64,000 nt of DNA from contig NZ_JAJNOD010000001.1 in NCBI RefSeq assembly GCF_021044885.1, positions 806,001 to 870,000 of the forward strand, read 5' to 3'. Origin of the DNA: Microbacterium nymphoidis (GTDB lineage: Bacteria > Actinomycetota > Actinomycetes > Actinomycetales > Microbacteriaceae). Below the pieces are notes generated by a model, which was not told where the DNA came from, made no database searches, and worked only from the letters and a program-made list of their open reading frames with translations. Below, piece after piece: positions 1 to 64,000 of this stretch. Numbering within the stretch: the first letter of the stretch is position 1; every line of letters starts with the position of its first letter. A program made the translations under genes and the position numbers.

Positions 1-672
1 AAGAAGTTCGACGACGAGCCCGCAAAGAAGGGCGAGCTGAAGATCAAGGGCTTTAAGGAGCCCACTAGTGATCGCGTGAAGCAGATCGTCGCGACAGACC
101 TAAACGACCTGAAGGCGGTGATCCTGCAAGACGACACGTTCGCCAGGGCCGCAGCGGGGTCGGTCGATGCCGAGACGACGAACAAGGTGCTGATCCCGAA
201 GATCATTCGGGAGAAATACCCGGACCTTTCCGAGGAGCAGGTCGAGGAGGTGCGCCAGCAGGTCGTCGTGGACTCGGTGATCAAGAACAGCGAAGTGAGG
301 CCTGTTGGGGACCAGCGGTTCATCAAGATGGCCGAGAAGTTCGTGAACATCGACGAGCTGAACATCAACCTCATCGACTCGGTGAACCCATTCCAGCGCG
401 CATTCGAGGTGCTATCCAAGTCGGTCACGCCGTCAGTGCTGCGCCTGATCCAGGACACAATCACGTCGACGAAGATCGAGTTCTCCGAGGAAGAGGCCCT
501 GGCGCTGTTCCCGAAGATCAAGACCTGGAAGCAGGTACACGGCAAGAACCCGGATATCCGCTCCGACGATCCCACCGAGAAGCGGCTGGCCGCGGCCCTG
601 TTGTTCCTGCAGAAGTTGGCAGCACAGCGCAAGGCGGAGAAAGCTGCGACGGAGAAAGGAGAACCGTCATGA
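1..672 (+). CDS. C-terminal part of a DEAD/DEAH box helicase family protein (5' end outside window)
   Basis: The frame is open from base 1 to the stop at 672 (223 residues visible), so this is the 3' end of a longer gene and not a protein starting at the GTG at 76. The segment is charged and helical, with a stretch reading NIDELNINLIDSVNPFQRAF followed by SVTPSVLRLIQ. From memory this resembles the C-terminal tail of large SF2 helicases (about 1,000 residues) that precede GIY-YIG nuclease genes in bacterial accessory islands. No Walker motif is visible, because the ATPase core would lie upstream of the window. The stop overlaps the next start (ATG at 669), implying translational coupling. The family call rests on C-terminal resemblance and context, so it is moderate. 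Role: probably DNA translocation or unwinding in a defence or DNA-modification module (inference). Confidence 0.6.
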   Translation, partial: KKFDDEPAKKGELKIKGFKEPTSDRVKQIVATDLNDLKAVILQDDTFARAAAGSVDAETTNKVLIPKIIREKYPDLSEEQVEEVRQQVVVDSVIKNSEVRPVGDQRFIKMAEKFVNIDELNINLIDSVNPFQRAFEVLSKSVTPSVLRLIQDTITSTKIEFSEEEALALFPKIKTWKQVHGKNPDIRSDDPTEKRLAAALLFLQKLAAQRKAEKAATEKGEPS

Positions 673-1865
673 CGCCAGTCGACTTCACGTCCAACGAGGA
701 TCTCGTCATCACCCTTGACGACATTCTCGACGACGAGATGCTGAATGCGCCTGAAAAGCCGAAGAAGCTCACCTCGTCAGATCGCTTGGAACGAGCCTTC
801 CTTGAGATCCAGGAGTTCCGACGCACCGAGGGGCGGCTACCCAGCTCGCAGACGCGCGAGATCGCCGAGCGCAAGCTTGGAGCTCGCCTGGACGGATTCC
901 TGGCCAACGAAGCGAAAGCTGAGGCCGTCAAGCACCTCGACGAGTTCGGGCTCCTCGAGGCCCCTGCCGCGCCGGCGTCCATTGACGACCTGCTGGAGGG
1001 CGACGACCTCGACGAGCTCTTGGACGACGACGCAGGGATCCTCGATGTGTCGGACCTGCCAGTGATCAAGCGCCCCGAATCAGCGGACTCCGTGGCCCAG
1101 CGCGTCAAGGCGAATGACTTCGAGCAGTTTGAGCCGCTGTTCAAAGCGAAGCACGCTGAGTTGAAGGACGGAACGTTCACGCTCAGGCCGTTCACGGGTA
1201 TGGATCTGATCCGTGAGGGTGTGTTCTTCGTGCTGAGCGGAGTGATGTGCTTCGTCGCCGAAGTCGGCGAGAACGTCGATCTCGTCGTCGGCGGAAAGCG
1301 CACGCAGAAGCAGCGGCTCCGCGTCGTGTTCGAGAACGGCACGGAATCGGCCATGTATCGGCAGAGCCTCATGACGCGCCTCTACGAGGCTCAGGGGCAG
1401 GTTCTGGCGCGGACAGGGCACGATGTGAGTGACGTGCTGGACGCTGACATCGAGAGTGGTCACATCTACGTCCTGCAGTCCCTCTCGGAGGATCCGGTGA
1501 TCGCGAACATCACGGACCTGCACAAGATCGGCTTCTCGACGACGAGCGTGGAGCAACGTGTGAAGGGGGCGTCGACGTCACCGACGTACCTGATGGCCCC
1601 CGTCGAGATCGTCGCGGACTATCGCGTCTACAACATCAAGGCTTCGGCTCTCGAGAACCTTTTGCACCGCGTGTTCGCCGACGTGCGGCTGGACTTGACG
1701 CAGATCGACCGGAAGGGCCACGACTACGATCCGTCGGAGTGGTTCGTTGTCCCGCGCAACGTCGTGAACCAAGCCGTTGCCATGATCATGTCCGGCGAGA
1801 TCGTCGACTACGAATATGACCGGGTAGAGCAGAAACTGGTCGAACGGAGTAATCGTGGCAGTTGA
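669..1865 (+). CDS. GIY-YIG nuclease family protein (T5orf172/MUG113-like)
   Basis: 398 residues. The N-terminal ~150 residues are charged and include an acidic stretch (DDLLEGDDLDELLDDDAG). The C-terminal domain (about residues 255-375) carries the GIY-YIG signature in T5orf172 style: HIYVL, then HKIGFS about 20 residues later, a following Arg (VEQRV), a helix with Glu (ALENLLHRVF) and DPSEWF near the end. This fold makes single metal-dependent DNA nicks. The ATG overlaps the upstream helicase stop by 4 bp, and its own end overlaps the following nuclease start by 11 bp, so the three form one operon. An AGAAAGGAGA ribosome-binding site sits just upstream (about 653-662). Likely part of a helicase-nuclease defence or restriction module. 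The exact system name is not certain. Confidence 0.8.
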   Translation: MTPVDFTSNEDLVITLDDILDDEMLNAPEKPKKLTSSDRLERAFLEIQEFRRTEGRLPSSQTREIAERKLGARLDGFLANEAKAEAVKHLDEFGLLEAPAAPASIDDLLEGDDLDELLDDDAGILDVSDLPVIKRPESADSVAQRVKANDFEQFEPLFKAKHAELKDGTFTLRPFTGMDLIREGVFFVLSGVMCFVAEVGENVDLVVGGKRTQKQRLRVVFENGTESAMYRQSLMTRLYEAQGQVLARTGHDVSDVLDADIESGHIYVLQSLSEDPVIANITDLHKIGFSTTSVEQRVKGASTSPTYLMAPVEIVADYRVYNIKASALENLLHRVFADVRLDLTQIDRKGHDYDPSEWFVVPRNVVNQAVAMIMSGEIVDYEYDRVEQKLVERSNRGS

Positions 1866-2942
1866 AATGGGCCTGTGGCGCGCGGACGGCGGTCGGCTCA
1901 GCCGCATCGTCCCGACCTCGATCGGACTCGAGTCACAGCTCGAGACCTACATCGAGTCCGACCCCTCGATGCTCGGCGATGCGCTGCTCATCATCGGCCG
2001 CCAGGTCCCCACAGCTTTCGGCGGGTTCATCGACCTGCTCGCGCTCGATGAGACCGCCGCGGTGCATGTCATCGAGCTCAAGCGGGACAAGACTCCGCGC
2101 GACGTCACCGCGCAGGCTCTGGACTACGGATCCTGGGTCGCGGGGCTAGGCCGCTCCCAGATCCAGGCCATTTTCGAGGCGTACAAGCCCGGGGTCGCGC
2201 TCGAGGAAGCCTTCGCGGAGTGCTTCAACGAGACCCTCCCGAGGAGGTCAACAGCACACAGACGTTCACCATCGTCGCCGCGAGCGTCGACGCGGCCACC
2301 GAGCGCATCGTCCGGTTTCTCAACGAGGGATTCGCCGTGCCGATCAACGTCGTCTTCTTCCGCCACTTCGAAGACAACGGGGCGAAATACCTCGCCCGCA
2401 CCTGGCTGGTCGAGAACGAGGGCCAGCAGGCTCCCGGCGCGGCTCTCGCCCGGCAGCCAAAGACCCGCGAGGCATGGAACGGCAGCGACTGGTACGTCGC
2501 GTTCGGCGAGGACAGCGGCACCCGCCAGTGGGCCGACGGGCAGAAGTACGGCTTCGTCTCGGGCGGCGGCGGCGCGTGGTTCTCCCGGACCTTGAAGAAC
2601 CTACCGATCGGCGCGCGCGTCTTCGTCCACATCCCCAAGGCCGGCTACGTCGGCGTCGGGACCGTGATCGGCGAGGCCCGCCGCTTCGACGAGTCCCTGG
2701 TCGATGTCGACGGCGTCGAGAGCCCGCTGCAGAGCCTCCCGCTCATCGGCAACTATCGCCACGAGGGCGACATTGAGGACGAGAGTGCGGAGTGGGTCGT
2801 GCCCGTCAAATGGACGAGGACGGTGCCACGCGAGCAGGCGGTATGGAAGAACGGGATGTTCGCGAACCAGAACACCGCGGCGAAACTGCGACAGAAGTTC
2901 ACCATCGAGCAGGTAACCGACGAGTTCGGCCTTGACGACTGA
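1855..2942 (+). pseudogene. PDDEXK-family nuclease (NucS/DUF91-like), disrupted by a -1 frameshift
   Basis: Two reading frames carry one protein. Frame one starts at GTG 1855 and runs through a PDDEXK core (GGFIDLLALDE then VIELKRDK, i.e. D...E-x-K, roughly residues 60-85) to FNETLP at about 2240. The downstream frame continues EEVNSTQTFTIVAASVDAAT and ends at 2942. Adding one C to the CCC run at 2238-2240 would restore LPEEVN and a ~362-residue protein. The downstream part (STQTFTIVAA...RFLNEGFAVPINVVFF) looks like the usual C-terminal half of these nucleases. As given, the gene yields a truncated nuclease with an unrelated tail. It could be a true mutation, a phase-variable site or a sequencing error. 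It is the third gene of the helicase/GIY-YIG operon. Confidence 0.7.
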
Positions 2943-3065
2943 GCAGAGCCGCAGCCGGCAGACACCGCCGATTGCAGGGTCAACCGCGTCGCCGATTGGG
3001 CAAACGACCACTACAAGAGCTGACATCTCCTTTGGAGAACGTCGCCCGTCTTTGGGAGAGCATCC

Positions 3066-4565
3066 GTGAAACTGAGTCCCGACCTGCTGAAGAGCCTCAA
3101 GCTGCAGGAGGCAGCCGCTCAGGTGACGACCAAGAGCCTGGATCGCCTCCCCGTGCTCATCTCGGAGCGGGCGCTCACCGAGACGACAGGCAAGCTCGCG
3201 GGTTCCGTCAACGCCGACTTCTCTTCTGGTACTCGGGTCTCCTCCGCTACCTTCAGCATGCCCAGGAAGGGGTTTGGCCCACGTCCCGTGACCGTGCTGT
3301 CAGGGCGTGACCGCGCGCTGTTCGATGCCCTGGTGGACCGTCTGCGTCCCGCATTGCCGTCGGAGTCGCGAGGCACGGAGAACTGGGCCGCGTTCAGCAA
3401 GTTCGGACTCCCCCAGGACGAGGCTTCTCCGAAGTACGTCGTGTCCATCGACATCGCATCGATGTACGAATACGTGGACCATCAAGTGCTCAAGCGCGAG
3501 CTGCTCGTGCAAACGCTCGACCGCCCGTCCGTCGAGGCGATCATCGATCTTCTCGGAGAAGCCTTCGGCTTCGCTCGGGGGCTGCCTCAGATGACCTCGT
3601 CAAGCGACCTTCTCGGCGACGTCTACCTCGGGATACTGGAACGAGAGCTGCTTCGGCAAGGGTATGAGCTGGCGCGCTACGCCGATGACTTCCGCGTCCT
3701 CGCGCAGTCCTGGGGCGAAGCGCACCGGATCATCGAACACGCCGCTGAAGCCGCTCGGTCGATCGGGCTCGTGCTGTCGTCCGAAAAGACCACGGTGAGA
3801 CTCGCGTCGACCCTCCGTGAGGACGAAGATGCGCTGCAGGCCTTGGTGGAAAAGTACTTCAAAGAAGCGATGGCTGACCTCACCGTCTTCGACGACGTGA
3901 TGGACTGGTACGGCGAGCCGGGTGAGATCGAGATCGAGCCGACCGAGCCCGAGGCGCTGCACGAGGCGTTTCGCCGGCTCCTCCTGGATTGGACCACCGA
4001 CCCAAGGGATTCGGGCGTCCCTCCTCGACTGGTCTCCAAAGCCATCCGATCGCTCGGCCCGGCGAGCACACGAATCAACGATGACGTGCTGGCGCAGATG
4101 GTCTGGATAGATCCGCTCAAGCTCAGCAGCATCATCGCCTACTTCAGCAGGCGAAGCGACGAAGCCGTAGAGAATCTGAAGTCGCTGGCTAAACTGGCGG
4201 CGATGGAACGCCAGAGCCCGTGGGGGAAGATCTGGCTCCTGAGCGCAGCGGAGGCATCGATTATCGACGACTCTGCCGAGTGGACCGCCTTGCGAGACTG
4301 GGTCGTCGCACAGCTCAAAGACGAGCACGAGATCGTGCGAGCCGAAGCCGCCTGGGTTCTGGCGGGTTGGGATTCGCTGCCAGAACATCACCTCGGGGAC
4401 CTCTTCGGTCGCGCGACCCGGATCACCAGACCTGGACTGGCCGCGGCGCTCGGGCGCTCAGGCGCATCGCAAAGCACCAGCTTGACGAAGTCGATCATCG
4501 GCGCGTCACCATTGTTCAAGGCAGCGCACGAATGGGGAAGCAAAGCCGATGCCCCCGGTGCTTAG
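3066..4565 (+). CDS. Reverse transcriptase, AbiA-like defence RT
   Basis: 499 residues from GTG 3066, with GGGAG at 3054-3058 as ribosome-binding site. An RT palm is clear: the first catalytic Asp in VVSIDIASMYEYVDH (D129), the GLPQ motif (ARGLPQMTSSSDLLGDVYL) and the YADD box at residues 205-208 (ARYADDFRVL), followed by a Gly-Leu-x-Leu-Ser-x-x-Lys element (GLVLSSEKT). After about residue 260 there is a long helical region (ending in EIVRAEAAWVLAGWDSLPE) resembling HEAT/ARM-type repeats. No maturase or HNH domain follows, so it is not a group II intron RT. The end overlaps a HEPN gene by 17 bp. RT plus HEPN is the hallmark of AbiA-type abortive infection; here the domains are separate genes. 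Function in phage defence is inferred. Confidence 0.85.
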   Translation: MKLSPDLLKSLKLQEAAAQVTTKSLDRLPVLISERALTETTGKLAGSVNADFSSGTRVSSATFSMPRKGFGPRPVTVLSGRDRALFDALVDRLRPALPSESRGTENWAAFSKFGLPQDEASPKYVVSIDIASMYEYVDHQVLKRELLVQTLDRPSVEAIIDLLGEAFGFARGLPQMTSSSDLLGDVYLGILERELLRQGYELARYADDFRVLAQSWGEAHRIIEHAAEAARSIGLVLSSEKTTVRLASTLREDEDALQALVEKYFKEAMADLTVFDDVMDWYGEPGEIEIEPTEPEALHEAFRRLLLDWTTDPRDSGVPPRLVSKAIRSLGPASTRINDDVLAQMVWIDPLKLSSIIAYFSRRSDEAVENLKSLAKLAAMERQSPWGKIWLLSAAEASIIDDSAEWTALRDWVVAQLKDEHEIVRAEAAWVLAGWDSLPEHHLGDLFGRATRITRPGLAAALGRSGASQSTSLTKSIIGASPLFKAAHEWGSKADAPGA

Positions 4566-5091
4566 CGAGTTCGCGGAGCGGGCGCTGATCGGCATCGCGG
4601 ACGCGGACTCGACCGCGGAGCCCGAATACGCGATTCTGCGCGTCAGCTCGATCGCCGAAGTCTACATCGACGAACTCCTCGAAGCGCTCTCCTCCCGACA
4701 CCTCAGCGACACGACGACCTTCGAACGCGCCGTGGCGGATCTCGTGGGCACCCAACTGCGCCAGAGCTGGTCCGAGCGACGCAAGTGGTTGAACACGTTC
4801 GGCGTCGCCCTGTCCGGGCAGAGCGTCTCGCAGGATTTCGATCTGATCGTCGATCTGCGCAATGCGATCGCCCACGGAGGCGGCAGAATCACTCATCTGC
4901 AGAGAAAGAGCCTCGCCAAGCAGCTCTCCCTTCTAGCCGATTTCGAGAGGAAGCTAGGCGCGTACGCGGACGGTGACAAGGTAATTTGCACCGAGGGGAC
5001 GGTGCCGAAAGCCATCAAGATCGTCAGTCAGTACGTCCGAGCCCTGGATGACGCGGCAGGTCGCCGTCAGGCTTCCGTCGTGGCGCGATAA
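4549..5091 (+). CDS. HEPN-domain protein paired with the RT (AbiA small-subunit-like)
   Basis: 180 residues, ATG at 4549 with GGGGAAG at 4534-4540. The start lies 17 bp inside the RT gene, so the two are co-translated. A canonical HEPN R-x4-H motif is present at residues 104-109 (DLRNAIAHGG), within an all-helical protein. HEPN domains with this motif are usually metal-independent RNases of toxin-antitoxin and abortive infection systems; in single-chain AbiA a HEPN domain is fused to the RT C-terminus. The likely role is an effector triggered through the RT (inference). The only other reading considered was a MAE_28990/MAE_18760-like HEPN protein; the fold assignment is the same. Confidence 0.8.
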   Translation: MPPVLSEFAERALIGIADADSTAEPEYAILRVSSIAEVYIDELLEALSSRHLSDTTTFERAVADLVGTQLRQSWSERRKWLNTFGVALSGQSVSQDFDLIVDLRNAIAHGGGRITHLQRKSLAKQLSLLADFERKLGAYADGDKVICTEGTVPKAIKIVSQYVRALDDAAGRRQASVVAR

Positions 5092-5163
5092 GCAATCATC
5101 TGCGACGCACATCGCCGGAAGAGATGACCCTCCGCAGACCTCGGCGGCGTTAGTCGTGCGGAC

Positions 5164-5379
5164 TCACTCGGTTCGCAGAAGCAACGACGCTGCGCCGACC
5201 CCGAGCTGCGCCGCCAGCGCTTCGATCGAGTCCAGCGTGAGGTTCCGCTCGCCGCGCTCGATGCCGGCGAGGTACCGCTGGGTGACCCCGAGATGCTCGG
5301 TCAGGGCCTCTTGCGTCTGCCCGCGGGCCTGCCGGATCTCGCGCACGCGCGCACCGAGGACTGACTTGAGAGAAGGCAC
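5164..5379 (-). CDS. Small XRE-family transcriptional regulator
   Basis: 71 residues, GTG start at 5379, nearly all of it one helix-turn-helix domain. The pattern VREIRQARGQTQEALTEHLG then RYLAGIERGERNLTLDSIEA is the Cro/C1 HTH. There is no sensor or dimerisation domain beyond it. Its promoter region contains a 29-bp imperfect dyad (5401-5429), a good autoregulatory operator. The gene faces the RT/HEPN operon tail-to-tail. Small XRE proteins like this often control restriction-modification or mobile-element genes; its target here is unknown. Confidence 0.85.
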   Translation of the reverse strand: MPSLKSVLGARVREIRQARGQTQEALTEHLGVTQRYLAGIERGERNLTLDSIEALAAQLGVGAASLLLRTE

Positions 5380-5400
5380 TCATCAAGTGCTCCCGATAGA

Positions 5401-5429
5401 AAGTGATAAGTACCAGGTACTTAACACTT
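5401..5429. promoter_or_regulatory. Dyad operator upstream of the XRE gene
   Basis: Inverted repeat centred on A5415. The inner arms TAAGTACC and GGTACTTA (5407-5414 and 5416-5423) are perfect. One mismatch separates them from the outer arms AAGTG (5401-5405) and CACTT (5425-5429), so 13 of 14 pairs match. It ends 21 bp upstream of the XRE start codon. Position and symmetry suit binding of the XRE dimer (inference). Confidence 0.55.
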
Positions 5430-5538
5430 CCCCTTTAGGAGTGTGCCCAGGTCAGCACTCTACGCACCACGGGTGCCAGTGACGCCTCCGGCGTCTTGGC
5501 GCGACGCTCGGGTCAGGTCGGAGACCACGGCCGGGCAC

Positions 5539-6816
5539 TCACGCAGAGGATCCCTTGCCGCCGAGGAGGTCTCCCACCTTGTCCTTGGATACGACGAGGG
5601 CCACCACAGTGACGGCTGCCGCGCCGAGGCCCTTCAGCGCCGTGATTCCCGCTTCCTTGCCGGCCGCCTTCAGATGTTCCTTGCTCTTGAACGCTTCTTT
5701 CCAGTCGGTGCTCCGGATCACGTCCAGCGCCAGCTCCACGCCGATGGATTTCACCAAGCCGGTGATCGACTTTTTGGTCACATCGATCGCCTGTACGGCC
5801 GCGAGTGCCTTGTTCTTATGCCAGATCCCCTGCCGGTCTGCGCGCGTCGCAGCCGCGTCCATGCGCCGTATGAGCTCCGACGCAGTCTCGAACACCTGGG
5901 CTCGGTGCTCGTCTCTGAACTCTTCAAGGGACAAACGACGGTTGTTCACGTTGCCGGGATCGATCTCAAGCACTCGATCGACCTCGAGCACGGCCATCTG
6001 ATCCTGGAGCTGGAAGCAGCGCACCACGACCGACAGCCAGCACTCGGCTTCGCCTTGGATGGCTGGGATGCTGACGGAGATGTCCTTGAGTCTCTTCTTG
6101 CTCTCGAGGTCCTCCGCCAGTCCGCCGAGCCTGCGTAACGCCTTCCTCAGCGTCTTCTTGATGGCCGACGACTCGCCCTGGACCTTCGACCAGGCGATCT
6201 CGTCCGCGCGGCCCTCACGGTCGCGGATGACGAAAGCCTCGCGCAGTTCGTCCTCGATGCCTTCGAGGTCGCCCAGAAGCTCGTCGCGCTGGTTGCGGAG
6301 CGCCGCATCGAGCTTGCCGTCGATCGTTTCGAGCAACGCCTTGAGCTGGGCGACCTCCCGCTGCCGCGCGGCCTGGGCGAGGACGCCCGCGGCACCGGCG
6401 AGCACCGCCGGGTTGGTGGGCGATGCCCCAACGCCGGTCTCCACCGAGACCCAGGACTGCACTTTCCCCGGCACGCCAACCATGGCGTACTTCACACCCT
6501 TGACACCCGTGTCGATCAGGCCAGCGTCTTGGATCGCTTTGGCGGACTCAGGCGTGACCTTGAGCCACATGCCGAACCCACCGGCCGCTTTCGTCGCTTC
6601 CTGCGCGAGCGAAGCACCGACCTGGATCATCGGTGAGAGCCTTTCGAGGCCCACCTCGCTGGCACCCTTCATGAGCCCGTAGGCGTCCAGAGCCCGCTGC
6701 ACGATGCCTCGATCAGCCCCAACGACGAGAATGTTCTCCCCGTCACTTACGAGTTCGATGCGATCACCGCCGTCGATTTCGTCGTCGCGATGCTCCCCGG
6801 GACGCTCCGTGCTCAT
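5539..6816 (-). CDS. Hypothetical protein, charged helical with hydrophobic C-terminus
   Basis: 425 residues if translation starts at the ATG at 6816 (MSTERPGEHRDDE); an ATG at 6846 and a TTG at 6867 are in-frame alternatives, and none has a strong ribosome-binding site. The N-terminus is acidic and the middle is helical, with likely coiled-coil (DELLGDLEGIEDELREAF). Near the C-terminus there is a short hydrophobic, Ala/Val-rich segment (LGAAAVTVVALVVS) followed by a Gly/Ser tail. No enzyme motif is recognised. It lies in the accessory block between the XRE gene and the palindrome that precedes acnA. The C-terminal hydrophobic segment may be a membrane anchor or pore-forming helix (speculation). 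Function unknown. Confidence 0.6.
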   Translation of the reverse strand: MSTERPGEHRDDEIDGGDRIELVSDGENILVVGADRGIVQRALDAYGLMKGASEVGLERLSPMIQVGASLAQEATKAAGGFGMWLKVTPESAKAIQDAGLIDTGVKGVKYAMVGVPGKVQSWVSVETGVGASPTNPAVLAGAAGVLAQAARQREVAQLKALLETIDGKLDAALRNQRDELLGDLEGIEDELREAFVIRDREGRADEIAWSKVQGESSAIKKTLRKALRRLGGLAEDLESKKRLKDISVSIPAIQGEAECWLSVVVRCFQLQDQMAVLEVDRVLEIDPGNVNNRRLSLEEFRDEHRAQVFETASELIRRMDAAATRADRQGIWHKNKALAAVQAIDVTKKSITGLVKSIGVELALDVIRSTDWKEAFKSKEHLKAAGKEAGITALKGLGAAAVTVVALVVSKDKVGDLLGGKGSSA

Positions 6817-7096
6817 AGGCAGGACAATACATGCCCGCTCCGACATCGACTTACACACTCCGGGCAAGCTTGATCAGATGTCACCTATCCGTGCAGCAGT
6901 CCCCTCCGTCGAACGTCAGGCTTCGGAATCACCATGACCGTCGGGATGACGAGACCGACCTGATCGACGGGATCATCATTGTGTGGTCCGTTCGTCGATC
7001 GCACGCGATTGTCCGCTCGCACGGGGCCACCGCCACAGTCCGACACACCGCAGGCCGAATTGTCTTGATCCACCTGGAACCGTTGGAGGCCGACGT

Positions 7097-7117
7097 GAGG
7101 CCGATTCAATCGGCCTC
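7097..7117. repeat. 21-bp dyad (10-bp arms, 1-nt centre)
   Basis: Perfect inverted repeat with arms GAGGCCGATT and AATCGGCCTC around C7107. It lies 5 bp from the larger palindrome at 7123-7164, in the 3' region of acnA. It could be part of a terminator cluster. The rest of 6817-7234 shows no supportable gene. Confidence 0.6.
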
Positions 7118-7122
7118 GTACA

Positions 7123-7164
7123 CACGTGTGCGTCGCCGAACCTAGGTTCGGCGACGCACACGTG
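7123..7164. terminator. 42-bp perfect palindrome downstream of acnA
   Basis: Arms 7123-7143 and 7144-7164 are exact reverse complements, centred on CCTAGG, with no loop. It lies about 70 bp beyond the acnA stop and at the edge of the accessory block. No U-tract follows on either strand, so it may be an atypical terminator, a cruciform-forming element or a recombination scar. Confidence 0.45.
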
Positions 7165-7234
7165 CGAGACTCTGGAACAACTAACGAAGCAGCAAGCTAC
7201 CGCGTCTCAGGCCGACTCATTTGCGAGCAGAAAC

Positions 7235-10075
7235 TCAACTACCGGCAAGTCCGCGAAGCACGTACTGCAAGATGCCGCCGTTGCGGTAGTAGTCGGCCTC
7301 ACCGGGGGTGTCGATGCGCACCACGGCGTCGAACACGACCTCCTGCTTGCCCTCGGGCGAGAACTCGCTCGGGGTCGCGGTGACCTTGACCGTCTTCGGG
7401 GTGACGCCCTCGTTCAGCGCCTCCAGGCCCTCGATCGAGACGATCTCCGTGCCGTCGAGGCCGAGCGATGCCCAGCTCTCACCGGCGGGGAACTGCAGCG
7501 GGACCACACCCATGCCGATGAGGTTGGAGCGGTGGATGCGCTCGAAGCTCTCGGTGATGACCGCCTTGACGCCCAGCAGGCTGGTGCCCTTGGCAGCCCA
7601 GTCGCGCGACGAACCCGAACCGTACTCCTTGCCGCCGAAGACGACGAGGGGCGTGCCCTGTGCCTGGTAGTTCTGCGACGCGTCGTAGATGTAGGACTGC
7701 GGACCACCGGGCTGGGTGAAGTCGCGGGTGAAGCCACCCTCCACCTCGGCGCCGTCGTTGACCGCACGCACCAGCTGGTTCTTCAGGCGGATGTTCGCGA
7801 ACGTGCCGCGGATCATCACCTCGTGGTTTCCACGGCGCGAGCCGTAGGAGTTGAAGTCCTTCTGGGCCACACCGTGCTCGGTGAGGTACTGCGCGGCGGG
7901 CGTACCCGCCTTGATGTTTCCGGCCGGGCTGATGTGGTCGGTCGTGACCGAGTCGCCCAGCGTCGCCATCACGCGCGCGCCGACGATGTCGGTCACCGGG
8001 GTGAGCTCCATCGTCATACCGTCGAAGTACGGCGCCTTGCGCACGTAGGTCGAATCGGCGTCCCACTCGAAGACCGGACCGGTCGGGGTGGGCAGGCTCT
8101 TCCAGCGCTCGTCGCCGTCGAAAACGGTGGCGTACTGGGTGATGAACTGCTCGCGCGAGATGGAGGAGTCGATGATCTCCTGCACCTCCTCCGGGGCGGG
8201 CCAGATGTCCTTGAGGAACACGTCGTTGCCCTCGCCGTCGACACCGAGCGCGTCGTTGTCGAAGTCGAAGTGCATCGAGCCGGCCAGAGCGTAGGCGACC
8301 ACCAGCGGCGGCGAGGCCAGGTAGTTCATCTTCACGTCGGGGCTGATACGACCCTCGAAGTTGCGGTTGCCGGACAGCACGGCCGTGACAGCAAGGTCGT
8401 GGTCGTTGATGGCGCCCGAGACCTCGGGGATGAGCGGACCGGAGTTACCGATGCAGATGGTGCAGCCGTAGCCAACGGTGTAGAACCCGAGACCCTCGAG
8501 GTCCTTGTCGAGTCCGGACTTCTCGTAGTAGTCGGTGACGACCTTCGAGCCCGGGCCGAGCGTGGTCTTGACCCACGGCTTCTGCTTCAGGCCCTTCTCG
8601 CGCGCCTTGCGTGCGAGCAGACCCGCGGCGATCATCACCGAGGGGTTGGACGTGTTGGTGCACGAGGTGATGGCGGCGAGGGTGACCGCGCCATTGTCGA
8701 GGATGTACTTCTGGCCCTCGGGCGTGGTGACCTCGACCGGGTTGGAGGCCTGCGGGGCCGCGGAGGACGCGAGCACCTTGGGCGCCGTCACGGCCGCCTC
8801 GATCTCGACCTCCTCACCCGGGACCGAACCAGCGTCGGAGGCGGGGAACGATCCGGCGTCCGCCACGTCCACGGGCGTGGCCTCGGCGTAGTTCAGGATG
8901 TCCTGCTCGAACTGGGTCTTGGCCTCGGACAGCAGGATGCGGTCCTGCGGACGCTTCGGGCCGGCGATGGACGGGACGACCGTCGACAGGTCCAGCTCCA
9001 TGTACTCGGAGTACGAGGGCTCGTTCGCGGCGTCGTGCCAGAGCTTCTGCTCCTTCGCGTACGCCTCGACGAGAGCCACGGCGTGCTCGTCGCGACCGGT
9101 GAGACGCAGGTAGTCCAGCGTCACGTCGTCGATCGGGAACATGGCCGCGGTGGAGCCGAACTCCGGCGACATGTTGCCGATGGTGGCGCGGTTGGCCAGC
9201 GGCACCGAGCCGACGCCCTCACCGTAGAACTCGACGAACTTGCCGACCACGCCGTGCTTGCGCAGCATGTCGGTGATCGTGAGGACCACGTCCGTCGCGG
9301 TGACGCCCGCGGGGATCTCCCCGGTCAGCTTGAAGCCGACCACACGCGGGATCAGCATGGAGACGGGCTGGCCGAGCATGGCGGCCTCGGCCTCGATGCC
9401 GCCCACGCCCCAGCCCAGCACACCCAGGCCGTTGACCATCGTGGTGTGCGAGTCGGTGCCGACGCAGGTGTCGGGGTAGGCGCGCAGCACGCCGTTGACG
9501 TTGCGGTCGTAGATGACCTTCGCCAGGTGCTCGATGTTGACCTGGTGGACGATTCCGGTGCCCGGGGGAACGACCTTGAAGTCATCGAAGGCGGTCTGGC
9601 CCCAGCGCAGGAACTGGTAGCGCTCGCCGTTGCGCTCGTACTCGATCTCGACGTTGCGCTCGATGGCGTCGGGCCGGCCGAACAGGTCCGCGATCACCGA
9701 GTGGTCGATGACCATCTCGGCGGGCGAGAGCGGGTTGATCTTGCTCGGGTCGCCGCCGAGGGCGGTGACAGCCTCACGCATGGTGGCGAGGTCCACGATG
9801 CAGGGCACACCGGTGAAGTCCTGCATGACAACGCGGGCCGGCGTGAACTGGATCTCGGTGTCGGGATCGGCATCCGGGTTCCAGGAGCCGAGAGCCTGGA
9901 TCTGCTCCTTGGTCACGTTCGCGCCGTCCTCGGTGCGCAGGAGGTTCTCCAGCAGCACCTTCAGGCTGAAGGGGAGCTTCTCGTAACCCGGGACCTGATC
10001 GATCCGGAAGATCTCATAGTCGGTGCTGCCGACCGTCAGGGTGCTCTGTGCACCGAAGCTGTTCACCGTTGACAC
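7235..10075 (-). CDS. acnA: Aconitate hydratase A
   Basis: 946 residues, the usual length for monomeric AcnA/IRP-type aconitase. GTG start at 10075 with AAGGAGAG 8 nt upstream. It converts citrate to isocitrate in the TCA cycle in the cytoplasm. The [4Fe-4S] cysteines are in [10 protein letters not shown] and [14 protein letters not shown]. Substrate and swivel-domain motifs are visible in [32 protein letters not shown] and [19 protein letters not shown] roughly 45-residue acidic insertion near residue 400 ([19 protein letters not shown]...) is seen in actinobacterial enzymes. The gene is transcribed alone. A 24-bp palindrome upstream suggests control by a MarR- or TetR-type regulator. Very confident. 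Confidence 0.97.
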
Positions 10076-10197
10076 GAGGTTCTCTCCTTAGCGTCTTTCG
10101 TCACCGCTGCGTTCCATCTTGGAGCGCCGAACCGATCAGGGCTAGCAAGGCCCGCCTAACCAGTGTGCGCCGCGAACGCCGCTCGCAACAGCAGGGA

Positions 10198-10221
10198 ATT
10201 TATCTTGACGTCAAGATAAAT
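10198..10221. promoter_or_regulatory. 24-bp perfect palindromic operator candidate upstream of acnA
   Basis: Perfect dyad with 12-bp arms, core ATCTTGACGTCAAGAT, starting 123 bp upstream of the acnA start. It is AT-rich in a GC-rich background, and its TTGACG could serve as a -35 element. The symmetry and length suit a MarR-type dimer; the regulator is not in the window. The neighbouring genes on the other side end here, so acnA is the likely target. Confidence 0.55.
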
Positions 10222-10260
10222 CTATCACGATGCGGGCCGCCGCTCGGCAGCCACGCCACA

Positions 10261-10304
10261 ACGCCGCAGTGGGTGCGACCGACCGGTCGTACCCACTGCG
10301 GCGT
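10261..10304 (-). terminator. Hairpin terminator after the dut-DUF3710-DUF3159 operon
   Basis: 14-bp perfect arms (10261-10274 and 10291-10304) around a 16-nt centre that itself pairs further. It starts 12 bp beyond the DUF3159 stop. It separates that operon from the acnA promoter. No long U-tract. Confidence 0.6.
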
Positions 10305-10316
10305 GTCGCCGTCGGA

Positions 10317-11159
10317 TCAGTCCGTGGCGGGCGCTGCAGCGGCGGGGCCGTCGGCGGATCCGGCATCGGCGCGACGGTACAAGGCGCGGACGGTCAGCCA
10401 CGTCACGGCCACCAGCGGGGCGAACAGCGGCAGCCCCATCACGAGCTTCAGTGTGCCGAGCAGCGCGACCGCGCTGGACTCGCTTCCGGGCTGCAGCGAC
10501 GCCAGGTAGACCGGGAACTGCACGGCCAGGCGCAGGAAGAACAGCGCCGCCCAGGCGATGGCGAGCCAGAAGTACACTCGCCGCTTGCGCTTGGAACGTC
10601 GCCACGCGGTGCCCTCTCCCATCAGGTACCCCGCTGCCAGCCCGATGAGTGACCAGCCGATCAGCGCGGAGACCAGCAGCGCCAGCCCGTAGGCGGCGTT
10701 GGTGATGAGTCCGGGGACGAAGTTGTTCGATGCATTGCCGGTGAACAGCGCCAGAGCCGCCGCGACGACCGCAGCCATCAGCCCGCCGATCGCCGCCGTG
10801 GGCGTGGAGCGCGCCATCAGCCGCAGCACCGTGAAAACGACCGCCAGGCCGACAGAGATGATGAGGGCCGGGATGAGCTTCTGCATGCTGTCGCCGGTCC
10901 ACAGCGTGAAGGCGAGGATGAAGGCGAGACTCGGCAGCACGCTCTCGGCGATCCCGCGCCAGCCCCCCATGGCCGCCCACACCACGTGTCCGGTGGATGC
11001 CTGCCGCGAGGGATCAAGACCGGCCTGGCGCGCCGCATTGCCGAGCGCGGCGCTCAGCAGGTCCGAGGCGGAGGGCTCGGGCGGCGTCAGCGCGGTGCCC
11101 TCGCTGTCAGCGGTGGATCCGCCGTCAGACGTGGAGCCGCTCCCCTGCTTGTCGGTCAC
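10317..11159 (-). CDS. DUF3159 family membrane protein
   Basis: 280 residues. The N-terminal ~60 residues are Ser/Gly/Thr-rich and cytoplasmic-looking, followed by six or so hydrophobic segments (for example AESVLPSLAFILAFTLWTG, LIPALIISVGLAVVFTVL and IGGLMAAVVAAALALFTG). The last loop WRRSKRKRRVYFWLAIAWAALFF is positively charged, marking the inside. The family is an actinobacterial membrane protein of unknown function, regularly found after DUF3710 and dut. The ATG overlaps the DUF3710 stop by 3 bp, so the genes are coupled. Confidence 0.88.
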   Translation of the reverse strand: MTDKQGSGSTSDGGSTADSEGTALTPPEPSASDLLSAALGNAARQAGLDPSRQASTGHVVWAAMGGWRGIAESVLPSLAFILAFTLWTGDSMQKLIPALIISVGLAVVFTVLRLMARSTPTAAIGGLMAAVVAAALALFTGNASNNFVPGLITNAAYGLALLVSALIGWSLIGLAAGYLMGEGTAWRRSKRKRRVYFWLAIAWAALFFLRLAVQFPVYLASLQPGSESSAVALLGTLKLVMGLPLFAPLVAVTWLTVRALYRRADAGSADGPAAAAPATD

Positions 11160-11746
11160 GCCGCTCCCGGCGCTGCCGGCATCTTCAGCGGGATGAGATC
11201 GCGCGGCGGCATCGGCGAGCCGCCGCGCACCACGACGATCGAGCGGAACAGGTCCTCGACCTGCTCGGCCGCCGCCGTGTCATTGGTGGCAGCACCGCCG
11301 ATGACACCGCGCAGGAACCAGCGCGGGCCGTCGACTCCGACGAACCGAGCCAGCCGCATCTCGGATGAGCTGCCCGCCACGACGGGCACCTCGGCGAGAA
11401 GCTCGGGACCGAGGGGCCCCTCCCGCTCCTCCACTCGCCCGCCCTGCTGGCGCACCTGCTCGCTGATCTGCGCGCGGGTCTCCTCCCAGAGTCCCGTGGT
11501 GCGCGGCGCCGCGAAAGGCTGCACCTGCAGCGACGAGTCGGCGTAGTCGAGCCCGACCGCGACGATCCGCTTGCTCTGCTCCTCCACCTCGAGGCGCAGG
11601 TTGAGCCCTTCGCGCGGCAGCACCTTGATGCCCCCGAGATCGATGTAGGGGCGAACCGGGTTCGCCTCCGACTCGTCGAACGGGCCGCTGGTGGCGCGGT
11701 CCTCGGGTGCGGACTTCTCGGCCGACGTGGGCGTCTCGTCGCTCAT
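11156..11746 (-). CDS. DUF3710 family protein
   Basis: 196 residues, soluble, with an acidic start (MSDETPTSAEKSAPEDRATS) and the family core YIDLGGIKVLPREGLNLRLEVE ... LQVQPFAAPRTTGLWEETR, ending FRSIVVVRGGSPMPPRDLIPL. The family is confined to actinobacteria and has no assigned activity. The start overlaps the dut stop and the end overlaps the DUF3159 start, so the order dut, DUF3710, DUF3159 is one translationally coupled operon, a conserved actinobacterial arrangement. Confidence 0.9.
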   Translation of the reverse strand: MSDETPTSAEKSAPEDRATSGPFDESEANPVRPYIDLGGIKVLPREGLNLRLEVEEQSKRIVAVGLDYADSSLQVQPFAAPRTTGLWEETRAQISEQVRQQGGRVEEREGPLGPELLAEVPVVAGSSSEMRLARFVGVDGPRWFLRGVIGGAATNDTAAAEQVEDLFRSIVVVRGGSPMPPRDLIPLKMPAAPGAA

Positions 11747-12198
11747 GCGTTCACTCCTGTCTGTGTGCCGTAACCGGTGGATCCGAATCCGCCCTCGCCT
11801 CGCGCGGAGCCGGGAAGCTCCGCCACGGGGATGAAGGTGGCACGGGTGACCGGCATGACGATGAGCTGAGCGATCCGGTCGCCGACGGCCACGTCATACG
11901 CGGCCTTGCGATCGGTGTTCAGCAGGGAGACCTTGATCTCGCCGCGATAGCCCGCATCGACGGTCCCGGGCGAGTTGACGATCGTGATCCCGTGCTTGGC
12001 AGCAAGACCGCTGCGAGGAACCACGAAGGCCGCATAGCCGTCAGGCAGGGCGATCGAGACGCCGGTGGGAACGAGGGCCCGCTCACCCGGCTCCAGTCGC
12101 AGAGCCACCGCGGAGCGCAGGTCGGCGCCGGCGTCACCGGGGTGGGCGTAGCTCGGAGGCTCGGATGCGACAATGAGGACGTCAACGGAATCGGTCAC
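11743..12198 (-). CDS. dut: dUTP diphosphatase
   Basis: 151 residues from GTG 12198. It hydrolyses dUTP to dUMP and pyrophosphate, keeping uracil out of DNA and feeding thymidylate synthesis. All five trimeric dUTPase motifs are visible: AHPGDAGADLRS, PRSGLAAKHGI, NSPGTVDAGYRGEIKV, RIAQLIVMPV, and the C-terminal P-loop-like RGEGGFGSTG. The reading frame continues upstream of the GTG, but motif 1 lies about 20 residues from the chosen start, as expected. Divergent from the DUF3093 gene with only 33 bp between starts, so their promoters must overlap. Confidence 0.95.
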   Translation of the reverse strand: MTDSVDVLIVASEPPSYAHPGDAGADLRSAVALRLEPGERALVPTGVSIALPDGYAAFVVPRSGLAAKHGITIVNSPGTVDAGYRGEIKVSLLNTDRKAAYDVAVGDRIAQLIVMPVTRATFIPVAELPGSARGEGGFGSTGYGTQTGVNA

Positions 12199-12231
12199 CC
12201 CACGAGGGTAATGCAGAATGCAGGGCGAAGA

Positions 12232-12702
12232 ATGACCTCCACCCCCACCTACCGCGAGCGTCTCACGCCCTCCCTCTGGATCCTGCTGTCCGCAGCGGTG
12301 GTTGCACCCATGGTGGCGCTGGTGTTCGTCCGCGTGGAGCCGACGATCGCATTGGCCATCGGAGCTGCCGTCGGCTTCGCCATCATCTGCGCCCTGATCG
12401 CGCTTTCCCCTCGCGTGGAGATCTCCGGCGGCGAGCTGCGCGCGGGTCGCGCTCACATTCCCGTGGACTTGCTGGGAACTCCCGCACACGCCGTGAACGA
12501 CGAAGCCCGCGCTGCTCGAGGTCAGGGCCTCGATGCGCGGGCTTGGCATCTGATCCGGGGCGGGATCGACGGCATCGTCACGATTCCCGTGATCGATCCC
12601 GCCGACCCGACGCCGGTCTGGGTGGTGTCCTCCCGGACACCGGATCGCCTGGCTGCGGCGATCGTCGCTGCGCAGCTTACGCAGCGCACTCCCGACAGAT
12701 AG
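12232..12702 (+). CDS. DUF3093 family membrane protein
   Basis: 156 residues. Two hydrophobic segments near the N-terminus (SLWILLSAAVVAPMVALVFV and IALAIGAAVGFAIICALIAL) precede a soluble beta-rich domain (RVEISGGELRAGRAHIPVDLLG ... WVVSSRTPDRLAAAIVAA). This is the actinobacterial DUF3093 layout, a small PH-like domain tethered to the membrane, of unknown function. An alternative in-frame ATG at 12211 would add seven residues. Its 3' end overlaps the convergent DUF4193 gene by 26 bp. Confidence 0.87.
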   Translation: MTSTPTYRERLTPSLWILLSAAVVAPMVALVFVRVEPTIALAIGAAVGFAIICALIALSPRVEISGGELRAGRAHIPVDLLGTPAHAVNDEARAARGQGLDARAWHLIRGGIDGIVTIPVIDPADPTPVWVVSSRTPDRLAAAIVAAQLTQRTPDR

Positions 12703-12970
12703 GACCGGAAGCGGTCTCGTGGTCCAGCTGGGAACGGTGCTTGACCAGGAAGCAGCTCACGCAGGTGAACTCGTCCTCCTGGGGGGGAAGCACGACGACG
12801 TCGAGTTCGAGGTCGGAGAGGTCGGCGCCGGGGAGCTCGAACCCTGAGGGGTTGTCTGCATCCTCGGAATCGATCGACCCGGACGCCTTGTCGGGTACGC
12901 GTTCCTTGAGGGCCTCGATCGACTCGCTTTCGTCCTCGTTCTTGCGGGGTGCGTCGTAATCGGTGGCCAT
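12677..12970 (-). CDS. DUF4193 family protein with a Cys4 zinc-ribbon-like end
   Basis: 97 residues, ATG at 12970. The N-terminus is very acidic (DYDAPRKNEDESESIEAL) and the C-terminus carries a four-cysteine motif (CVSCFLVKH ... CRECAA), suggesting a zinc-binding treble-clef or ribbon. The family is small, actinobacterial and uncharacterised; one member type is near dut/sepH in many genomes. The extreme acidity and Zn motif resemble RNA-polymerase-associated small proteins, but there is no direct evidence here. Confidence 0.9.
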   Translation of the reverse strand: MATDYDAPRKNEDESESIEALKERVPDKASGSIDSEDADNPSGFELPGADLSDLELDVVVLPPQEDEFTCVSCFLVKHRSQLDHETASGPICRECAA

Positions 12971-13191
12971 GACGGGTATATCTCTTCTTCCGTAAATGTG
13001 GGGGTCACCTGTGTGAACAGGCGGCGATAGTTTGCATGACCGTGGGAAGTTTCGCAAATGGGTGTTTTCCCAGCTTCGCCATGCATCCCTCGCAGCCGAT
13101 CAAACTCGCGGCACGCCCGCGGTATTCCCCGCCTCTGCCGGTGCGCGTGGGAGCATGAAACGAACCCACACAGCGGAAGAGGCGTGGCGAA

Positions 13192-14289
13192 ATGGAACAG
13201 CTCACCATCATCGGTACCGAGGGCGAACGACTCGTCCTGGTCACCGAGGCCGGCGACCGTTATGCGCTCGCCATCGATGACGTCCTGCGGACCGAGCTGA
13301 AGAAGGCCGCGCGCCGGGAAGCCGCCCCGGAGGCGCCGCATGCGAGCCCCCGCGACATCCAGACCCACATCCGCGCCGGTCTGTCCACCACAGAGGTGGC
13401 GGAGCTGTTGGGCACCACCGTGGAGGCAGTGCAGCGCTACGAAGGCCCGGTGCTGGCCGAACGCGAGCACATCGTGAGCCAGGCGCTGGCGGTCCCGGTG
13501 CTGGTCGGCAGCGAAGTCGAACCCGATGGAACGCTGAGTTTCGGCATGGCCATCCGGGCCAAGCTCGCCGAAGCGGAGGCCTCCGGTGAGCGCTGGACCA
13601 GCTGGAAGGGCGAGGACGGCTGGATCGTCAAGCTCGAGTTCGTCTCCGGAGAGGTCGAGCACGACGCACGCTGGGGCTTCGATCCGCGGCGCAGCACGCT
13701 GTCCCCGCAGAACTCCGCCGCGACGCAGCTGTCGCGTCAGGGGTCGCTCCCCGAGGGCCTCATCCCCCGCCTGCGGGCGCTGGACACGACGCCCGCAACG
13801 GCGGCAGCGACGACAGCGACGCCATGGAAGGACGAGTCCCGCTTCGACAGCGGCGCCTTCGGCCCCCGGCGCCTGCCCGATCCTGCACCGTCCGACGCCG
13901 GGGACGGCGCCGAGACCCCGCAGCGGCCCAGCACGGCCGTGGACGCCGCCATGAATCGCGCCCCGGAGCCCGACCGCCCCACGCACCCCGACACCGCTGA
14001 CCTTCTGGAAGCGCTACGGCGCCGCCGTGGTCAGCGCGAGCCCGCACCCGCTTTGGAAGACGAGGGCGCCGGTCCGGGACTGGTCACAGCACCCGCCCCG
14101 CTGGCCCGCATCGATGCCACTCCGGCAGCACCCGCGCCGGCGCCCGCCCCGGTGGAGGCCGGGGACGACGCCGAGATCGTCGCGGAGAAGCAGGCGGCCG
14201 CCGAGCGTGACAACGGCAAGGGGCGGCGCGGACGCACGTCGATGCCCAGCTGGGACGAGATCGTCTTCGGCGCACGTACCGAGGACTGA
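13192..14289 (+). CDS. sepH: Septation protein SepH
   Basis: 365 residues, ATG at 13192. The N-terminal DUF3071 domain (about residues 1-170) includes the helix-turn-helix-like part RDIQTHIRAGLSTTEVAELL and the conserved WTSWKGEDGWIVKLEF. A long Ala/Pro/Asp-rich linker and a basic C-terminal patch (KGRRGRTSMPSWDEIVFGAR) follow. SepH binds FtsZ and promotes its assembly into rings in actinobacteria (known for Streptomyces and mycobacteria). Divergent from DUF4193 with a 221-bp promoter region. Confidence 0.93.
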   Translation: MEQLTIIGTEGERLVLVTEAGDRYALAIDDVLRTELKKAARREAAPEAPHASPRDIQTHIRAGLSTTEVAELLGTTVEAVQRYEGPVLAEREHIVSQALAVPVLVGSEVEPDGTLSFGMAIRAKLAEAEASGERWTSWKGEDGWIVKLEFVSGEVEHDARWGFDPRRSTLSPQNSAATQLSRQGSLPEGLIPRLRALDTTPATAAATTATPWKDESRFDSGAFGPRRLPDPAPSDAGDGAETPQRPSTAVDAAMNRAPEPDRPTHPDTADLLEALRRRRGQREPAPALEDEGAGPGLVTAPAPLARIDATPAAPAPAPAPVEAGDDAEIVAEKQAAAERDNGKGRRGRTSMPSWDEIVFGARTED

Positions 14290-14296
14290 CCCGCGC

Positions 14297-15418
14297 TCAG
14301 ACCGCGAAGGCTCCGGCGCGGATGAGCGGCACGATCGTCTCCTCCGGCGTGATGCCGCCGTGCTGGCCGACCATCTTCTGGGGACGGGTGTCGGTTCCGC
14401 GATCGTCGTAGTAGGCCCAGATCCCGCGACTGACCACGAGCAGATCACCGATTCGCGGCGCGACTTCGGGATGGACCTCGCCGAACAGACCGAGCGCGAT
14501 CGCCTCGTCGCGCGTGATCACATCGGCCGTGTTCTGCGCATCGGCCGCCCAGCGGGCATGAACGCGAGACCGGTCGGCGCCCGATTCGGTATAGACGTGC
14601 AGCATCCGCGGCTCGCCGCCGACGTGCGCCACCCCGTCCCAGCGCGGGTCGTCCTCCCCGAGGAGCACGTGGCGGAATCGCGGCACGTCGATCATGCCGT
14701 GATCAGCCGTCATGACGAGACCGATGTCGTCCGGAATCGGAACCATGAAGGCGCCGTCGACGTCTTCGAGAGCCGCGCGCCACTGCGGCGAGGCGACACC
14801 GAATTTGTGGCCGGCCTTGTCAACCTCCGGCAGGTAGCAATACACCAGTGCACCCTCGTGCTGCGCGGCAAGGCGCACAGCCACCGAGACCCGGTTGGAG
14901 ATGTTGTCGACAGCCACGTACTCGCTCCCGCGCAGAATGGCGCGCGTAAAGCCGGAGTCGGCATACTCCCCCGGTCCGACCGCGAACGACGGACGTCCCT
15001 CGGACGCTGCGCGCTCGAACACGGTCTCGCTGCGCTGCCAGGTGCGCGGATCGACACCTTCGCGTTCCCAGCCGCTGAGCTGGTTGACCAGCATGTCGGA
15101 GCCGGGATCGAGGACCTTGTAGCCCACGAGCCCGTGCTGCCCGGGGTCGGATCCGGTGAGCAGCGAGGTCAGGGCGGCCGCCGTGGTGGATGGGAAGACC
15201 GACCGCGCCACATCCCGGCGCCGCATGAGCGAGCCGAGGCGCCGCGCGTGCCCGGTGTGGGCCCGCAGTTGCAGGGCGCCGAGACCGTCGACGACACAGA
15301 GCACCCCGGAGCGTGCGGAACCGAATCGTCCCTCGCTCCCCAGCGATTCCAGGACATCCGACGCCACCCCGGTGATGCTCCGAGCGTGCGCGGGCGCGGC
15401 AGGTAGCATGAGGGACAT
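14297..15418 (-). CDS. Alkaline phosphatase superfamily protein (type I phosphodiesterase/nucleotide pyrophosphatase)
   Basis: 373 residues, ATG at 15418 ([13 protein letters not shown]). The nucleophile motif is [15 protein letters not shown], metal ligands are in [11 protein letters not shown], and the second metal site is TADHGMIDV plus [14 protein letters not shown] near the end. No signal peptide is seen, so it is likely cytoplasmic. The family hydrolyses phosphodiester or pyrophosphate bonds; the substrate cannot be read from sequence. It is divergent from parC (85 bp) and converges closely on sepH (7 bp between stops). Confidence 0.87.
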
Positions 15419-15503
15419 CGGGGCCCAGTCTCGCACATTTCCCCGATGCACCCCTGCTGTCAGGGCGTTTCCCTCCACCCGAGTCTCCGGAGATCCACAC
15501 CGC

Positions 15504-17951
15504 ATGGCACGCAAGTCGACCGATATCGAGCCCGTCGTCGAGCGCATCGAAGACGTCGATGTCTCGGCGGAGATGCAGGGATCATTCCTCGAGTACGCCT
15601 ATTCGGTCATCTATTCTCGCGCTCTGCCCGATGCCCGCGACGGGATGAAGCCGGTGCAACGCCGCATCCTGTACCAGATGGCCGAGATGGGCCTTCGCCC
15701 CGACCGTGGCCACGTCAAGAGCGCGCGCGTGGTCGGCGATGTCATGGGCAAGCTGCACCCGCACGGCGACTCAGCCATCTACGACGCCCTGGTGCGTCTC
15801 GCGCAGCCGTTCTCCCTGCGGGTCCCGCTGGTGGACGGTCACGGCAACTTCGGCTCCCTCGATGACGGGCCCGCCGCTTCCCGGTACACCGAGGCGCGCA
15901 TGGCGCCCCCCGCGATGGCGATGACGGAGAGCCTCGACGAGGACGTCGTCGACTTCATCCCGAACTACGACGGTCAGTACCAGCAGCCGGCCGTGCTGCC
16001 TGCCGCATTCCCGAACCTGCTCGTGAACGGCGCGAGCGGCATCGCCGTGGGCATGGCCACCAACATGGCGCCGCACAACCTGATCGAGGTCGTCGCCGCG
16101 GCGGTCCACCTGCTGGAGAACCCCGAGGCCACCACCGAAGAGCTCATGGAGTTCGTGCCGGGGCCCGACTTCCCCTCCGGCGGCATCGTCATGGGTCTGG
16201 ACGGCGTCAAGGACGCCTACGCCACCGGGCGCGGCGCGTTCAAGGTGCGCGCCAAGACGTCGATCGAGTCGCTGGGCCCGCGCAAGACCGGCATCGTCGT
16301 CACCGAGCTGCCCTATCAGGTCGGTCCCGAGCGGGTGATCGAGAAGCTCAAGGACGCCGTGACGGCGAAGAAGCTGCAGGGCATCAGCGACGTCCACGAC
16401 TTCACCGACCGCAACCACGGTCTCCGGATGGTGATCACCGTCAAGACCGGGTTCGATCCCGCCGCGGTGCTGGAGGCCCTCTACCGTTTCACACCGCTCG
16501 AGGACTCGTTCTCGATCAACAACGTCGCCCTGGTGGACGGTCAGCCCCAGACGATGGGGCTCAAAGAGCTGCTGCGGGTGTACCTCGACCACCGGATCGA
16601 AGTGGTCACACGGCGCAGCCAGTACCGCCTCGACCGGAGACGCGAACGTCTGCACTTGGTCGAGGGCCTGCTCATCGCGATCCTCGACATCGACGAGGTC
16701 ATCCAGGTCATCCGGACCTCCGATGACTCGGATGCGGCTCGTTCGCGACTTCAGCAGGTGTTCGATCTCTCCGAGCGTCAGGCCGAGTACATCCTGGAGC
16801 TGCGCCTGCGGCGCCTGACGAAGTTCTCCCGGATCGAGCTGGAAACCGAGCGGGACAAGCTGACGGCCGAGATCGAAGAGCTCGAACGCCTGCTCGGTGA
16901 CCCGGTGCTGTTGCGCGGCCAGGTCGCGCGCGAGCTCGACGCTGCCGCGGAAGCCTACGGGACGCCACGGCGCACGCTGTTGCTCAACGCCGCACCGCCG
17001 AAGGCCCGCACGGCACGGGCAGCGGCCGCTGCCGACCTGCAGTTCGCGGACGCGCCGACGCTGCTGCTGCTGTCCGCGTCCGGCCGCGCGGTGCGCGTGG
17101 ACGGCGACGGCGAGACCCCGCTGACGCCGCCGACGCGACGCAGCAAGCACGATGCGGTGCTCGCACGCCTGCACACGACGACTCGGAGCGAGATCGGCGC
17201 GGTGACCTCCCACGGGCGTGTGCTGCGCTTCTCCCCCGTCGACCTGCCCTCGGTGCCGCCGGCGTCGGTACAGCTCGCCGCGGGTGTGGCGCTCAAGGAC
17301 TACCTCGGCATCACCGACAAGGCCGAGCGCATCCTCGCGCTCATCCGCTTCGACGACAACACTCCCCTGGCGCTCGGCACCCGCGACGGCGTCGTCAAGC
17401 GCGTCATCCCCTCCGCACTCCCCGTCCGTCCGGAGCTGGAGATCATCTCGCTGAAGACCAAGGACATGGTCGTCGGCGCCGTTCCAGCACCCGACGACGC
17501 GGAGCTCGTGCTCGTTTCCAGTGACACGCAGCTACTGCACTTCCCCGCCGAGAGCGTGCGGCCTCAGGGTGCCCCCGCGGGCGGTATGGCGGGCATCAAG
17601 CTCGGCGCGGGTGCATCCGTCATCTTCTTCGGCGCGGTGGCTCCCGGAGCTGCCGCACAGGTGGTCACCGTCTCCGGCTCTGACGCCATGCTCGCCGGCA
17701 CCGACGCGGGGCGGGCGAAGGTGAGCGACTTCGCCGAGTTCCCGGGCAAGGGACGCGCCACGGGTGGCGTGCGTTCCCAGGCACTGTTGAAGGGCGAGGA
17801 TCGCCTGACCCTGGCATGGGTGGGCGAAGACCCGCGGGCGATCGGCGCCGATGGTGCAGTGCGTCAGCTCCCCGCCGGGGGCGCCAAGCGCGACGGGTCC
17901 GGTGTGCCGTTGGAGTCCGCCATCGCCTGGGTCGGCACCGCGATCGCCTGA
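15504..17951 (+). CDS. parC: DNA topoisomerase IV / gyrase-type subunit A
   Basis: 815 residues from ATG 15504 ([12 protein letters not shown]). The breakage-reunion domain has the catalytic tyrosine at residue 128 ([10 protein letters not shown]) and a wild-type quinolone region, [12 protein letters not shown], with Ser90 and Asp94 in the positions linked to resistance. The C-terminal beta-pinwheel is short and lacks an obvious GyrA box (QRRGGKG), which favours ParC-type over GyrA. The partner subunit parE lies at 18,597-20,684 on the other strand. Together they decatenate chromosomes and relax supercoils. Confidence 0.9.
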
Positions 17952-18022
17952 CGCTGCTTCATCGCGCGCACATCGCTCGAATCCTCATCGAATGAGAGCA
18001 AGGTGCGCACAATGGACCGGGC

Positions 18023-18502
18023 TCAGATCCACGGGACCATGTTCGCCAGGACGGCGGGGTCGGCGGCGGGGCGTACGGCGGGCGCGATCGACAGCGTGAT
18101 CCGTGGCGACTGTTGGTACTGGGCCACGACCACGAGGTACCGTCCCGGTGGGCGCCCGATGCGCGGCGTCGCCTCCGTCACGAGCCGTCGGCCCGAGAAC
18201 CCCGCGGCACCGGTGAGCTCCTTGAACGTGGGAACGGCGAGAACGCCGTGGGAGGCCACGATCGTATGCGTGAACGTGCGGATCGGACGATCCGGACGGC
18301 TCTCCGCCGGTGCGAGAACGTCCAGCGCGGCGCCGGGGCCGAGGTGCATCACGATCCCGTGCTCGTGCTGCCGTTCGGCCGCATATCGCGTCAGCTGATC
18401 GGCGAGCGTCGGCGCCTCACTGACATAGGACGCGAAAGCGTGCGGATCGATGAGACAGAACCAGCCGTCACGGTCCAGCTGCAGGCGCGTCATCTCAGTC
18501 AC
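18023..18502 (-). CDS. Conserved hypothetical protein
   Basis: 159 residues from GTG 18502, or 156 from ATG 18493; GGAGG lies 4 nt before the GTG and 10 nt before the ATG, so the ATG may be the real start. The protein is soluble, with no signal peptide. Recognisable features are few: RDGWFCLIDPHAFASYVSEAP at the start and a C-terminal ITLSIAPAVRPAADPAVLANMVPWI. It lies alone between parC and parE. I do not recognise the family. Confidence 0.65.
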   Translation of the reverse strand: MTEMTRLQLDRDGWFCLIDPHAFASYVSEAPTLADQLTRYAAERQHEHGIVMHLGPGAALDVLAPAESRPDRPIRTFTHTIVASHGVLAVPTFKELTGAAGFSGRRLVTEATPRIGRPPGRYLVVVAQYQQSPRITLSIAPAVRPAADPAVLANMVPWI

Positions 18503-18596
18503 GCCTCCACCGTATCGCCCGCCGATCTGGATTCATTGCGCGCGATTGGCTCCTCAACACGCCGAATTGGCGCCATTCGCGCGCGATGAACGCGGA

Positions 18597-20684
<2,088 letters not shown>

Positions 20685-20864
20685 CGTAATTCGCACCGCC
20701 GACGCCGCCCGCCAGGCGCGCGGATCTGCGCCGCGCCCGCGTATTCCCGCGGAACGACGCGTACGCGGTGAGCGAAACACGCGGCCGGACGGGCCCCGCA
20801 GACGCCGCACGTGGTTGACTGAAAGCAGTCTTCAGCCGCGCACCCGATCAAGGAGGCACCCGCG

Positions 20865-21080
20865 ATGAACACCACGCTCACCCCCGCCGAGCCGACGGTC
20901 TACCGGCTCACCGCGATGGACCGCTGCGATTCGTGCGGCGCCCAGGCTTACATCGCCGCCGAGGTCAACGGCTCAGAGCTCCTCTTCTGCGCCCACCACG
21001 GGCGCAAGTACGAGGCCAAGCTCCGCGAGGTCGCCACGTCCTGGCACGATGAGACCGCGCGTCTCGCCGAGGCCAACTGA
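20865..21080 (+). CDS. DUF7455 family small protein
   Basis: 71 residues, ATG at 20865 with AAGGAGG 8 nt upstream. The core RLTAMDRCDSCGAQAYIAAEVNGSELLFCAHHGRKY has CxxC plus CxHH, a compact zinc-binding pattern seen in the actinobacterial DUF7455 family. Unknown role. Upstream, GACTG/CAGTC arms at 20817-20830 overlap a TTGACT -35-like element. It is followed directly by a strong terminator. Confidence 0.88.
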   Translation: MNTTLTPAEPTVYRLTAMDRCDSCGAQAYIAAEVNGSELLFCAHHGRKYEAKLREVATSWHDETARLAEAN

Positions 21081-21092
21081 CTCACGAAGAAG

Positions 21093-21121
21093 GGGGCTCC
21101 CGCTGCGGCGGGAGCCCCTTT
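21093..21121 (+). terminator. Rho-independent terminator after DUF7455
   Basis: 11-bp GC-rich perfect arms (21093-21103 and 21108-21118) with a 4-nt loop and a TTT run. It also lies just past the 3' end of the racemase-like gene on the other strand, so it may serve both. Confidence 0.85.
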
Positions 21122-21136
21122 CTCATATCCGGATGC

Positions 21137-22174
21137 TCATGCGCGGTAGGTGCGCGGAAGGTCCGATGCGAGCCGAAGGACGATCTCCTCGCCGATCGTG
21201 CCCAGACGCTCCGCGAGATCGGTGGCGGAATCCGCCGGCGCCGTACCGAACAGCGTGACCACCTGTCCCGCCTCCGCGTTGTCCCAGTGCGGGATGCGCA
21301 GCGTCTCGGCCGCGATCTCCGTCACGGGGAGCCGTCCCCCCGGGGTCGCCGCGGTCAGCACCCCGGCAGCTGTCGACATGAGCCCGGTGACGTAGCCTGC
21401 ACCGATGATCGTGTCCTTGCGGCCGACCTTCTCAACCTCCGCCTGGAGCGATCCCACGATCGCCAGCCCCAGCTCGGCCTCCGACGGACCGTCGGCTGAG
21501 CGGATGCCGTAGTGGAAGGCACCGATGCGCACCATGTCATATCGGAACTCGGGGCGGGCGAAGGCGGCGGCGCTCGCCGCCAGGTGCAGCTTCTGCGGGG
21601 CGAGCCCGGCAGCACGCGCCTGAGCCACGGCAGCATCGAACACCGCCCGAGCGTCGTCGTCATCGGCATCCGAGGCTTCGCCGATGTGCGACCAGATGCC
21701 GACGACCCGTACCAGCCCGAGGGCCTCCAGCTGGGCCGCGCGATCCACGAACACGGGCCACTCCTGCGGCCGCACGCCGTTGCGGTGCAGCCCGGTGTCG
21801 ATCTTCAGATGCACATCTGCGGTCACGGCCCGGGTCTGAGCGACAGCAGCCACATCCTCCAGGAGCGCGGCGGAGCCGACCCCGATGTCCAGACGCGCCC
21901 CCAGTGCGTCAGCCACATCGTCCCGTCCCGCCAGCATCCACGCGAACACGCGCGCGTCGGGCGCCAGGGCGCGAACGGCCACACCCGTGCACACGTCCAG
22001 AGCGCCGAACCACGTGACGCCCTCGGCGACGGCGCGGCTCACGACGCTGTCGAGACCGTGCCGGTAGGCGTCGTCCTTCACCACGAGCATCGCCTCCGCC
22101 GGGGCAACGCGCTCCCGCACGGTGCGGATGTTGGCCGACAGCGCCGCCAGATCGACCACGAACTCTGCACTCAC
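21137..22174 (-). CDS. Alanine-racemase-like protein with PLP lysine but without catalytic tyrosine
   Basis: 345 residues from GTG 22174. The TIM-barrel part of fold-type III racemases is complete: PLP Lys33 and Tyr37 in LVVKDDAYRHG, Arg131 in LKIDTGLHRNGV, the WSHIGEASD His motif, and VRIGAFHYGI. In the C-terminal domain the position of the second catalytic base (Tyr265 of Geobacillus Alr, motif VSYGATY) reads TIIGAGY, i.e. Ile instead of Tyr, and the Met-Asp motif is not seen. Alone it should lack one of the two catalytic acids/bases. The GTG overlaps the stop of the upstream racemase-like gene by 4 bp, and that gene has the missing Tyr. The two probably form a heterodimer (inference). Confidence 0.88.
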   Translation of the reverse strand: MSAEFVVDLAALSANIRTVRERVAPAEAMLVVKDDAYRHGLDSVVSRAVAEGVTWFGALDVCTGVAVRALAPDARVFAWMLAGRDDVADALGARLDIGVGSAALLEDVAAVAQTRAVTADVHLKIDTGLHRNGVRPQEWPVFVDRAAQLEALGLVRVVGIWSHIGEASDADDDDARAVFDAAVAQARAAGLAPQKLHLAASAAAFARPEFRYDMVRIGAFHYGIRSADGPSEAELGLAIVGSLQAEVEKVGRKDTIIGAGYVTGLMSTAAGVLTAATPGGRLPVTEIAAETLRIPHWDNAEAGQVVTLFGTAPADSATDLAERLGTIGEEIVLRLASDLPRTYRA

Positions 22175-22845
22175 GCCACGACCTCCCGACGCGCCCGGTT
22201 GCCGATCGCCGGCAACAGCTCCTCCAGACCGAGCCCCGTGAGGGAGATCCACTCCGCCCAGGCCGGCTCTCCGCGGTCCGGGTCGCCGAGGAACACGACT
22301 TCGCCGCCCGGCGCGACATCGGACGCCCCGACGTCGACGACGCAGACGTCCATCGCCACGCGCCCCACGATCGGGCGGCGGTCACCGTTCACCGTGACCG
22401 CCAGGCGATTGCCGAGCGAGCGCACGATGCCCTGCGCATAGCCGCCGGTCACCAGCGCCACCCGGGTGTCCTCGGACGCCGTGAACGTGTAGCCGTAGGA
22501 CACGCTCTCACCCGCGCGCAACACCTTCACACCCAGGACGTCGCCGCTCAGCGTGACCGCCGGCCGGGTCTGCGGGAGGGCTCCCGCGGCGACGGCCGCC
22601 GTCACCACAGCGAAGGTGGGCGGAACCTCACCCGCGAAGGCCGAGGGCCCTGCGTCATCCACGATGCCCGCCAGCGACTGTTCCCGAGCCACGGCGGTGA
22701 TCAGCTCGGCGCCGAGTCCCCACCCGTCGTGGCGCGCGTCGGCGTACACCTCACGGGGATGACCGGAGAGGTTCGCGGCCACGGCGGAGCGGGACACGCG
22801 CAGGATGGGATGGGTGCGGCCGATGAGGTCGTGCGCGGAGGTCAT
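22171..22845 (-). CDS. Truncated alanine-racemase-like protein with catalytic tyrosine but without PLP lysine
   Basis: 224 residues, ATG at 22845. The C-terminal beta domain of Alr is well kept: Tyr117 in VSYGYTFTA (equivalent to Tyr265), GGYAQG, and Met165-Asp166 in IVGRVAMDVCVV (equivalent to the Met312-Asp313 pair). The N-terminus keeps only the first beta-alpha unit: PILRVSRSAVAANL and EVYADARHDGWG, where the PLP Lys is replaced by Tyr34, and most of the barrel is missing. So this protein cannot bind PLP in the usual way. It is coupled to the next gene (GTGA overlap). In Alr dimers the Tyr comes from the partner subunit, which makes a complementary heterodimer plausible. Confidence 0.85.
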   Translation of the reverse strand: MTSAHDLIGRTHPILRVSRSAVAANLSGHPREVYADARHDGWGLGAELITAVAREQSLAGIVDDAGPSAFAGEVPPTFAVVTAAVAAGALPQTRPAVTLSGDVLGVKVLRAGESVSYGYTFTASEDTRVALVTGGYAQGIVRSLGNRLAVTVNGDRRPIVGRVAMDVCVVDVGASDVAPGGEVVFLGDPDRGEPAWAEWISLTGLGLEELLPAIGNRARREVVA

Positions 22846-23072
22846 CGCATACGGCCTTCCGTGCGTTCGGAGGGGGCGTTGTCGTGCATAGGAGCCTTTC
22901 GGATGCGCTTCGGGACCGGGCGCCGAATGGCGGATCTCCGGTCCATCCGCCGTGCGGACACCGCCGTCGATCCTAGTCGCCACCGCTCCGCAGCCCCTGT
23001 GGATCCTGCCCGGATGCTCAGGGGCGCGCGATACCCGCCGGTAAACTGAGGGCGAGAAATCAAAGGAGCACC

Positions 23073-24104
23073 ATGGCCTCGTCTGCCTCATCCCTCCCGG
23101 TGCGCGTCAAGTACGCGGTCGATCGCGCGCTGCGCATCAACACCGGATCGCTGATCGCGCGCGCCAAGGAGACCGCCGCGCACCACCACCGTGCGGTCCC
23201 CGCCGTGGTGCTGGACATGCTGTGGTCCGCGGCTCGTCACGACGTCGGCTTCCAGGACTACGTCGACTACGACTTCGCGATCCTCAGCCGTGCCGAGCGC
23301 GCCACCTACATGACGCACCCGATCTCGAACCGCATGTCGCAGCTGCTCGACAAGCCGGAGGGGCGCGCAACGTTCCACGACAAGATCGCGTTCAACCGCG
23401 CGTTCGCACCGTACCTGGGCCGCGAGTGGCTCGTGCTGGGTGAGAACCCCGCGTCGGACACGGACGCGCTCCAGGCGTTCGCCGAGCGCCACCCCACGTT
23501 CATCGCCAAGACCCCGCAGGGCTCCGCAGGTCTCGGGGTGCACCGCTACCAGGCCGCGGAGGTGTCCGATTGGAAGGCCTTCACTGCGGAGCTCGTCGGA
23601 CGCGGTGAGCTGCTGATCGAGGAGGTCATCCTCCAGCACGAGGACATCGCAGCGTACTGCCCCGGAACCGTGAACACGACCCGCGTCACGGCGTACTTCG
23701 ACGGCACCAAGACCCACATCCTCGCAGCGGCCCAGAAGTTCGGACGCGGCGCGGTCAGTGACCAGATGTCGTTCGGCGGCTTCTACACGATGCTCGACGA
23801 CAACGGTCACGCCCGCAGCGCCGGCTACGACTCGCACGAGAACGTCCACGAACTCCACCCCGACACCCACAAACGCATCGCCGACTTCCAGCTGCCCATG
23901 TGGGATGAAGTCGTCGCGTACGTGGACCGCATCGCGCGCGTGATCCCGTCGATCCCCTACGTGGGCTGGGACATCGTGGTGACCCCGAACGGGCCTGTCG
24001 TCATCGAGGGCAACTGGGCGGCCGGCGTGTACGAGAACAAGCCGAGCGTGAGCGGCATCCGCACCGGACACCGCGAACGCTATCGCGCGGCCACAGGTAT
24101 CTGA
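23073..24104 (+). CDS. Sugar-transfer-associated ATP-grasp family protein
   Basis: 343 residues, ATG at 23073 with AAAGGAG upstream. ATP-grasp features: ATP-binding Lys and Gly-rich loop in TFIAKTPQGSAGLG, ELLIEEVILQHEDIAAY, nucleotide/metal residues in GTVNTTRVTAYFDG and VGWDIVVTPNGPVVIEGNWAAG. It matches the ATP-grasp type found in polysaccharide and cell-envelope clusters. These enzymes join a carboxylate to an amine or other nucleophile using ATP. The gene is divergent (227 bp) from the racemase-like pair; the proximity suggests a D-amino-acid ligation step, but this is inference. Followed by a bidirectional terminator. Confidence 0.85.
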   Translation: MASSASSLPVRVKYAVDRALRINTGSLIARAKETAAHHHRAVPAVVLDMLWSAARHDVGFQDYVDYDFAILSRAERATYMTHPISNRMSQLLDKPEGRATFHDKIAFNRAFAPYLGREWLVLGENPASDTDALQAFAERHPTFIAKTPQGSAGLGVHRYQAAEVSDWKAFTAELVGRGELLIEEVILQHEDIAAYCPGTVNTTRVTAYFDGTKTHILAAAQKFGRGAVSDQMSFGGFYTMLDDNGHARSAGYDSHENVHELHPDTHKRIADFQLPMWDEVVAYVDRIARVIPSIPYVGWDIVVTPNGPVVIEGNWAAGVYENKPSVSGIRTGHRERYRAATGI

Positions 24105-24114
24105 GGCACCGAGA

Positions 24115-24160
24115 AACGCAGAAGGGGCTCCGTCACGAGTGACGGAGCCCCTTCTGCGTT
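24115..24160. terminator. Bidirectional terminator between the ATP-grasp and F420-ligase-like genes
   Basis: Perfect 22-bp arms (24115-24136 and 24139-24160), with GAAGGGGCTCC/GGAGCCCCTTC cores and A/T-rich outer ends, between two convergent genes. Confidence 0.85.
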
Positions 24161-24161
24161 C

Positions 24162-24860
24162 TCAGGCCTTGCGGATCACGCCGAGCGGCGTGGACTGGTG
24201 TCCCTGGCCCAGCGGATTGTCCTTGAGGATGCGCACGAGGCGCTGCTCCCCCGCCTTCGACAGCGTGGAGCCCAGGATGTTGCCACCCAGGTCGTTGATG
24301 TCGACCACGGCCACATCGGCCGGAGTCTTCAGCAGCGCCTTGAGGTGCGCCGCAACCTCGGCCGGACGCTCCGGTCCGAGGACCACGGCCTTGTTGTAGG
24401 GCGGGATGGTGCCACTGGTGGGCCCATCGATCGCTCGTGCCTTGTCTCCCGCGATGCGGTAGAAGTCGCCCTTGCGCCCGAACGCCTTGGTCACTGCGGC
24501 GACGGCCGCAGCGAACAGGATCTTCGGGGTGCCGCACTCGCGCAGCGCCATCTCCATGGTCTCGGGCATGCCGAGACCGATGCCGTACGGGGTGCGGGTG
24601 ACGTACTTGGAAAGGAAGTGCGCCAGCTTTCGCGGCGTGATGTCTTCCACCAGGTAGGAGCGCCCCTGCGTGATCGCGACGATCTTCTCGGTCACGAACA
24701 GCGTGTCGCCGGGCACCAGGGTGCCCTCGGTGACGTACTGCTGGATGAATGCATCCAGGTCGTCTCCCGGCATGACGACATGCGTCTTGATCGGAAGCCG
24801 CTGGAACTGCTCGCCGTCGACCTCGATGAGGAGGTTCTTGCCTTCGTTCGCCTCTGCCAT
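24162..24860 (-). CDS. Coenzyme F420-0:L-glutamate ligase domain protein (CofE/FbiB-N-like)
   Basis: 232 residues from ATG 24860. Upstream in-frame GTG/ATG codons at 24875 and 24872 overlap the sigma factor stop and are alternatives. Family features: RLPIKTHVVMPGDDL, VTEKIVAITQGRSY and TRTPYGIGLGMPETMEMALRECG, the latter near the expected metal/GTP site, plus NDLGGNILG. The domain adds gamma-glutamate to F420-0 in F420 makers, but no other F420 gene is in the window. Several actinobacteria carry a lone homologue of unknown substrate. Immediately downstream of sigA, likely co-transcribed. Confidence 0.78.
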   Translation of the reverse strand: MAEANEGKNLLIEVDGEQFQRLPIKTHVVMPGDDLDAFIQQYVTEGTLVPGDTLFVTEKIVAITQGRSYLVEDITPRKLAHFLSKYVTRTPYGIGLGMPETMEMALRECGTPKILFAAAVAAVTKAFGRKGDFYRIAGDKARAIDGPTSGTIPPYNKAVVLGPERPAEVAAHLKALLKTPADVAVVDINDLGGNILGSTLSKAGEQRLVRILKDNPLGQGHQSTPLGVIRKA

Positions 24861-24871
24861 GCTCTTTCCCA

Positions 24872-26197
<1,326 letters not shown>

Positions 26198-26229
26198 GGT
26201 TCACCTTTCACCGGCGTGCTCCGGATGTT

Positions 26230-26255
26230 TCACACACACGTAAGACCCTTGTCAA
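26230..26255 (-). promoter_or_regulatory. Possible promoter upstream of sigA
   Basis: On the minus strand TTGACA (26255-26250) is followed 17 bp later by TGAAAC, a weak -10. It would start transcription just upstream of the GTG at 26197. The -35 is perfect; the -10 is poor, so confidence is low. Confidence 0.3.
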
Positions 26256-26411
26256 GTCCCTGAGCCTTTCAGCTCGTGGGGTCGACAACGGGTCGGTCCC
26301 CTATTGTCTCACACGTCGGCGCGGGGAAACACCAATCGACGCGTTCAGGAAAACGCGTTCGCGGTCCCCGGTATTCCCGGGGATCGTGGTCATGCTGCGG
26401 CGTGTCGGGGC

Positions 26412-27365
26412 TCAGCCCAGACCGGAAGCACCCTTGTCCTCGTCACCGGGCCGGTTGGCGAGGAATCGCTCCAGTTCGGCCGCCAGTTCGTCGGCGCTCG
26501 GAAGAGGAGCACCGTCCAGAAGCGTCTCGCTGGTGTACTCCCCCCGCTCCATCTCGTGGAACTGACCCGCTCGATACGCGTCGTAGCGCACCTCGAGAGC
26601 GGCGATCATGCGCTGCAGCTCCTCGTTGTCGGCGATCTGCTCCTCCACCTTGCCCAGGAAGTCGCGGTTCGCCTCCACGATCGGATCGGTCGCGAACACC
26701 AGTCCGGTGGCGGCCGTCATCTTCTCCAGTGCGACCAGCATCGCACCGGGGTACTCGGTGTCGGCCAGATAGTGCGGAACGAGGAGGACGAGCCCGGCGA
26801 TCGAGGTGCCGTTCTCTGCGAGGCGGTACTCGAGCAGGTGTCCCGCTGTGGCGGGAACCTGCGTCTCGGGCTGCCAGACCGACAGCGCGGCAATGAGATC
26901 CTCCCGGTTCCCCGAGACCGTGACACCGATGGGCCGCGTGTGCGGAACCGGCATGCCGATCGCGTGCACCCACGTGACACCGGACACCCTGTGCTCGGCG
27001 GCGAGGTCCAGCACCACGTCGGCGAACGCCTCCCAGGCGAAATCCGGCTCGTAGCCGGACAGCAGCAGGAACTGCTGGCCCAGCACGTCGTGGGCGAGTG
27101 AGAGCTCCAGCCGCGGCGGACGGTAGTCGGTGAGGTGATCGCGCACGAAGGTGACGATCGGTCGACGCGCCCGGTAGTCCAGCAGCACATCGTTGGAGAA
27201 GCGCCCGAGCACGTCTGCGGTGCCATCCTCACGGAAGCGGTTGATCAGGCCCGCCACGGCGCCGCCCGCATCCGTGAAGCCGGTCATCAGAACGACCAGC
27301 GGAAGGCCGGCCGGAACGGCACGCGGAGGAAGAACGCGTTCGAAGATCTCGGAGGGCTGGGGCAT
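26412..27365 (-). CDS. PAC2 family protein
   Basis: 317 residues, ATG at 27365. PAC2 pattern: VVLMTGFTDAGGAVAGLINRF, SHDVL-like LELSLAHDVLGQQFLLLSGYEPDF, VTWVHAIGMPVPHTRPIGVTVSGN and LLVPHYLADTEYPGAMLVALE. The family is homologous to proteasome assembly chaperones, and in actinobacteria it is a conserved soluble protein of unclear role. The C-terminus is acidic and helical. Divergent from pepA (102 bp). Confidence 0.9.
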   Translation of the reverse strand: MPQPSEIFERVLPPRAVPAGLPLVVLMTGFTDAGGAVAGLINRFREDGTADVLGRFSNDVLLDYRARRPIVTFVRDHLTDYRPPRLELSLAHDVLGQQFLLLSGYEPDFAWEAFADVVLDLAAEHRVSGVTWVHAIGMPVPHTRPIGVTVSGNREDLIAALSVWQPETQVPATAGHLLEYRLAENGTSIAGLVLLVPHYLADTEYPGAMLVALEKMTAATGLVFATDPIVEANRDFLGKVEEQIADNEELQRMIAALEVRYDAYRAGQFHEMERGEYTSETLLDGAPLPSADELAAELERFLANRPGDEDKGASGLG

Positions 27366-27467
27366 CCTTCCATGCTACGAGGACCACGGCCACCGAGGGC
27401 CGGTGCCCCGACCGCTGTCAGCGAACACACCGACGCGACGAGACCGTGCTCTCCCTAGGATGGGGGC

Positions 27468-28919
27468 ATGTCGGTTCCCGAGATTCAGCTGTCCTCGTCC
27501 CTGTCATTCGAACCGGAGGCCGAGGCGACTCTCGTCCTCGTCCCGGCGCTGCCGGCCCCCGATGCCCTCGCCGCCTGGCCCGGACTCGCCGATGCCCTCA
27601 CGGCGATCGGCTTCTCGGGATCGTTCGCAGCTTTCACGCGTGTGCCGCTGCTGTCGCTCACCGACAAGCCCCTCGCCGTGGTCGGACTCGGCGATCGCAC
27701 GGACGCTGCAGGCGTGCGTGATGCAGTCGGCGCGGGAGTGCGCTCCCTGACCGGCTTCTCCTCCGTGCACGTCCACCTGGACGCCGCGCCCGCAGGCACC
27801 GCCACCGCCGCCGCCGAGGGCGCACTGCTGGGCGCCTACACGTTCGACTCCTTCAAGACGTCGGGTCGCACGGAGCGTGCCACCAGCATCACCGTTCACA
27901 CGACGGAGCAGGTGGACACCGCAGCAGCGGTGAGCATCGCGGAGGCCGTCGCCCTGGTGAAGGACCTCACCACCACCCCCGCGGAGTGGCAGAGCCCTCA
28001 GCAGCTGACCGAGTCGGCCCTCGCCGCCGTCGACGGGCTGCCGGTCGAGGTGACCGTCTGGGACGAGGAGCGCCTGGCCGCAGAAGGATTCGGCGGCATC
28101 CTCGGTGTGGGTCAGGGCTCCGACCGCCCGCCCCGCCTCGTGCGGCTCAGTTACTCGCCGGCGGACGCCACGCGTCACGTCGCCCTCGTCGGCAAGGGCA
28201 TCACCTTCGACACCGGCGGACTCTCGCTGAAGCCCGCATCGTCGATGGTGGGCATGAAGGACGACATGTGCGGTGCGGCCACGGTGCTCGCCGTGATCCG
28301 CGCTGCCGCGCAGCAGCGGCTGTCCACCCGTGTCACCGCCTGGATGTGCATCGCAGACAACATGCCGTCCGGCCGCGCCATCCGCCCCGGTGACGTGCTG
28401 CGCATGTACGGCGGCCAGACGGTGGAGGTGCTCAACACGGATGCAGAGGGACGCCTCGTCCTGGGCGACGGCCTGGTGGCCGCCAGCGAGGAGCACCCGG
28501 ACCTGATCATCGATGTCGCGACGCTGACCGGAGCGATCATGGTGGCGCTCGGCAACCGCCACACCGGTGTGTTCGGCGATGACGAGGCCGTGGAGGCGTT
28601 CCTCGATGCCGCTGCCGCCGCGGGCGAAGACGCCTGGCCGATGCCGCTCCCGGACTTCATGGAGAGCGACCTCGACTCCCCGATCGCCGACATGCGAAAC
28701 GCGAACATGGGCAGCCGCAACGGAGGAGCGCTCTTTGCCGGGCTGTTCCTGCGCCGCTTCGTGGGTCCGGTGTCCGACGAAGAGGACGCGCCTCGCATCC
28801 CGTGGGTACACCTGGACATCGCTGCATCGTCCCTGAATGACTCCGCCCCGTTCGGCTACACCGACAAGGGCGTCACCGGAGCGACCGTCCGGTCGATCCT
28901 CGAGCTGATCTCGCGCTAG
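27468..28919 (+). CDS. pepA: Leucyl aminopeptidase (M17)
   Basis: 483 residues, ATG at 27468. The M17 catalytic domain is complete: GKGITFDTGGLSLKP (metal Asp and Lys), KDDMCGAATVLA, NMPSGRAIRPGDVLRMYGG, the family signature NTDAEGRLVLGDGL, and LTGAIMVALG. It removes N-terminal residues from peptides in the cytoplasm as a two-zinc or manganese hexamer. It is the first gene of a likely pepA-lpd-sucB run (33 bp to lpd). Confidence 0.96.
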   Translation: MSVPEIQLSSSLSFEPEAEATLVLVPALPAPDALAAWPGLADALTAIGFSGSFAAFTRVPLLSLTDKPLAVVGLGDRTDAAGVRDAVGAGVRSLTGFSSVHVHLDAAPAGTATAAAEGALLGAYTFDSFKTSGRTERATSITVHTTEQVDTAAAVSIAEAVALVKDLTTTPAEWQSPQQLTESALAAVDGLPVEVTVWDEERLAAEGFGGILGVGQGSDRPPRLVRLSYSPADATRHVALVGKGITFDTGGLSLKPASSMVGMKDDMCGAATVLAVIRAAAQQRLSTRVTAWMCIADNMPSGRAIRPGDVLRMYGGQTVEVLNTDAEGRLVLGDGLVAASEEHPDLIIDVATLTGAIMVALGNRHTGVFGDDEAVEAFLDAAAAAGEDAWPMPLPDFMESDLDSPIADMRNANMGSRNGGALFAGLFLRRFVGPVSDEEDAPRIPWVHLDIAASSLNDSAPFGYTDKGVTGATVRSILELISR

Positions 28920-28952
28920 CCACAAGCCGCGCGAGTGCGAACTGGAGATCCC

Positions 28953-30326
28953 ATGACAACCCACACCTTCGACGTCGTCGTCCTCGGCGCCGGGAGCGGC
29001 GGATACGCCGCCGCGCTGCGCCTCGCCGAGCTCGGCAAGACCGTCGCCCTCATCGAGCGCGACAAGGTCGGCGGCACCTGTCTGCACCGCGGCTGCATCC
29101 CGACCAAGGCCCTGCTGCACGCTGCGGAAGTGGCCGATACGGTACGTGAAGCGACCCAGTACGGTGTCACGGCGCAGCTGGACGCGATCGACCCCGCGGG
29201 GGTAGCGGCCTATCGCCGCGGGATCGTGGCCAAGAAGCACAAGGGGCTGGAAGGGCTGCTGTCAGCCCGCAAGATCACCACTGTGAGCGGCTCGGGCCGA
29301 CTGGAAGGCGAGCGCACGGTGCGCGTGGGCGATGACCTGTACACCGGCACCGAGCTGATCCTGGCCACCGGCTCCTACAGCCGGACCCTCCCGGGCATCG
29401 AGATCGGCGGGCGTGTGCTCACGAGTGAGCAGGCACTGGAGCTCGAGGTGATCCCGGAGCGGGTGCTCGTGCTGGGCGGCGGGGTGATCGGTGTCGAGTT
29501 CGCCAGCGTCTGGCGTTCCTTCGGTTCCGATGTGACGATCATCGAAGCGCTCGACCACCTGGTTCCCAACGAGGATCTGGCCGTGAGCAAGGGCCTGGAG
29601 CGCGCGTTCCGCAAGCGAGGCATCGCCCAGAAGCTGGGGGTGCGCTTCCAGTCCGTACAGCAGTCCGACGAGGGCGTCACGGTCACCCTCGAGGACGGGA
29701 CGACGCTGGACGGCGACTATCTGCTCGTCGCCGTGGGCCGCGGCCCCGCGACCGCGGACCTCGGCATCGAGGAGGCCGGGATCACGCTGGATCGCGGATT
29801 CGTGATCGTCGACGAGCGTCTGCACACCAACGTGCCCGGCGTGTGGGCAGTGGGCGACATCACCCCGGGCCTGCAGCTGGCACACCGTGGATTCCAGCAG
29901 GGCATCGCGGTCGCGGAGCGCATCGCCGGACTCGATCCCGTCGCCGTGCCTGACTCGCAGGTGCCGAAGGTCACGTACTCGCACCCCGAGGTGGCCTCCG
30001 TCGGCCTCACGGAGGCGCAGGCGGCCGACAAGCTCGGAGCCGATCGCATCCGCGCCTATGAGTTCAACCTCGCCGGCAACGCGAAGAGCGAGATCATCGG
30101 GACGGGTGGATTCGTGAAGGTCATCCGCGAGGTCGATGGCCCGGTGATCGGCATCCATCTGCTCGGCGACCGCGTCGGCGAGCTCATCACCGAAGGACAG
30201 CTCGCCGTGGCGTGGGAGGCGTTCCCCGAGGATCTCGCACCGCTGCTGCACGCGCACCCGACCCAGAGCGAAGCCCTGGGAGAGGCGTTCCTCGCGCTGT
30301 CCGGAAAACCGCTCCACGCGCTGTGA
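28953..30326 (+). CDS. lpdA: Dihydrolipoyl dehydrogenase (E3)
   Basis: 457 residues. ATG 28953 is chosen because TGGAG lies 7 nt upstream; the more distant in-frame GTG at 28935 lacks this. FAD motif VVLGAGSGGYAAALRLAELG, redox disulphide GGTCLHRGCIPTKAL, NAD motif VLGGGVIGVEFASVW, second FAD motif GVWAVGDITPG, and the C-terminal His-Glu pair HAHPTQSEALGEAF. It reoxidises dihydrolipoamide for 2-oxo acid dehydrogenase complexes; the E2 gene follows 73 bp downstream. Confidence 0.97.
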   Translation: MTTHTFDVVVLGAGSGGYAAALRLAELGKTVALIERDKVGGTCLHRGCIPTKALLHAAEVADTVREATQYGVTAQLDAIDPAGVAAYRRGIVAKKHKGLEGLLSARKITTVSGSGRLEGERTVRVGDDLYTGTELILATGSYSRTLPGIEIGGRVLTSEQALELEVIPERVLVLGGGVIGVEFASVWRSFGSDVTIIEALDHLVPNEDLAVSKGLERAFRKRGIAQKLGVRFQSVQQSDEGVTVTLEDGTTLDGDYLLVAVGRGPATADLGIEEAGITLDRGFVIVDERLHTNVPGVWAVGDITPGLQLAHRGFQQGIAVAERIAGLDPVAVPDSQVPKVTYSHPEVASVGLTEAQAADKLGADRIRAYEFNLAGNAKSEIIGTGGFVKVIREVDGPVIGIHLLGDRVGELITEGQLAVAWEAFPEDLAPLLHAHPTQSEALGEAFLALSGKPLHAL

Positions 30327-30399
30327 ATGGTCGCCGACTGCACCAGGGCATCACTAAGCTGGGTATAGACGTTCTGCATTTTCTGAAGGAGAAATCGAC

Positions 30400-32175
30400 A
30401 TGAGCACATCCGTCGTCCTCCCCGCTCTCGGTGAGAGCGTGACTGAGGGTACGGTCACCCGCTGGCTCAAGAAGGTGGGCGACACCGTCCAGGCGGATGA
30501 GGGTCTTCTGGAGATCTCGACCGACAAGGTCGACACCGAGATCCCGTCGCCCGTCAGCGGCGTGATCGAGGAGATCCTGGTTCAGGAAGACGAGACCGTC
30601 GAGGTCGGCGCCGTCCTGGCGAAGATCGGCGATGGCAGTGCCGCACCGGCCGCTGCCCCCGCACCCGCCGCCGAGGAGCCCGCCGCAACGCCGGCTCCCG
30701 CAGCGGAGGCACCCGCCCCCGCGGCGGAGGCACCGGCTCCCGCAGCGGAGGCTCCGGCGGCTGCCCCCGCCGGTGACGCCACGCCCGTGAAGCTGCCCGA
30801 ACTGGGCGAGAGCGTCACGGAGGGCACCGTCACCCGCTGGCTGAAGCAGGTCGGCGACGATGTGGCCGTGGACGAGCCGCTGCTGGAGATCTCAACCGAC
30901 AAGGTCGACACCGAGATCCCGTCGCCGGTCGCCGGCACGCTGCAGCAGATCCTCGTGAACGAGGACGAGACCGTCGAGGTGGGCGCAGTGCTCGCCCTCG
31001 TCGGCAGCGGCGCACCCGCTGCTCCGGCTCCTGCCGCCGAGGCTCCCGCTGCTCCGGCTCCTGCCGCCGAGGCTCCCGCCGCTGCTCCGGCACCCGCCGC
31101 TGCTCCGGCACCCGCCGCTGCTCCGGCACCCGCCGCTGCTCCGGCACCCGCCGCCGCACCCGCGCCTGCTGCTGCTCCGGCACCCGCCGCCGCTCCGGCA
31201 CCCGCCGCCGCACCCGCGCCTGCTGCTGCTCCGGCACCCGCGGCGCCGGCTTCGTCGGGTGATGAGAAGGTGTACGTCACTCCCCTCGTGCGCCGCCTCG
31301 CTGCGCAGCAGGGTGTCGACCTCGCGTCGGTCACCGGCACGGGCGTGGGCGGACGCATCCGCAAGGAAGACGTGCTCGCCGCAGCGGCTGCTCCGGCCGC
31401 CCCGGCTGCAGCCCCGGCTGCAGCCGCTCCCGCCGCCGTCAAGCTGGAGGCGTCGCCGCTGCGTGGCACGACCGCTCCGATGAGCCGCCTGCGCAAGGTG
31501 CTCGCCGAGCGCGCCGTGGCATCGATGCAGCAGACCGCCCAGCTGACCACGGTGGTCGAGGTCGACGTCACCAAGCTTGCGAACTACCGCGACCAGGTGA
31601 AGGGCGACTTCGTCGCCAAGACGGGCGACAAGCTGTCGTTCCTGCCGTTCTTCGCTCTGGCTGCGGCCGAGGCGCTGAAGGCGTTCCCGATCATCAACTC
31701 GACGGTGAACGAGAACAACGAGATCGTGTACCCGGCTACGGAGAACCTCTCCATCGCCGTCGACACCGAGCGTGGTCTGCTCACCCCGGTGCTGCGTGAC
31801 GCGGGGGACAAGAACATCGCCCAGATCGCGCACGAGATCGCCGATCTGGCGGGTCGTACCCGTGAGAACAAGCTGAAGCCGGACGAGCTGTCGGGTGGCA
31901 CGTTCACGCTGACCAACACCGGTTCGCGTGGTGCGCTGTTCGACACCCCCGTGGTGTTCCTGCCGCAGTCTGCGATCCTCGGCACCGGCGTCGTGGTCAA
32001 GCGCCCCGGCGTGGTCACGGTGGACGGGAAGGACGCGTTCTCGGTCCGCTCGTACGTCTACCTCGCGCTGTCGTACGACCACCGCACCATCGATGGCGCC
32101 GACGCGGCGCGCTTCCTGGGCGCGGTGAAGGCCCGCCTCGAAGAGGCGAACTTCGCGGCCGACCTCGGCATCTGA
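30400..32175 (+). CDS. sucB: 2-oxoglutarate dehydrogenase-type E2, dihydrolipoamide acyltransferase with two lipoyl domains
   Basis: 591 residues, ATG at 30400 with GAAGGAG upstream. Two lipoyl domains (residues 1-80 and ~128-205) each have the lipoyl-lysine motif [14 protein letters not shown]. They are joined by Ala-Pro linkers, the second very long (roughly 205-285). The E3-binding domain is [19 protein letters not shown] ... GGRIRKEDV. The catalytic domain ends in [15 protein letters not shown] (active-site His and Asp). It transfers succinyl groups to CoA in the TCA cycle; in actinobacteria such an E2 may also serve pyruvate dehydrogenase. Ala-Pro linker codons form imperfect DNA repeats. 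Confidence 0.93.
31018..31240 (+). repeat. Ala-Pro linker repeat inside sucB
   Basis: Imperfect tandem units such as GCTCCGGCACCCGCCGCT encode a run of APAA. The DNA is repetitive enough to expand or contract in frame without breaking the gene. Confidence 0.75.
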
Positions 32176-32176
32176 G

Positions 32177-32223
32177 CAACGAGAAGGGCCCCGTGGCGAT
32201 CCGCCACGGGGCCCTTCTCGTTG
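32177..32223 (+). terminator. Terminator after sucB
   Basis: 22-bp perfect stem (left arm 32177-32198, 3-nt loop, right arm 32202-32223), 2 nt after the stop codon. Core GGGCCCCGTGGCG with CGTTG outer ends. Confidence 0.88.
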
Positions 32224-32257
32224 TTCGCGAGGAAGCCCATTCATCGCGGCCAACGCA

Positions 32258-32295
32258 GAAGGCCGGCCCGTTCTGTGCAGAACGGGCCGGCCTTC
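32258..32295 (-). terminator. Terminator after the DUF4097 gene
   Basis: 17-bp perfect arms (32258-32274 and 32279-32295) with loop GTGC, 8 bp beyond the DUF4097 stop on the minus strand. A second hairpin facing the sucB one, so the convergent genes each have their own. Confidence 0.8.
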
Positions 32296-32302
32296 CGTCG
32301 TC

Positions 32303-33175
32303 TCAGCGGGCGTATCCGACCGTGAGGTCACCGGCGGCGACGCTCAGCTGCAGCGAGTTGGGTGACGAGTCGGACGTGTCCACATCCACCGTCAGATCTC
32401 CGAACGCACCGTCCCGCTCCACGTCGTAAGTTCCGCGAGGAATGCGCACCTCGGCACTGCCCGCGGTGACACTCACGCTCGTCTCACCGGGGACGGTCCC
32501 CGTGACGTCCGCGACGAGGCGCCCGGCGCTGATCGACAAGTCCAGCGCGTCCGCATCGTTGACCGCCACCTTCGCGCTTCCCGCATTGACGGTCGTCGAC
32601 AGGTCCCGCGAGGAGCCATCGTACGTGAGCTCGCCGGCGTTGACCGTGAGATCGAGCTCACCGAACTCGCCCGTGACAGTGGCCCGGCCGGCGTTCAGGG
32701 TCACGGACGCGTCCACCTGGCTCTCCAGCGATCGGGGCAGCACGATGTCTGCGTGAACGTCGCCGTCGTTGCGGAAGCCGAACCAGCGCCAGCCACGCCA
32801 CCCGTCGTCCTGCGCGATCACGAGCTCACCGTCGCGCACGTGCATCCGCCATCCGTCAGCGGCGCGTGAGCCGTTGGAGGAGACGTCCAGCGTGGCTTCG
32901 CGAACGTCGTCGAAGCGCACGCTCACCGTCCCCGCATTCATCTCGATGTCCACCTCTTCGACGCCATCGACCGCGCTGCTGGTGGAGTACGCGCCGGGGC
33001 CCGCCGGGGAGGCGACGGCCGCCACCGCGCTGGTGCCGATGGCGCCGGCGACGATGACCGCGCCCACCACGCCGATGCCGATCGCGACACCACGGCCGCG
33101 ATGTGGGCCGGCAGGCGCCGGTGCTGTGTGTCCGCCCGGAGCGGGCGGTGTGGGGTTGGCCGGGAAATCAGTCAT
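32303..33175 (-). CDS. DUF4097 family beta-strand-repeat membrane protein
   Basis: 290 residues. A Pro-rich cytoplasmic N-terminus is followed by one membrane segment (about residues 29-55, VAIGIGVVGAVIVAGAIGTS) and an extracellular right-handed beta-repeat domain of short strands (AGTVSVRFDD, AGRATVTGEF, AGELTYDGSS, AGSAKVAVND, AGRLVADVTG). This matches DUF4097, which includes LiaG-type proteins linked to envelope-stress two-component systems. It follows a response regulator by 11 bp, so it is likely in the same operon. Function in sensing or surface is inferred. Confidence 0.88.
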   Translation of the reverse strand: MTDFPANPTPPAPGGHTAPAPAGPHRGRGVAIGIGVVGAVIVAGAIGTSAVAAVASPAGPGAYSTSSAVDGVEEVDIEMNAGTVSVRFDDVREATLDVSSNGSRAADGWRMHVRDGELVIAQDDGWRGWRWFGFRNDGDVHADIVLPRSLESQVDASVTLNAGRATVTGEFGELDLTVNAGELTYDGSSRDLSTTVNAGSAKVAVNDADALDLSISAGRLVADVTGTVPGETSVSVTAGSAEVRIPRGTYDVERDGAFGDLTVDVDTSDSSPNSLQLSVAAGDLTVGYAR

Positions 33176-33186
33176 GGTGTTACTCC

Positions 33187-33837
33187 TCAGGAGGTGGCGT
33201 CGAGATGGGCGAGCACGGCGAGGACCCGGCGGTTGCCCGCGGCGTCCTGGTCGAGGTCGAGTTTGGTGAAGACCGCCGAGATGTGCTTCTCGACGGAACC
33301 CTCCGAGATGTGAAGGGCACGAGCGATGGCTTGATTGCTGCGTCCCTGGGCCATGAGGGCCAGAGTCTCACGCTCTCGGTCAGTCAGCCGGTCGAATCTG
33401 CTGTCCTGACGGCGGCGGGTGAGCAGCTGGGAGACGACCTCTGGGTCGAGAACGGTCCCGCCCGCGGCGACCGTCGCCGCGGACTCGAGGAAGTCCGCGA
33501 CATCGGTGACCCGATCCTTCAGCAGGTACCCCAGCCCTCCGGTGCTGGAAGCGATCAGATCCGTCGCGTAGCGCTCCTCGACGTACTGGCTGAGCACCAG
33601 GATCGGCAGCCGCGGATCGCGTGCCCGCAGGCTGATGGCCGCGCGGATGCCCTCGTCGGTGAACGTGGGCGGCAGCCGGACGTCGAGGATCACCAGATCC
33701 GGGGCACCATCGACCACAGCGTCATCGAGGCCGTGCGTGTCGGCCAGCGCCGCCACCACGGTGTGCTGGGAGTCTTCGAGGATGCGGATCAGGCCGTCGC
33801 GGATGAGGCCCGAGTCCTCGCAGATCAGAATGCGCAT
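33187..33837 (-). CDS. NarL/LiaR-type response regulator
   Basis: 216 residues, ATG at 33837. Receiver domain: acidic pair ED at residues 7-8, phospho-acceptor Asp in VILDVRLPP, Ser in ILVLSQY and Lys in YLLKDRV. The LuxR-type HTH at the C-terminus is LTDRERETLALMAQGRSNQAIARAL ... SEGSVEKHISAVFTKL. It is phosphorylated by the histidine kinase encoded 37 bp upstream and probably controls this operon among others. Confidence 0.93.
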   Translation of the reverse strand: MRILICEDSGLIRDGLIRILEDSQHTVVAALADTHGLDDAVVDGAPDLVILDVRLPPTFTDEGIRAAISLRARDPRLPILVLSQYVEERYATDLIASSTGGLGYLLKDRVTDVADFLESAATVAAGGTVLDPEVVSQLLTRRRQDSRFDRLTDRERETLALMAQGRSNQAIARALHISEGSVEKHISAVFTKLDLDQDAAGNRRVLAVLAHLDATS

Positions 33838-33874
33838 GGCTGCTCTCCGGTTGAGGGTATGCGGATGGAGGGGA

Positions 33875-35107
33875 TCATGCCTGGCACGGCAGGCTCACAT
33901 CTATGGTGGTGGGCCCTCCGACGGGGCTGCTCAGGGTGAGCACTCCCCCGGCCGCGGCGATCCGGCCGCTGATGCCGTCGATGCCACCGCCAGGCACACG
34001 ACGCGCGCCACCGCGACCGTCATCCTCGATGCGCGCCCAGAGCATCCCGCCCGGCCGCTCCAGCACCGTGACACGGCACTGGGTGGCACCGGAGTGCTTG
34101 GCGATGTTCGTGATGCTCTCGGCCACCGCGAAGTACATCGCGGACTCGACCTGGGCCGAGTAGCGGTGTGGTGCGCGAACGTCCAGCGTGACCGGGATCG
34201 GGCTGCGCGCCGCCAGCGCAGACAGCGCGGCATCCAATCCACGATCCTCCAGCACCGCCGGGTGAAAGCCCCGTGCCAGCTGTCGCAGCTCGGTCATCGC
34301 GGCCTTCGTTGACGTGTGCGCCTCATCGATCAGATCGATCGCGGCCTGCGGGTCCGACTCGACCTTGGTGCGAGCGAGGCCCAGGGTCATGCCGATGGAC
34401 ACCAGCCGCGGTTGGACACCGTCATGCAGATCCCGCTCGATGCGGGTGCGCTCGATGCTCGCTGCGCTGACCGCGTCGTCACGGCGCCGTGTCTCCGTGG
34501 CGACGGTGCGCTCGAGCTCATGGATACGCGACGGTGCCAGCATGGCAGTGGAGATCCCGCGATGAGCCCGCGTCAGACCCCACACCCCGGCCAGGCAGAC
34601 CAGGATCGCACCGATGCCGATGAGCGCGGCGGCCCAGGTCGGTGGGAAGAGCGTGCTGTTCGGCAGCATGAGGGGATCAGCGGCAAAGGACCCACGGATG
34701 GCGTACACGAGGTAGGAGGCCACACCGCCGAGGAGCCAGAGGGCTACTCCGCCGAGGAAGGTGATGATCAGGAAGTGCAGGAGACCGAGCCAGTTGCGGC
34801 CGTCCGTGACCTGGAGCCACAACGTGTGGGGCACCCGCAGCCAGTCGGTCCGCGGCGAACGGCGCAGAGCCCGCGGCGGCAGGTCGAAGCCGTACAGCCC
34901 GCTGACGCGCAGTTCCTCGAAGCGCGCCACCCCGGGAAGGCACACCGCGAACAGCGCGAGGAACAACAGCCCGATACCCAGGACCAGCAGGAATCCGATG
35001 CCGAAGCCGACGAACACGCCCAACAGAGCGAGCACGAAGGGTCCGATCAAGCCCAGGGCGGCCAGGTGGCCCGCGGCCAGCGCGTCTTGCGCGAGTCGTT
35101 TCTTCAT
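33875..35107 (-). CDS. Sensor histidine kinase (HisKA_3 type)
   Basis: 410 residues, ATG at 35107. The N-terminal half has several membrane segments (for example LGLIGPFVLALLGVFVGFGIG, LLHFLIITFLGGVALWLLGG and WAAALIGIGAILVCLAGVWG). The phosphorylated His is in the H-box ERDLHDGVQPRLVSIG. The HATPase domain follows: AVAESITNIAKHSG (N box) and RIEDDGRGGARRVPGGGIDGI. The layout suits kinases of the LiaS/DesK class that sense the envelope. It pairs with the response regulator next to it. Confidence 0.93.
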   Translation of the reverse strand: MKKRLAQDALAAGHLAALGLIGPFVLALLGVFVGFGIGFLLVLGIGLLFLALFAVCLPGVARFEELRVSGLYGFDLPPRALRRSPRTDWLRVPHTLWLQVTDGRNWLGLLHFLIITFLGGVALWLLGGVASYLVYAIRGSFAADPLMLPNSTLFPPTWAAALIGIGAILVCLAGVWGLTRAHRGISTAMLAPSRIHELERTVATETRRRDDAVSAASIERTRIERDLHDGVQPRLVSIGMTLGLARTKVESDPQAAIDLIDEAHTSTKAAMTELRQLARGFHPAVLEDRGLDAALSALAARSPIPVTLDVRAPHRYSAQVESAMYFAVAESITNIAKHSGATQCRVTVLERPGGMLWARIEDDGRGGARRVPGGGIDGISGRIAAAGGVLTLSSPVGGPTTIDVSLPCQA

Positions 35108-35242
35108 ATCTCCACGCTAGGCGGCACGCCGTCCCCGTACAGCCCGGGAACCCGGAACACTTGCGGGGGTTATCCCCCACGGGTCACCCGCCGCCGTAAC
35201 CGTGCCGGGCGGACAGTCTCGCCGCGGGAGCGGCGGAGGCGG

Positions 35243-36682
35243 TCACCCCGTCACGGTCGTCGCTTCCCTGACCCGCCATGCCCCATCCACCCGCTCGATG
35301 CTGATCAGGCTCGCCACCGCGTCATCCGCAACCACGCGCAGCACGGCGACGCCGCCGAAGTCCTCGAGGAGCTGGATCTCGCCACCCGCCGGCACCCGGG
35401 CCATATCGACGCCTTCGGCAAGGAGCGGACCACAGCTCTGCTGCGGGCGGCACTCTGCGACAGCAGCGAGGAGTGCCGCCGCGGTGGCGACCACTTCCGC
35501 ATCCCGGGACGATGTCGAGCCAGCACCATCTTCCGCGGGCAGCGAGGGCGCCGGCTCGGGGGCCGTCGGCACAATCGCTGTCGGCTCGGCTTCGGATGCC
35601 GAAGCGCCGTCTGTCGGGCGGCCCTCGCCGCCGGGCGTGCCCTCTGCGCCCTCGATCACGGTCGCTGACGTCACCTGCGGCTCCGCCGGCGATGCGTCCG
35701 GAGCAGTGCTGCCTGGCCCCGCAGAGGGCGGAGCCGAGGCCGCTGCAGCCGCGTTCTCACCGCTGTCGCCATCTGGCTGCGGCCACAGCAGACCGACGGC
35801 GAGGATCGTGGCGGCCAGTGACGCCCCGACCAGCAGGGGCGTGCGACGGGAGCGCTGGTGAGGCTCTCTTCGTCGATCCCCGCGGTGAAGCAACCGCGTC
35901 CCCGCCGCCCGCGCCCCGTCCCACCAGCGCGCCGCCGAGCCTGAGCGAGACTGCTGTCCCTCGCCGGCACCGATGAATCGCGGCGCGGTGACCTCACCGT
36001 CGCTTTCCCCCTGCGGCCTCAGCTCCCGCGCGCCGAGAGGGCGCAGTGTCAGGGGATCCGCGATACGGACGAGCAGAGGCCGGGGCGCACACGCCTCGAA
36101 CATGCTCTCCTCGAGCCGGACAAGAACGGCGACCGGCGAACGCACCCGAATGGAATCCGCTGCCTCGGTGGCCAGTCGGGCGACGACGCGATCCGCACAG
36201 GTGCTCGCGAGTATGCCCAGCAGCTCCGCCGTCTCCTCTCGCGCCGCCGCGCCTTCTCCGACCGCGAACAGCGGCTTGCCCTGGTCCGTGAGCCACCATC
36301 GGCCGTGCGGCACCGCAATGGGGTCGTCACCGAATCGCGCGGGCAGAGCGGCCTCGGCGCATCCGCGCATGAGACTCACCGCCAGAGTGACCCCCTCTCC
36401 CCCGGACAACGGCTCATCCGCCCGGGCGCGAAGATACGATCCGACGGTCACCACGCACCACGGCAGCACCGCATCGTGACCGTCCGCACGCCGGGCCACA
36501 TCGCGGGGTGCAAGCAGATGTGCCGCCGGCGCGTCTCGCCACCATTGCGTGGGCACGGTGTCCACGTCTGTGAGAAGCACCGTATTCTCGCCTTGCGCGG
36601 CGAGGACGCCCGCGATCGGGACGTCCGGTGGCGCAATGCGGCGGATCGGCCGGTAAGTACTGTCCAGTGGGTTCTGCATCAT
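35243..36682 (-). CDS. Hypothetical single-pass membrane protein
   Basis: 479 residues from ATG 36682 (or 36679). The first ~270 residues are soluble. The order of short elements (RIAPPDVPIAGVLAAQGENTV ... HLLAPRDVARRADG ... HGRWWLTDQGKPLFAVGEG) loosely recalls a degenerate kinase-like fold, but no kinase catalytic residues are seen. One membrane helix is at about residues 285-310 (TPLLVGASLAATILAVGLLW), followed by an Ala/Pro/Glu-rich outside linker and a compact C-terminal domain with two Cys (ECRPQQSCGPLLAEGVD) ending VDGAWRVREATTVTG. Function unknown. Divergent from DUF4191. Confidence 0.72.
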   Translation of the reverse strand: MMQNPLDSTYRPIRRIAPPDVPIAGVLAAQGENTVLLTDVDTVPTQWWRDAPAAHLLAPRDVARRADGHDAVLPWCVVTVGSYLRARADEPLSGGEGVTLAVSLMRGCAEAALPARFGDDPIAVPHGRWWLTDQGKPLFAVGEGAAAREETAELLGILASTCADRVVARLATEAADSIRVRSPVAVLVRLEESMFEACAPRPLLVRIADPLTLRPLGARELRPQGESDGEVTAPRFIGAGEGQQSRSGSAARWWDGARAAGTRLLHRGDRRREPHQRSRRTPLLVGASLAATILAVGLLWPQPDGDSGENAAAAASAPPSAGPGSTAPDASPAEPQVTSATVIEGAEGTPGGEGRPTDGASASEAEPTAIVPTAPEPAPSLPAEDGAGSTSSRDAEVVATAAALLAAVAECRPQQSCGPLLAEGVDMARVPAGGEIQLLEDFGGVAVLRVVADDAVASLISIERVDGAWRVREATTVTG

Positions 36683-36800
36683 CGCCCCACTGTGCGCGTC
36701 GGCGCTCCCGGGCTCCTGCGCCGTGCTGCGCGTCGTGCACGAACGCGACCGGGCATACGGGTGGGGAGGAACGGGTGCCGTCGCCCGGTATTCTGGGAGC

Positions 36801-37511
36801 ATGGCCGCACGCAGCACAGCCCCTGAGAAACGTCAGGGCTTCTTCTCCCAGATCAAGACGCTCTTCACCTTCACCAAGGACGTCTTCCCCTGGCTGCCGT
36901 GGGTTCTCATCGGCATCCTGGTCCTCGGTGCCGCGCTCGGCGTCGTGGTGGGCTTCCTGATCCCGCCGGCAGAAATCTGGAGCATCATCCTCTGGGGCAT
37001 CACCGGCCTCATGCTCGGTGTGCTCGGCGCAATGATCACCCTCACCCGTTTCGCCACGCAGGCGATGTACCGCAAGCTCGAGGGCGTCCCTGGCGCCACC
37101 GGGCACGTGCTCAGCACGGGCCTCGGCCGCTCATGGACGGCCAGCGATGAGCCGGTGCAGGTCAACGCCAAGACGCAGGAGGCTGTCTACCGCACCGTCG
37201 GTAAGGGTGGCATCGTGCTCGTGGGCGAGGGCAGCCGTTCACGCCTCACGCGACTCATCAACGAGGAGCGCAAGAAGGCGGACCGCGTTGCGCACAACGT
37301 TCCCGTTCACGTGCTCTACGTCGGTCACGACGAGGAGGGCCTCGCGCTCAAGGATCTCGCGAAGGCGATCAAGGCCCTGCCCAAATCCACCGACAAGGCC
37401 ACGCGCGTGGCGGTCATCCAGCGGCTGGCGTCCATGCAGACGGGTCTGGCCTCGATGCCGATCCCGAAGGGCATCGATCCCACCAAGGTGCGCGCACCCC
37501 GACCGCGCTGA
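36801..37511 (+). CDS. DUF4191 family membrane protein
   Basis: 236 residues, ATG 36801 with GGGAG upstream. Two membrane segments near the N-terminus (FPWLPWVLIGILVLGAALGVVVGF and WSIILWGITGLMLGVLGAMI), then a soluble basic domain (QAMYRKLEGVPGATGHVLST ... RLTRLINEERKKADRVAHNVPVHVLYVG). The family is conserved in actinobacteria next to RDD and glnA. No activity is known. Its stop lies inside a 74-bp inverted repeat. Confidence 0.92.
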   Translation: MAARSTAPEKRQGFFSQIKTLFTFTKDVFPWLPWVLIGILVLGAALGVVVGFLIPPAEIWSIILWGITGLMLGVLGAMITLTRFATQAMYRKLEGVPGATGHVLSTGLGRSWTASDEPVQVNAKTQEAVYRTVGKGGIVLVGEGSRSRLTRLINEERKKADRVAHNVPVHVLYVGHDEEGLALKDLAKAIKALPKSTDKATRVAVIQRLASMQTGLASMPIPKGIDPTKVRAPRPR

Positions 37512-37579
37512 GGTTCCAGGCATACGACGAGGCCCGCACCATGTGGTGCGGGCCTCGTCGTATGCCTGGAACCTCAGCG
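37506..37579. terminator. Long convergent terminator with 36-bp perfect arms
   Basis: Arms 37506-37541 and 37544-37579 are exact reverse complements around a 2-nt centre. Both stop codons (plus 37509-37511, minus 37574-37576) and the preceding Arg codons lie inside the arms. It acts as a bidirectional terminator by position. Confidence 0.85.
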
Positions 37580-38017
37580 GGTGCAGATGAGGATCGTTCC
37601 GGCTGCCTTGTCGTGCAGACCGCGTTGATCGGCATCCCAGATGACCGCGGGGATAACCAGGACGAGCAGGACCGTGCGGATAATCGGGCGCCAGAGGCCC
37701 GTCCAGGCGCCGTCAGCGCGGATCAGGCGCATGCCCATGACCCGGTGTCCCGGACTGCCGCCGAGCGTGGGGATGAAGAGAATCTGGACGACAGCGAAGA
37801 TCGCCATGACGATCGACGGGTTGAAGTCGAGGAACGGGATCGGCTCGACGCCGGCCCCTCTGTCCAGCGGAGGAAAGAACGCGATCGTGATCATGACCGC
37901 ACACAGGTAGTCGATCAGCAGCGCCACGAGCCGGCGCCCGGCACGAGCGATGCTGCCCGGTCCCTGCTGCGGCATTCCGAGGCGTTCGCCGGGGTAGGTC
38001 TGGGGAGAAGCGCTCAC
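37574..38017 (-). CDS. RDD family membrane protein
   Basis: 147 residues, start at 38017. RDD features: ARAGRRLVALLIDYLCAVMITIAFF (Arg-Asp positions), a second segment SIVMAIFAVVQILFIPTLGG, then PGHRVMGMRLIRADG and IIRTVLLVLVIPAVIWDAD. Three membrane helices. Members are thought to be transport- or ion-related, but this one is uncharacterised. Located between DUF4191 and glnA as in other actinobacteria. Confidence 0.9.
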   Translation of the reverse strand: MSASPQTYPGERLGMPQQGPGSIARAGRRLVALLIDYLCAVMITIAFFPPLDRGAGVEPIPFLDFNPSIVMAIFAVVQILFIPTLGGSPGHRVMGMRLIRADGAWTGLWRPIIRTVLLVLVIPAVIWDADQRGLHDKAAGTILICTR

Positions 38018-38040
38018 TTCACCAGTCTATGAAGCGCTCT

Positions 38041-38056
38041 GTAACAAGCCGGAAAC
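38041..38056 (+). promoter_or_regulatory. GlnR-type box in the glnA promoter
   Basis: GTAAC, six bases, GAAAC matches the published actinobacterial GlnR half-element gTnAC-n6-GaAAC exactly. It lies 90 bp upstream of the glnA start. GlnR would couple glnA transcription to nitrogen status. A second copy of the expected pair was not clear. Confidence 0.5.
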
Positions 38057-38146
38057 ATCCGGGATACGCGTGAGCAATCCCGTGCCGCTAACTTCATCCT
38101 CAGCTCCCCTCTCAGGGCCGCTCGAAAAAACGAATCTGGAGTGCGC

Positions 38147-39571
38147 ATGTTCCGCGAACCATCCGAGGTACTGGCTTACATCAAGGAGAACGACGTCAAG
38201 TTCCTTGACATCCGTTTCACCGATCTCCCCGGCGTGCAGCAGCACTTCAACATTCCCGCTGCCACCGTGGACGAGGACTTCTTCGCCAACGGCCAGCTCT
38301 TCGACGGCTCCTCGATCCGGGGGTTCGCGTCGATCCACGAGTCGGACATGCAGCTGATCCCCGATGTGACGACGGCGTACATCGACCCGTTCCGTGAGGC
38401 GAGCACTCTGGTCATGGTGTTCGACATCTACAACCCGCGCACCGGCGAGATCTACAGCAAGGACCCGCGTCAGGTGGCGAAGAAGGCGGAGAAGTACCTC
38501 TCCTCCACCGGGATCGCCGACACGGCGTACTTCGCTCCCGAGGCGGAGTTCTACATCTTCGACGACGTGCGCTACTCGATCACCGCCGGTGAGAGCTTTT
38601 ACAAGGTGGACTCCGAAGAAGCCGCGTGGAACAGCGGACGCAAGGAAGAGGGCGGAAACCTCGGCAACAAGACCCCCTTCAAGGGCGGCTATTTCCCGGT
38701 GGCTCCCGTCGACAAGACGGCCGACCTCCGCGACGACATGACGCTGCGTCTCATCGACGCCGGGTTCGAGCTGGAGCGCTCGCACCACGAGGTGGGCACC
38801 GCCGGACAGCAGGAGATCAACTACCGCTTCGACACGATGGTGTCCGCGGCCGACGACATCCTGAAGTTCAAGTACATCGTGAAGAACACCGCCGAGGAGT
38901 GGGGCAAGACGGTCACGTTCATGCCGAAGCCGCTGTTCGGCGACAACGGCTCGGGTATGCACACCCACCAGTCCCTCTGGCTCGACGGCAAGCCCCTCTT
39001 CTTCGACGAGAAGGGCTACGGCCAGCTCAGCGACATCGCCCGCTGGTACATCGGCGGACTGCTCAAGCACGCCAACGCCGTCCTCGCCTTCACCAACCCG
39101 TCGCTGAACTCCTACCACCGCCTGGTGAAGGGCTTCGAGGCTCCGGTCAACCTGGCGTACTCCGCCGGCAACCGCTCCGCCGCCATCCGCATCCCGCTCA
39201 CGGGCTCGAACCCGAAGGCCAAGCGCATCGAGTTCCGCGTCCCGGACGCGTCGGGTAACCCCTACCTCGCCTTCGCGGCCCAGCTCATGGCCGGAATCGA
39301 CGGCATCAAGAACCGCATCGAGCCGCTCGAGCCGATCGACAAGGACCTGTACGAGCTTCCCCCCGAGGAGGCCGCGAACATCCCGCAGGTGCCGAACTCG
39401 CTGCTGGACTCGCTGGAGGCCCTCCGCGAGGACCACGACTTCCTGCTGGAGGGCGGCGTGTTCACGCAGGAGCTGATCGACACCTGGATCAACTACAAGA
39501 TCGAGAACGAGATCAAGCCGATCGCCGCTCGCCCGCACCCCTACGAGTTCGAGCTCTACTACGGCGTCTGA
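38147..39571 (+). CDS. glnA: Type I glutamine synthetase
   Basis: 474 residues, ATG 38147 with TGGAG 6 nt upstream. It makes glutamine from glutamate, ammonia and ATP in a dodecamer. Signatures: [20 protein letters not shown], the [12 protein letters not shown] loop, KPIRLTGS-like [20 protein letters not shown], and the adenylylation site at Tyr402 (DLYELPPEE), so this beta-type enzyme is a substrate of GlnE (encoded at 48,424-51,411). Regulated by the GlnR-type box upstream and by adenylylation. Confidence 0.97.
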
Positions 39572-39613
39572 TCGCCAGCACGCACTCATTGGGTCCGCCC
39601 GACGAGCCCAGAT

Positions 39614-39646
39614 GAACCCGCCTCGGCATCGCGCCGAGGCGGGTTC
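39614..39646 (+). terminator. Terminator after glnA
   Basis: 14-bp perfect arms (39614-39627 and 39633-39646) with a 5-nt loop, about 40 bp after the stop. T-rich TTCTCGTCT follows. Confidence 0.82.
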
Positions 39647-39649
39647 TCG

Positions 39650-40199
39650 TCTATCCCGTCAACCGACGGCTGTCGCTCGCGACGCCACGGCTGTGCACGT
39701 TACGGGGACCGCACCGAGGGGGCTCGACGTCCCGGCTGACGGGCCGCTCACCCGCCGCACCGACGGAGCGATTGCGCTCGCGCGCCCTCGAGTGGGAGGC
39801 TTGCTCGCAGCCGGTCGAGGCGCGGGTGGAAAAGACTCCCGATCAGGGATATCCGCCCGTTGCACCTCATAGGATGAAGGAGTCCGAAACCTGATCCGGG
39901 GGGATCATAGGGGGGTGCCGCTTCGGGGGAAGTGCACCAGGGTGTATCGGAACACCTGACGGACGATGGCGTGTGCGCCGAGCCCTCCACCTCTTCTCAG
40001 GCGCACACGCCCTCTCCTCGGCGCCGAGACGCCCCCGTGCCCGGCGCTGGCATCCCTTTCCCGCGAGCCTCCCCGTCGAGCAACGTGCCCTGACGTTTCG
40101 TTCGAGCAACCTGGTTCCTCGTTCGAGCAAGGTGCGCTGACACTCCTTCGAACCAGTCGCGCTGCACCTCCAGCGGACACGTTGTGCGACCTCTCCGAC
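39650..40199. other. Intergenic region without a supportable gene
   Basis: About 550 bp between the glnA terminator and the tandem repeats. Reading frames present have no ribosome-binding site, conserved motif or consistent composition. A short direct repeat, CGTTCGAGCAA, occurs near 40,100 and 40,120, and G-runs occur near 39,897-39,930. It could hold a small RNA or decayed sequence; nothing firm is seen. Confidence 0.4.
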
Positions 40200-40330
40200 G
40201 GACGCTTCGCCGTCGTATCCTGCTGCGGACGTTCCGCCCTCGCATCCCCTGCGGGCGCTTCGCCCTCACATCCCCTGCGGGCGCTTCGCCCTCACATCCC
40301 CTGCGGACATTTCGCCGTCGCATGTCCGGC
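40200..40330. repeat. Five tandem 26-bp repeats, most with a small hairpin
   Basis: Units begin near 40201, 40227, 40253, 40279 and 40305. Units three and four are identical (GGGCGCTTCGCCCTCACATC then CCCTGC); the others are diverged. Each central unit contains GGGCG-CTT-CGCCC, a 5-bp stem with a 3-nt loop. No spacers, so not a CRISPR array. Located downstream of the surface-protein operon. Confidence 0.7.
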
Positions 40331-40363
40331 GGCAAACCGCATCGGCACCTCCGGCGGGCGCAA

Positions 40364-40399
40364 AGGAGGCGCACGCAGCTCTCGCCGCGTGCGCCTCCT
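40364..40399 (-). terminator. Terminator after the surface-protein operon
   Basis: 13-bp perfect arms (40364-40376 and 40387-40399), AGGAGGCGCACGC core, 10-nt loop. It starts 9 bp beyond the stop of the 1,400-aa gene. On the minus strand CTTTG follows. Confidence 0.8.
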
Positions 40400-40408
40400 G
40401 TCTCCAGA

Positions 40409-43400
40409 TCAGACCTGTGTACGTCGCCGTGCCAGCAGCACCATCATGCCGAGCAAGAGCACCCCCATGCCGACGCCACCGAGCGCGGCCGACGCGCTCG
40501 CGTCATAGCCGGTCTGTGGGAGCCGCGAGGGCGTGGATGTGACGGTCGGTTCCGGCGTGACGGTCGGTTCCGGCGTGACGGTCGGCTCCGGCGTGACGGT
40601 GGGCTCCGGCGTGAGGGTCGGCTCCGGGGTCACGGTCGGCTCCGGGGTCACGGTCGGCTCCGGGGTCACGGTCGGCTCCGGGGTCACGGTCGGCTCCGGG
40701 GTCACGGTCGGTTCCGGCGTGACGGTCGGCTCCGGCGTGACGGTGGGCTCCGGCGTGAGGGTCGGCTCCGGTCCGGCGCACACGCGCGTCGCGGTGTTGC
40801 TGTCGGCCCCGGAGTCCAGGCGCGCCGTGTTGCTCACCGCCACGCACTCACCGGCACCTACGGGGACGTCGAGCGTGTAGTTCTCCGTGAATTCGGCGCC
40901 CTCAGCCCAGGTGTACGGACCGAACGAACGATCGCCGATCGCGACGGTGTCCGCCGTGGCGACGTCGGTCACCGTCGCAGTACGACCGATCTCGGTGATG
41001 CCGTAGACGACATCGTCCGAGCCCGATTCGGACGCCGATCCGGACGACACCGTCGCGGTCACCGTGCGGTCGAGGTCAGACCCCGGAGATCCCGCGCAGG
41101 AGTAGTCGAGCACGAGCTCCTCCCCCGCGGCGATGACTCGATCGCTGCCGTCCGTGACGGTGCATGTGAGACCGGCGCCGTCGGTCGCCGCCGTCACGGT
41201 CACGGTGCGGGTCACCGCGTCTGCGGGGTTCACCACACGAATGGTTCCCCCCAGGCGGGCGTCGGTATCGCGCACCGTGGTGGCCGTCGTCTCGACCTCG
41301 TACTCGATTCGCGCGACACCGGACGTGGGATCGGGACGGATCGGCGCCGGCGTGGTGACGTGCTTGGCGATGTCCCAGGCGAACGTCCGCGTGAGCGACG
41401 CCTGCGCGTCGACGACGAGTTGCATCCGCACCGGAATCACCCCCGCGTCCAGAGCTCCGATGTCCTCGCTCCGTGCGAGACCCACCGGTGCCACTGCGCC
41501 GGTGGCGGGGTCGGCGTCCGAGTCGGTGGCGGAGTCGTCCCCGACCAGCGGATCCGTGATGCGATACCCCTTCGCCGCGAGATCATCCCGGTCGAAGATC
41601 ACCTGATAGTCCGCGCTGTGCAACTGATCGAAGCGGTAGCGACCATCCGGTCCGGTCACCGCGGTGCGGAACGCTGCGGTGTCACCGTCGCGGTAGAGCT
41701 TCACCTGCACTCCCGCGAGGATCGCTTCGTCCGCCTGCCTGACGCCGTCTGCGTTCGCATCGATCCACGCGAGACCGGCGATGGAGCTGGCGACCACGCG
41801 AACGGGGTCCGCGGTGCGCACCCCCAGCGGAATCGTCTGATCGCGCTGCGGGTCATAGACCAGCCCGGATGCGTCATTGTGGTACTCGTCGCCCTTCAGC
41901 TGTCCCGACACCGCGAACCGGAGGTCGATGGCGCCGTATCCCTGAGTGCTCGCCTCGATGTTCGGAACGATCACGCGCACCGCGGTCGCACCTGCGGGCC
42001 AGGACGCGGGGTCCGCGGGGTTCACCGTCGTCCAGGTGACCCCGCTGGCCGGCGCCGCACCCACGGTGGCGGGCGGCGCGGTGGTCAGCTGGACCCGCGT
42101 TCCCGGCTGCAGAGCCGAGCCCAGGCGTTCGAGCCCGACGAGTTGCGCCGAGCCGTGGAATGCGGAGCCACGACCATCGGCGTCATAGGGAAACACGTCG
42201 ACGAAGGTTCCCTGCCCCAGGTCGTAGTTGTTGTAGTTGACCCACTGCACCCGCCACGCGGCGGGTTCGTCCTCGACCTCGATCTCGGGGTCCGAAATCA
42301 GCTGCTTCGAGAAGAACGCGGCTTCCGGGGTCGTGGCAACCACGGTCGCGGTGTCCGAGTGCCTCTTCGGGAACACTCCGGCGCCCACCTCCGGATCAGA
42401 CCCGGTGGCCGTCACGGTGGCGGTGTTGGTCACCGTGGCGCGATACGGGTCACCGGGCGGTGGCAGGAGCACCCCCATCGTCGCGGCATAGGCGATCGGC
42501 GGCAGTAGGGCGTCGCTGGTGATGGCGGATGCCGGCGTGAAGTCCAGGGTGATCCCGCGCACGTCGTCCGCCGTGTAGGGGACAGCATCCGGGCCATAGT
42601 CGGCGGGCGTCTGCGTCACCGTCCAGAACGGGTCCAGAGAGGAAAGGTCCACCCCCACCACTCCGATGTCGAGCCGGTCGACCACATGCAGGTCAGGGAC
42701 CTCTCCCGGCAGGAAGGTACCCGCGGGGGTGGTGACCGTGGGCTGGATGACGTAGTCGATCGTCCCCTCAGGCATCACCTGGGACTGCTGTGCGTCCTTC
42801 GCGATCCGCAGCACGTTGCCGATCACGGTGGCTGCGACGTCGTAGGTCGTTGTCTTCGCCAGTTCCGTCGCCTGCCAGATGGTGCGCGTGGGCAGCACGT
42901 CGCCCACTTGCCCGACGACGAGCATGGGGACCTGGGAGAACATCAGCCTGGACTGCGGGAAGTTCGCATTGAAGTTCTCGCCCGTGAACACTCCAGGGCG
43001 GAGGAACCGCGCACCGCTGATGAGCGCCGGATCGAGCGTGGCGCAATCCGCCCAGGTCATCGTCGCGGTGGACGTCGCGTTCGTCCCGTCGTAGTCGGTG
43101 GTGCACATCAGCGAGTACGTCGACGGATCGAGGGCACGCGATGCGGGTGCAGAACTCGCGGGGCGCATCGCGCCGAGCACGGCACCGTCGAGGTGAGCCG
43201 TGTCGATGCGCTGCACCGCGGGATTCCACAGATGCACGCTGGTCAGGTCGGTGAGCGTCGGTGCCGACGGAGAGAGAGCCGCTTCACTGGTGAAGGAGCC
43301 ACCGACACCGATGAACCCGCCTGATGTCCCGGTACCGGTGGAGAGCAATGCCCAATCGTTCTGGGATGCCGATGCCACGATGGGGTGGCCCGTGCTGTTC

Positions 43401-44607
43401 TCGGGGTAGGCCGCGCTCAGCGAAGCGGTCGGTGTCTGGGGCGTGAAGTACGCCGATCCCCAGTTCGAGTCGTACACCACGCTCTGGCACGCCAGATGAA
43501 CCGCGGCGGTGTTGTTGGTGGGATCGGAGTCCGCGATCGGACGTCCCTGGCCGTCCTGCCAACCGGCCGTCGGTGCGACAGTCGCGCGAAGATCGGCACT
43601 GCATCCGTAGGAGTCGGCCAGCACCTGCTGCGGCGTGTACGAGTAGATCACGAGCTTGTTGCCGTTGTCCGCGAGCATCGCGTCGCACGCCGGGCTCTTC
43701 TTCATGGTGATGGTGACCGTCTGCGCGGAGGACGACGGGTAGTACTGGTTGTTGTTCGTCGCCGACGGCGATACGTACACCCAGCACCCCGCGCCCTGGA
43801 CGTTCGGCGTACCGGAACCCGTGCGCGGCATCTGGAACTGTGATCGCGGGCCGGTGTACGCCACCGTGAAGGTGATGTTGCCCTGCGGATCGGCATAGCC
43901 GGTCTTGGCGATCGTGTCCGGGCGCAGAGCCACATCCCAGCGCTGTGCGAGTGCTGGTCCGGCGCCTCCTGTGCCGCCCCATTCAGTCGCGCCACCGCTG
44001 AACCACCAGCTGGGCTCCTGAGTGGGCTGACCAACGGCCTGGATGGAGATGTCCGCGCTCGCCACCGATCGCACCGTGATGGGGGTGACGTCATACGCGT
44101 GAGTCCCCGCGGAGTCCGTCACCTGGAGGCTGGGCGCCCAGGTGCTGCCATCAGCGCACCCTTCGCCGGCCTTCACCTTGAACGACACCCGCACGGTGCC
44201 ACTCGGCGCCTGTGACCAGGTCACCCGGATGGTGTCGGCGTCCGGGTGGGAGACGGCTCCGGTCGACTGTCCGCCGTCCAGATTCCAGGTGAGGGCGCTG
44301 TCCAGAGACCCATCCCACAGCCAGCAGGGCGGCTTGGTGAGGGTCATGGTGGACTCCCCCACCGCATCCGTCGTGGTGGCCTGGATGCGCAACTCGACGA
44401 GATCGCGCACAGCCACGATGCCGTTGTCGTTCGAGGAGTCCACAGGATTGTTCGTGAAGGAGAAGCCGTCGGCGACGTTGTCGAACTGCACGGACTGAAA
44501 CGCGCCAGTCGGCGCCGCAACGGCGGCCGTGGGCACGAGCAGGGCGATCAGCAGGCTCGCTGCTGCGGCCAGCACCGCGATGACGGTGCTGGCCTTGCGG
44601 CGCTCTC

Positions 44608-44611
<4 letters not shown>
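40409..44611 (-). CDS. Large LPQTG cell-wall-anchored surface protein
   Basis: 1,400 residues, GTG at 44611 overlapping the stop of the upstream gene. The signal peptide is in residues 1-33 (STVIAVLAAAASLLIALLVPTAAVAA). A long all-beta region follows, with DUF11-like or isopeptide-type repeats and an SdrD B-like domain (AGLAWIDANADGVRQADEAIL ... DGRYRFDQLHSADYQVIF). Near the C-terminus, 14 PEPT units form a stalk, then LPQTG, a hydrophobic helix and RRRTQV: a classic sortase signal. Exported and linked to the cell wall. No sortase gene is in the window. Likely an adhesin or matrix protein (inference). Confidence 0.92.
40533..40780 (-). repeat. 18-bp tandem repeats coding for PEPTxT stalk
   Basis: About 14 near-identical 18-bp units encode TPEPTV or TPEPTL. 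A higher-order block repeats (around 40,569-40,630 and again 40,725-40,770), showing recent duplication. Copy number can change in frame, altering stalk length. Confidence 0.9.
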
Positions 44612-45912
<1,301 letters not shown>

Positions 45913-46300
45913 TTTTCTCCCCCCAAGGAGTTCGCGTTCGCAAGTCGGGACGAACGAGCAATTCCCACGTCTCGGGTCGACGCGGAAAGGACATCGATCT
46001 GCCACCCCTGACACATCGATTCCACTGAACATACCGTCCCGGACCGCGGCCGACAACCCTCGACGCGACCGAGAGCGAGCGGAGCGGGAATATTCCACCC
46101 GACATTCGACCGCCCCGCACTTATCGCTCCCCCACAGCGCTGCACCGTCTGACGAGCAGGCCGTGCGAAGCGGGAGAGCGGCATCGTGCGGGAAGGGATC
46201 ATCCACCCACATAGACTGACCTCCACTTGGGAGGCGGACCCGACCCGTCTCGCACACTTCCCTCGCGTCATCCGACGGCGCGTGGACGCAGGAGGTAACG
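45913..46300. promoter_or_regulatory. Divergent promoter region of the surface operon and the LuxR gene
   Basis: 388 bp without a gene between the starts of the LPQTG operon (minus) and the LuxR regulator (plus). It contains a 10-bp palindrome GGAATATTCC at 46087-46096. Strong ribosome-binding sites are at both ends (GGGGGGAG and AGGAGGT). No clear -35/-10 pair is called. The layout suggests the regulator controls the operon. Confidence 0.45.
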
Positions 46301-47716
46301 ATGTTGCGTGCGTCAGCCACGGCGATCGTGGATGCGATGCTGGTCGACACGCCGCCCGCCTCGATCCAGGACTACGAGATCGTGAGGGCGGCCACACCCG
46401 CGCAGATCGCCGCGCTGGACCGAGATTCCCGTCGGCTCGTCGAGAGCGCACGCCTCACCACGTTCTCGCGCTTCGGCCACGTCTCAGACGCGAAGGCTGC
46501 GGCCGAGCGACTGGAGACCGACCTTCGCCTTGCCGCCAACGGCCCGCTCACCGCGCGATCAGCGATTCCCGTCCTATCTGCGCTCGCGGAGGCCTACCTC
46601 GCGGCAGGTAACCCGTCGGAGTCGTTGCGGCACTCCTCTGCTCTCGCGCAACTCGATCTCTCCGCCGAGCCGAAGTGGCGCTACCGCACCCTGGGCCTCC
46701 TGGCGGCGGCCGCAGCACTTAACGGCGATCACAACGAGGCCGAGGCCGCGCTCGCGGGCATGACGGCGCTCATCGCGGAACAGGGCTGGGATCCGGATTG
46801 CGCCGACTACATGGGCGGTGTCGCCGAGGGCATCCTCGCACTCATGTCGATGGATGCCGAACGAGCCTCCCGTGTGGCGCGACGCCTGCGCGTCCTGTCG
46901 CGACTCGAGCCGATCACCGTTTCCCTCGCGGACGTCATGGAGAGCCTCTCCTGGGCGCTCAACGGCGATCCCTATACCGCCATGGCGATAGCCACGCGCG
47001 TCGCCCAGGGGATCTCCCTCCCCAACGGACCGAGACTCGTCACGCAGTACAGCAGGCTTCTGCAGGCCTTCATCCTGCTGCGCATGGGCGAGCCGCTTCG
47101 TACGCTGAGCGTCCTGGAGGGCATGGAAGCGGGTGAATTCCACCTCATCTGCCCGGGAAGTCTCCGTGCGGTGGCGCACATCACCGTCGGCGACTATCGC
47201 GCGGCGCTCCGGGACACCGGTGACTGCGTGAAACGCCGACTCGAGCACAACCTCTGGCTGCTGCCGCTCGTGCTCCTCTGCCGGGCGATCGCGCACGTCC
47301 GGCTGGGCAACACTCTGGCCGGGCTCCGTGAAGCAGCAGCGGCTGCGGCGTACGGACGCCGCGCGGATCTGTCCGTGATGTTCTCGTTCCTGCCGGGCAA
47401 TGAAGTGGCAGAGCTCCTGGACGCGATCGATGCGACGATGCCGGACGTGGTCGACACCGCCCAGCTCCGTCTCACCCTGGCCCGCTCCGGCGGTGCCCAG
47501 TCGCCCTACGGCTCCTTTCCCCGTCTCTCGGAGCGCGAGAAGGTGGTGGCGCACTATCTCCGCACGGAGTTGAGCTTCCCCTCGATCGCTCAGGAGCTGT
47601 TCGTCTCGCCCAGCACCGTGAAGAGTCAGGCGCTCGCCGTCTATCGCAAGCTCGGCGTCGACGGGCGTGACGAAGCGGTCGCGGCGCTGGAGGCTGCGGG
47701 GTTCTACGAGACGTGA
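46301..47716 (+). CDS. LuxR-family regulator with a long helical sensor region
   Basis: 471 residues, ATG 46301 preceded by AGGAGGT. The first ~390 residues are helical, TPR-like (for example YLAAGNPSESLRHSSALAQL, LAAAAALNGDHNEAEAALAGM), and lack a P-loop, so it is not a full LAL/MalT protein. The HTH at the C-terminus is LSEREKVVAHYLRTELSFPSIAQEL ... SPSTVKSQALAVYRKLGVDGRDEAV. Divergent from the two LPQTG genes, which it may control. Confidence 0.87.
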   Translation: MLRASATAIVDAMLVDTPPASIQDYEIVRAATPAQIAALDRDSRRLVESARLTTFSRFGHVSDAKAAAERLETDLRLAANGPLTARSAIPVLSALAEAYLAAGNPSESLRHSSALAQLDLSAEPKWRYRTLGLLAAAAALNGDHNEAEAALAGMTALIAEQGWDPDCADYMGGVAEGILALMSMDAERASRVARRLRVLSRLEPITVSLADVMESLSWALNGDPYTAMAIATRVAQGISLPNGPRLVTQYSRLLQAFILLRMGEPLRTLSVLEGMEAGEFHLICPGSLRAVAHITVGDYRAALRDTGDCVKRRLEHNLWLLPLVLLCRAIAHVRLGNTLAGLREAAAAAAYGRRADLSVMFSFLPGNEVAELLDAIDATMPDVVDTAQLRLTLARSGGAQSPYGSFPRLSEREKVVAHYLRTELSFPSIAQELFVSPSTVKSQALAVYRKLGVDGRDEAVAALEAAGFYET

Positions 47717-47726
47717 GGATGTTCGC

Positions 47727-48386
47727 TCACACCGAGAGCGTGTAGGTGCCCGGTGCCTCCCCCGCCGTCACACGAACGCGGCTGAGGTCCGCGACGCGCG
47801 GGGCGTCCACCGTCGAGCGCAGGTTCGTCTCCCCGACAACCACAAGCTGAGCGCCCGCCGACCGCACCGCGGCGACCCCGGCATCGGCATCCTCGAAACC
47901 AACGCAGTCCTCGGCGGCAAGCCCGAGGAGTGATGCCCCGAGAAGGTAGCCGTCGGGGTGCGGCTTGCTGTGCTCGACCCGCTCGGCGGTGACGATGACG
48001 TCCGGCATCGGCACACCCGCCGCGCCCATGCGCGCGAGAGCCAGCGGCAGGCTCGCACTCGTCACCAGAGCCACCGGCGCTCCCTGTTCCCGGAGTGCAC
48101 CGAGGAGCGCTGCGGCACCGGGGATCTCCACCACGCCGTCGAGACGGGTCTCCTCTTCGGTGTCGACGAACCGGAGCGCTGCGGCAGCGACATCTGCCCC
48201 GCGGTCGGCGAGGAAGTGGTGGATGGTCGTCCGGGACTGGCGCCCATGACCGAATGCGTGCAGTTCGGCGAGGTCCAGCCCGTACTGCGCGGCCAGTTCC
48301 GCCCAGACCGCTTCCACGACGGCCGTGGAGTCCACCAGCGTCCCGTCCATGTCGAACAGGAAGCCCCGGGCAGTCAGCGTGGTCAT
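47727..48386 (-). CDS. HAD-superfamily phosphatase (sugar/glycerol-phosphatase type)
   Basis: 219 residues, ATG 48386 with GGAGAG upstream. HAD motifs: nucleophile FLFDMDGTLVDS (Asp12/Asp14 region), motif II VALVTSAS, Lys in EHSKPHPDGYLLGA, and motif IV GFEDADAGVAAVRSAG. The cap domain is the small helical type of beta-phosphoglucomutase/GPP-like phosphatases. Likely hydrolyses a small sugar or polyol phosphate in the cytoplasm. Downstream of glnE by gene order, 37 bp apart. Confidence 0.9.
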   Translation of the reverse strand: MTTLTARGFLFDMDGTLVDSTAVVEAVWAELAAQYGLDLAELHAFGHGRQSRTTIHHFLADRGADVAAAALRFVDTEEETRLDGVVEIPGAAALLGALREQGAPVALVTSASLPLALARMGAAGVPMPDVIVTAERVEHSKPHPDGYLLGASLLGLAAEDCVGFEDADAGVAAVRSAGAQLVVVGETNLRSTVDAPRVADLSRVRVTAGEAPGTYTLSV

Positions 48387-48423
48387 CGTCTCTCCTCGGT
48401 CGGTGGGTGGGAACGGGCGCCCC

Positions 48424-51411
48424 TCACCCGTAGAACAGCTTCTCGAACACCCGGCGGGAGCGGCGGGTCGCGGCCAGGTAGTCCTCCTCCAGTTGCGAAG
48501 CTGATCTCGGCGGATACCCGAGCAGACGGGCGATCCCGTCCAGCTGGCGGCGGTCGACGGGCAGCACATCGCTGGTGCGCCCGGTGAGCAGCGTGTTCGC
48601 GGAGCGCAACCGGCTCGACAGCAGCCAGGCTGCCCGCAGACGCTCGGCGTTGGCATCGGTGACAATGCCTTCTGCCCGTGCCACCTCCAGTGCGTCGAGC
48701 GTCGAGGTGGTACGCAGGCCTGGCACGCGATGTGCGAACTGCAGCTGCCACAGCTGCACCAGCCACTCGACGTCGCTGAGGGATCCCGGGCCGAGCTTCA
48801 GGTGCCGCTTGCGATCGACGCCCTGCGGCAGTCTCTCGTTCTCGACGCGCGCCTTGATCCGCTTGATCTCCCGGACGGCTGCCGGGTCCGCCCGCTCGGG
48901 GTAGCGCACTTCGTCCGCCAGCGCGAAGAACGCATCGATCAGGTTGCGGCTGCCCGCGGCTCCCCGCGCCCGCAACAGCGCCTGAGCCTCCCAGGGATGC
49001 GACCAGCGCCCGTAGTACTCGCCGTACGCGTCGAGCGAGCGCGCCATCGGTCCGTTGCGCCCCTCGGGGCGCAGGTCCGCGTCCAGATCGAGAGGAACCC
49101 GCGGATCCTCACTCAGCCGGCGCAGCTCCGACACCAGTTTCAGCGAGAGCTGAGTGGCACGTTCGCCGGGCAGCCCCTGTGGGTCGTAGACGAACATGAT
49201 GTCGGCATCAGAGCCGAAGCCGAGCTCGCGTCCGCCGAAGCGGCCCATCGCGATCACGGAGAAGTCCAGCGATGCGTCCTCGATGGCCACGACTTCACGT
49301 CGGGCCGCCCGGAGGGTCGCCTGAATGGTCGCCTCCGTGATCGCGGTGAGGGACTCGGCCAGCTCCGTGATGGTGGTGACATCGAGCAGCGCGGCCATCG
49401 CGGTGCGCAGCAGCTCCCGCCGGCGCAGAGCGCGCACCGACTTCATCGCCTCCTCGCTCGTGCTGTGCCGGTCCTGGATGGCGCGTGCTTCGTCCAGGAG
49501 AGCCTGGCCCGAGCGCGGGCGCAGCAGTTCCGGGTTGTCCAGCCACGCGACCGACTCCGGAATCCACTCCATGAGCTCGCCCGCGTACCGTGAGGAGGTC
49601 AGCACGCGCGTCAGGTGCTCGGCGGCCTGGGACGAGTCGCGCAGCATGCGCAGGAACCAGGGCGTGTCGCCCAGCCGCTCCGAGATCCGCCGGAACGCGA
49701 GCAGCCCGTAGTCGGGGTCGATCCCCTCGCTGAACCAGCGGAGCATCACGGGCATCAGGTGCCGCTGGATGGTGGCCTTCCGGCTGAGCCCTGAGGTGAG
49801 CGCGCCGATGGTCCGCAGCGCTCCGGCAGGATCACGGAAGCCGATGGCAGCCAGACGGCTGTGTGCTTCATCGGCGGTGAGGGCACGTTCGTCGGCGCTG
49901 AGCCCCGCCACCGCGCTCAGCAGCGGCCGGTAGAACAGGCGTACGTGGATCTCCCGCACCTGCCGTCCCAGCTGCTCCCACATCGACTGGATCTCCTCGC
50001 CGGTCTCGGCGAGACGCGAAGCACGGGCGAGGAAGCGCAGGCCCTCGGCGGTGCGCGGCATGAGATGGGTGCGACGCAGACGATGCAGCTGCAGTCGGTG
50101 TTCCCACACCCGCAGCACGCGATAGTCGCGAGCGAACGCGGCGGCGTCCTCGCGGCCGATGTACCCTTCGGCCACGAGTGCGTCCAGGGCCGCGACGGTT
50201 CCGCGCTGACGCACGGCCGCGTCGCTCAGCCCGTGGACGAGCTGGAGGAGCTGCACCGTGAACTCGATGTCCCGGAGCCCCCCGGCGCCGAGCTTGAGCT
50301 GGTAGCCCTGGTCCTCGGCGGCGATGTGCTCCATGACGCGCTCACGCATCCGTTGCACGCTCTCGACGAAGTTCTCCCGCGCCGCGCTGCTCCACACCTG
50401 CGGTGCGAGCGCGGAGACGTAGTGTTCGCCCAGCTCCAGATCTCCGGCGATCGCACGAGCCTTCAGCAGCGCCTGGAACTCCCAGCTCTTCGCCCAGCGC
50501 TCGTAGTACGTGAGATGGGATTCGAGACTGCGCACGAGTGCGCCCTGCTTGCCCTCAGGGCGCAGGTTCGCATCGACCTCCCAGAGCGCCGGCTCCGCCT
50601 CGGTTCCGGACAGGCCGCGCATCGTCTCCACGGCCAGCCGCGTCGCGGCGTCGATCGCCCGGGGTTCGGAGATCACGTCCTCGTCGCTCGTGCCGCCGAC
50701 GAAGATGACATCGACGTCGCTGACGTAGTTGAGCTCACGGGCGCCGGTCTTTCCCATGCCGACGATCGCGAGCCGCGTCGCGGCGATCTGGTCATGGCTG
50801 AAGGCCGCGAACGATCCGCCGCTCACGCGGGTGCGAGCTACGGCAAGCGATGCTTCGAGGGCGGCGGCGGCCGCATCGGCCAGGGCTGCGGCGACGTCGT
50901 CGAGAACGGCGACAGCGTCGGGGGCCGCAAGATCGAAGGCGGCGATGCGAGCCAGCATGCGGCGGTAGCGGATTCGCAGGTCGATCCATGCTGACTCGTC
51001 GCCGCGAGCAGCGAACCCGTCGACAGCACCCACGGCGTCGAGCAGTTCGTCCCGCAGCTCATCGGCGGTGGGGAGCCGCTCGGGGACCTCGGCGAGACCG
51101 GCGAACTCCGCAGGCCTGCGGAACACGAAGTCGCTCAGCCCCTCCGAGGCACCGAGAACCCGCCAGAGCGCCTCGATCCGCTCCGGTGTGCGCGGAGCGC
51201 GGCGTGCGGCCTCAGGGTCACGACGCGCGACGCGCAGGAAGCCGCGGAGCGCGGCGTCCGCGTCCGCCGCGACGCCCGCGGATGCGGCGAGATCCACGGT
51301 GTCGATCCCGGTGAGCCGGGACAGCTCCGCCAGCGCGTCGCGCGCCTCGCTCAATTCGGTGAAGCCGCGTCGGGCCAGCTCCGTCAGTGACAGGACGCGT
51401 TCCCGCTCCAC
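48424..51411 (-). CDS. glnE: Bifunctional glutamine synthetase adenylyltransferase/deadenylase
   Basis: 995 residues, GTG at 51411. Two nucleotidyltransferase halves: the N-terminal one with LAIVGMGKTGARELNYVSDVDVIFV and the C-terminal one with SVIAMGRFGGRELGFGSDADIMFVYD, each with the Gly-rich and Asp-x-Asp pattern. The first is the deadenylylase half, the second the adenylylase half. PII-dependent domain between. It modifies Tyr402 of GlnA1 when nitrogen is plentiful. Seven bp from the glnA2 stop, so one operon. Confidence 0.96.
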   Translation of the reverse strand: MERERVLSLTELARRGFTELSEARDALAELSRLTGIDTVDLAASAGVAADADAALRGFLRVARRDPEAARRAPRTPERIEALWRVLGASEGLSDFVFRRPAEFAGLAEVPERLPTADELRDELLDAVGAVDGFAARGDESAWIDLRIRYRRMLARIAAFDLAAPDAVAVLDDVAAALADAAAAALEASLAVARTRVSGGSFAAFSHDQIAATRLAIVGMGKTGARELNYVSDVDVIFVGGTSDEDVISEPRAIDAATRLAVETMRGLSGTEAEPALWEVDANLRPEGKQGALVRSLESHLTYYERWAKSWEFQALLKARAIAGDLELGEHYVSALAPQVWSSAARENFVESVQRMRERVMEHIAAEDQGYQLKLGAGGLRDIEFTVQLLQLVHGLSDAAVRQRGTVAALDALVAEGYIGREDAAAFARDYRVLRVWEHRLQLHRLRRTHLMPRTAEGLRFLARASRLAETGEEIQSMWEQLGRQVREIHVRLFYRPLLSAVAGLSADERALTADEAHSRLAAIGFRDPAGALRTIGALTSGLSRKATIQRHLMPVMLRWFSEGIDPDYGLLAFRRISERLGDTPWFLRMLRDSSQAAEHLTRVLTSSRYAGELMEWIPESVAWLDNPELLRPRSGQALLDEARAIQDRHSTSEEAMKSVRALRRRELLRTAMAALLDVTTITELAESLTAITEATIQATLRAARREVVAIEDASLDFSVIAMGRFGGRELGFGSDADIMFVYDPQGLPGERATQLSLKLVSELRRLSEDPRVPLDLDADLRPEGRNGPMARSLDAYGEYYGRWSHPWEAQALLRARGAAGSRNLIDAFFALADEVRYPERADPAAVREIKRIKARVENERLPQGVDRKRHLKLGPGSLSDVEWLVQLWQLQFAHRVPGLRTTSTLDALEVARAEGIVTDANAERLRAAWLLSSRLRSANTLLTGRTSDVLPVDRRQLDGIARLLGYPPRSASQLEEDYLAATRRSRRVFEKLFYG

Positions 51412-51418
51412 AGCGGCC

Positions 51419-52759
51419 TCAGAGCATCTCGAGGTTGGTCTTCAGCTCGAACGGGGTGACCTGAGCGCGGTAGTCCGCCCATTCCTTGCGCTTGTTGTTC
51501 AGCACGTACTGGAAGACCTGCTCGCCGAGCGTCTCGGCGACCAGCTCCGACTCCTCCATGTACTCCAGCGCGTGATCCAGGCTCGCCGGCAGAGGCGAGT
51601 AGCCCAGCGCGCGCCGCTCCGCGTCCGTGAGCGACCAGACGTTGTCCTCGGCTTCAGGCGGAAGCTCGTACCCCTCCTCGATGCCCTTGAGGCCGGCCGC
51701 CAGCATCAGCGCGTACGCCAGATACGGATTGGCCGCCGAGTCCAGGGCGCGGTACTCGATGCGCGTGGACTGCGTCTTGTTCGGCTTGTACATGGGCACG
51801 CGGATCAGGGCGGAGCGGTTGTTGTGGCCCCAGCAGACGAAGCTCGGTGCCTCGTCGCCGCCCCACAGACGCTTGTAGGAGTTCACGAACTGATTCGTGA
51901 CGGCTGTGATCTCGTTCGCATGACGCAGCAGTCCCGCGATGAACTGGCGTCCGATGCGGGAGAGCTGGTACTGCGCACCCTCTTCGTAGAACGCGTTGGT
52001 GTCACCCTCGAACAGCGACATGTGCGTGTGCATGCCGGATCCCGGGTGGCCGGATAGAGGCTTCGGCATGAAGGTGGCGTACACGCCCTGCTCGATGGCC
52101 ACCTCCTTGATCACGGTGCGGAACGTCATGATGTTGTCCGCCGTGGCCAGCGCGTCGGCATAGCGCAGATCGATCTCGTTCTGGCCCGGGCCACCCTCGT
52201 GGTGGCTGTACTCCACCGAGATGCCGATGTCTTCCAGCATGCGCACGGAGCGGCGGCGGAAGTCGTGCGCTGTGCCACCGGGCACATTGTCGAAGTACCC
52301 TGCCGAGTCGACCGGCACGGGGATCCCGTCCGGGCCGAGCTGCGAGGACTTCAGCAGGTAGAACTCGATCTCCGGGTGGGTGTAGAAGGTGAAGCCGGCG
52401 TCCGCCGCCTTGGCCAGCGCACGCTTGAGCACATGACGCGGATCGGACACGGCGGGGCGGCCGTCCGGGGTGGTGAGGTCGCAGAACATCCGCGCGGTCG
52501 GGTCGGTCTCGCCCCGCCAGGGCAGGATCTGGAACGTCGCGGGGTCGGGCTGGGCGAGCAGATCGGACTCGTAGGTGCGGGTGAGCCCCTCGATGGCCGA
52601 TCCGTCGAAGCCCAGGCCCTCCGCGAAGGCACCCTCGACCTCGGCGGGCGCCAGGGCGACGGACTTCAGCGTTCCGGTCACGTCGGTGAACCACAGGCGG
52701 ACGAATTTGACTCCGCGCTCCTCGATGGTGCGAAGAACGAAGTCGCGCTGCTTGTCCAT
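51419..52759 (-). CDS. glnA2: Second glutamine-synthetase-family protein (GlnA2)
   Basis: 446 residues, ATG 52759. Glutamine synthetase motifs are present: VRLWFTDVTGTLKSVALAP, FDGSAIEGLTRTYESD, EIEFYLLKSS, HHEGGPGQNEIDLRY, SGMHTHMSLFEG, KRLWGGDEAPSFVCWGHNNRSALIRVP. The adenylylation motif of GlnA1 is absent (PEAEDNVWSLTDAERRALG instead), so GlnE should not modify it. In actinobacteria this alpha-like paralogue sits upstream of glnE. Some relatives are gamma-glutamylpolyamine synthetases, so the exact substrate is uncertain. Confidence 0.92.
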   Translation of the reverse strand: MDKQRDFVLRTIEERGVKFVRLWFTDVTGTLKSVALAPAEVEGAFAEGLGFDGSAIEGLTRTYESDLLAQPDPATFQILPWRGETDPTARMFCDLTTPDGRPAVSDPRHVLKRALAKAADAGFTFYTHPEIEFYLLKSSQLGPDGIPVPVDSAGYFDNVPGGTAHDFRRRSVRMLEDIGISVEYSHHEGGPGQNEIDLRYADALATADNIMTFRTVIKEVAIEQGVYATFMPKPLSGHPGSGMHTHMSLFEGDTNAFYEEGAQYQLSRIGRQFIAGLLRHANEITAVTNQFVNSYKRLWGGDEAPSFVCWGHNNRSALIRVPMYKPNKTQSTRIEYRALDSAANPYLAYALMLAAGLKGIEEGYELPPEAEDNVWSLTDAERRALGYSPLPASLDHALEYMEESELVAETLGEQVFQYVLNNKRKEWADYRAQVTPFELKTNLEML

Positions 52760-52832
52760 TCAGATCCTCTCCTGGCCTCGTGTCAGACTACTGGGCCGCC
52801 GCCCGCTCACGCCTCGTTCGCGACGCGGGGGT

Positions 52833-53048
52833 TCATGAACCCCAGGAGTCCTCCTGGGCCTCATCCTCGGCCCACGCACGCGAACGGGCCTGCAGGACCT
52901 CGGGGGCGTTCGCGGCTTCGGCCGCGGAGCGGAACGGCCCGATGCGGTCGTATCCGGGCGATTCCATGCCCTCCTCGACAGCACCTGTCTTCGGGTTGAA
53001 CCAGAACGTGCCGGCTTCGGCGGGATCGGGCAGATTCGTCTCGGACAT
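52833..53048 (-). CDS. Small SPOR-like hypothetical protein
   Basis: 71 residues, ATG 53048 with AGGAGG upstream. The pattern EAGTFWFNPKTGAVEEGMESPGYDRIGPFRSAAEAANAPEVLQARSRAWAEDEA is a conserved actinobacterial small protein that databases usually label SPOR domain-containing. It is soluble, acidic, with no signal peptide, so peptidoglycan binding is doubtful. Located between glnA2 and ppgK. Confidence 0.85.
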   Translation of the reverse strand: MSETNLPDPAEAGTFWFNPKTGAVEEGMESPGYDRIGPFRSAAEAANAPEVLQARSRAWAEDEAQEDSWGS

Positions 53049-53135
53049 GGGTCCTCCTTCGTCACGTTCAGCCTACGGTCGGGCACCCCCGCGCGACCAG
53101 CATCGTGCGGCGCGTCACGCCAGTAGGCTGAACGC

Positions 53136-53891
53136 ATGACTACTTCGCGTGCGATCGGTGTCGATATCGGCGGCACCGGCATCAAGGCCGGCATCGTGGA
53201 CCTGGAGAAGGGGGAGCTCATCTCGTCGCGCGTTCGCGTATCCACTCCCGAGGGTGCCGAGCCGAAGGACGTGCTCGCCGCGGTCCAGCAGGTGCTCGAG
53301 ACGCTCGAGGTCGCCGATTCCGACCTCCCGCTCGGCGTTGCCTTCCCGGCCATCGTGAAGCGCGGCATGACGCTCTCAGCCGCCAACATCTCACCGCTGT
53401 GGGTCGATTTCGAGGCGGAGAAGTTCTTCGAGAGCGGGCTCGGACGCGACATCACCTTCGTGAACGACGCCGATGCCGCCGGGGTGGCGGAGGTGCGTCA
53501 CGGTGCAGCGCGCGGCCAGCAGGGACTCACGATCCTCACCACGCTGGGCACCGGCGTCGGCTCGGCGTTCCTCTACGACGGCGTGCTGATCCCGAACACG
53601 GAACTCGGTCACCTCAAGCGCAAGGAGAAGTCCATCGAGAAGTGGATGGCGTACTCGGCGAAAGAGCGTGACGAGCTGTCCTGGAAGCAGTGGGCCAAGC
53701 GGCTGCAGGAGTTCTACGCGCACGTCGAGTTCATCTTCTCCCCCGACCTGTTCGTGGTGGGCGGTGGTGTCTCCAAGCACCCGGACGAGTTCCTGCCGCT
53801 GCTGGATCTGAAGACCCCGATCGTCCCGGCCGTGCACCGCAACGCCGCGGGGATCATCGGCGCGGCGAGCCTCGCGGGCGACGGCCACTGA
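53136..53891 (+). CDS. ppgK: Polyphosphate glucokinase
   Basis: 251 residues, ATG 53136. ROK/ASKHA kinase: phosphate-1 motif GVDIGGTGIKAGIVDLEKG, phosphate-2 motif [15 protein letters not shown], catalytic Asp in FVNDADAAGVAEVRHG, and the actinobacterial PPGK pattern NTELGHLKRKEKSIEKWMAYSAKE. It phosphorylates glucose with polyphosphate (and ATP). Followed by a small hairpin and then rnpB on the other strand. Confidence 0.95.
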   Translation: MTTSRAIGVDIGGTGIKAGIVDLEKGELISSRVRVSTPEGAEPKDVLAAVQQVLETLEVADSDLPLGVAFPAIVKRGMTLSAANISPLWVDFEAEKFFESGLGRDITFVNDADAAGVAEVRHGAARGQQGLTILTTLGTGVGSAFLYDGVLIPNTELGHLKRKEKSIEKWMAYSAKERDELSWKQWAKRLQEFYAHVEFIFSPDLFVVGGGVSKHPDEFLPLLDLKTPIVPAVHRNAAGIIGAASLAGDGH

Positions 53892-53905
53892 GATCACCCC
53901 CGGCA

Positions 53906-53935
53906 GGAGGGCTCCGTCGCCAGGCGGGGCCCTCC
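53906..53935 (+). terminator. Weak hairpin after ppgK
   Basis: 7-bp arms GGAGGGC (53906-53912) and GCCCTCC (53929-53935), with TCGTCT following. Position fits termination of ppgK. Confidence 0.45.
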
Positions 53936-53987
53936 GTCGTCTCCCGGGGATGCACGCTCTGCGCCCGCGGGGCGTCCGGTGGGGTGA

Positions 53988-54345
53988 ACGGGCCGGCCGA
54001 TACGCCGGGTTCTGTCCGGTGACGAATCACCGTGACGGCCATCTCTCTCGGCGACACGTTGCCGTGCCGCTCCAGCGACCTACCCGAGGACTCGGCGAGC
54101 CGCGTCAGCATCCTCTGTCTGGTCTTGCTCCGGGTGAGGTTTACCGAGCAGATCGTGTCACCACGATCCCTGGTGGTCTCTTACGCCACCCTTTCACCCT
54201 TACCGGGACGAATCCCGGCGGTCTTCTCTCTGTGGCACTGTCTCGCGGATTACTCCGGGTGGGTGTTACCCACCACCCTGCTCTGTGGAGCCCGGACGTT
54301 CCTCGGTGCGGTTTCCCGCCACGCGACCGTCTGGCCGACCCATTC
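53988..54345 (-). ncRNA. rnpB: RNase P RNA, type A
   Basis: Catalytic RNA that trims tRNA 5' ends. On the minus strand the conserved 5' core GAGGAACGTCCGGGCTCC and, later, GGTAAACCTCACCCGGAGCAAGACC are present, then ACAGAACCCGGCGTATCGGC at the 3' end. P1 is formed by 54341-54333 pairing with 53998-53990 (one G-U). Ends are approximate to a few bases. Open frames across this stretch are not real genes. Confidence 0.93.
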
Positions 54346-54371
54346 GCCTCCAGTCTACGCCGGGCGCCCCG

Positions 54372-56087
54372 CTACTTCGACGCGTCCTCGCCGATGCGCA
54401 GGTCGAGTCGGAAATCGAGCGGGAAGTCGCCGAACAGCAGACGTCCCGCGGCGTCGGCAGCATCGCGGACGACCTGAGCGGCCGCATCGGCGAGGGGCGT
54501 CGGAACGTGCAGCATCACCTCGTCGTGCAGGAAGAATGCCAGGTGAGCGCGGGAGGCGAACACCGGGCCGGAGGCCGGCGCGGCCTGATGGAGCCCGACG
54601 CCCGGAAGCTTGTCCAGACGGGTGCGGATCTCCGCCAGCCAGACCAGCGCCCACTCGGCAGCGGTTCCCTGGACGACGAAGTTGCGCGTGAACCGTCCGC
54701 GATCCTTCGCCCATCGGCGAGCCCGCTCCTCGTCGCTGCCGCGGGCATCGGCATCCGACGCGCGGCGCTGAACACCGACCCAGTCCTCACCGGGTTCCGG
54801 CGAGGTCCGGCCGAGCAGGGTAGACACGCGTCCACCGTCTTCGCCCATGCGCGCGGCGTTGTCGACGAGGGCCATCGCCCGGGGAAAGGCACGGCGCAGG
54901 CGCGGCACCAGGCGGCCCGCTTCTCCGGTCGTCGAGCCGTACATCGCCCCGAGCACGGCGATCTTCGCCTCCTGCCGTGTTGCCACCACACCGGCTTCCA
55001 CCAAACCCGTGTAGAGATCGCGCCCTCGCGCGGCCTCCGCCATGGCTCGGTCCCCCGACAGCGCGGCCAGTACCCGTGGCTCCAGCTGCGAGACATCCGC
55101 GAGCACGAGCGACCAGCCGGGATCGGGCCGGACGGCGGGGCGGAGCTGCCGGGGCAGCTGGAGAGCACCGCCTCCGGCGGATGCCCAGCGCCCGGTGACC
55201 ACCCCACCGGGGATGTAGACGGGACGGAACCGCCCGTCGTGCACCCACTCCGCCAGCCAGGCCCGGCCGTTGGCACTCTGCAGGCGAGTGATCCGGCGGT
55301 ACTCCAGCAGAGGAGCGATAGCGGGGTGGTCGACCTCCGCCAGCTCCCATTTGCTGGTGGACTCGACGAGGATGCCCGCCCGGTGCAGGCCGCGCAGCAG
55401 CTTCGGCTGGCTGTCGAGACTCAGCGCCGGATCCCCGAGCATCTCACGCACCTGCGCCCCCAGTTCGGCGATGCGGCGCGGCGTGCCCGTCGCGTCGCGT
55501 GATCCGAGCTCGTCGTCGAGGATCGCCTCATGTGTGGGTACGTGCCAGGGAAGGCCGGCAGCACGCAGCTCCGCCGCGATGAGAGCACCCGCGGACTCGG
55601 CCACCGTGAGCAACCGCAGGCGGCCGTCCACGCTGTCGAGCAGGGCGCGTTGCCGGCCGAACTCCGCGAGGGCCTCATCGATCCCGTGGGGCACACCACG
55701 AGCAGCGTCGTCGAGGTCGAACAGCGCGTCCGCGCGCGGTGCCTCGATGTCGACCGGCGCGTCCCACCCTGACGGTGCGCGAAGCCGTTGCGCGGCGGCA
55801 TCGGCGGCGGGCACCAGGATCGAATCGCGCAGGATCGCATGGCACAGCCGCAGATCCAGACACCGCTGCACGCGCACTCCCGCCGCCAGCAGCTCGGGAT
55901 ACCAGTGCGCGGTGTCGCTCCACACCCAGCGGGGGCGGGCGGACAGCTCGCGCTCCGCGACCCACTGCGGCAGCGCGGCACGCGTGAGGACGATCCGATC
56001 GATCTCGTCCTGGTTGCGGAGAGAGACCTCCACCGTGTCTCCGCGCGAGCCGATCACGGCCCAGGACGCGCCGGCGGGTGCCGTCAT
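54372..56087 (-). CDS. PolI-like bifunctional 3'-5' exonuclease/DNA polymerase
   Basis: 571 residues, ATG 56087. Family A polymerase domain: motif A LVLADVSQLEPRVLAALSGD, motif B KIAVLGAMYGSTTGEAGRL (O-helix Lys...Tyr-Gly) and motif C FFLHDEVMLHVP. The N-terminal ~200 residues replace the 5'-nuclease of PolI with an exonuclease-like fold. Shorter than PolA (about 880 aa), so this is the second actinobacterial PolI paralogue, of unclear role in repair. Last gene of the satD-to-polymerase run (16 bp after the zinc-ribbon gene). Confidence 0.88.
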   Translation of the reverse strand: MTAPAGASWAVIGSRGDTVEVSLRNQDEIDRIVLTRAALPQWVAERELSARPRWVWSDTAHWYPELLAAGVRVQRCLDLRLCHAILRDSILVPAADAAAQRLRAPSGWDAPVDIEAPRADALFDLDDAARGVPHGIDEALAEFGRQRALLDSVDGRLRLLTVAESAGALIAAELRAAGLPWHVPTHEAILDDELGSRDATGTPRRIAELGAQVREMLGDPALSLDSQPKLLRGLHRAGILVESTSKWELAEVDHPAIAPLLEYRRITRLQSANGRAWLAEWVHDGRFRPVYIPGGVVTGRWASAGGGALQLPRQLRPAVRPDPGWSLVLADVSQLEPRVLAALSGDRAMAEAARGRDLYTGLVEAGVVATRQEAKIAVLGAMYGSTTGEAGRLVPRLRRAFPRAMALVDNAARMGEDGGRVSTLLGRTSPEPGEDWVGVQRRASDADARGSDEERARRWAKDRGRFTRNFVVQGTAAEWALVWLAEIRTRLDKLPGVGLHQAAPASGPVFASRAHLAFFLHDEVMLHVPTPLADAAAQVVRDAADAAGRLLFGDFPLDFRLDLRIGEDASK

Positions 56088-56103
56088 CGGCGCAGGCGCG
56101 TGA

Positions 56104-56832
56104 TCACAGCCCCGACTCGTCAGTGCGGACGAGGATGGCCCCGCACTGCGGGCAGAAGACGACCTCGTCCGCCGCTGCGGCCGCCACCTCAGCAAGGTCG
56201 CTGCCGGAGAGTTCCATGCGGCACGCTTCACACATGCGCGCGCGCAGCAGGCCCGCTCCGTTGCCGGTGCGAGCGAGGCGCTCGTACTGGGCGAGCAGTG
56301 CCTCCGGCACCGTCCCGGTCACGGCCTCGCGATCGCGACGCAGCTGCTCCGCCGCGGTCGTCGCGTCCGCAACCTGGGCCTTCGCCTCCGCCGTGAGGCG
56401 GGATCCCTCCGCGTTCGTCTCGGCGATGAGCGCCTCCTGCTCGGCCACGCCTGCCTCCGCGGCCTCGAGCTTCTCCATCGCTTCCAGCTCCGCGTCCTCC
56501 AGGTCGCTGAGGCGCTTGGCGAGGCTTGCGATCTCGTTCTCGAGCGCAACAGCCTCCTTGGCGGACGCTCCGGCCAGACGGTCCGTGTCGCGCTCACGGC
56601 GCGCCCGGGCGGTGGCGACATCGGACTCGATGCGTCCGATCTCCGTCTTGAGATCATCCCGGACGCCGATGCGCTGCATGAGCTCCTGCGTCTGCGTGGC
56701 CCGCTGCGAGGCGAGCTCAGCGATCCGCGACGCATGCGCGGGATTCGCTCGCTGGTGCTCAGCGTGCTTCAGGCGACGGTCGATGTCCGCCACGTCGAGG
56801 AGGATGCGCTGGTCTGCCTGGCTCGCTTTCAC
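56104..56832 (-). CDS. Coiled-coil zinc-ribbon protein (C4-type, DUF164/CT398-like)
   Basis: 242 residues, GTG 56832. A long antiparallel coiled coil (residues ~1-180) is followed by a four-cysteine ribbon (MCEACRMELSG ... FCPQCGAILVR). The family (CT398/HP0958-like) binds nucleic acid or flagellar mRNAs in some bacteria; in actinobacteria its role is unknown. It is often next to RNase H or polymerase genes. Confidence 0.9.
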   Translation of the reverse strand: MKASQADQRILLDVADIDRRLKHAEHQRANPAHASRIAELASQRATQTQELMQRIGVRDDLKTEIGRIESDVATARARRERDTDRLAGASAKEAVALENEIASLAKRLSDLEDAELEAMEKLEAAEAGVAEQEALIAETNAEGSRLTAEAKAQVADATTAAEQLRRDREAVTGTVPEALLAQYERLARTGNGAGLLRARMCEACRMELSGSDLAEVAAAAADEVVFCPQCGAILVRTDESGL

Positions 56833-56881
56833 TCCACCAATCTACCGTGCGCGCGCGGCTCTCACCCGTCGGCGGAGCTGC

Positions 56882-57856
56882 TCAGTCGATGTCGAGGAAG
56901 CCGAGCACCGCACCGCAGTGGAGGCACCGGAACCCGAACACGGCGAAGCCGGCCTGCTGCTGCGCGACCAGCTCGATCGCCTCCGCCGTGACGCCCAGCG
57001 CGTCACGGCGCTCGGGCGCAAGCAGACGCAGCCCCTCGGCATCGAGTTCTCCGATGAATGCGGCTGCGTCATCGCAGTGCGACTGCCATTCCTCGGGTTG
57101 ATAGGTGGCGAAGCCCGGCGTCCGGGTGGCCACGTCATGCTGGACGTCAGGGGCGATGCCCGCCTCATCCAGGGCCCACGTGTCGACGAAACGCGCTCCC
57201 GCGCGAGCCGCTGAGCCGTCCGCGATGCACCACGGGCAGATATGAGCGAACTCGGCGCGACCGTACGGGCGCGGGACATACTCCCAGCCGCGGCGCCGCT
57301 CACAGCATGAGCATGCATTCGGCGAGCGTCGAACGGATCCGGTCGCCACCGGGTCGGGGTGGTAGCGGAATGCGGGCAGTTCCTCTCCCGTATCGAAGGT
57401 CGTCGGGTCAGGCGCGAGCTCGTCCACGCCCAGGCCCAGCGATTCGATGGGCGCGAACTGCATCTGCCGGTACAGGGTCATGCCCAGTCGCCCCCTGTTG
57501 TCCGGGTCCGGGAGCAGGGCCAGTCGCTCCACCTCACTCCAGCCGACACCGATGACCACGGCGTCGGATGGGAACGGCCGGCCCGGCTCCGGCTCTCCGA
57601 AGCCGGGAGCCGAGACGCGATCGACGGCGCGGGCGATGGCCGTCGCACGGGCGATGTCCTCGGCCGTGCGCATCATCCGCTTGCGATCGCCATCGTCTCG
57701 CACCGGCAACATCCGCCAGCGACGACCGGTCGTTCCGGCCGAGTCGTCGAGGATGAAACCGTTCTCGGAGAGGAGTCGCTCTCGCAGCCACTCCGGGAGG
57801 CGGGCACCCACCGAAGCCTCCACCCGGACGATGTCCTGCTCACGCGCCCCGCTCAC
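56882..57856 (-). CDS. SMI1/KNR4 domain fused to CbrC family domain
   Basis: 324 residues, GTG 57856 overlapping the upstream stop (GTGA). The N-terminus (VEASVGARLPEWLRERLLSENGFIL ... LPVRDDGD ... VIGVGWSEVERLALLPDPDNRGRL) fits an SMI1/KNR4 immunity domain. The C-terminal part (LPAFRYHPDPVATGSVRRSPNACSCCERRRGWEY ... HICPWCIADGSAA) is a CbrC/UPF0167 domain with CSCCERR and CPWC cysteines. SMI1/KNR4 proteins often neutralise contact-dependent toxins, and CbrC is tied to colicin resistance. The fusion suggests a toxin immunity role (inference). Confidence 0.82.
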   Translation of the reverse strand: MSGAREQDIVRVEASVGARLPEWLRERLLSENGFILDDSAGTTGRRWRMLPVRDDGDRKRMMRTAEDIARATAIARAVDRVSAPGFGEPEPGRPFPSDAVVIGVGWSEVERLALLPDPDNRGRLGMTLYRQMQFAPIESLGLGVDELAPDPTTFDTGEELPAFRYHPDPVATGSVRRSPNACSCCERRRGWEYVPRPYGRAEFAHICPWCIADGSAARAGARFVDTWALDEAGIAPDVQHDVATRTPGFATYQPEEWQSHCDDAAAFIGELDAEGLRLLAPERRDALGVTAEAIELVAQQQAGFAVFGFRCLHCGAVLGFLDID

Positions 57857-58650
57857 ACGAACGCCACCATCGCGGCGCCTGCTCCTGCCAGGCCCCAGCT
57901 GATGAGGCTTCCCACGAGGAACTCCTCCGCTTTGGAGCCTTCACCGGCGTTCTTCGAGATCTCCGGGAACCGGACGATCCCCTTCGCGGCCATCAGCGCA
58001 GCAACGACCCCCTGCGCTCCGGCAAGCGCCAGCGCGACGATGATCCACCTCTCCAGCGGACCGATCAGCCTGCCGCCGCGCATCTCGCCGGGGCGAAGCG
58101 GATCCGTCAGCCATCGGGTGCGCAACGCGTCACGGATCCGGGCTCCGAGGGTCGGCGACCCCTGCTGGGTGTGTCCGGCGGAGGTGATGAGCGAAGGTTC
58201 CTCGGCGACACGCGCACGACGCAGCGCCCCGCGGCAGATGAGGTTCGCGCTGAGCCCGAGAAAAAGGGTGACTCCCACGACAGCGACCGGCTTGGCGAAC
58301 GGGATGGCGGTCGTGACCACGTATCCGAAGGTGCCGAAGCTCCCCACCAGAGGCAAGCCGGTGCCGCCGGCGATCATGATGCCGGCGATCACGGCGATGT
58401 ATCCGAGCACAGATGCAGCCCAGAGGCCGGCGAGCACCGGCCATACGAAGGTGAGCACGGCGAGCACCGGCGCATAAGCGGCTGAGACCTGCATCGGCAG
58501 CACGGCGATTCCGACCAGCAGTGCCCACACCGCGATCACGACGACCCTCACGGTGAGCGAACGATTCCCGCGCTGCGCGCGCGTGATCAGCCATCCGATC
58601 ATGTCGGCACCCGCGATACCCACCACGAGCAGTGCGGCGACCATGTTCAC
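57853..58650 (-). CDS. Membrane protein linked to SatD
   Basis: 265 residues from GTG 58650 (ATG 58644 is an alternative). About six hydrophobic segments (MVAALLVVGIAGADMIGWLI, VVVIAVWALLVGIAVLP, ASVLGYIAVIAGIMIAGGTG, PVAVVGVTLFLGLSANLICRG and a C-terminal pair IIVALALAGAQGVVAALMAA and GSLISWGLAGAGAAMVAFV). It overlaps satD by 4 bp. It resembles the DUF3307-type partner found with SatD. Function unknown. Confidence 0.78.
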   Translation of the reverse strand: MNMVAALLVVGIAGADMIGWLITRAQRGNRSLTVRVVVIAVWALLVGIAVLPMQVSAAYAPVLAVLTFVWPVLAGLWAASVLGYIAVIAGIMIAGGTGLPLVGSFGTFGYVVTTAIPFAKPVAVVGVTLFLGLSANLICRGALRRARVAEEPSLITSAGHTQQGSPTLGARIRDALRTRWLTDPLRPGEMRGGRLIGPLERWIIVALALAGAQGVVAALMAAKGIVRFPEISKNAGEGSKAEEFLVGSLISWGLAGAGAAMVAFV

Positions 58651-59279
58651 GCGCGACCTCCTGTCCACAACGACTGCACCGTCACCAGCGTGGCCGCGCC
58701 CGAGCGGCGTGCGCTCTGCGACACGGCGGATTGGGTGATCCCCTCCGCCTCCGCGATCTGTGCCTGAGACCGCCCGGCGATCATGGCGCATGCGATGCGC
58801 GCCTCCCGGGGCTTCATCGACCCGATGAGCTCATCGCGCAGGAGCAGCGCGGCATTGGTGTCGGCGGGCTCGTCCTCGCCGTCTACCACCCACGTACGGG
58901 CGCGTCCCGTGCGTCCGGCGAGCCGGTGCACGGTGTCGATCGCGCGGCGCGCCGACCACCACGCGCTGCCATCGTAGATCGGGATCTCGTCGGCGGCGCC
59001 GGAGACGATGCGGGATCGGCCTCGCCCGATTCCGAAGCGCACGTCCGTCCCGGTATCGACGGCCTCCAGGCGCACCAGAGTCGTGGCAGCACACGCGTCC
59101 GCCACCGAGGAGTAGGTGGCCTGAAACTCGTCGCCCGCCGTGGACCACAGCGCGAGCAAGGGCGGGACGCTCTCCTCCACCCGGCGGAACAGGGCATGAA
59201 CGTTCGCCTGTACCGCCGCCCGGTCGTCGGCGCGACGAGAGCCGACGATGTCGACGATGATCGCTACAGTCTCGGTCAT
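58647..59279 (-). CDS. SatD family regulator
   Basis: 210 residues, ATG 59279. The SatD pattern is clear: VAIIVDIVGSRRADDRAAVQ, WSTAGDEFQATYSS, FGIGRG, then a C-terminal HTH, MKPREARIACAMIAGRSQAQIAEAEGITQSAVSQSA. SatD was named in streptococci near signal-recognition genes; the family is a DNA-binding protein of poorly known role. An AT-rich dyad lies immediately upstream of its start. First gene of a five-gene run that ends with the PolI-like polymerase. Confidence 0.88.
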   Translation of the reverse strand: MTETVAIIVDIVGSRRADDRAAVQANVHALFRRVEESVPPLLALWSTAGDEFQATYSSVADACAATTLVRLEAVDTGTDVRFGIGRGRSRIVSGAADEIPIYDGSAWWSARRAIDTVHRLAGRTGRARTWVVDGEDEPADTNAALLLRDELIGSMKPREARIACAMIAGRSQAQIAEAEGITQSAVSQSARRSGAATLVTVQSLWTGGRA

Positions 59280-59287
59280 GCCTGAAG

Positions 59288-59316
59288 TATATAGCTTATA
59301 TTTTCGCTTTATAAGC
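59288..59316 (-). promoter_or_regulatory. AT-rich dyad upstream of satD
   Basis: Arms GCTTATA (59294-59300) and TATAAGC (59310-59316) with a 9-nt centre; TATA also at 59289-59292. This is the most AT-rich patch for kilobases and lies 9-37 bp from the satD ATG. Good candidate for autoregulation by SatD (inference). Confidence 0.45.
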
Positions 59317-59336
59317 CATGTACTTCTTCACGAAGC

Positions 59337-59735
59337 TCAGGCGCGCGCGTCGTACTCCGCCCGAGAGGCTTCGATTCCCTCGCGATGCTCGATCGCCCAT
59401 TCGGCGAGAGCCAGAGCGAGTTCGACGAATCCTCGCCCCCGATCGGTGAGTTCGTACTCCACCCGCGGCGGAACCTCCGCGTGCACCGTGCGGGTGAGGA
59501 GCCCATCGCGCTCGAGCTGACGCACCGTGAGGGTCAGCATCCGCTGGGATATGCCGGGAATGGCGTGGAGCAGTTCCGTGAAGCGCAGACGCTGCCCCTG
59601 CAGCGCACCGATCACCAGCACCGACCACTTGTCCCCCACCCGGTCCAGCACTTCGCGCACGACGCGGCCGTGGTCCGCCGGTCCGCGACCGTTGCACGCC
59701 GCCTCGTACGCGCTGGGCTCGACGATCGATGTCAC
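59337..59735 (-). CDS. HxlR-family transcriptional regulator
   Basis: 132 residues. GTG 59735 is chosen because GGAGG lies 8 nt upstream. HxlR winged helix: VVREVLDRVGDKWSVLVIGAL, LRFTELLHAIPGISQRMLTLTVRQLERDGLLTRTV, VEYELTDRGRGFVELA. A Cys near the N-terminus (YEAACNGRG) is common for redox- or aldehyde-sensing members. Divergent from the DoxX gene (93 bp), which it likely controls. Confidence 0.93.
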   Translation of the reverse strand: MTSIVEPSAYEAACNGRGPADHGRVVREVLDRVGDKWSVLVIGALQGQRLRFTELLHAIPGISQRMLTLTVRQLERDGLLTRTVHAEVPPRVEYELTDRGRGFVELALALAEWAIEHREGIEASRAEYDARA

Positions 59736-59828
59736 CTGCTTACCTCCGTGTGCCTTTTGTATGCGTCCCTCAAGTGACGCATCATGAGGCCTGTTACTCA
59801 TCGTAACCCTGTTCACAGAAGGAACCAC

Positions 59829-60200
59829 ATGATCATCGCCCTCTGGGCCGTCAACGCCCTCCTCGCTCTCGCCTTCCTCGGTGCCGGGGTCAACAAGCTC
59901 GTGAAGTCGAAGGATGCCCTCGTGGCGTCCGGCATGGCGTGGGCGAAGGGATTCCCGCCCGCCTCGCTGAAGGCGATCGGAGCGGCCGAGGTGGTCGGAG
60001 CGCTGGGCCTGATCCTGCCGCTCGCAACCGGCGTCGCACCGATCCTCTCCCCCATCGCTGCCACGTGCCTCGCGGTGATCATGCTCGGTGCCATCGTCGT
60101 CCACCTCCGCCACCGCGACGCCCTCAAGGTCACGCTTCCGTCGGCGGTGCTCGCGGTCATCTCGATCGTGAGCGCCGTCCTGGGCTTCCTCGTGGTCTGA
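59829..60200 (+). CDS. DoxX family membrane protein
   Basis: 123 residues, ATG 59829 with AAGGA upstream. Four membrane helices: IIALWAVNALLALAFLGAGVNKL, ASLKAIGAAEVVGALGLILPLA, ILSPIAATCLAVIMLGAIVV and TLPSAVLAVISIVSAVLGFLVV. DoxX-like proteins are oxidoreductase-linked membrane proteins. Divergent from an HxlR regulator, a common pairing for reactive-species or quinone responses. Confidence 0.92.
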   Translation: MIIALWAVNALLALAFLGAGVNKLVKSKDALVASGMAWAKGFPPASLKAIGAAEVVGALGLILPLATGVAPILSPIAATCLAVIMLGAIVVHLRHRDALKVTLPSAVLAVISIVSAVLGFLVV

Positions 60201-60207
60201 GCGGTGC

Positions 60208-60252
60208 ATAAGTGTGGGGCTGATATCAACGAAATATCAGCCCCACACTTAT
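60208..60252. terminator. Terminator between DoxX and the glycolipid-binding gene
   Basis: 19-bp perfect arms (60208-60226 and 60234-60252), 7-nt loop, A/T-rich ends on both sides. Fits a bidirectional terminator. Confidence 0.85.
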
Positions 60253-60385
60253 ACCCGAGCATCGTCTCCCGGCTGCCGTCGCGGGCCCGAGAGGACAGAC
60301 CGCGAGGGCCTTGAGGTCAGCGCGGCAAGTCCGGCGTCGAACGGCGCTGTGCGCAGAGTGCATGCCATATGACAGCACCGGTCGG

Positions 60386-60997
60386 TCAATCCTCGGCAAG
60401 GCGCCGCGCCAGTGTCGGATAGTCGATGACCACACCATCGCGATCGACCGTGAGCTCCGCATCGAAGTCCCGGCTCCGGCTGGTGTATCGAATCGAACGC
60501 GCGGAGCCTCCATCGGGCACCTCGGCGCCATAGAGCTGGCCGCTGCGCAGCACGCGAAGGGAGGGCACCTCGACCCACGCCATCACGAGCGACACCGCCT
60601 CAGAGGCGTGTTCCAGGAGTCCCAGGCGCCGGATCGGCATGACGTTGGTCAGAGGGCACAGGCCGAGGTCGCAGTCAACCGCGCCGTCGAGCACGCTCGG
60701 GTCCGGGATGCCGAGGTCCGGAAGATCGACGGATCCGTGCGCCTCCCCTGTCGTTCGCCAGTGTCCGTCCCCGGTGCGGCTGAGAACCAGGGATCTGTGC
60801 CACCCCTCACCGAAGCTCGACACCGCGAGCTCCTCGGTGATCCATCCCTCGCTCACACGGAGGCTCCATGCCGTCGAATAGCCGGCGGCTACGGATCCGC
60901 CGTGAGCGCGAAGGCTCTGATCCCCGAACCGGACGACGGCCGACTCGACACGACTCGTGTCGTCCACCCCGCGCCAGCGGTACCGCCGCAATTCCAT
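60386..60997 (-). CDS. Putative glycolipid-binding domain protein
   Basis: 203 residues, ATG 60997 (MELRRYRWRGVDD). The family start YRWRGVDDTSRVESAVVRF and HRSLVLSRTGDGHWRTTGEAHGSVDLPDLGIPD match the glycolipid_bind domain. A beta-barrel-like soluble protein; in Pseudomonas a member binds glycolipid, but the role here is unknown. The frame continues upstream, where it is only antisense or pseudogene sequence. Confidence 0.88.
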   Translation of the reverse strand: MELRRYRWRGVDDTSRVESAVVRFGDQSLRAHGGSVAAGYSTAWSLRVSEGWITEELAVSSFGEGWHRSLVLSRTGDGHWRTTGEAHGSVDLPDLGIPDPSVLDGAVDCDLGLCPLTNVMPIRRLGLLEHASEAVSLVMAWVEVPSLRVLRSGQLYGAEVPDGGSARSIRYTSRSRDFDAELTVDRDGVVIDYPTLARRLAED

Positions 60998-61051
60998 GCC
61001 GACATGTTCCCACGACGGCGCCCTGCATGCCCAGGGTCGCCGCACCGTCAG

Positions 61052-61140
61052 GACACCGCGGCCTCGCGGGCGCGATACCACAGGGTGGGCTCGCCCAGCG
61101 CGCACGGTGGTCGAGGCGTGGGTCGCCGGTTCCCGGTCAG
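61052..61140 (-). pseudogene. Decayed 3' fragment of a BLUF gene
   Basis: About 88 bp closely match the C-terminal coding end of the intact BLUF gene at 61,915-62,364. Read in frame the end is ALGEPTLWYRAREAAVS (intact: ALGELTLWFRTREAALS), with a one-base deletion breaking the frame just upstream. Stop is TGA in both. It lies on the other side of tRNA-Val from the intact copy. Confidence 0.65.
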
Positions 61141-61205
61141 TCCCACGCTTTTTCACCCACGGTGTGTGCTCAGCAGCCGTCTCCGCCCGATAGAATGGAC
61201 GGCGA

Positions 61206-61281
61206 GGGCCTTTAGCTCAGCTGGTAGAGCGCCACGTTTACACCGTGGATGTCGTCGGTTCGATCCCGGCAGGGCCCACCA
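61206..61281 (+). tRNA. tRNA-Val (anticodon UAC), CCA encoded
   Basis: A 73-nt tRNA plus CCA. Acceptor stem GGGCCTT pairs with AGGGCCC (one G-U). Anticodon stem CCACG/CGTGG encloses loop TTTACAC, anticodon TAC. T-arm GGTTCGATC is present. The CCA (61279-61281) is in the DNA. Confidence 0.96.
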
Positions 61282-61331
61282 CATCATCAATAGCCGCGAC
61301 CACGCGCTCCCGCGTGGTTCCGATCCGTCAC

Positions 61332-61469
61332 TCATCCCGCTGCGTCACGCGAGCGAAAGACCAGCCACGACGCCGCGACGAGAAGCAGGGTCCCGGCTGC
61401 CATCACGGCCCGGCCCGGGATCGGTTCGAGGAGTCCGACTCCCGGATGAGGCGACGCCGCCCATCCCAC
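61332..61469 (-). CDS. Possible small single-pass membrane protein
   Basis: 45 residues from GTG 61469: a short start (VGWAASPHPGVGLLEPIPGR), one membrane helix (AVMAAGTLLLVAASWLVF) and an RSRDAAG tail. The strong membrane helix with positive stop-transfer residues suggests a real product, but no ribosome-binding site is seen and codon evidence is short. Confidence 0.3.
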   Translation of the reverse strand: MGWAASPHPGVGLLEPIPGRAVMAAGTLLLVAASWLVFRSRDAAG

Positions 61470-61478
61470 CCATGACGG

Positions 61479-61892
61479 ATGTCACGGGTGGGCATGACAT
61501 CACGACACTTCTGCGCGAAGCGCGACGCGGGTTGGCTGGAGGTATGCGCAAGCCTCTGTGATTCGCTCGCGCCGAATCGGCAGGGATGGGGCCGGCCGCC
61601 GCTGGCTGACATCGTGGCCCGGCTGCGGGACGTGGCAGCACGCGACGAGGTGGAGTGGGTCCGCGTCGCGCTTCATGATGACACACAGCTGGACGATGCG
61701 GACGGGGACGTGATCGCGGAATCCGTCCTGTTCGCCACCACCCTCCCGGCCACCGAACTGGAGGAAGCCGTCGACATCGCCTGGCTGCACAGCGACGGCG
61801 TTGTCGAATCCGACGAGTCGTCCCTCGAGGACTACACCGAGGTCCCGGCTGTCCCCGGCCACCATCGCGTGGTGTCCCTGGTCTGGGACTGA
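61479..61892 (+). CDS. Hypothetical protein
   Basis: 137 residues from ATG 61479; the first ~40 look poorly conserved, and an internal start is possible. The credible core is ADIVARLRDVAARDEVEWVRVALHDD ... ESVLFATTLPATELEEAVDIAWL, acidic and soluble. No family recognised. Its end lies close (23 bp) to the convergent BLUF gene. Confidence 0.5.
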   Translation: MSRVGMTSRHFCAKRDAGWLEVCASLCDSLAPNRQGWGRPPLADIVARLRDVAARDEVEWVRVALHDDTQLDDADGDVIAESVLFATTLPATELEEAVDIAWLHSDGVVESDESSLEDYTEVPAVPGHHRVVSLVWD

Positions 61893-61914
61893 CGCGGAAA
61901 CGGGCCCGTCCACA

Positions 61915-62364
61915 TCAGGACAGCGCGGCCTCCCGGGTGCGGAACCACAGTGTGAGCTCGCCCAGCGCCCGTGCCGTGGTCGAGGCATCCGTCGCCGATT
62001 CCAGGTCGGCGAACGAGTCGCGGAATCCAGCGGGAACGGGCTCGACACCGCGACGGAACGAACGGTAGCCCATGCTCCAATCCGCGAACTTCCGCTCCGT
62101 GATCGGCTCCGACACCAGGATTCGCACGTCGTGATGACGGGAGTCGCGCCCAATCCGCTCGAGCAGGCTCTCGATGACCGACGGTGCACCTTCGAGGACC
62201 TGGATGAACCTGCCATCCCTGAACAGCAGCATGCCGGTGATGTGATTCTCCGTATTGAAGCGCCGGAATTCGACGAGGAGCTGGGCGAGCGCTGTCTCGC
62301 GGAACGGCTGCGAGGCGGTGCTGGCGTAGACGAGGGTGATCAGACCCTCACGGTTCGCGGTCAC
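61915..62364 (-). CDS. BLUF-domain blue-light receptor protein
   Basis: 149 residues, GTG 62364 with AAGGAG 8 nt upstream. The BLUF flavin domain occupies residues ~5-100: Tyr in ITLVYAST, Asn in EFRRFNTENHITGML, Gln in GRFIQVLEG, the key photocycle residues. No output domain follows except a short helical tail (SATDASTTARALGELTLWF), so it is a short BLUF that must signal through a partner. The start overlaps the stop of the upstream 84-aa gene (GTGA). Confidence 0.9.
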   Translation of the reverse strand: MTANREGLITLVYASTASQPFRETALAQLLVEFRRFNTENHITGMLLFRDGRFIQVLEGAPSVIESLLERIGRDSRHHDVRILVSEPITERKFADWSMGYRSFRRGVEPVPAGFRDSFADLESATDASTTARALGELTLWFRTREAALS

Positions 62365-62615
62365 GGGGTCACTCCTTGGGCGTCGGCGCAATGCCGGGTC
62401 TGGTCGGTCGACTGCAGGTTCGTGACCGCGGAGGTCGCCTCGCGAAGCGAGGGGAAGTCGCCGACAGGCTGCGAGTGCGAGTCGTGCGCACGGAAGGTGC
62501 CATCGGGGCGGCGGTCGACGAACCCGAGGAAGTCACCCCCGCGACTGCCCACATGGAATCCGTCTTCGACACATGCCCACAGGACATCGGACGGGTACTG
62601 CTGTGCATCTGCCAC
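62361..62615 (-). CDS. Small hypothetical protein coupled to BLUF
   Basis: 84 residues, GTG 62615. It has a compact part VEDGFHVGSRGGDFLGFVDRRPDGTFRAHDSHSQPVGDFPSLREATSAV, possibly beta-hairpin rich. Not recognised. It overlaps the BLUF start by 4 bp, so it may be the BLUF partner. Confidence 0.65.
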   Translation of the reverse strand: MADAQQYPSDVLWACVEDGFHVGSRGGDFLGFVDRRPDGTFRAHDSHSQPVGDFPSLREATSAVTNLQSTDQTRHCADAQGVTP

Positions 62616-62697
62616 AGCTTGATCGTATGGCTCTCCGGCCCCGCACCTGCGCCACGAGGTGCTCCAGCGTGCTCGCGGGTGTCCTTAGGATCGGAGG

Positions 62698-63402
62698 GTG
62701 AGCGAAGCCGAGACCCCGATCCCCCGGCCGGGAGCCGTCTATTTCGTCGGGCGCGCGGTGCTGCGCCCGCTCTTCACCGCTCTATACGGCGCGCGCACCA
62801 GCGGTCGCGAGCACGTGCCGCCGACCGGTGCGGTCCTTCTCGTCGCCAACCACCTGTCCGGGTGGGACACCGTGCTGATTCCGACGGCCGCATCGCGTCC
62901 CGTCCAGTTCCTGACCAAGTCGAGCCTGTTCACCCGACCCGGCCCCCTCGGGCGTGTCCTCCGCTGGTTCTTCACGTCGATCGGCGGCGTTCCGGTGCTT
63001 CGCACCGCAGGGCAGGCGGCACAGGCCGCCCTCGACTCCGGTGCCCGTATCCTCCGTGCCGGAAGCGTCTTCGCGGTGTTCCCGGAAGGTTCGCGCTCGC
63101 GCGATGGGCGCCTGTACCAGGGGCGCAGCGGGGCCGGCTGGATGGCGCTGGAGACCGGGGCGACGGTGGTGCCCGTCGGAGTGGTCGGAACGGCAGACAT
63201 GGCCTTGTTCGGCCCCCTCCGCGGGCGCCCGCGCCCCGAGGCGCGCTTCGGCGCTCCGCTGGATCTCAGCGATCTGGAGGGCATGCCCCGCGGTGCCGCA
63301 CGCCGTATCGCCACCGAACGCATCATGGCGGCCATCGCCGCCCTCACCGGTCAGGAGCGCGCGGACGAGGTGAACGGCTCGAGCCGGGACGCCGGCGCAT
63401 AG
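62698..63402 (+). CDS. Lysophospholipid acyltransferase family protein (PlsC-like)
   Basis: 234 residues, GTG 62698. The acyltransferase motifs are NHLSGWD (catalytic NHx4D, residues ~52-58) and FPEGSRSRDGRL (motif III), plus VVPVGVVGTAD (motif IV). A hydrophobic stretch near the N-terminus may hold it at the membrane. It transfers an acyl chain to a lysophospholipid or similar. First of two genes reading right, 38 bp before the RibD-like gene. Confidence 0.9.
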   Translation: MSEAETPIPRPGAVYFVGRAVLRPLFTALYGARTSGREHVPPTGAVLLVANHLSGWDTVLIPTAASRPVQFLTKSSLFTRPGPLGRVLRWFFTSIGGVPVLRTAGQAAQAALDSGARILRAGSVFAVFPEGSRSRDGRLYQGRSGAGWMALETGATVVPVGVVGTADMALFGPLRGRPRPEARFGAPLDLSDLEGMPRGAARRIATERIMAAIAALTGQERADEVNGSSRDAGA

Positions 63403-63440
63403 CCGTTGCCCGCGCAGGCCGGGGAGCCTACCGTGAGGCC

Positions 63441-63986
63441 ATGCGCACGCTCCGCTACTACATCAATGTCACGCTCGACGGTTGCGTGGACCACCGCGAG
63501 GGCAACCCCACAGAGGACGTGAACCGTGCCGCCACCGCGAGCATCGCCCGTGCCGACGAGCTCCTGTTCGGTCGTGTCGTCTACGAGATGATGCGCGATG
63601 CCTGGCGCGATCCGCTGCCCCCGGGCACGCCTGCGTGGGAGATCGAGTTCGCGGAGACGATCGGCCGCGCCCGCAAGAGCGTCTTCTCACGCACTCTCCC
63701 CTCCGTGGACTGGAACGCCGAACTGCTGCGCGGGGACCTGCTCGCGGCGGTGGCAGCCCTGAAAGAGCGAGCCGGCGGCGAGATTCTCGTCTCCGGGGTC
63801 ACCCTGCCCACCGCGCTCGCGCAGCTGGACCTCATCGACGAGTACGAGTTCCTCGTGCAGCCGCACGTCGCTGGCCACGGTCCCTACCTGCTCGAGGGAC
63901 TGACGAATCGGCCGGGCCTTGAGCCAGTGCATCGGGAGGAGTTCCCATCCGGGGCCGTCCTCACCCGCTTCCGCCGAACCCGCTGA
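63441..63986 (+). CDS. Dihydrofolate reductase family protein (RibD C-terminal-like)
   Basis: 181 residues, ATG 63441. YYINVTLDGCVDHREG at the start, LLFGRVVYEMM, KSVFSRTLPSVDWNAELL and GGEILVSGVTLPTALAQLDLIDEYEFLVQPHVAGHGPYL match the RibD_C reductase fold that binds NADPH. Substrate unknown. Complete within the window. Confidence 0.9.
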   Translation: MRTLRYYINVTLDGCVDHREGNPTEDVNRAATASIARADELLFGRVVYEMMRDAWRDPLPPGTPAWEIEFAETIGRARKSVFSRTLPSVDWNAELLRGDLLAAVAALKERAGGEILVSGVTLPTALAQLDLIDEYEFLVQPHVAGHGPYLLEGLTNRPGLEPVHREEFPSGAVLTRFRRTR

Positions 63987-64000
63987 CCCTCCGCGATGAC

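Follow-up and report, generated by a model that had tools for sequence, protein, structure and literature searches.

The gene pair in Microbacterium nymphoidis

The window analysed here is the whole 64,000-nucleotide stretch of M. nymphoidis DNA (contig NZ_JAJNOD010000001.1, positions 806,001 to 870,000). Its − strand carries two overlapping genes related to alanine racemase (Alr), the short one first and then the long one. The genes and the codons discussed below are as follows; equivalent residues are those of G. stearothermophilus Alr.

22171..22845, − strand: gene of the putative short subunit, 224 aa, ATG start; Alr C-terminal domain with the catalytic Tyr, and a small barrel remnant
21137..22174, − strand: gene of the putative long subunit, 345 aa, GTG start; full PLP barrel, of Alr2 lineage, and a C-terminal domain without the catalytic-Tyr loop
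22171..22174, − strand: GTGA stop/start overlap of short and long
22732..22734, − strand: Arg38 codon of the short, former position of the PLP Lys
22495..22497, − strand: Tyr117 codon of the short (Tyr265')
22348..22353, − strand: Met165-Asp166 codons of the short (Met312'-Asp313')
22076..22078, − strand: Lys33 codon of the long (Lys39), the PLP lysine
21418..21419, − strand: junction of the 19-residue deletion (Tyr265 loop) in the long, residues 252/253
21188..21190, − strand: Glu329 codon of the long, at the Tyr354 specificity-gate position

The long matched Ala_racemase_N (6.5e-48) and, weakly, Ala_racemase_C (9.7e-06) in Pfam, and the short matched Ala_racemase_C alone (3.9e-31). Two further full-length Alr genes were found elsewhere in the same genome, one of which adjoins tsaE and glmS. 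The other (L003) adjoins a Ddl-like ATP-grasp gene. These neighbours were named from their translations.

A preliminary description of this DNA had proposed that the two genes encode a heterodimeric enzyme of the alanine-racemase type. The strand, coordinates, lengths and GTGA overlap that it gave are correct, and our alignment showed that the long keeps Lys33, Tyr37 and Arg131 and that the short keeps Tyr117 and Met165-Asp166, as it had said. Its account of the lost residues was misaligned. The TIIGAGY motif of the long, read there as Tyr265 changed to Ile, pairs with the Tyr284 strand (LVPLGYA) and not with VSYGATY; Tyr265 is deleted rather than substituted, as a 19-residue stretch is missing between residues 252 and 253. 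In the short, the PLP Lys position is occupied by Arg38 (RHDGWG against KANAYG) and not by Tyr34. Nor are both domains otherwise intact, since the partner-facing positions in the C-terminal domain of the long (Tyr284, Met312 and Asp313) have drifted across the pairs.

Reciprocal loss of catalytic residues

Our alignment covered 74 pairs, which come from 29 Microbacteriaceae genera (those with loci examined, of 78 sampled), five named Microbacterium records (among the matches listed), one Micrococcales MAG and the window, with repeat loci per genome removed. Both genes were found at all 74 loci. Many of these pairs share descent, and locus L046, whose short looks frameshifted, is counted among them. 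The comparison set consisted of 96 full-length Alr (97 minus one row of less than 330 aa). Residues were numbered as in G. stearothermophilus Alr and placed by motif, and several of the numbers agree with those in the available part of PMC3485190.

Lys39, Tyr43, Arg136, His166, Ser204 and Arg219 are each present in 74/74 longs, and Tyr265 is missing from all 74, of which 73 have a gap there and one has Gly. The loop deletion measures 19 residues in 56 of the 74, the window included, and ranges from 14 to 24, with one row unscored. Every short, on the other side, possesses Tyr265, Arg290 and Met312 (74/74 each); position 284 is Tyr in 66 and Phe in 8, and position 313 is Asp in 68 and Asn in 6. 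The Lys site was readable in 69 shorts, where it is occupied by R (57), D (4), A (3), T (2), S (2) or G (1) and never by K, while no remnant of the site was seen in the other five, L046 among them. Both catalytic bases are thus found in one chain in 0/74 longs, which have no Tyr265, and in 0/69 readable shorts, which have no Lys. Among the full-length Alr, Lys39 and Tyr265 are both kept in 96/96.

Reciprocal loss was found in 74/74 pairs, a good number of which share descent, against 0/96 full-length Alr, and this is more than would be expected by chance. It is real and broader than first claimed for the one pair: Lys and Tyr segregate alike in the relatives, with Tyr265 never in both genes of a pair and Lys39 never in both where the position is readable. 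A start codon giving the 4-nt overlap is present in 67/74 pairs; for each pair this count takes whichever start comes closest to such an overlap, and an independent choice of start gave 18/19.

Purifying selection and predicted folds

The dN/dS values ranged from 0.13 to 0.46 for the long and from 0.12 to 0.28 for the short (22 comparisons per gene, in which several rows repeat one genome), with the exception of the frameshifted-looking short of the L046 MAG (0.69). Both genes are under purifying selection. Decay of either gene in relatives, which the preliminary description had named as evidence against a functional pair, was looked for in both genes, and dN/dS is well below 1 in all but L046.

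The AlphaFold2 model of the long had a pLDDT of 96.4 (47-row alignment), and its best PDB match by E-value was the Alr 5fag, over the full length, with a TM of 0.94. That of the short had a pLDDT of 84.1 (38-row alignment), and about 132 of its residues superpose on the Alr C-terminal domain at about 1.4 A. Both are single-chain folds.

Origin of the pair

The barrel tree placed the 53 longs that it includes in one clade (support 99), which also contains 9 full-length Alr2; Alr2 is the product of the second gene in alr1-alr2 tandems, for example in Curtobacterium (L047). Most Microbacterium rows L122-L151 were thinned from both trees. In the C-terminal-domain tree, 51/52 shorts group together with a support of only 82, near canonical Alr mainly of Microbacteriaceae and apart from Alr2; L046 is absent from this tree, one row is 14% filled, and the Alr2 rows L029, L035 and L041 were cut at the wrong motif and begin in the barrel. 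Tandems and pairs have a common gene order, with alr1 or the short first and alr2 or the long second. The pair is therefore probably a reduced alr1-alr2 tandem. A graded series exists, in which the Lys-less partners in L182, L153, L154, L204, L212 and L213 keep much of the barrel.

A single origin of the loop loss in the long, with one clade, was weakly rejected by an AU test (p 0.0365, 79 rows, with long-branch rows and near-copies omitted). Gene conversion within tandems is an alternative account.

We also considered whether the two genes are the halves of one broken gene. This was rejected, as a C-terminal domain is present in each of the two proteins and the Alr lineages with which they group in the trees are not the same.

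Two short-type genes were observed in the M. sufflavum genome G392, and several other Microbacterium genomes have 5-8 matches; paralogous pairs may exist.

The substrate gate

The alanine gate consists of Tyr354 and Tyr265', according to the available part of PMC3485190, which gives Thr at position 354 in Lyr and Ala in Bar and in which Thr391 of Lyr, at the 354 position, touches the side-chain amine of the substrate in a docked model. At this position we found Glu in 50 and Asp in 24 of the 74 longs, and Glu in 7 and Asp in 2 of the 9 full-length Alr2. The 87 other full-length Alr have Tyr (68), Trp (10), His (7), Phe (1) or a gap (one), and Glu/Asp in 0/87. The long, like the lysine and broad-specificity racemases, has a non-Tyr residue here, which in those enzymes lets in larger side chains, and the Tyr354 alanine gate is absent.

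The presence of an acidic residue in every long suggests a basic side chain on the substrate. The substrate would probably be basic, with ornithine as the likeliest candidate and diaminobutyrate or lysine in other genera. The fold named in the preliminary description stands, that of Alr, but alanine itself is probably not the substrate, the Tyr354 gate being acidic in 74/74 longs. Charged gate residues reduced alanine racemization in AlrTt, as described in the available part of PMC4517790; this fits a non-alanine substrate and is no proof of a basic one. Next to the Arg that orients PLP, where Lyr has Asn174, the window long reads HRNG (Arg131-Asn132), and the canonical Alr of the same genome has an Asn there too (SRNG).

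Complete alr1-alr2 tandems with an acidic gate in the second gene were observed at L029, L033, L035, L037, L041 and L047.

Neighbouring genes and ligase types

Two further genes of the window lie between the pair and rpoD.

23073..24104, + strand: divergent gene of the ATP-grasp type (PF14397; 343 aa), whose product is the probable partner ligase
24162..24875, − strand: F420_ligase/CofE-like gene, PF01996 (7.1e-11), between the ATP-grasp gene and rpoD

Neighbours were scored in 46 pair loci by tblastn with named proteins. The pair has gyrB nearby in 44/46 loci and rpoD in 42/46. MurT and/or GatD homologues were found beside it in 27/46 loci (26 each) and an ATP-grasp gene in 13/46, while the two kinds occurred together in 0/46; neither was found in 6/46, one of which is a 4.5-kb contig. 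The F420_ligase/CofE-like gene was seen in 17/46 loci, some of them without the ATP-grasp gene (L188 and L191).

The GatD adjoining the pair lacks the nucleophile Cys in 26/26 cases, with G in 16, A in 8, T in 1 and S in 1 (e.g. L185, L219, L045, L046 and L182). Among the 30 best Microbacteriaceae MurT loci, the canonical-type GatD of L237-L253 keep Cys and His in 17/17. The remaining 13/30, apart from or not linked to the canonical type, are without Cys, and one of the 13 is an already-known pair locus. Loss of the GatD Cys is thus not peculiar to the racemase pair. A Cys94-to-Gly change in S. aureus GatD abolishes lipid II amidation, as given in the available part of PMC6085368.

Within Microbacterium, the two ligases are exact complements: MurT_C was found in 17 of 99 genomes and a strong ATP-grasp match (E at most 4.7e-79) in the other 82, with weak matches (E 1.2e-16 or worse) in five of the 17 MurT genomes left uncounted. 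The ligase switched 7 times on a 38-row Microbacterium tree, and at least 5 of these switches are forced. Presence of the pair was scored in this genus by the short gene, which the long adjoined in every such locus opened. Short-type genes were found in 81/99 genomes, and none was seen in 18/99. A short gene is present in 16/17 MurT genomes, in 58/60 genomes whose ATP-grasp protein is at least 62% identical to that of the window, and in 7/7 with one 48-52% identical plus a second copy. It is present in 0/8 genomes where the identity is 54-58% and in 0/7 where it is 41-45%, one of these last having extra short pieces at 51-60%. In Microbacterium, therefore, the ligase subtype predicts the presence of the pair.

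In 149 Microbacteriaceae genomes, MurT_C was found in 104, strong ATP-grasp in 25, both in 5 and neither in 25. The five with both (G016, G029, G097, G107 and G116, one of whose MurT matches is under the family cut-off) have the MurT-like and ATP-grasp genes adjoining each other, and no pair was seen in them. Exclusivity of the ligases is looser outside Microbacterium.

A putative one-site heterodimer

In the Alr and Lyr homodimers each active site combines Lys39 of one chain with Tyr265' of its partner, and residue 354 sits on the Lys side of the site (available parts of PMC3485190 and PMC4517790). The long retains the helix bearing position 354. The retained parts, namely the barrel of the long and the C-terminal domain of the short, would build one site, and the lost parts belong to the other; this argues for a heterodimer with one site. 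In the mechanism we propose, long and short would pair up as an obligate Alr-fold heterodimer (PLP fold type III) that has just one active site, made up from both chains. The long would supply the barrel, Lys33 as the PLP lysine and the remaining PLP ligands, and its own C-terminal helix would supply Glu329 at the specificity gate. The short would supply the opposite catalytic base Tyr117 together with Met165-Asp166. The components of the second site would be those that were lost, the Tyr loop of the long and the barrel of the short.

From the genes, we infer a physical complex, a racemase activity, a substrate and a pathway. We consider it quite likely that the pair encodes an obligate heterodimeric racemase of the Alr fold, with one composite site and probably a basic substrate destined for the type B peptidoglycan bridge. 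The heterodimer reading of the preliminary description, with its residue details mended, has held up against both the segregation of residues and the search for decay.

The same obligate heterodimer might act on alanine, serine or another small amino acid, as a regulated or back-up source of D-Ala. Its nearest solved relatives are alanine racemases, and TIGR00492 (alanine racemase) is the top NCBIfam match of both halves, with 128 bits for the long and 94.3 bits for the short, below the cut-off of 168. But we regard this as unlikely: two full-length Alr are encoded elsewhere in the genome, all longs have an acidic residue at the Tyr354 gate, and the short-type gene, of which none was seen in 18/99 Microbacterium genomes, tracks the ligase subtype.

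Alr variants that lack Tyr265 gain retro-aldol activity. The long could act alone as a D-specific PLP enzyme, with the short regulating it or the canonical Alr, and its complete PLP site and confidently predicted fold would allow this. It is a distinctly improbable account, as what the short retains is precisely the set that works on the partner's site (Tyr265, Tyr/Phe284, Arg290 and Met312) and the 4-nt overlap is available in 67/74 pairs. Decay of a duplicated alanine racemase operon is a hardly credible reading of the pair in spite of the missing domains and the frameshifted look of the L046 MAG copy, since pairs occur in 29 genera, with gyrB nearby in 44/46 loci and rpoD in 42/46, dN/dS is 0.12-0.46 without the short of L046 and the catalytic residues are invariant; on residue conservation and dN/dS we rejected a relic or a sequencing error for Microbacteriaceae at large.

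A possible role in type B peptidoglycan

Type B peptidoglycan is cross-linked via the alpha-carboxyl of D-Glu2. It is D-Glu2 of the precursor that MurT/GatD amidates, according to the available part of PMC6085368. An acidic-gate racemase that lies beside a MurT whose GatD should make no ammonia fits the supply and ligation of a D-diamino acid. The proposed heterodimer would turn a basic amino acid into its D form for the type B cross-bridge, and the bridge amino acid would be attached by a glutaminase-less MurT/GatD-like complex or by an ATP-grasp ligase. The role of the racemase would then be the supply of D-ornithine or D-diaminobutyrate.

M. sufflavum was described with D-ornithine in the available part of PMC10757982, and in its strain SSW1-51, which is not the type strain, we found the whole pair together with another short-type gene. 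As carriers of L-lysine, the same paper names members of the M. imperiale clade, M. gubbeenense and M. enclense. Curtobacterium PhB115 has an alr1-alr2 tandem, and a short-type match was not found in it. D-diamino acids are obtainable by other routes as well, since one diaminobutyrate racemase is PLP-independent and DapF-like (available part of PMC8225329).

A wider proposal is that the gyrB-rpoD locus of Microbacteriaceae is core machinery of the type B cross-bridge. It would combine the one-site heterodimeric D-diamino-acid racemase with an adjacent ligase acting on the alpha-carboxyl of D-Glu2, which would be either a glutaminase-less MurT/GatD, with an amino acid used in place of ammonia, or else an ATP-grasp enzyme, unrelated to it, which has substituted for it several times. 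We judge the considerations for and against this to be evenly balanced. If true, it would provide candidate genes for D-diamino acid supply and for the bridge ligase of type B peptidoglycan.

Comparison with known systems

In the titles and abstract beginnings of the open-licence literature we found no assignment of these enzymes for Microbacteriaceae, and no report of a heterodimeric alanine racemase was found in that literature, which is weak evidence of novelty. If the reading of the pair is true, a bacterial amino-acid racemase has gone from a two-site homodimer to a one-site heterodimer by reciprocal loss. Partly reduced relatives are still living, and the route would be open to stepwise study.

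Alr (TIGR00492; 5fac, 1vfh and 1xfc) has the same fold, the same PLP site and the same two-base Lys/Tyr' layout across the protomer interface. However, the Alr homodimer has two sites, with both bases in each chain and usually Tyr354, whereas here there are two chains, one possible site and Glu/Asp354. Lyr and Bar/BsrV (4dza, 4dyj and 4beu) are also racemases of the Alr fold. Lyr and Bar have Tyr354 replaced and lysine as the best substrate, according to the available part of PMC3485190, but they are homodimers with Thr or Ala at position 354, where the pair has Glu/Asp.

The full-length Alr2 of the tandems (Curtobacterium L047 and others) shares the barrel clade, acidic gate and gene order of the long. 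Unlike in the pair, both genes of the alr1-alr2 tandems keep Lys39 and Tyr265, and each product could be a homodimer. The MurT/GatD lipid II amidotransferase is homologous to the gene pair found beside many of these racemases, but the GatD adjoining them is without the catalytic Cys, so that it is unlikely to release ammonia from glutamine.

Heteromers with a dead paralogue exist outside the Alr fold, as in AdoMetDC-prozyme, DHS and, further, serine palmitoyltransferase LCB1/LCB2. For AdoMetDC-prozyme of T. brucei and trypanosomatid DHS, the available parts of PMC5201418 and PMC3663545, respectively, describe a catalysis-dead paralogue that is a required partner, as we propose here. The pair would differ from such heteromers in that its partner is also trimmed to about one domain and should itself give a catalytic base.
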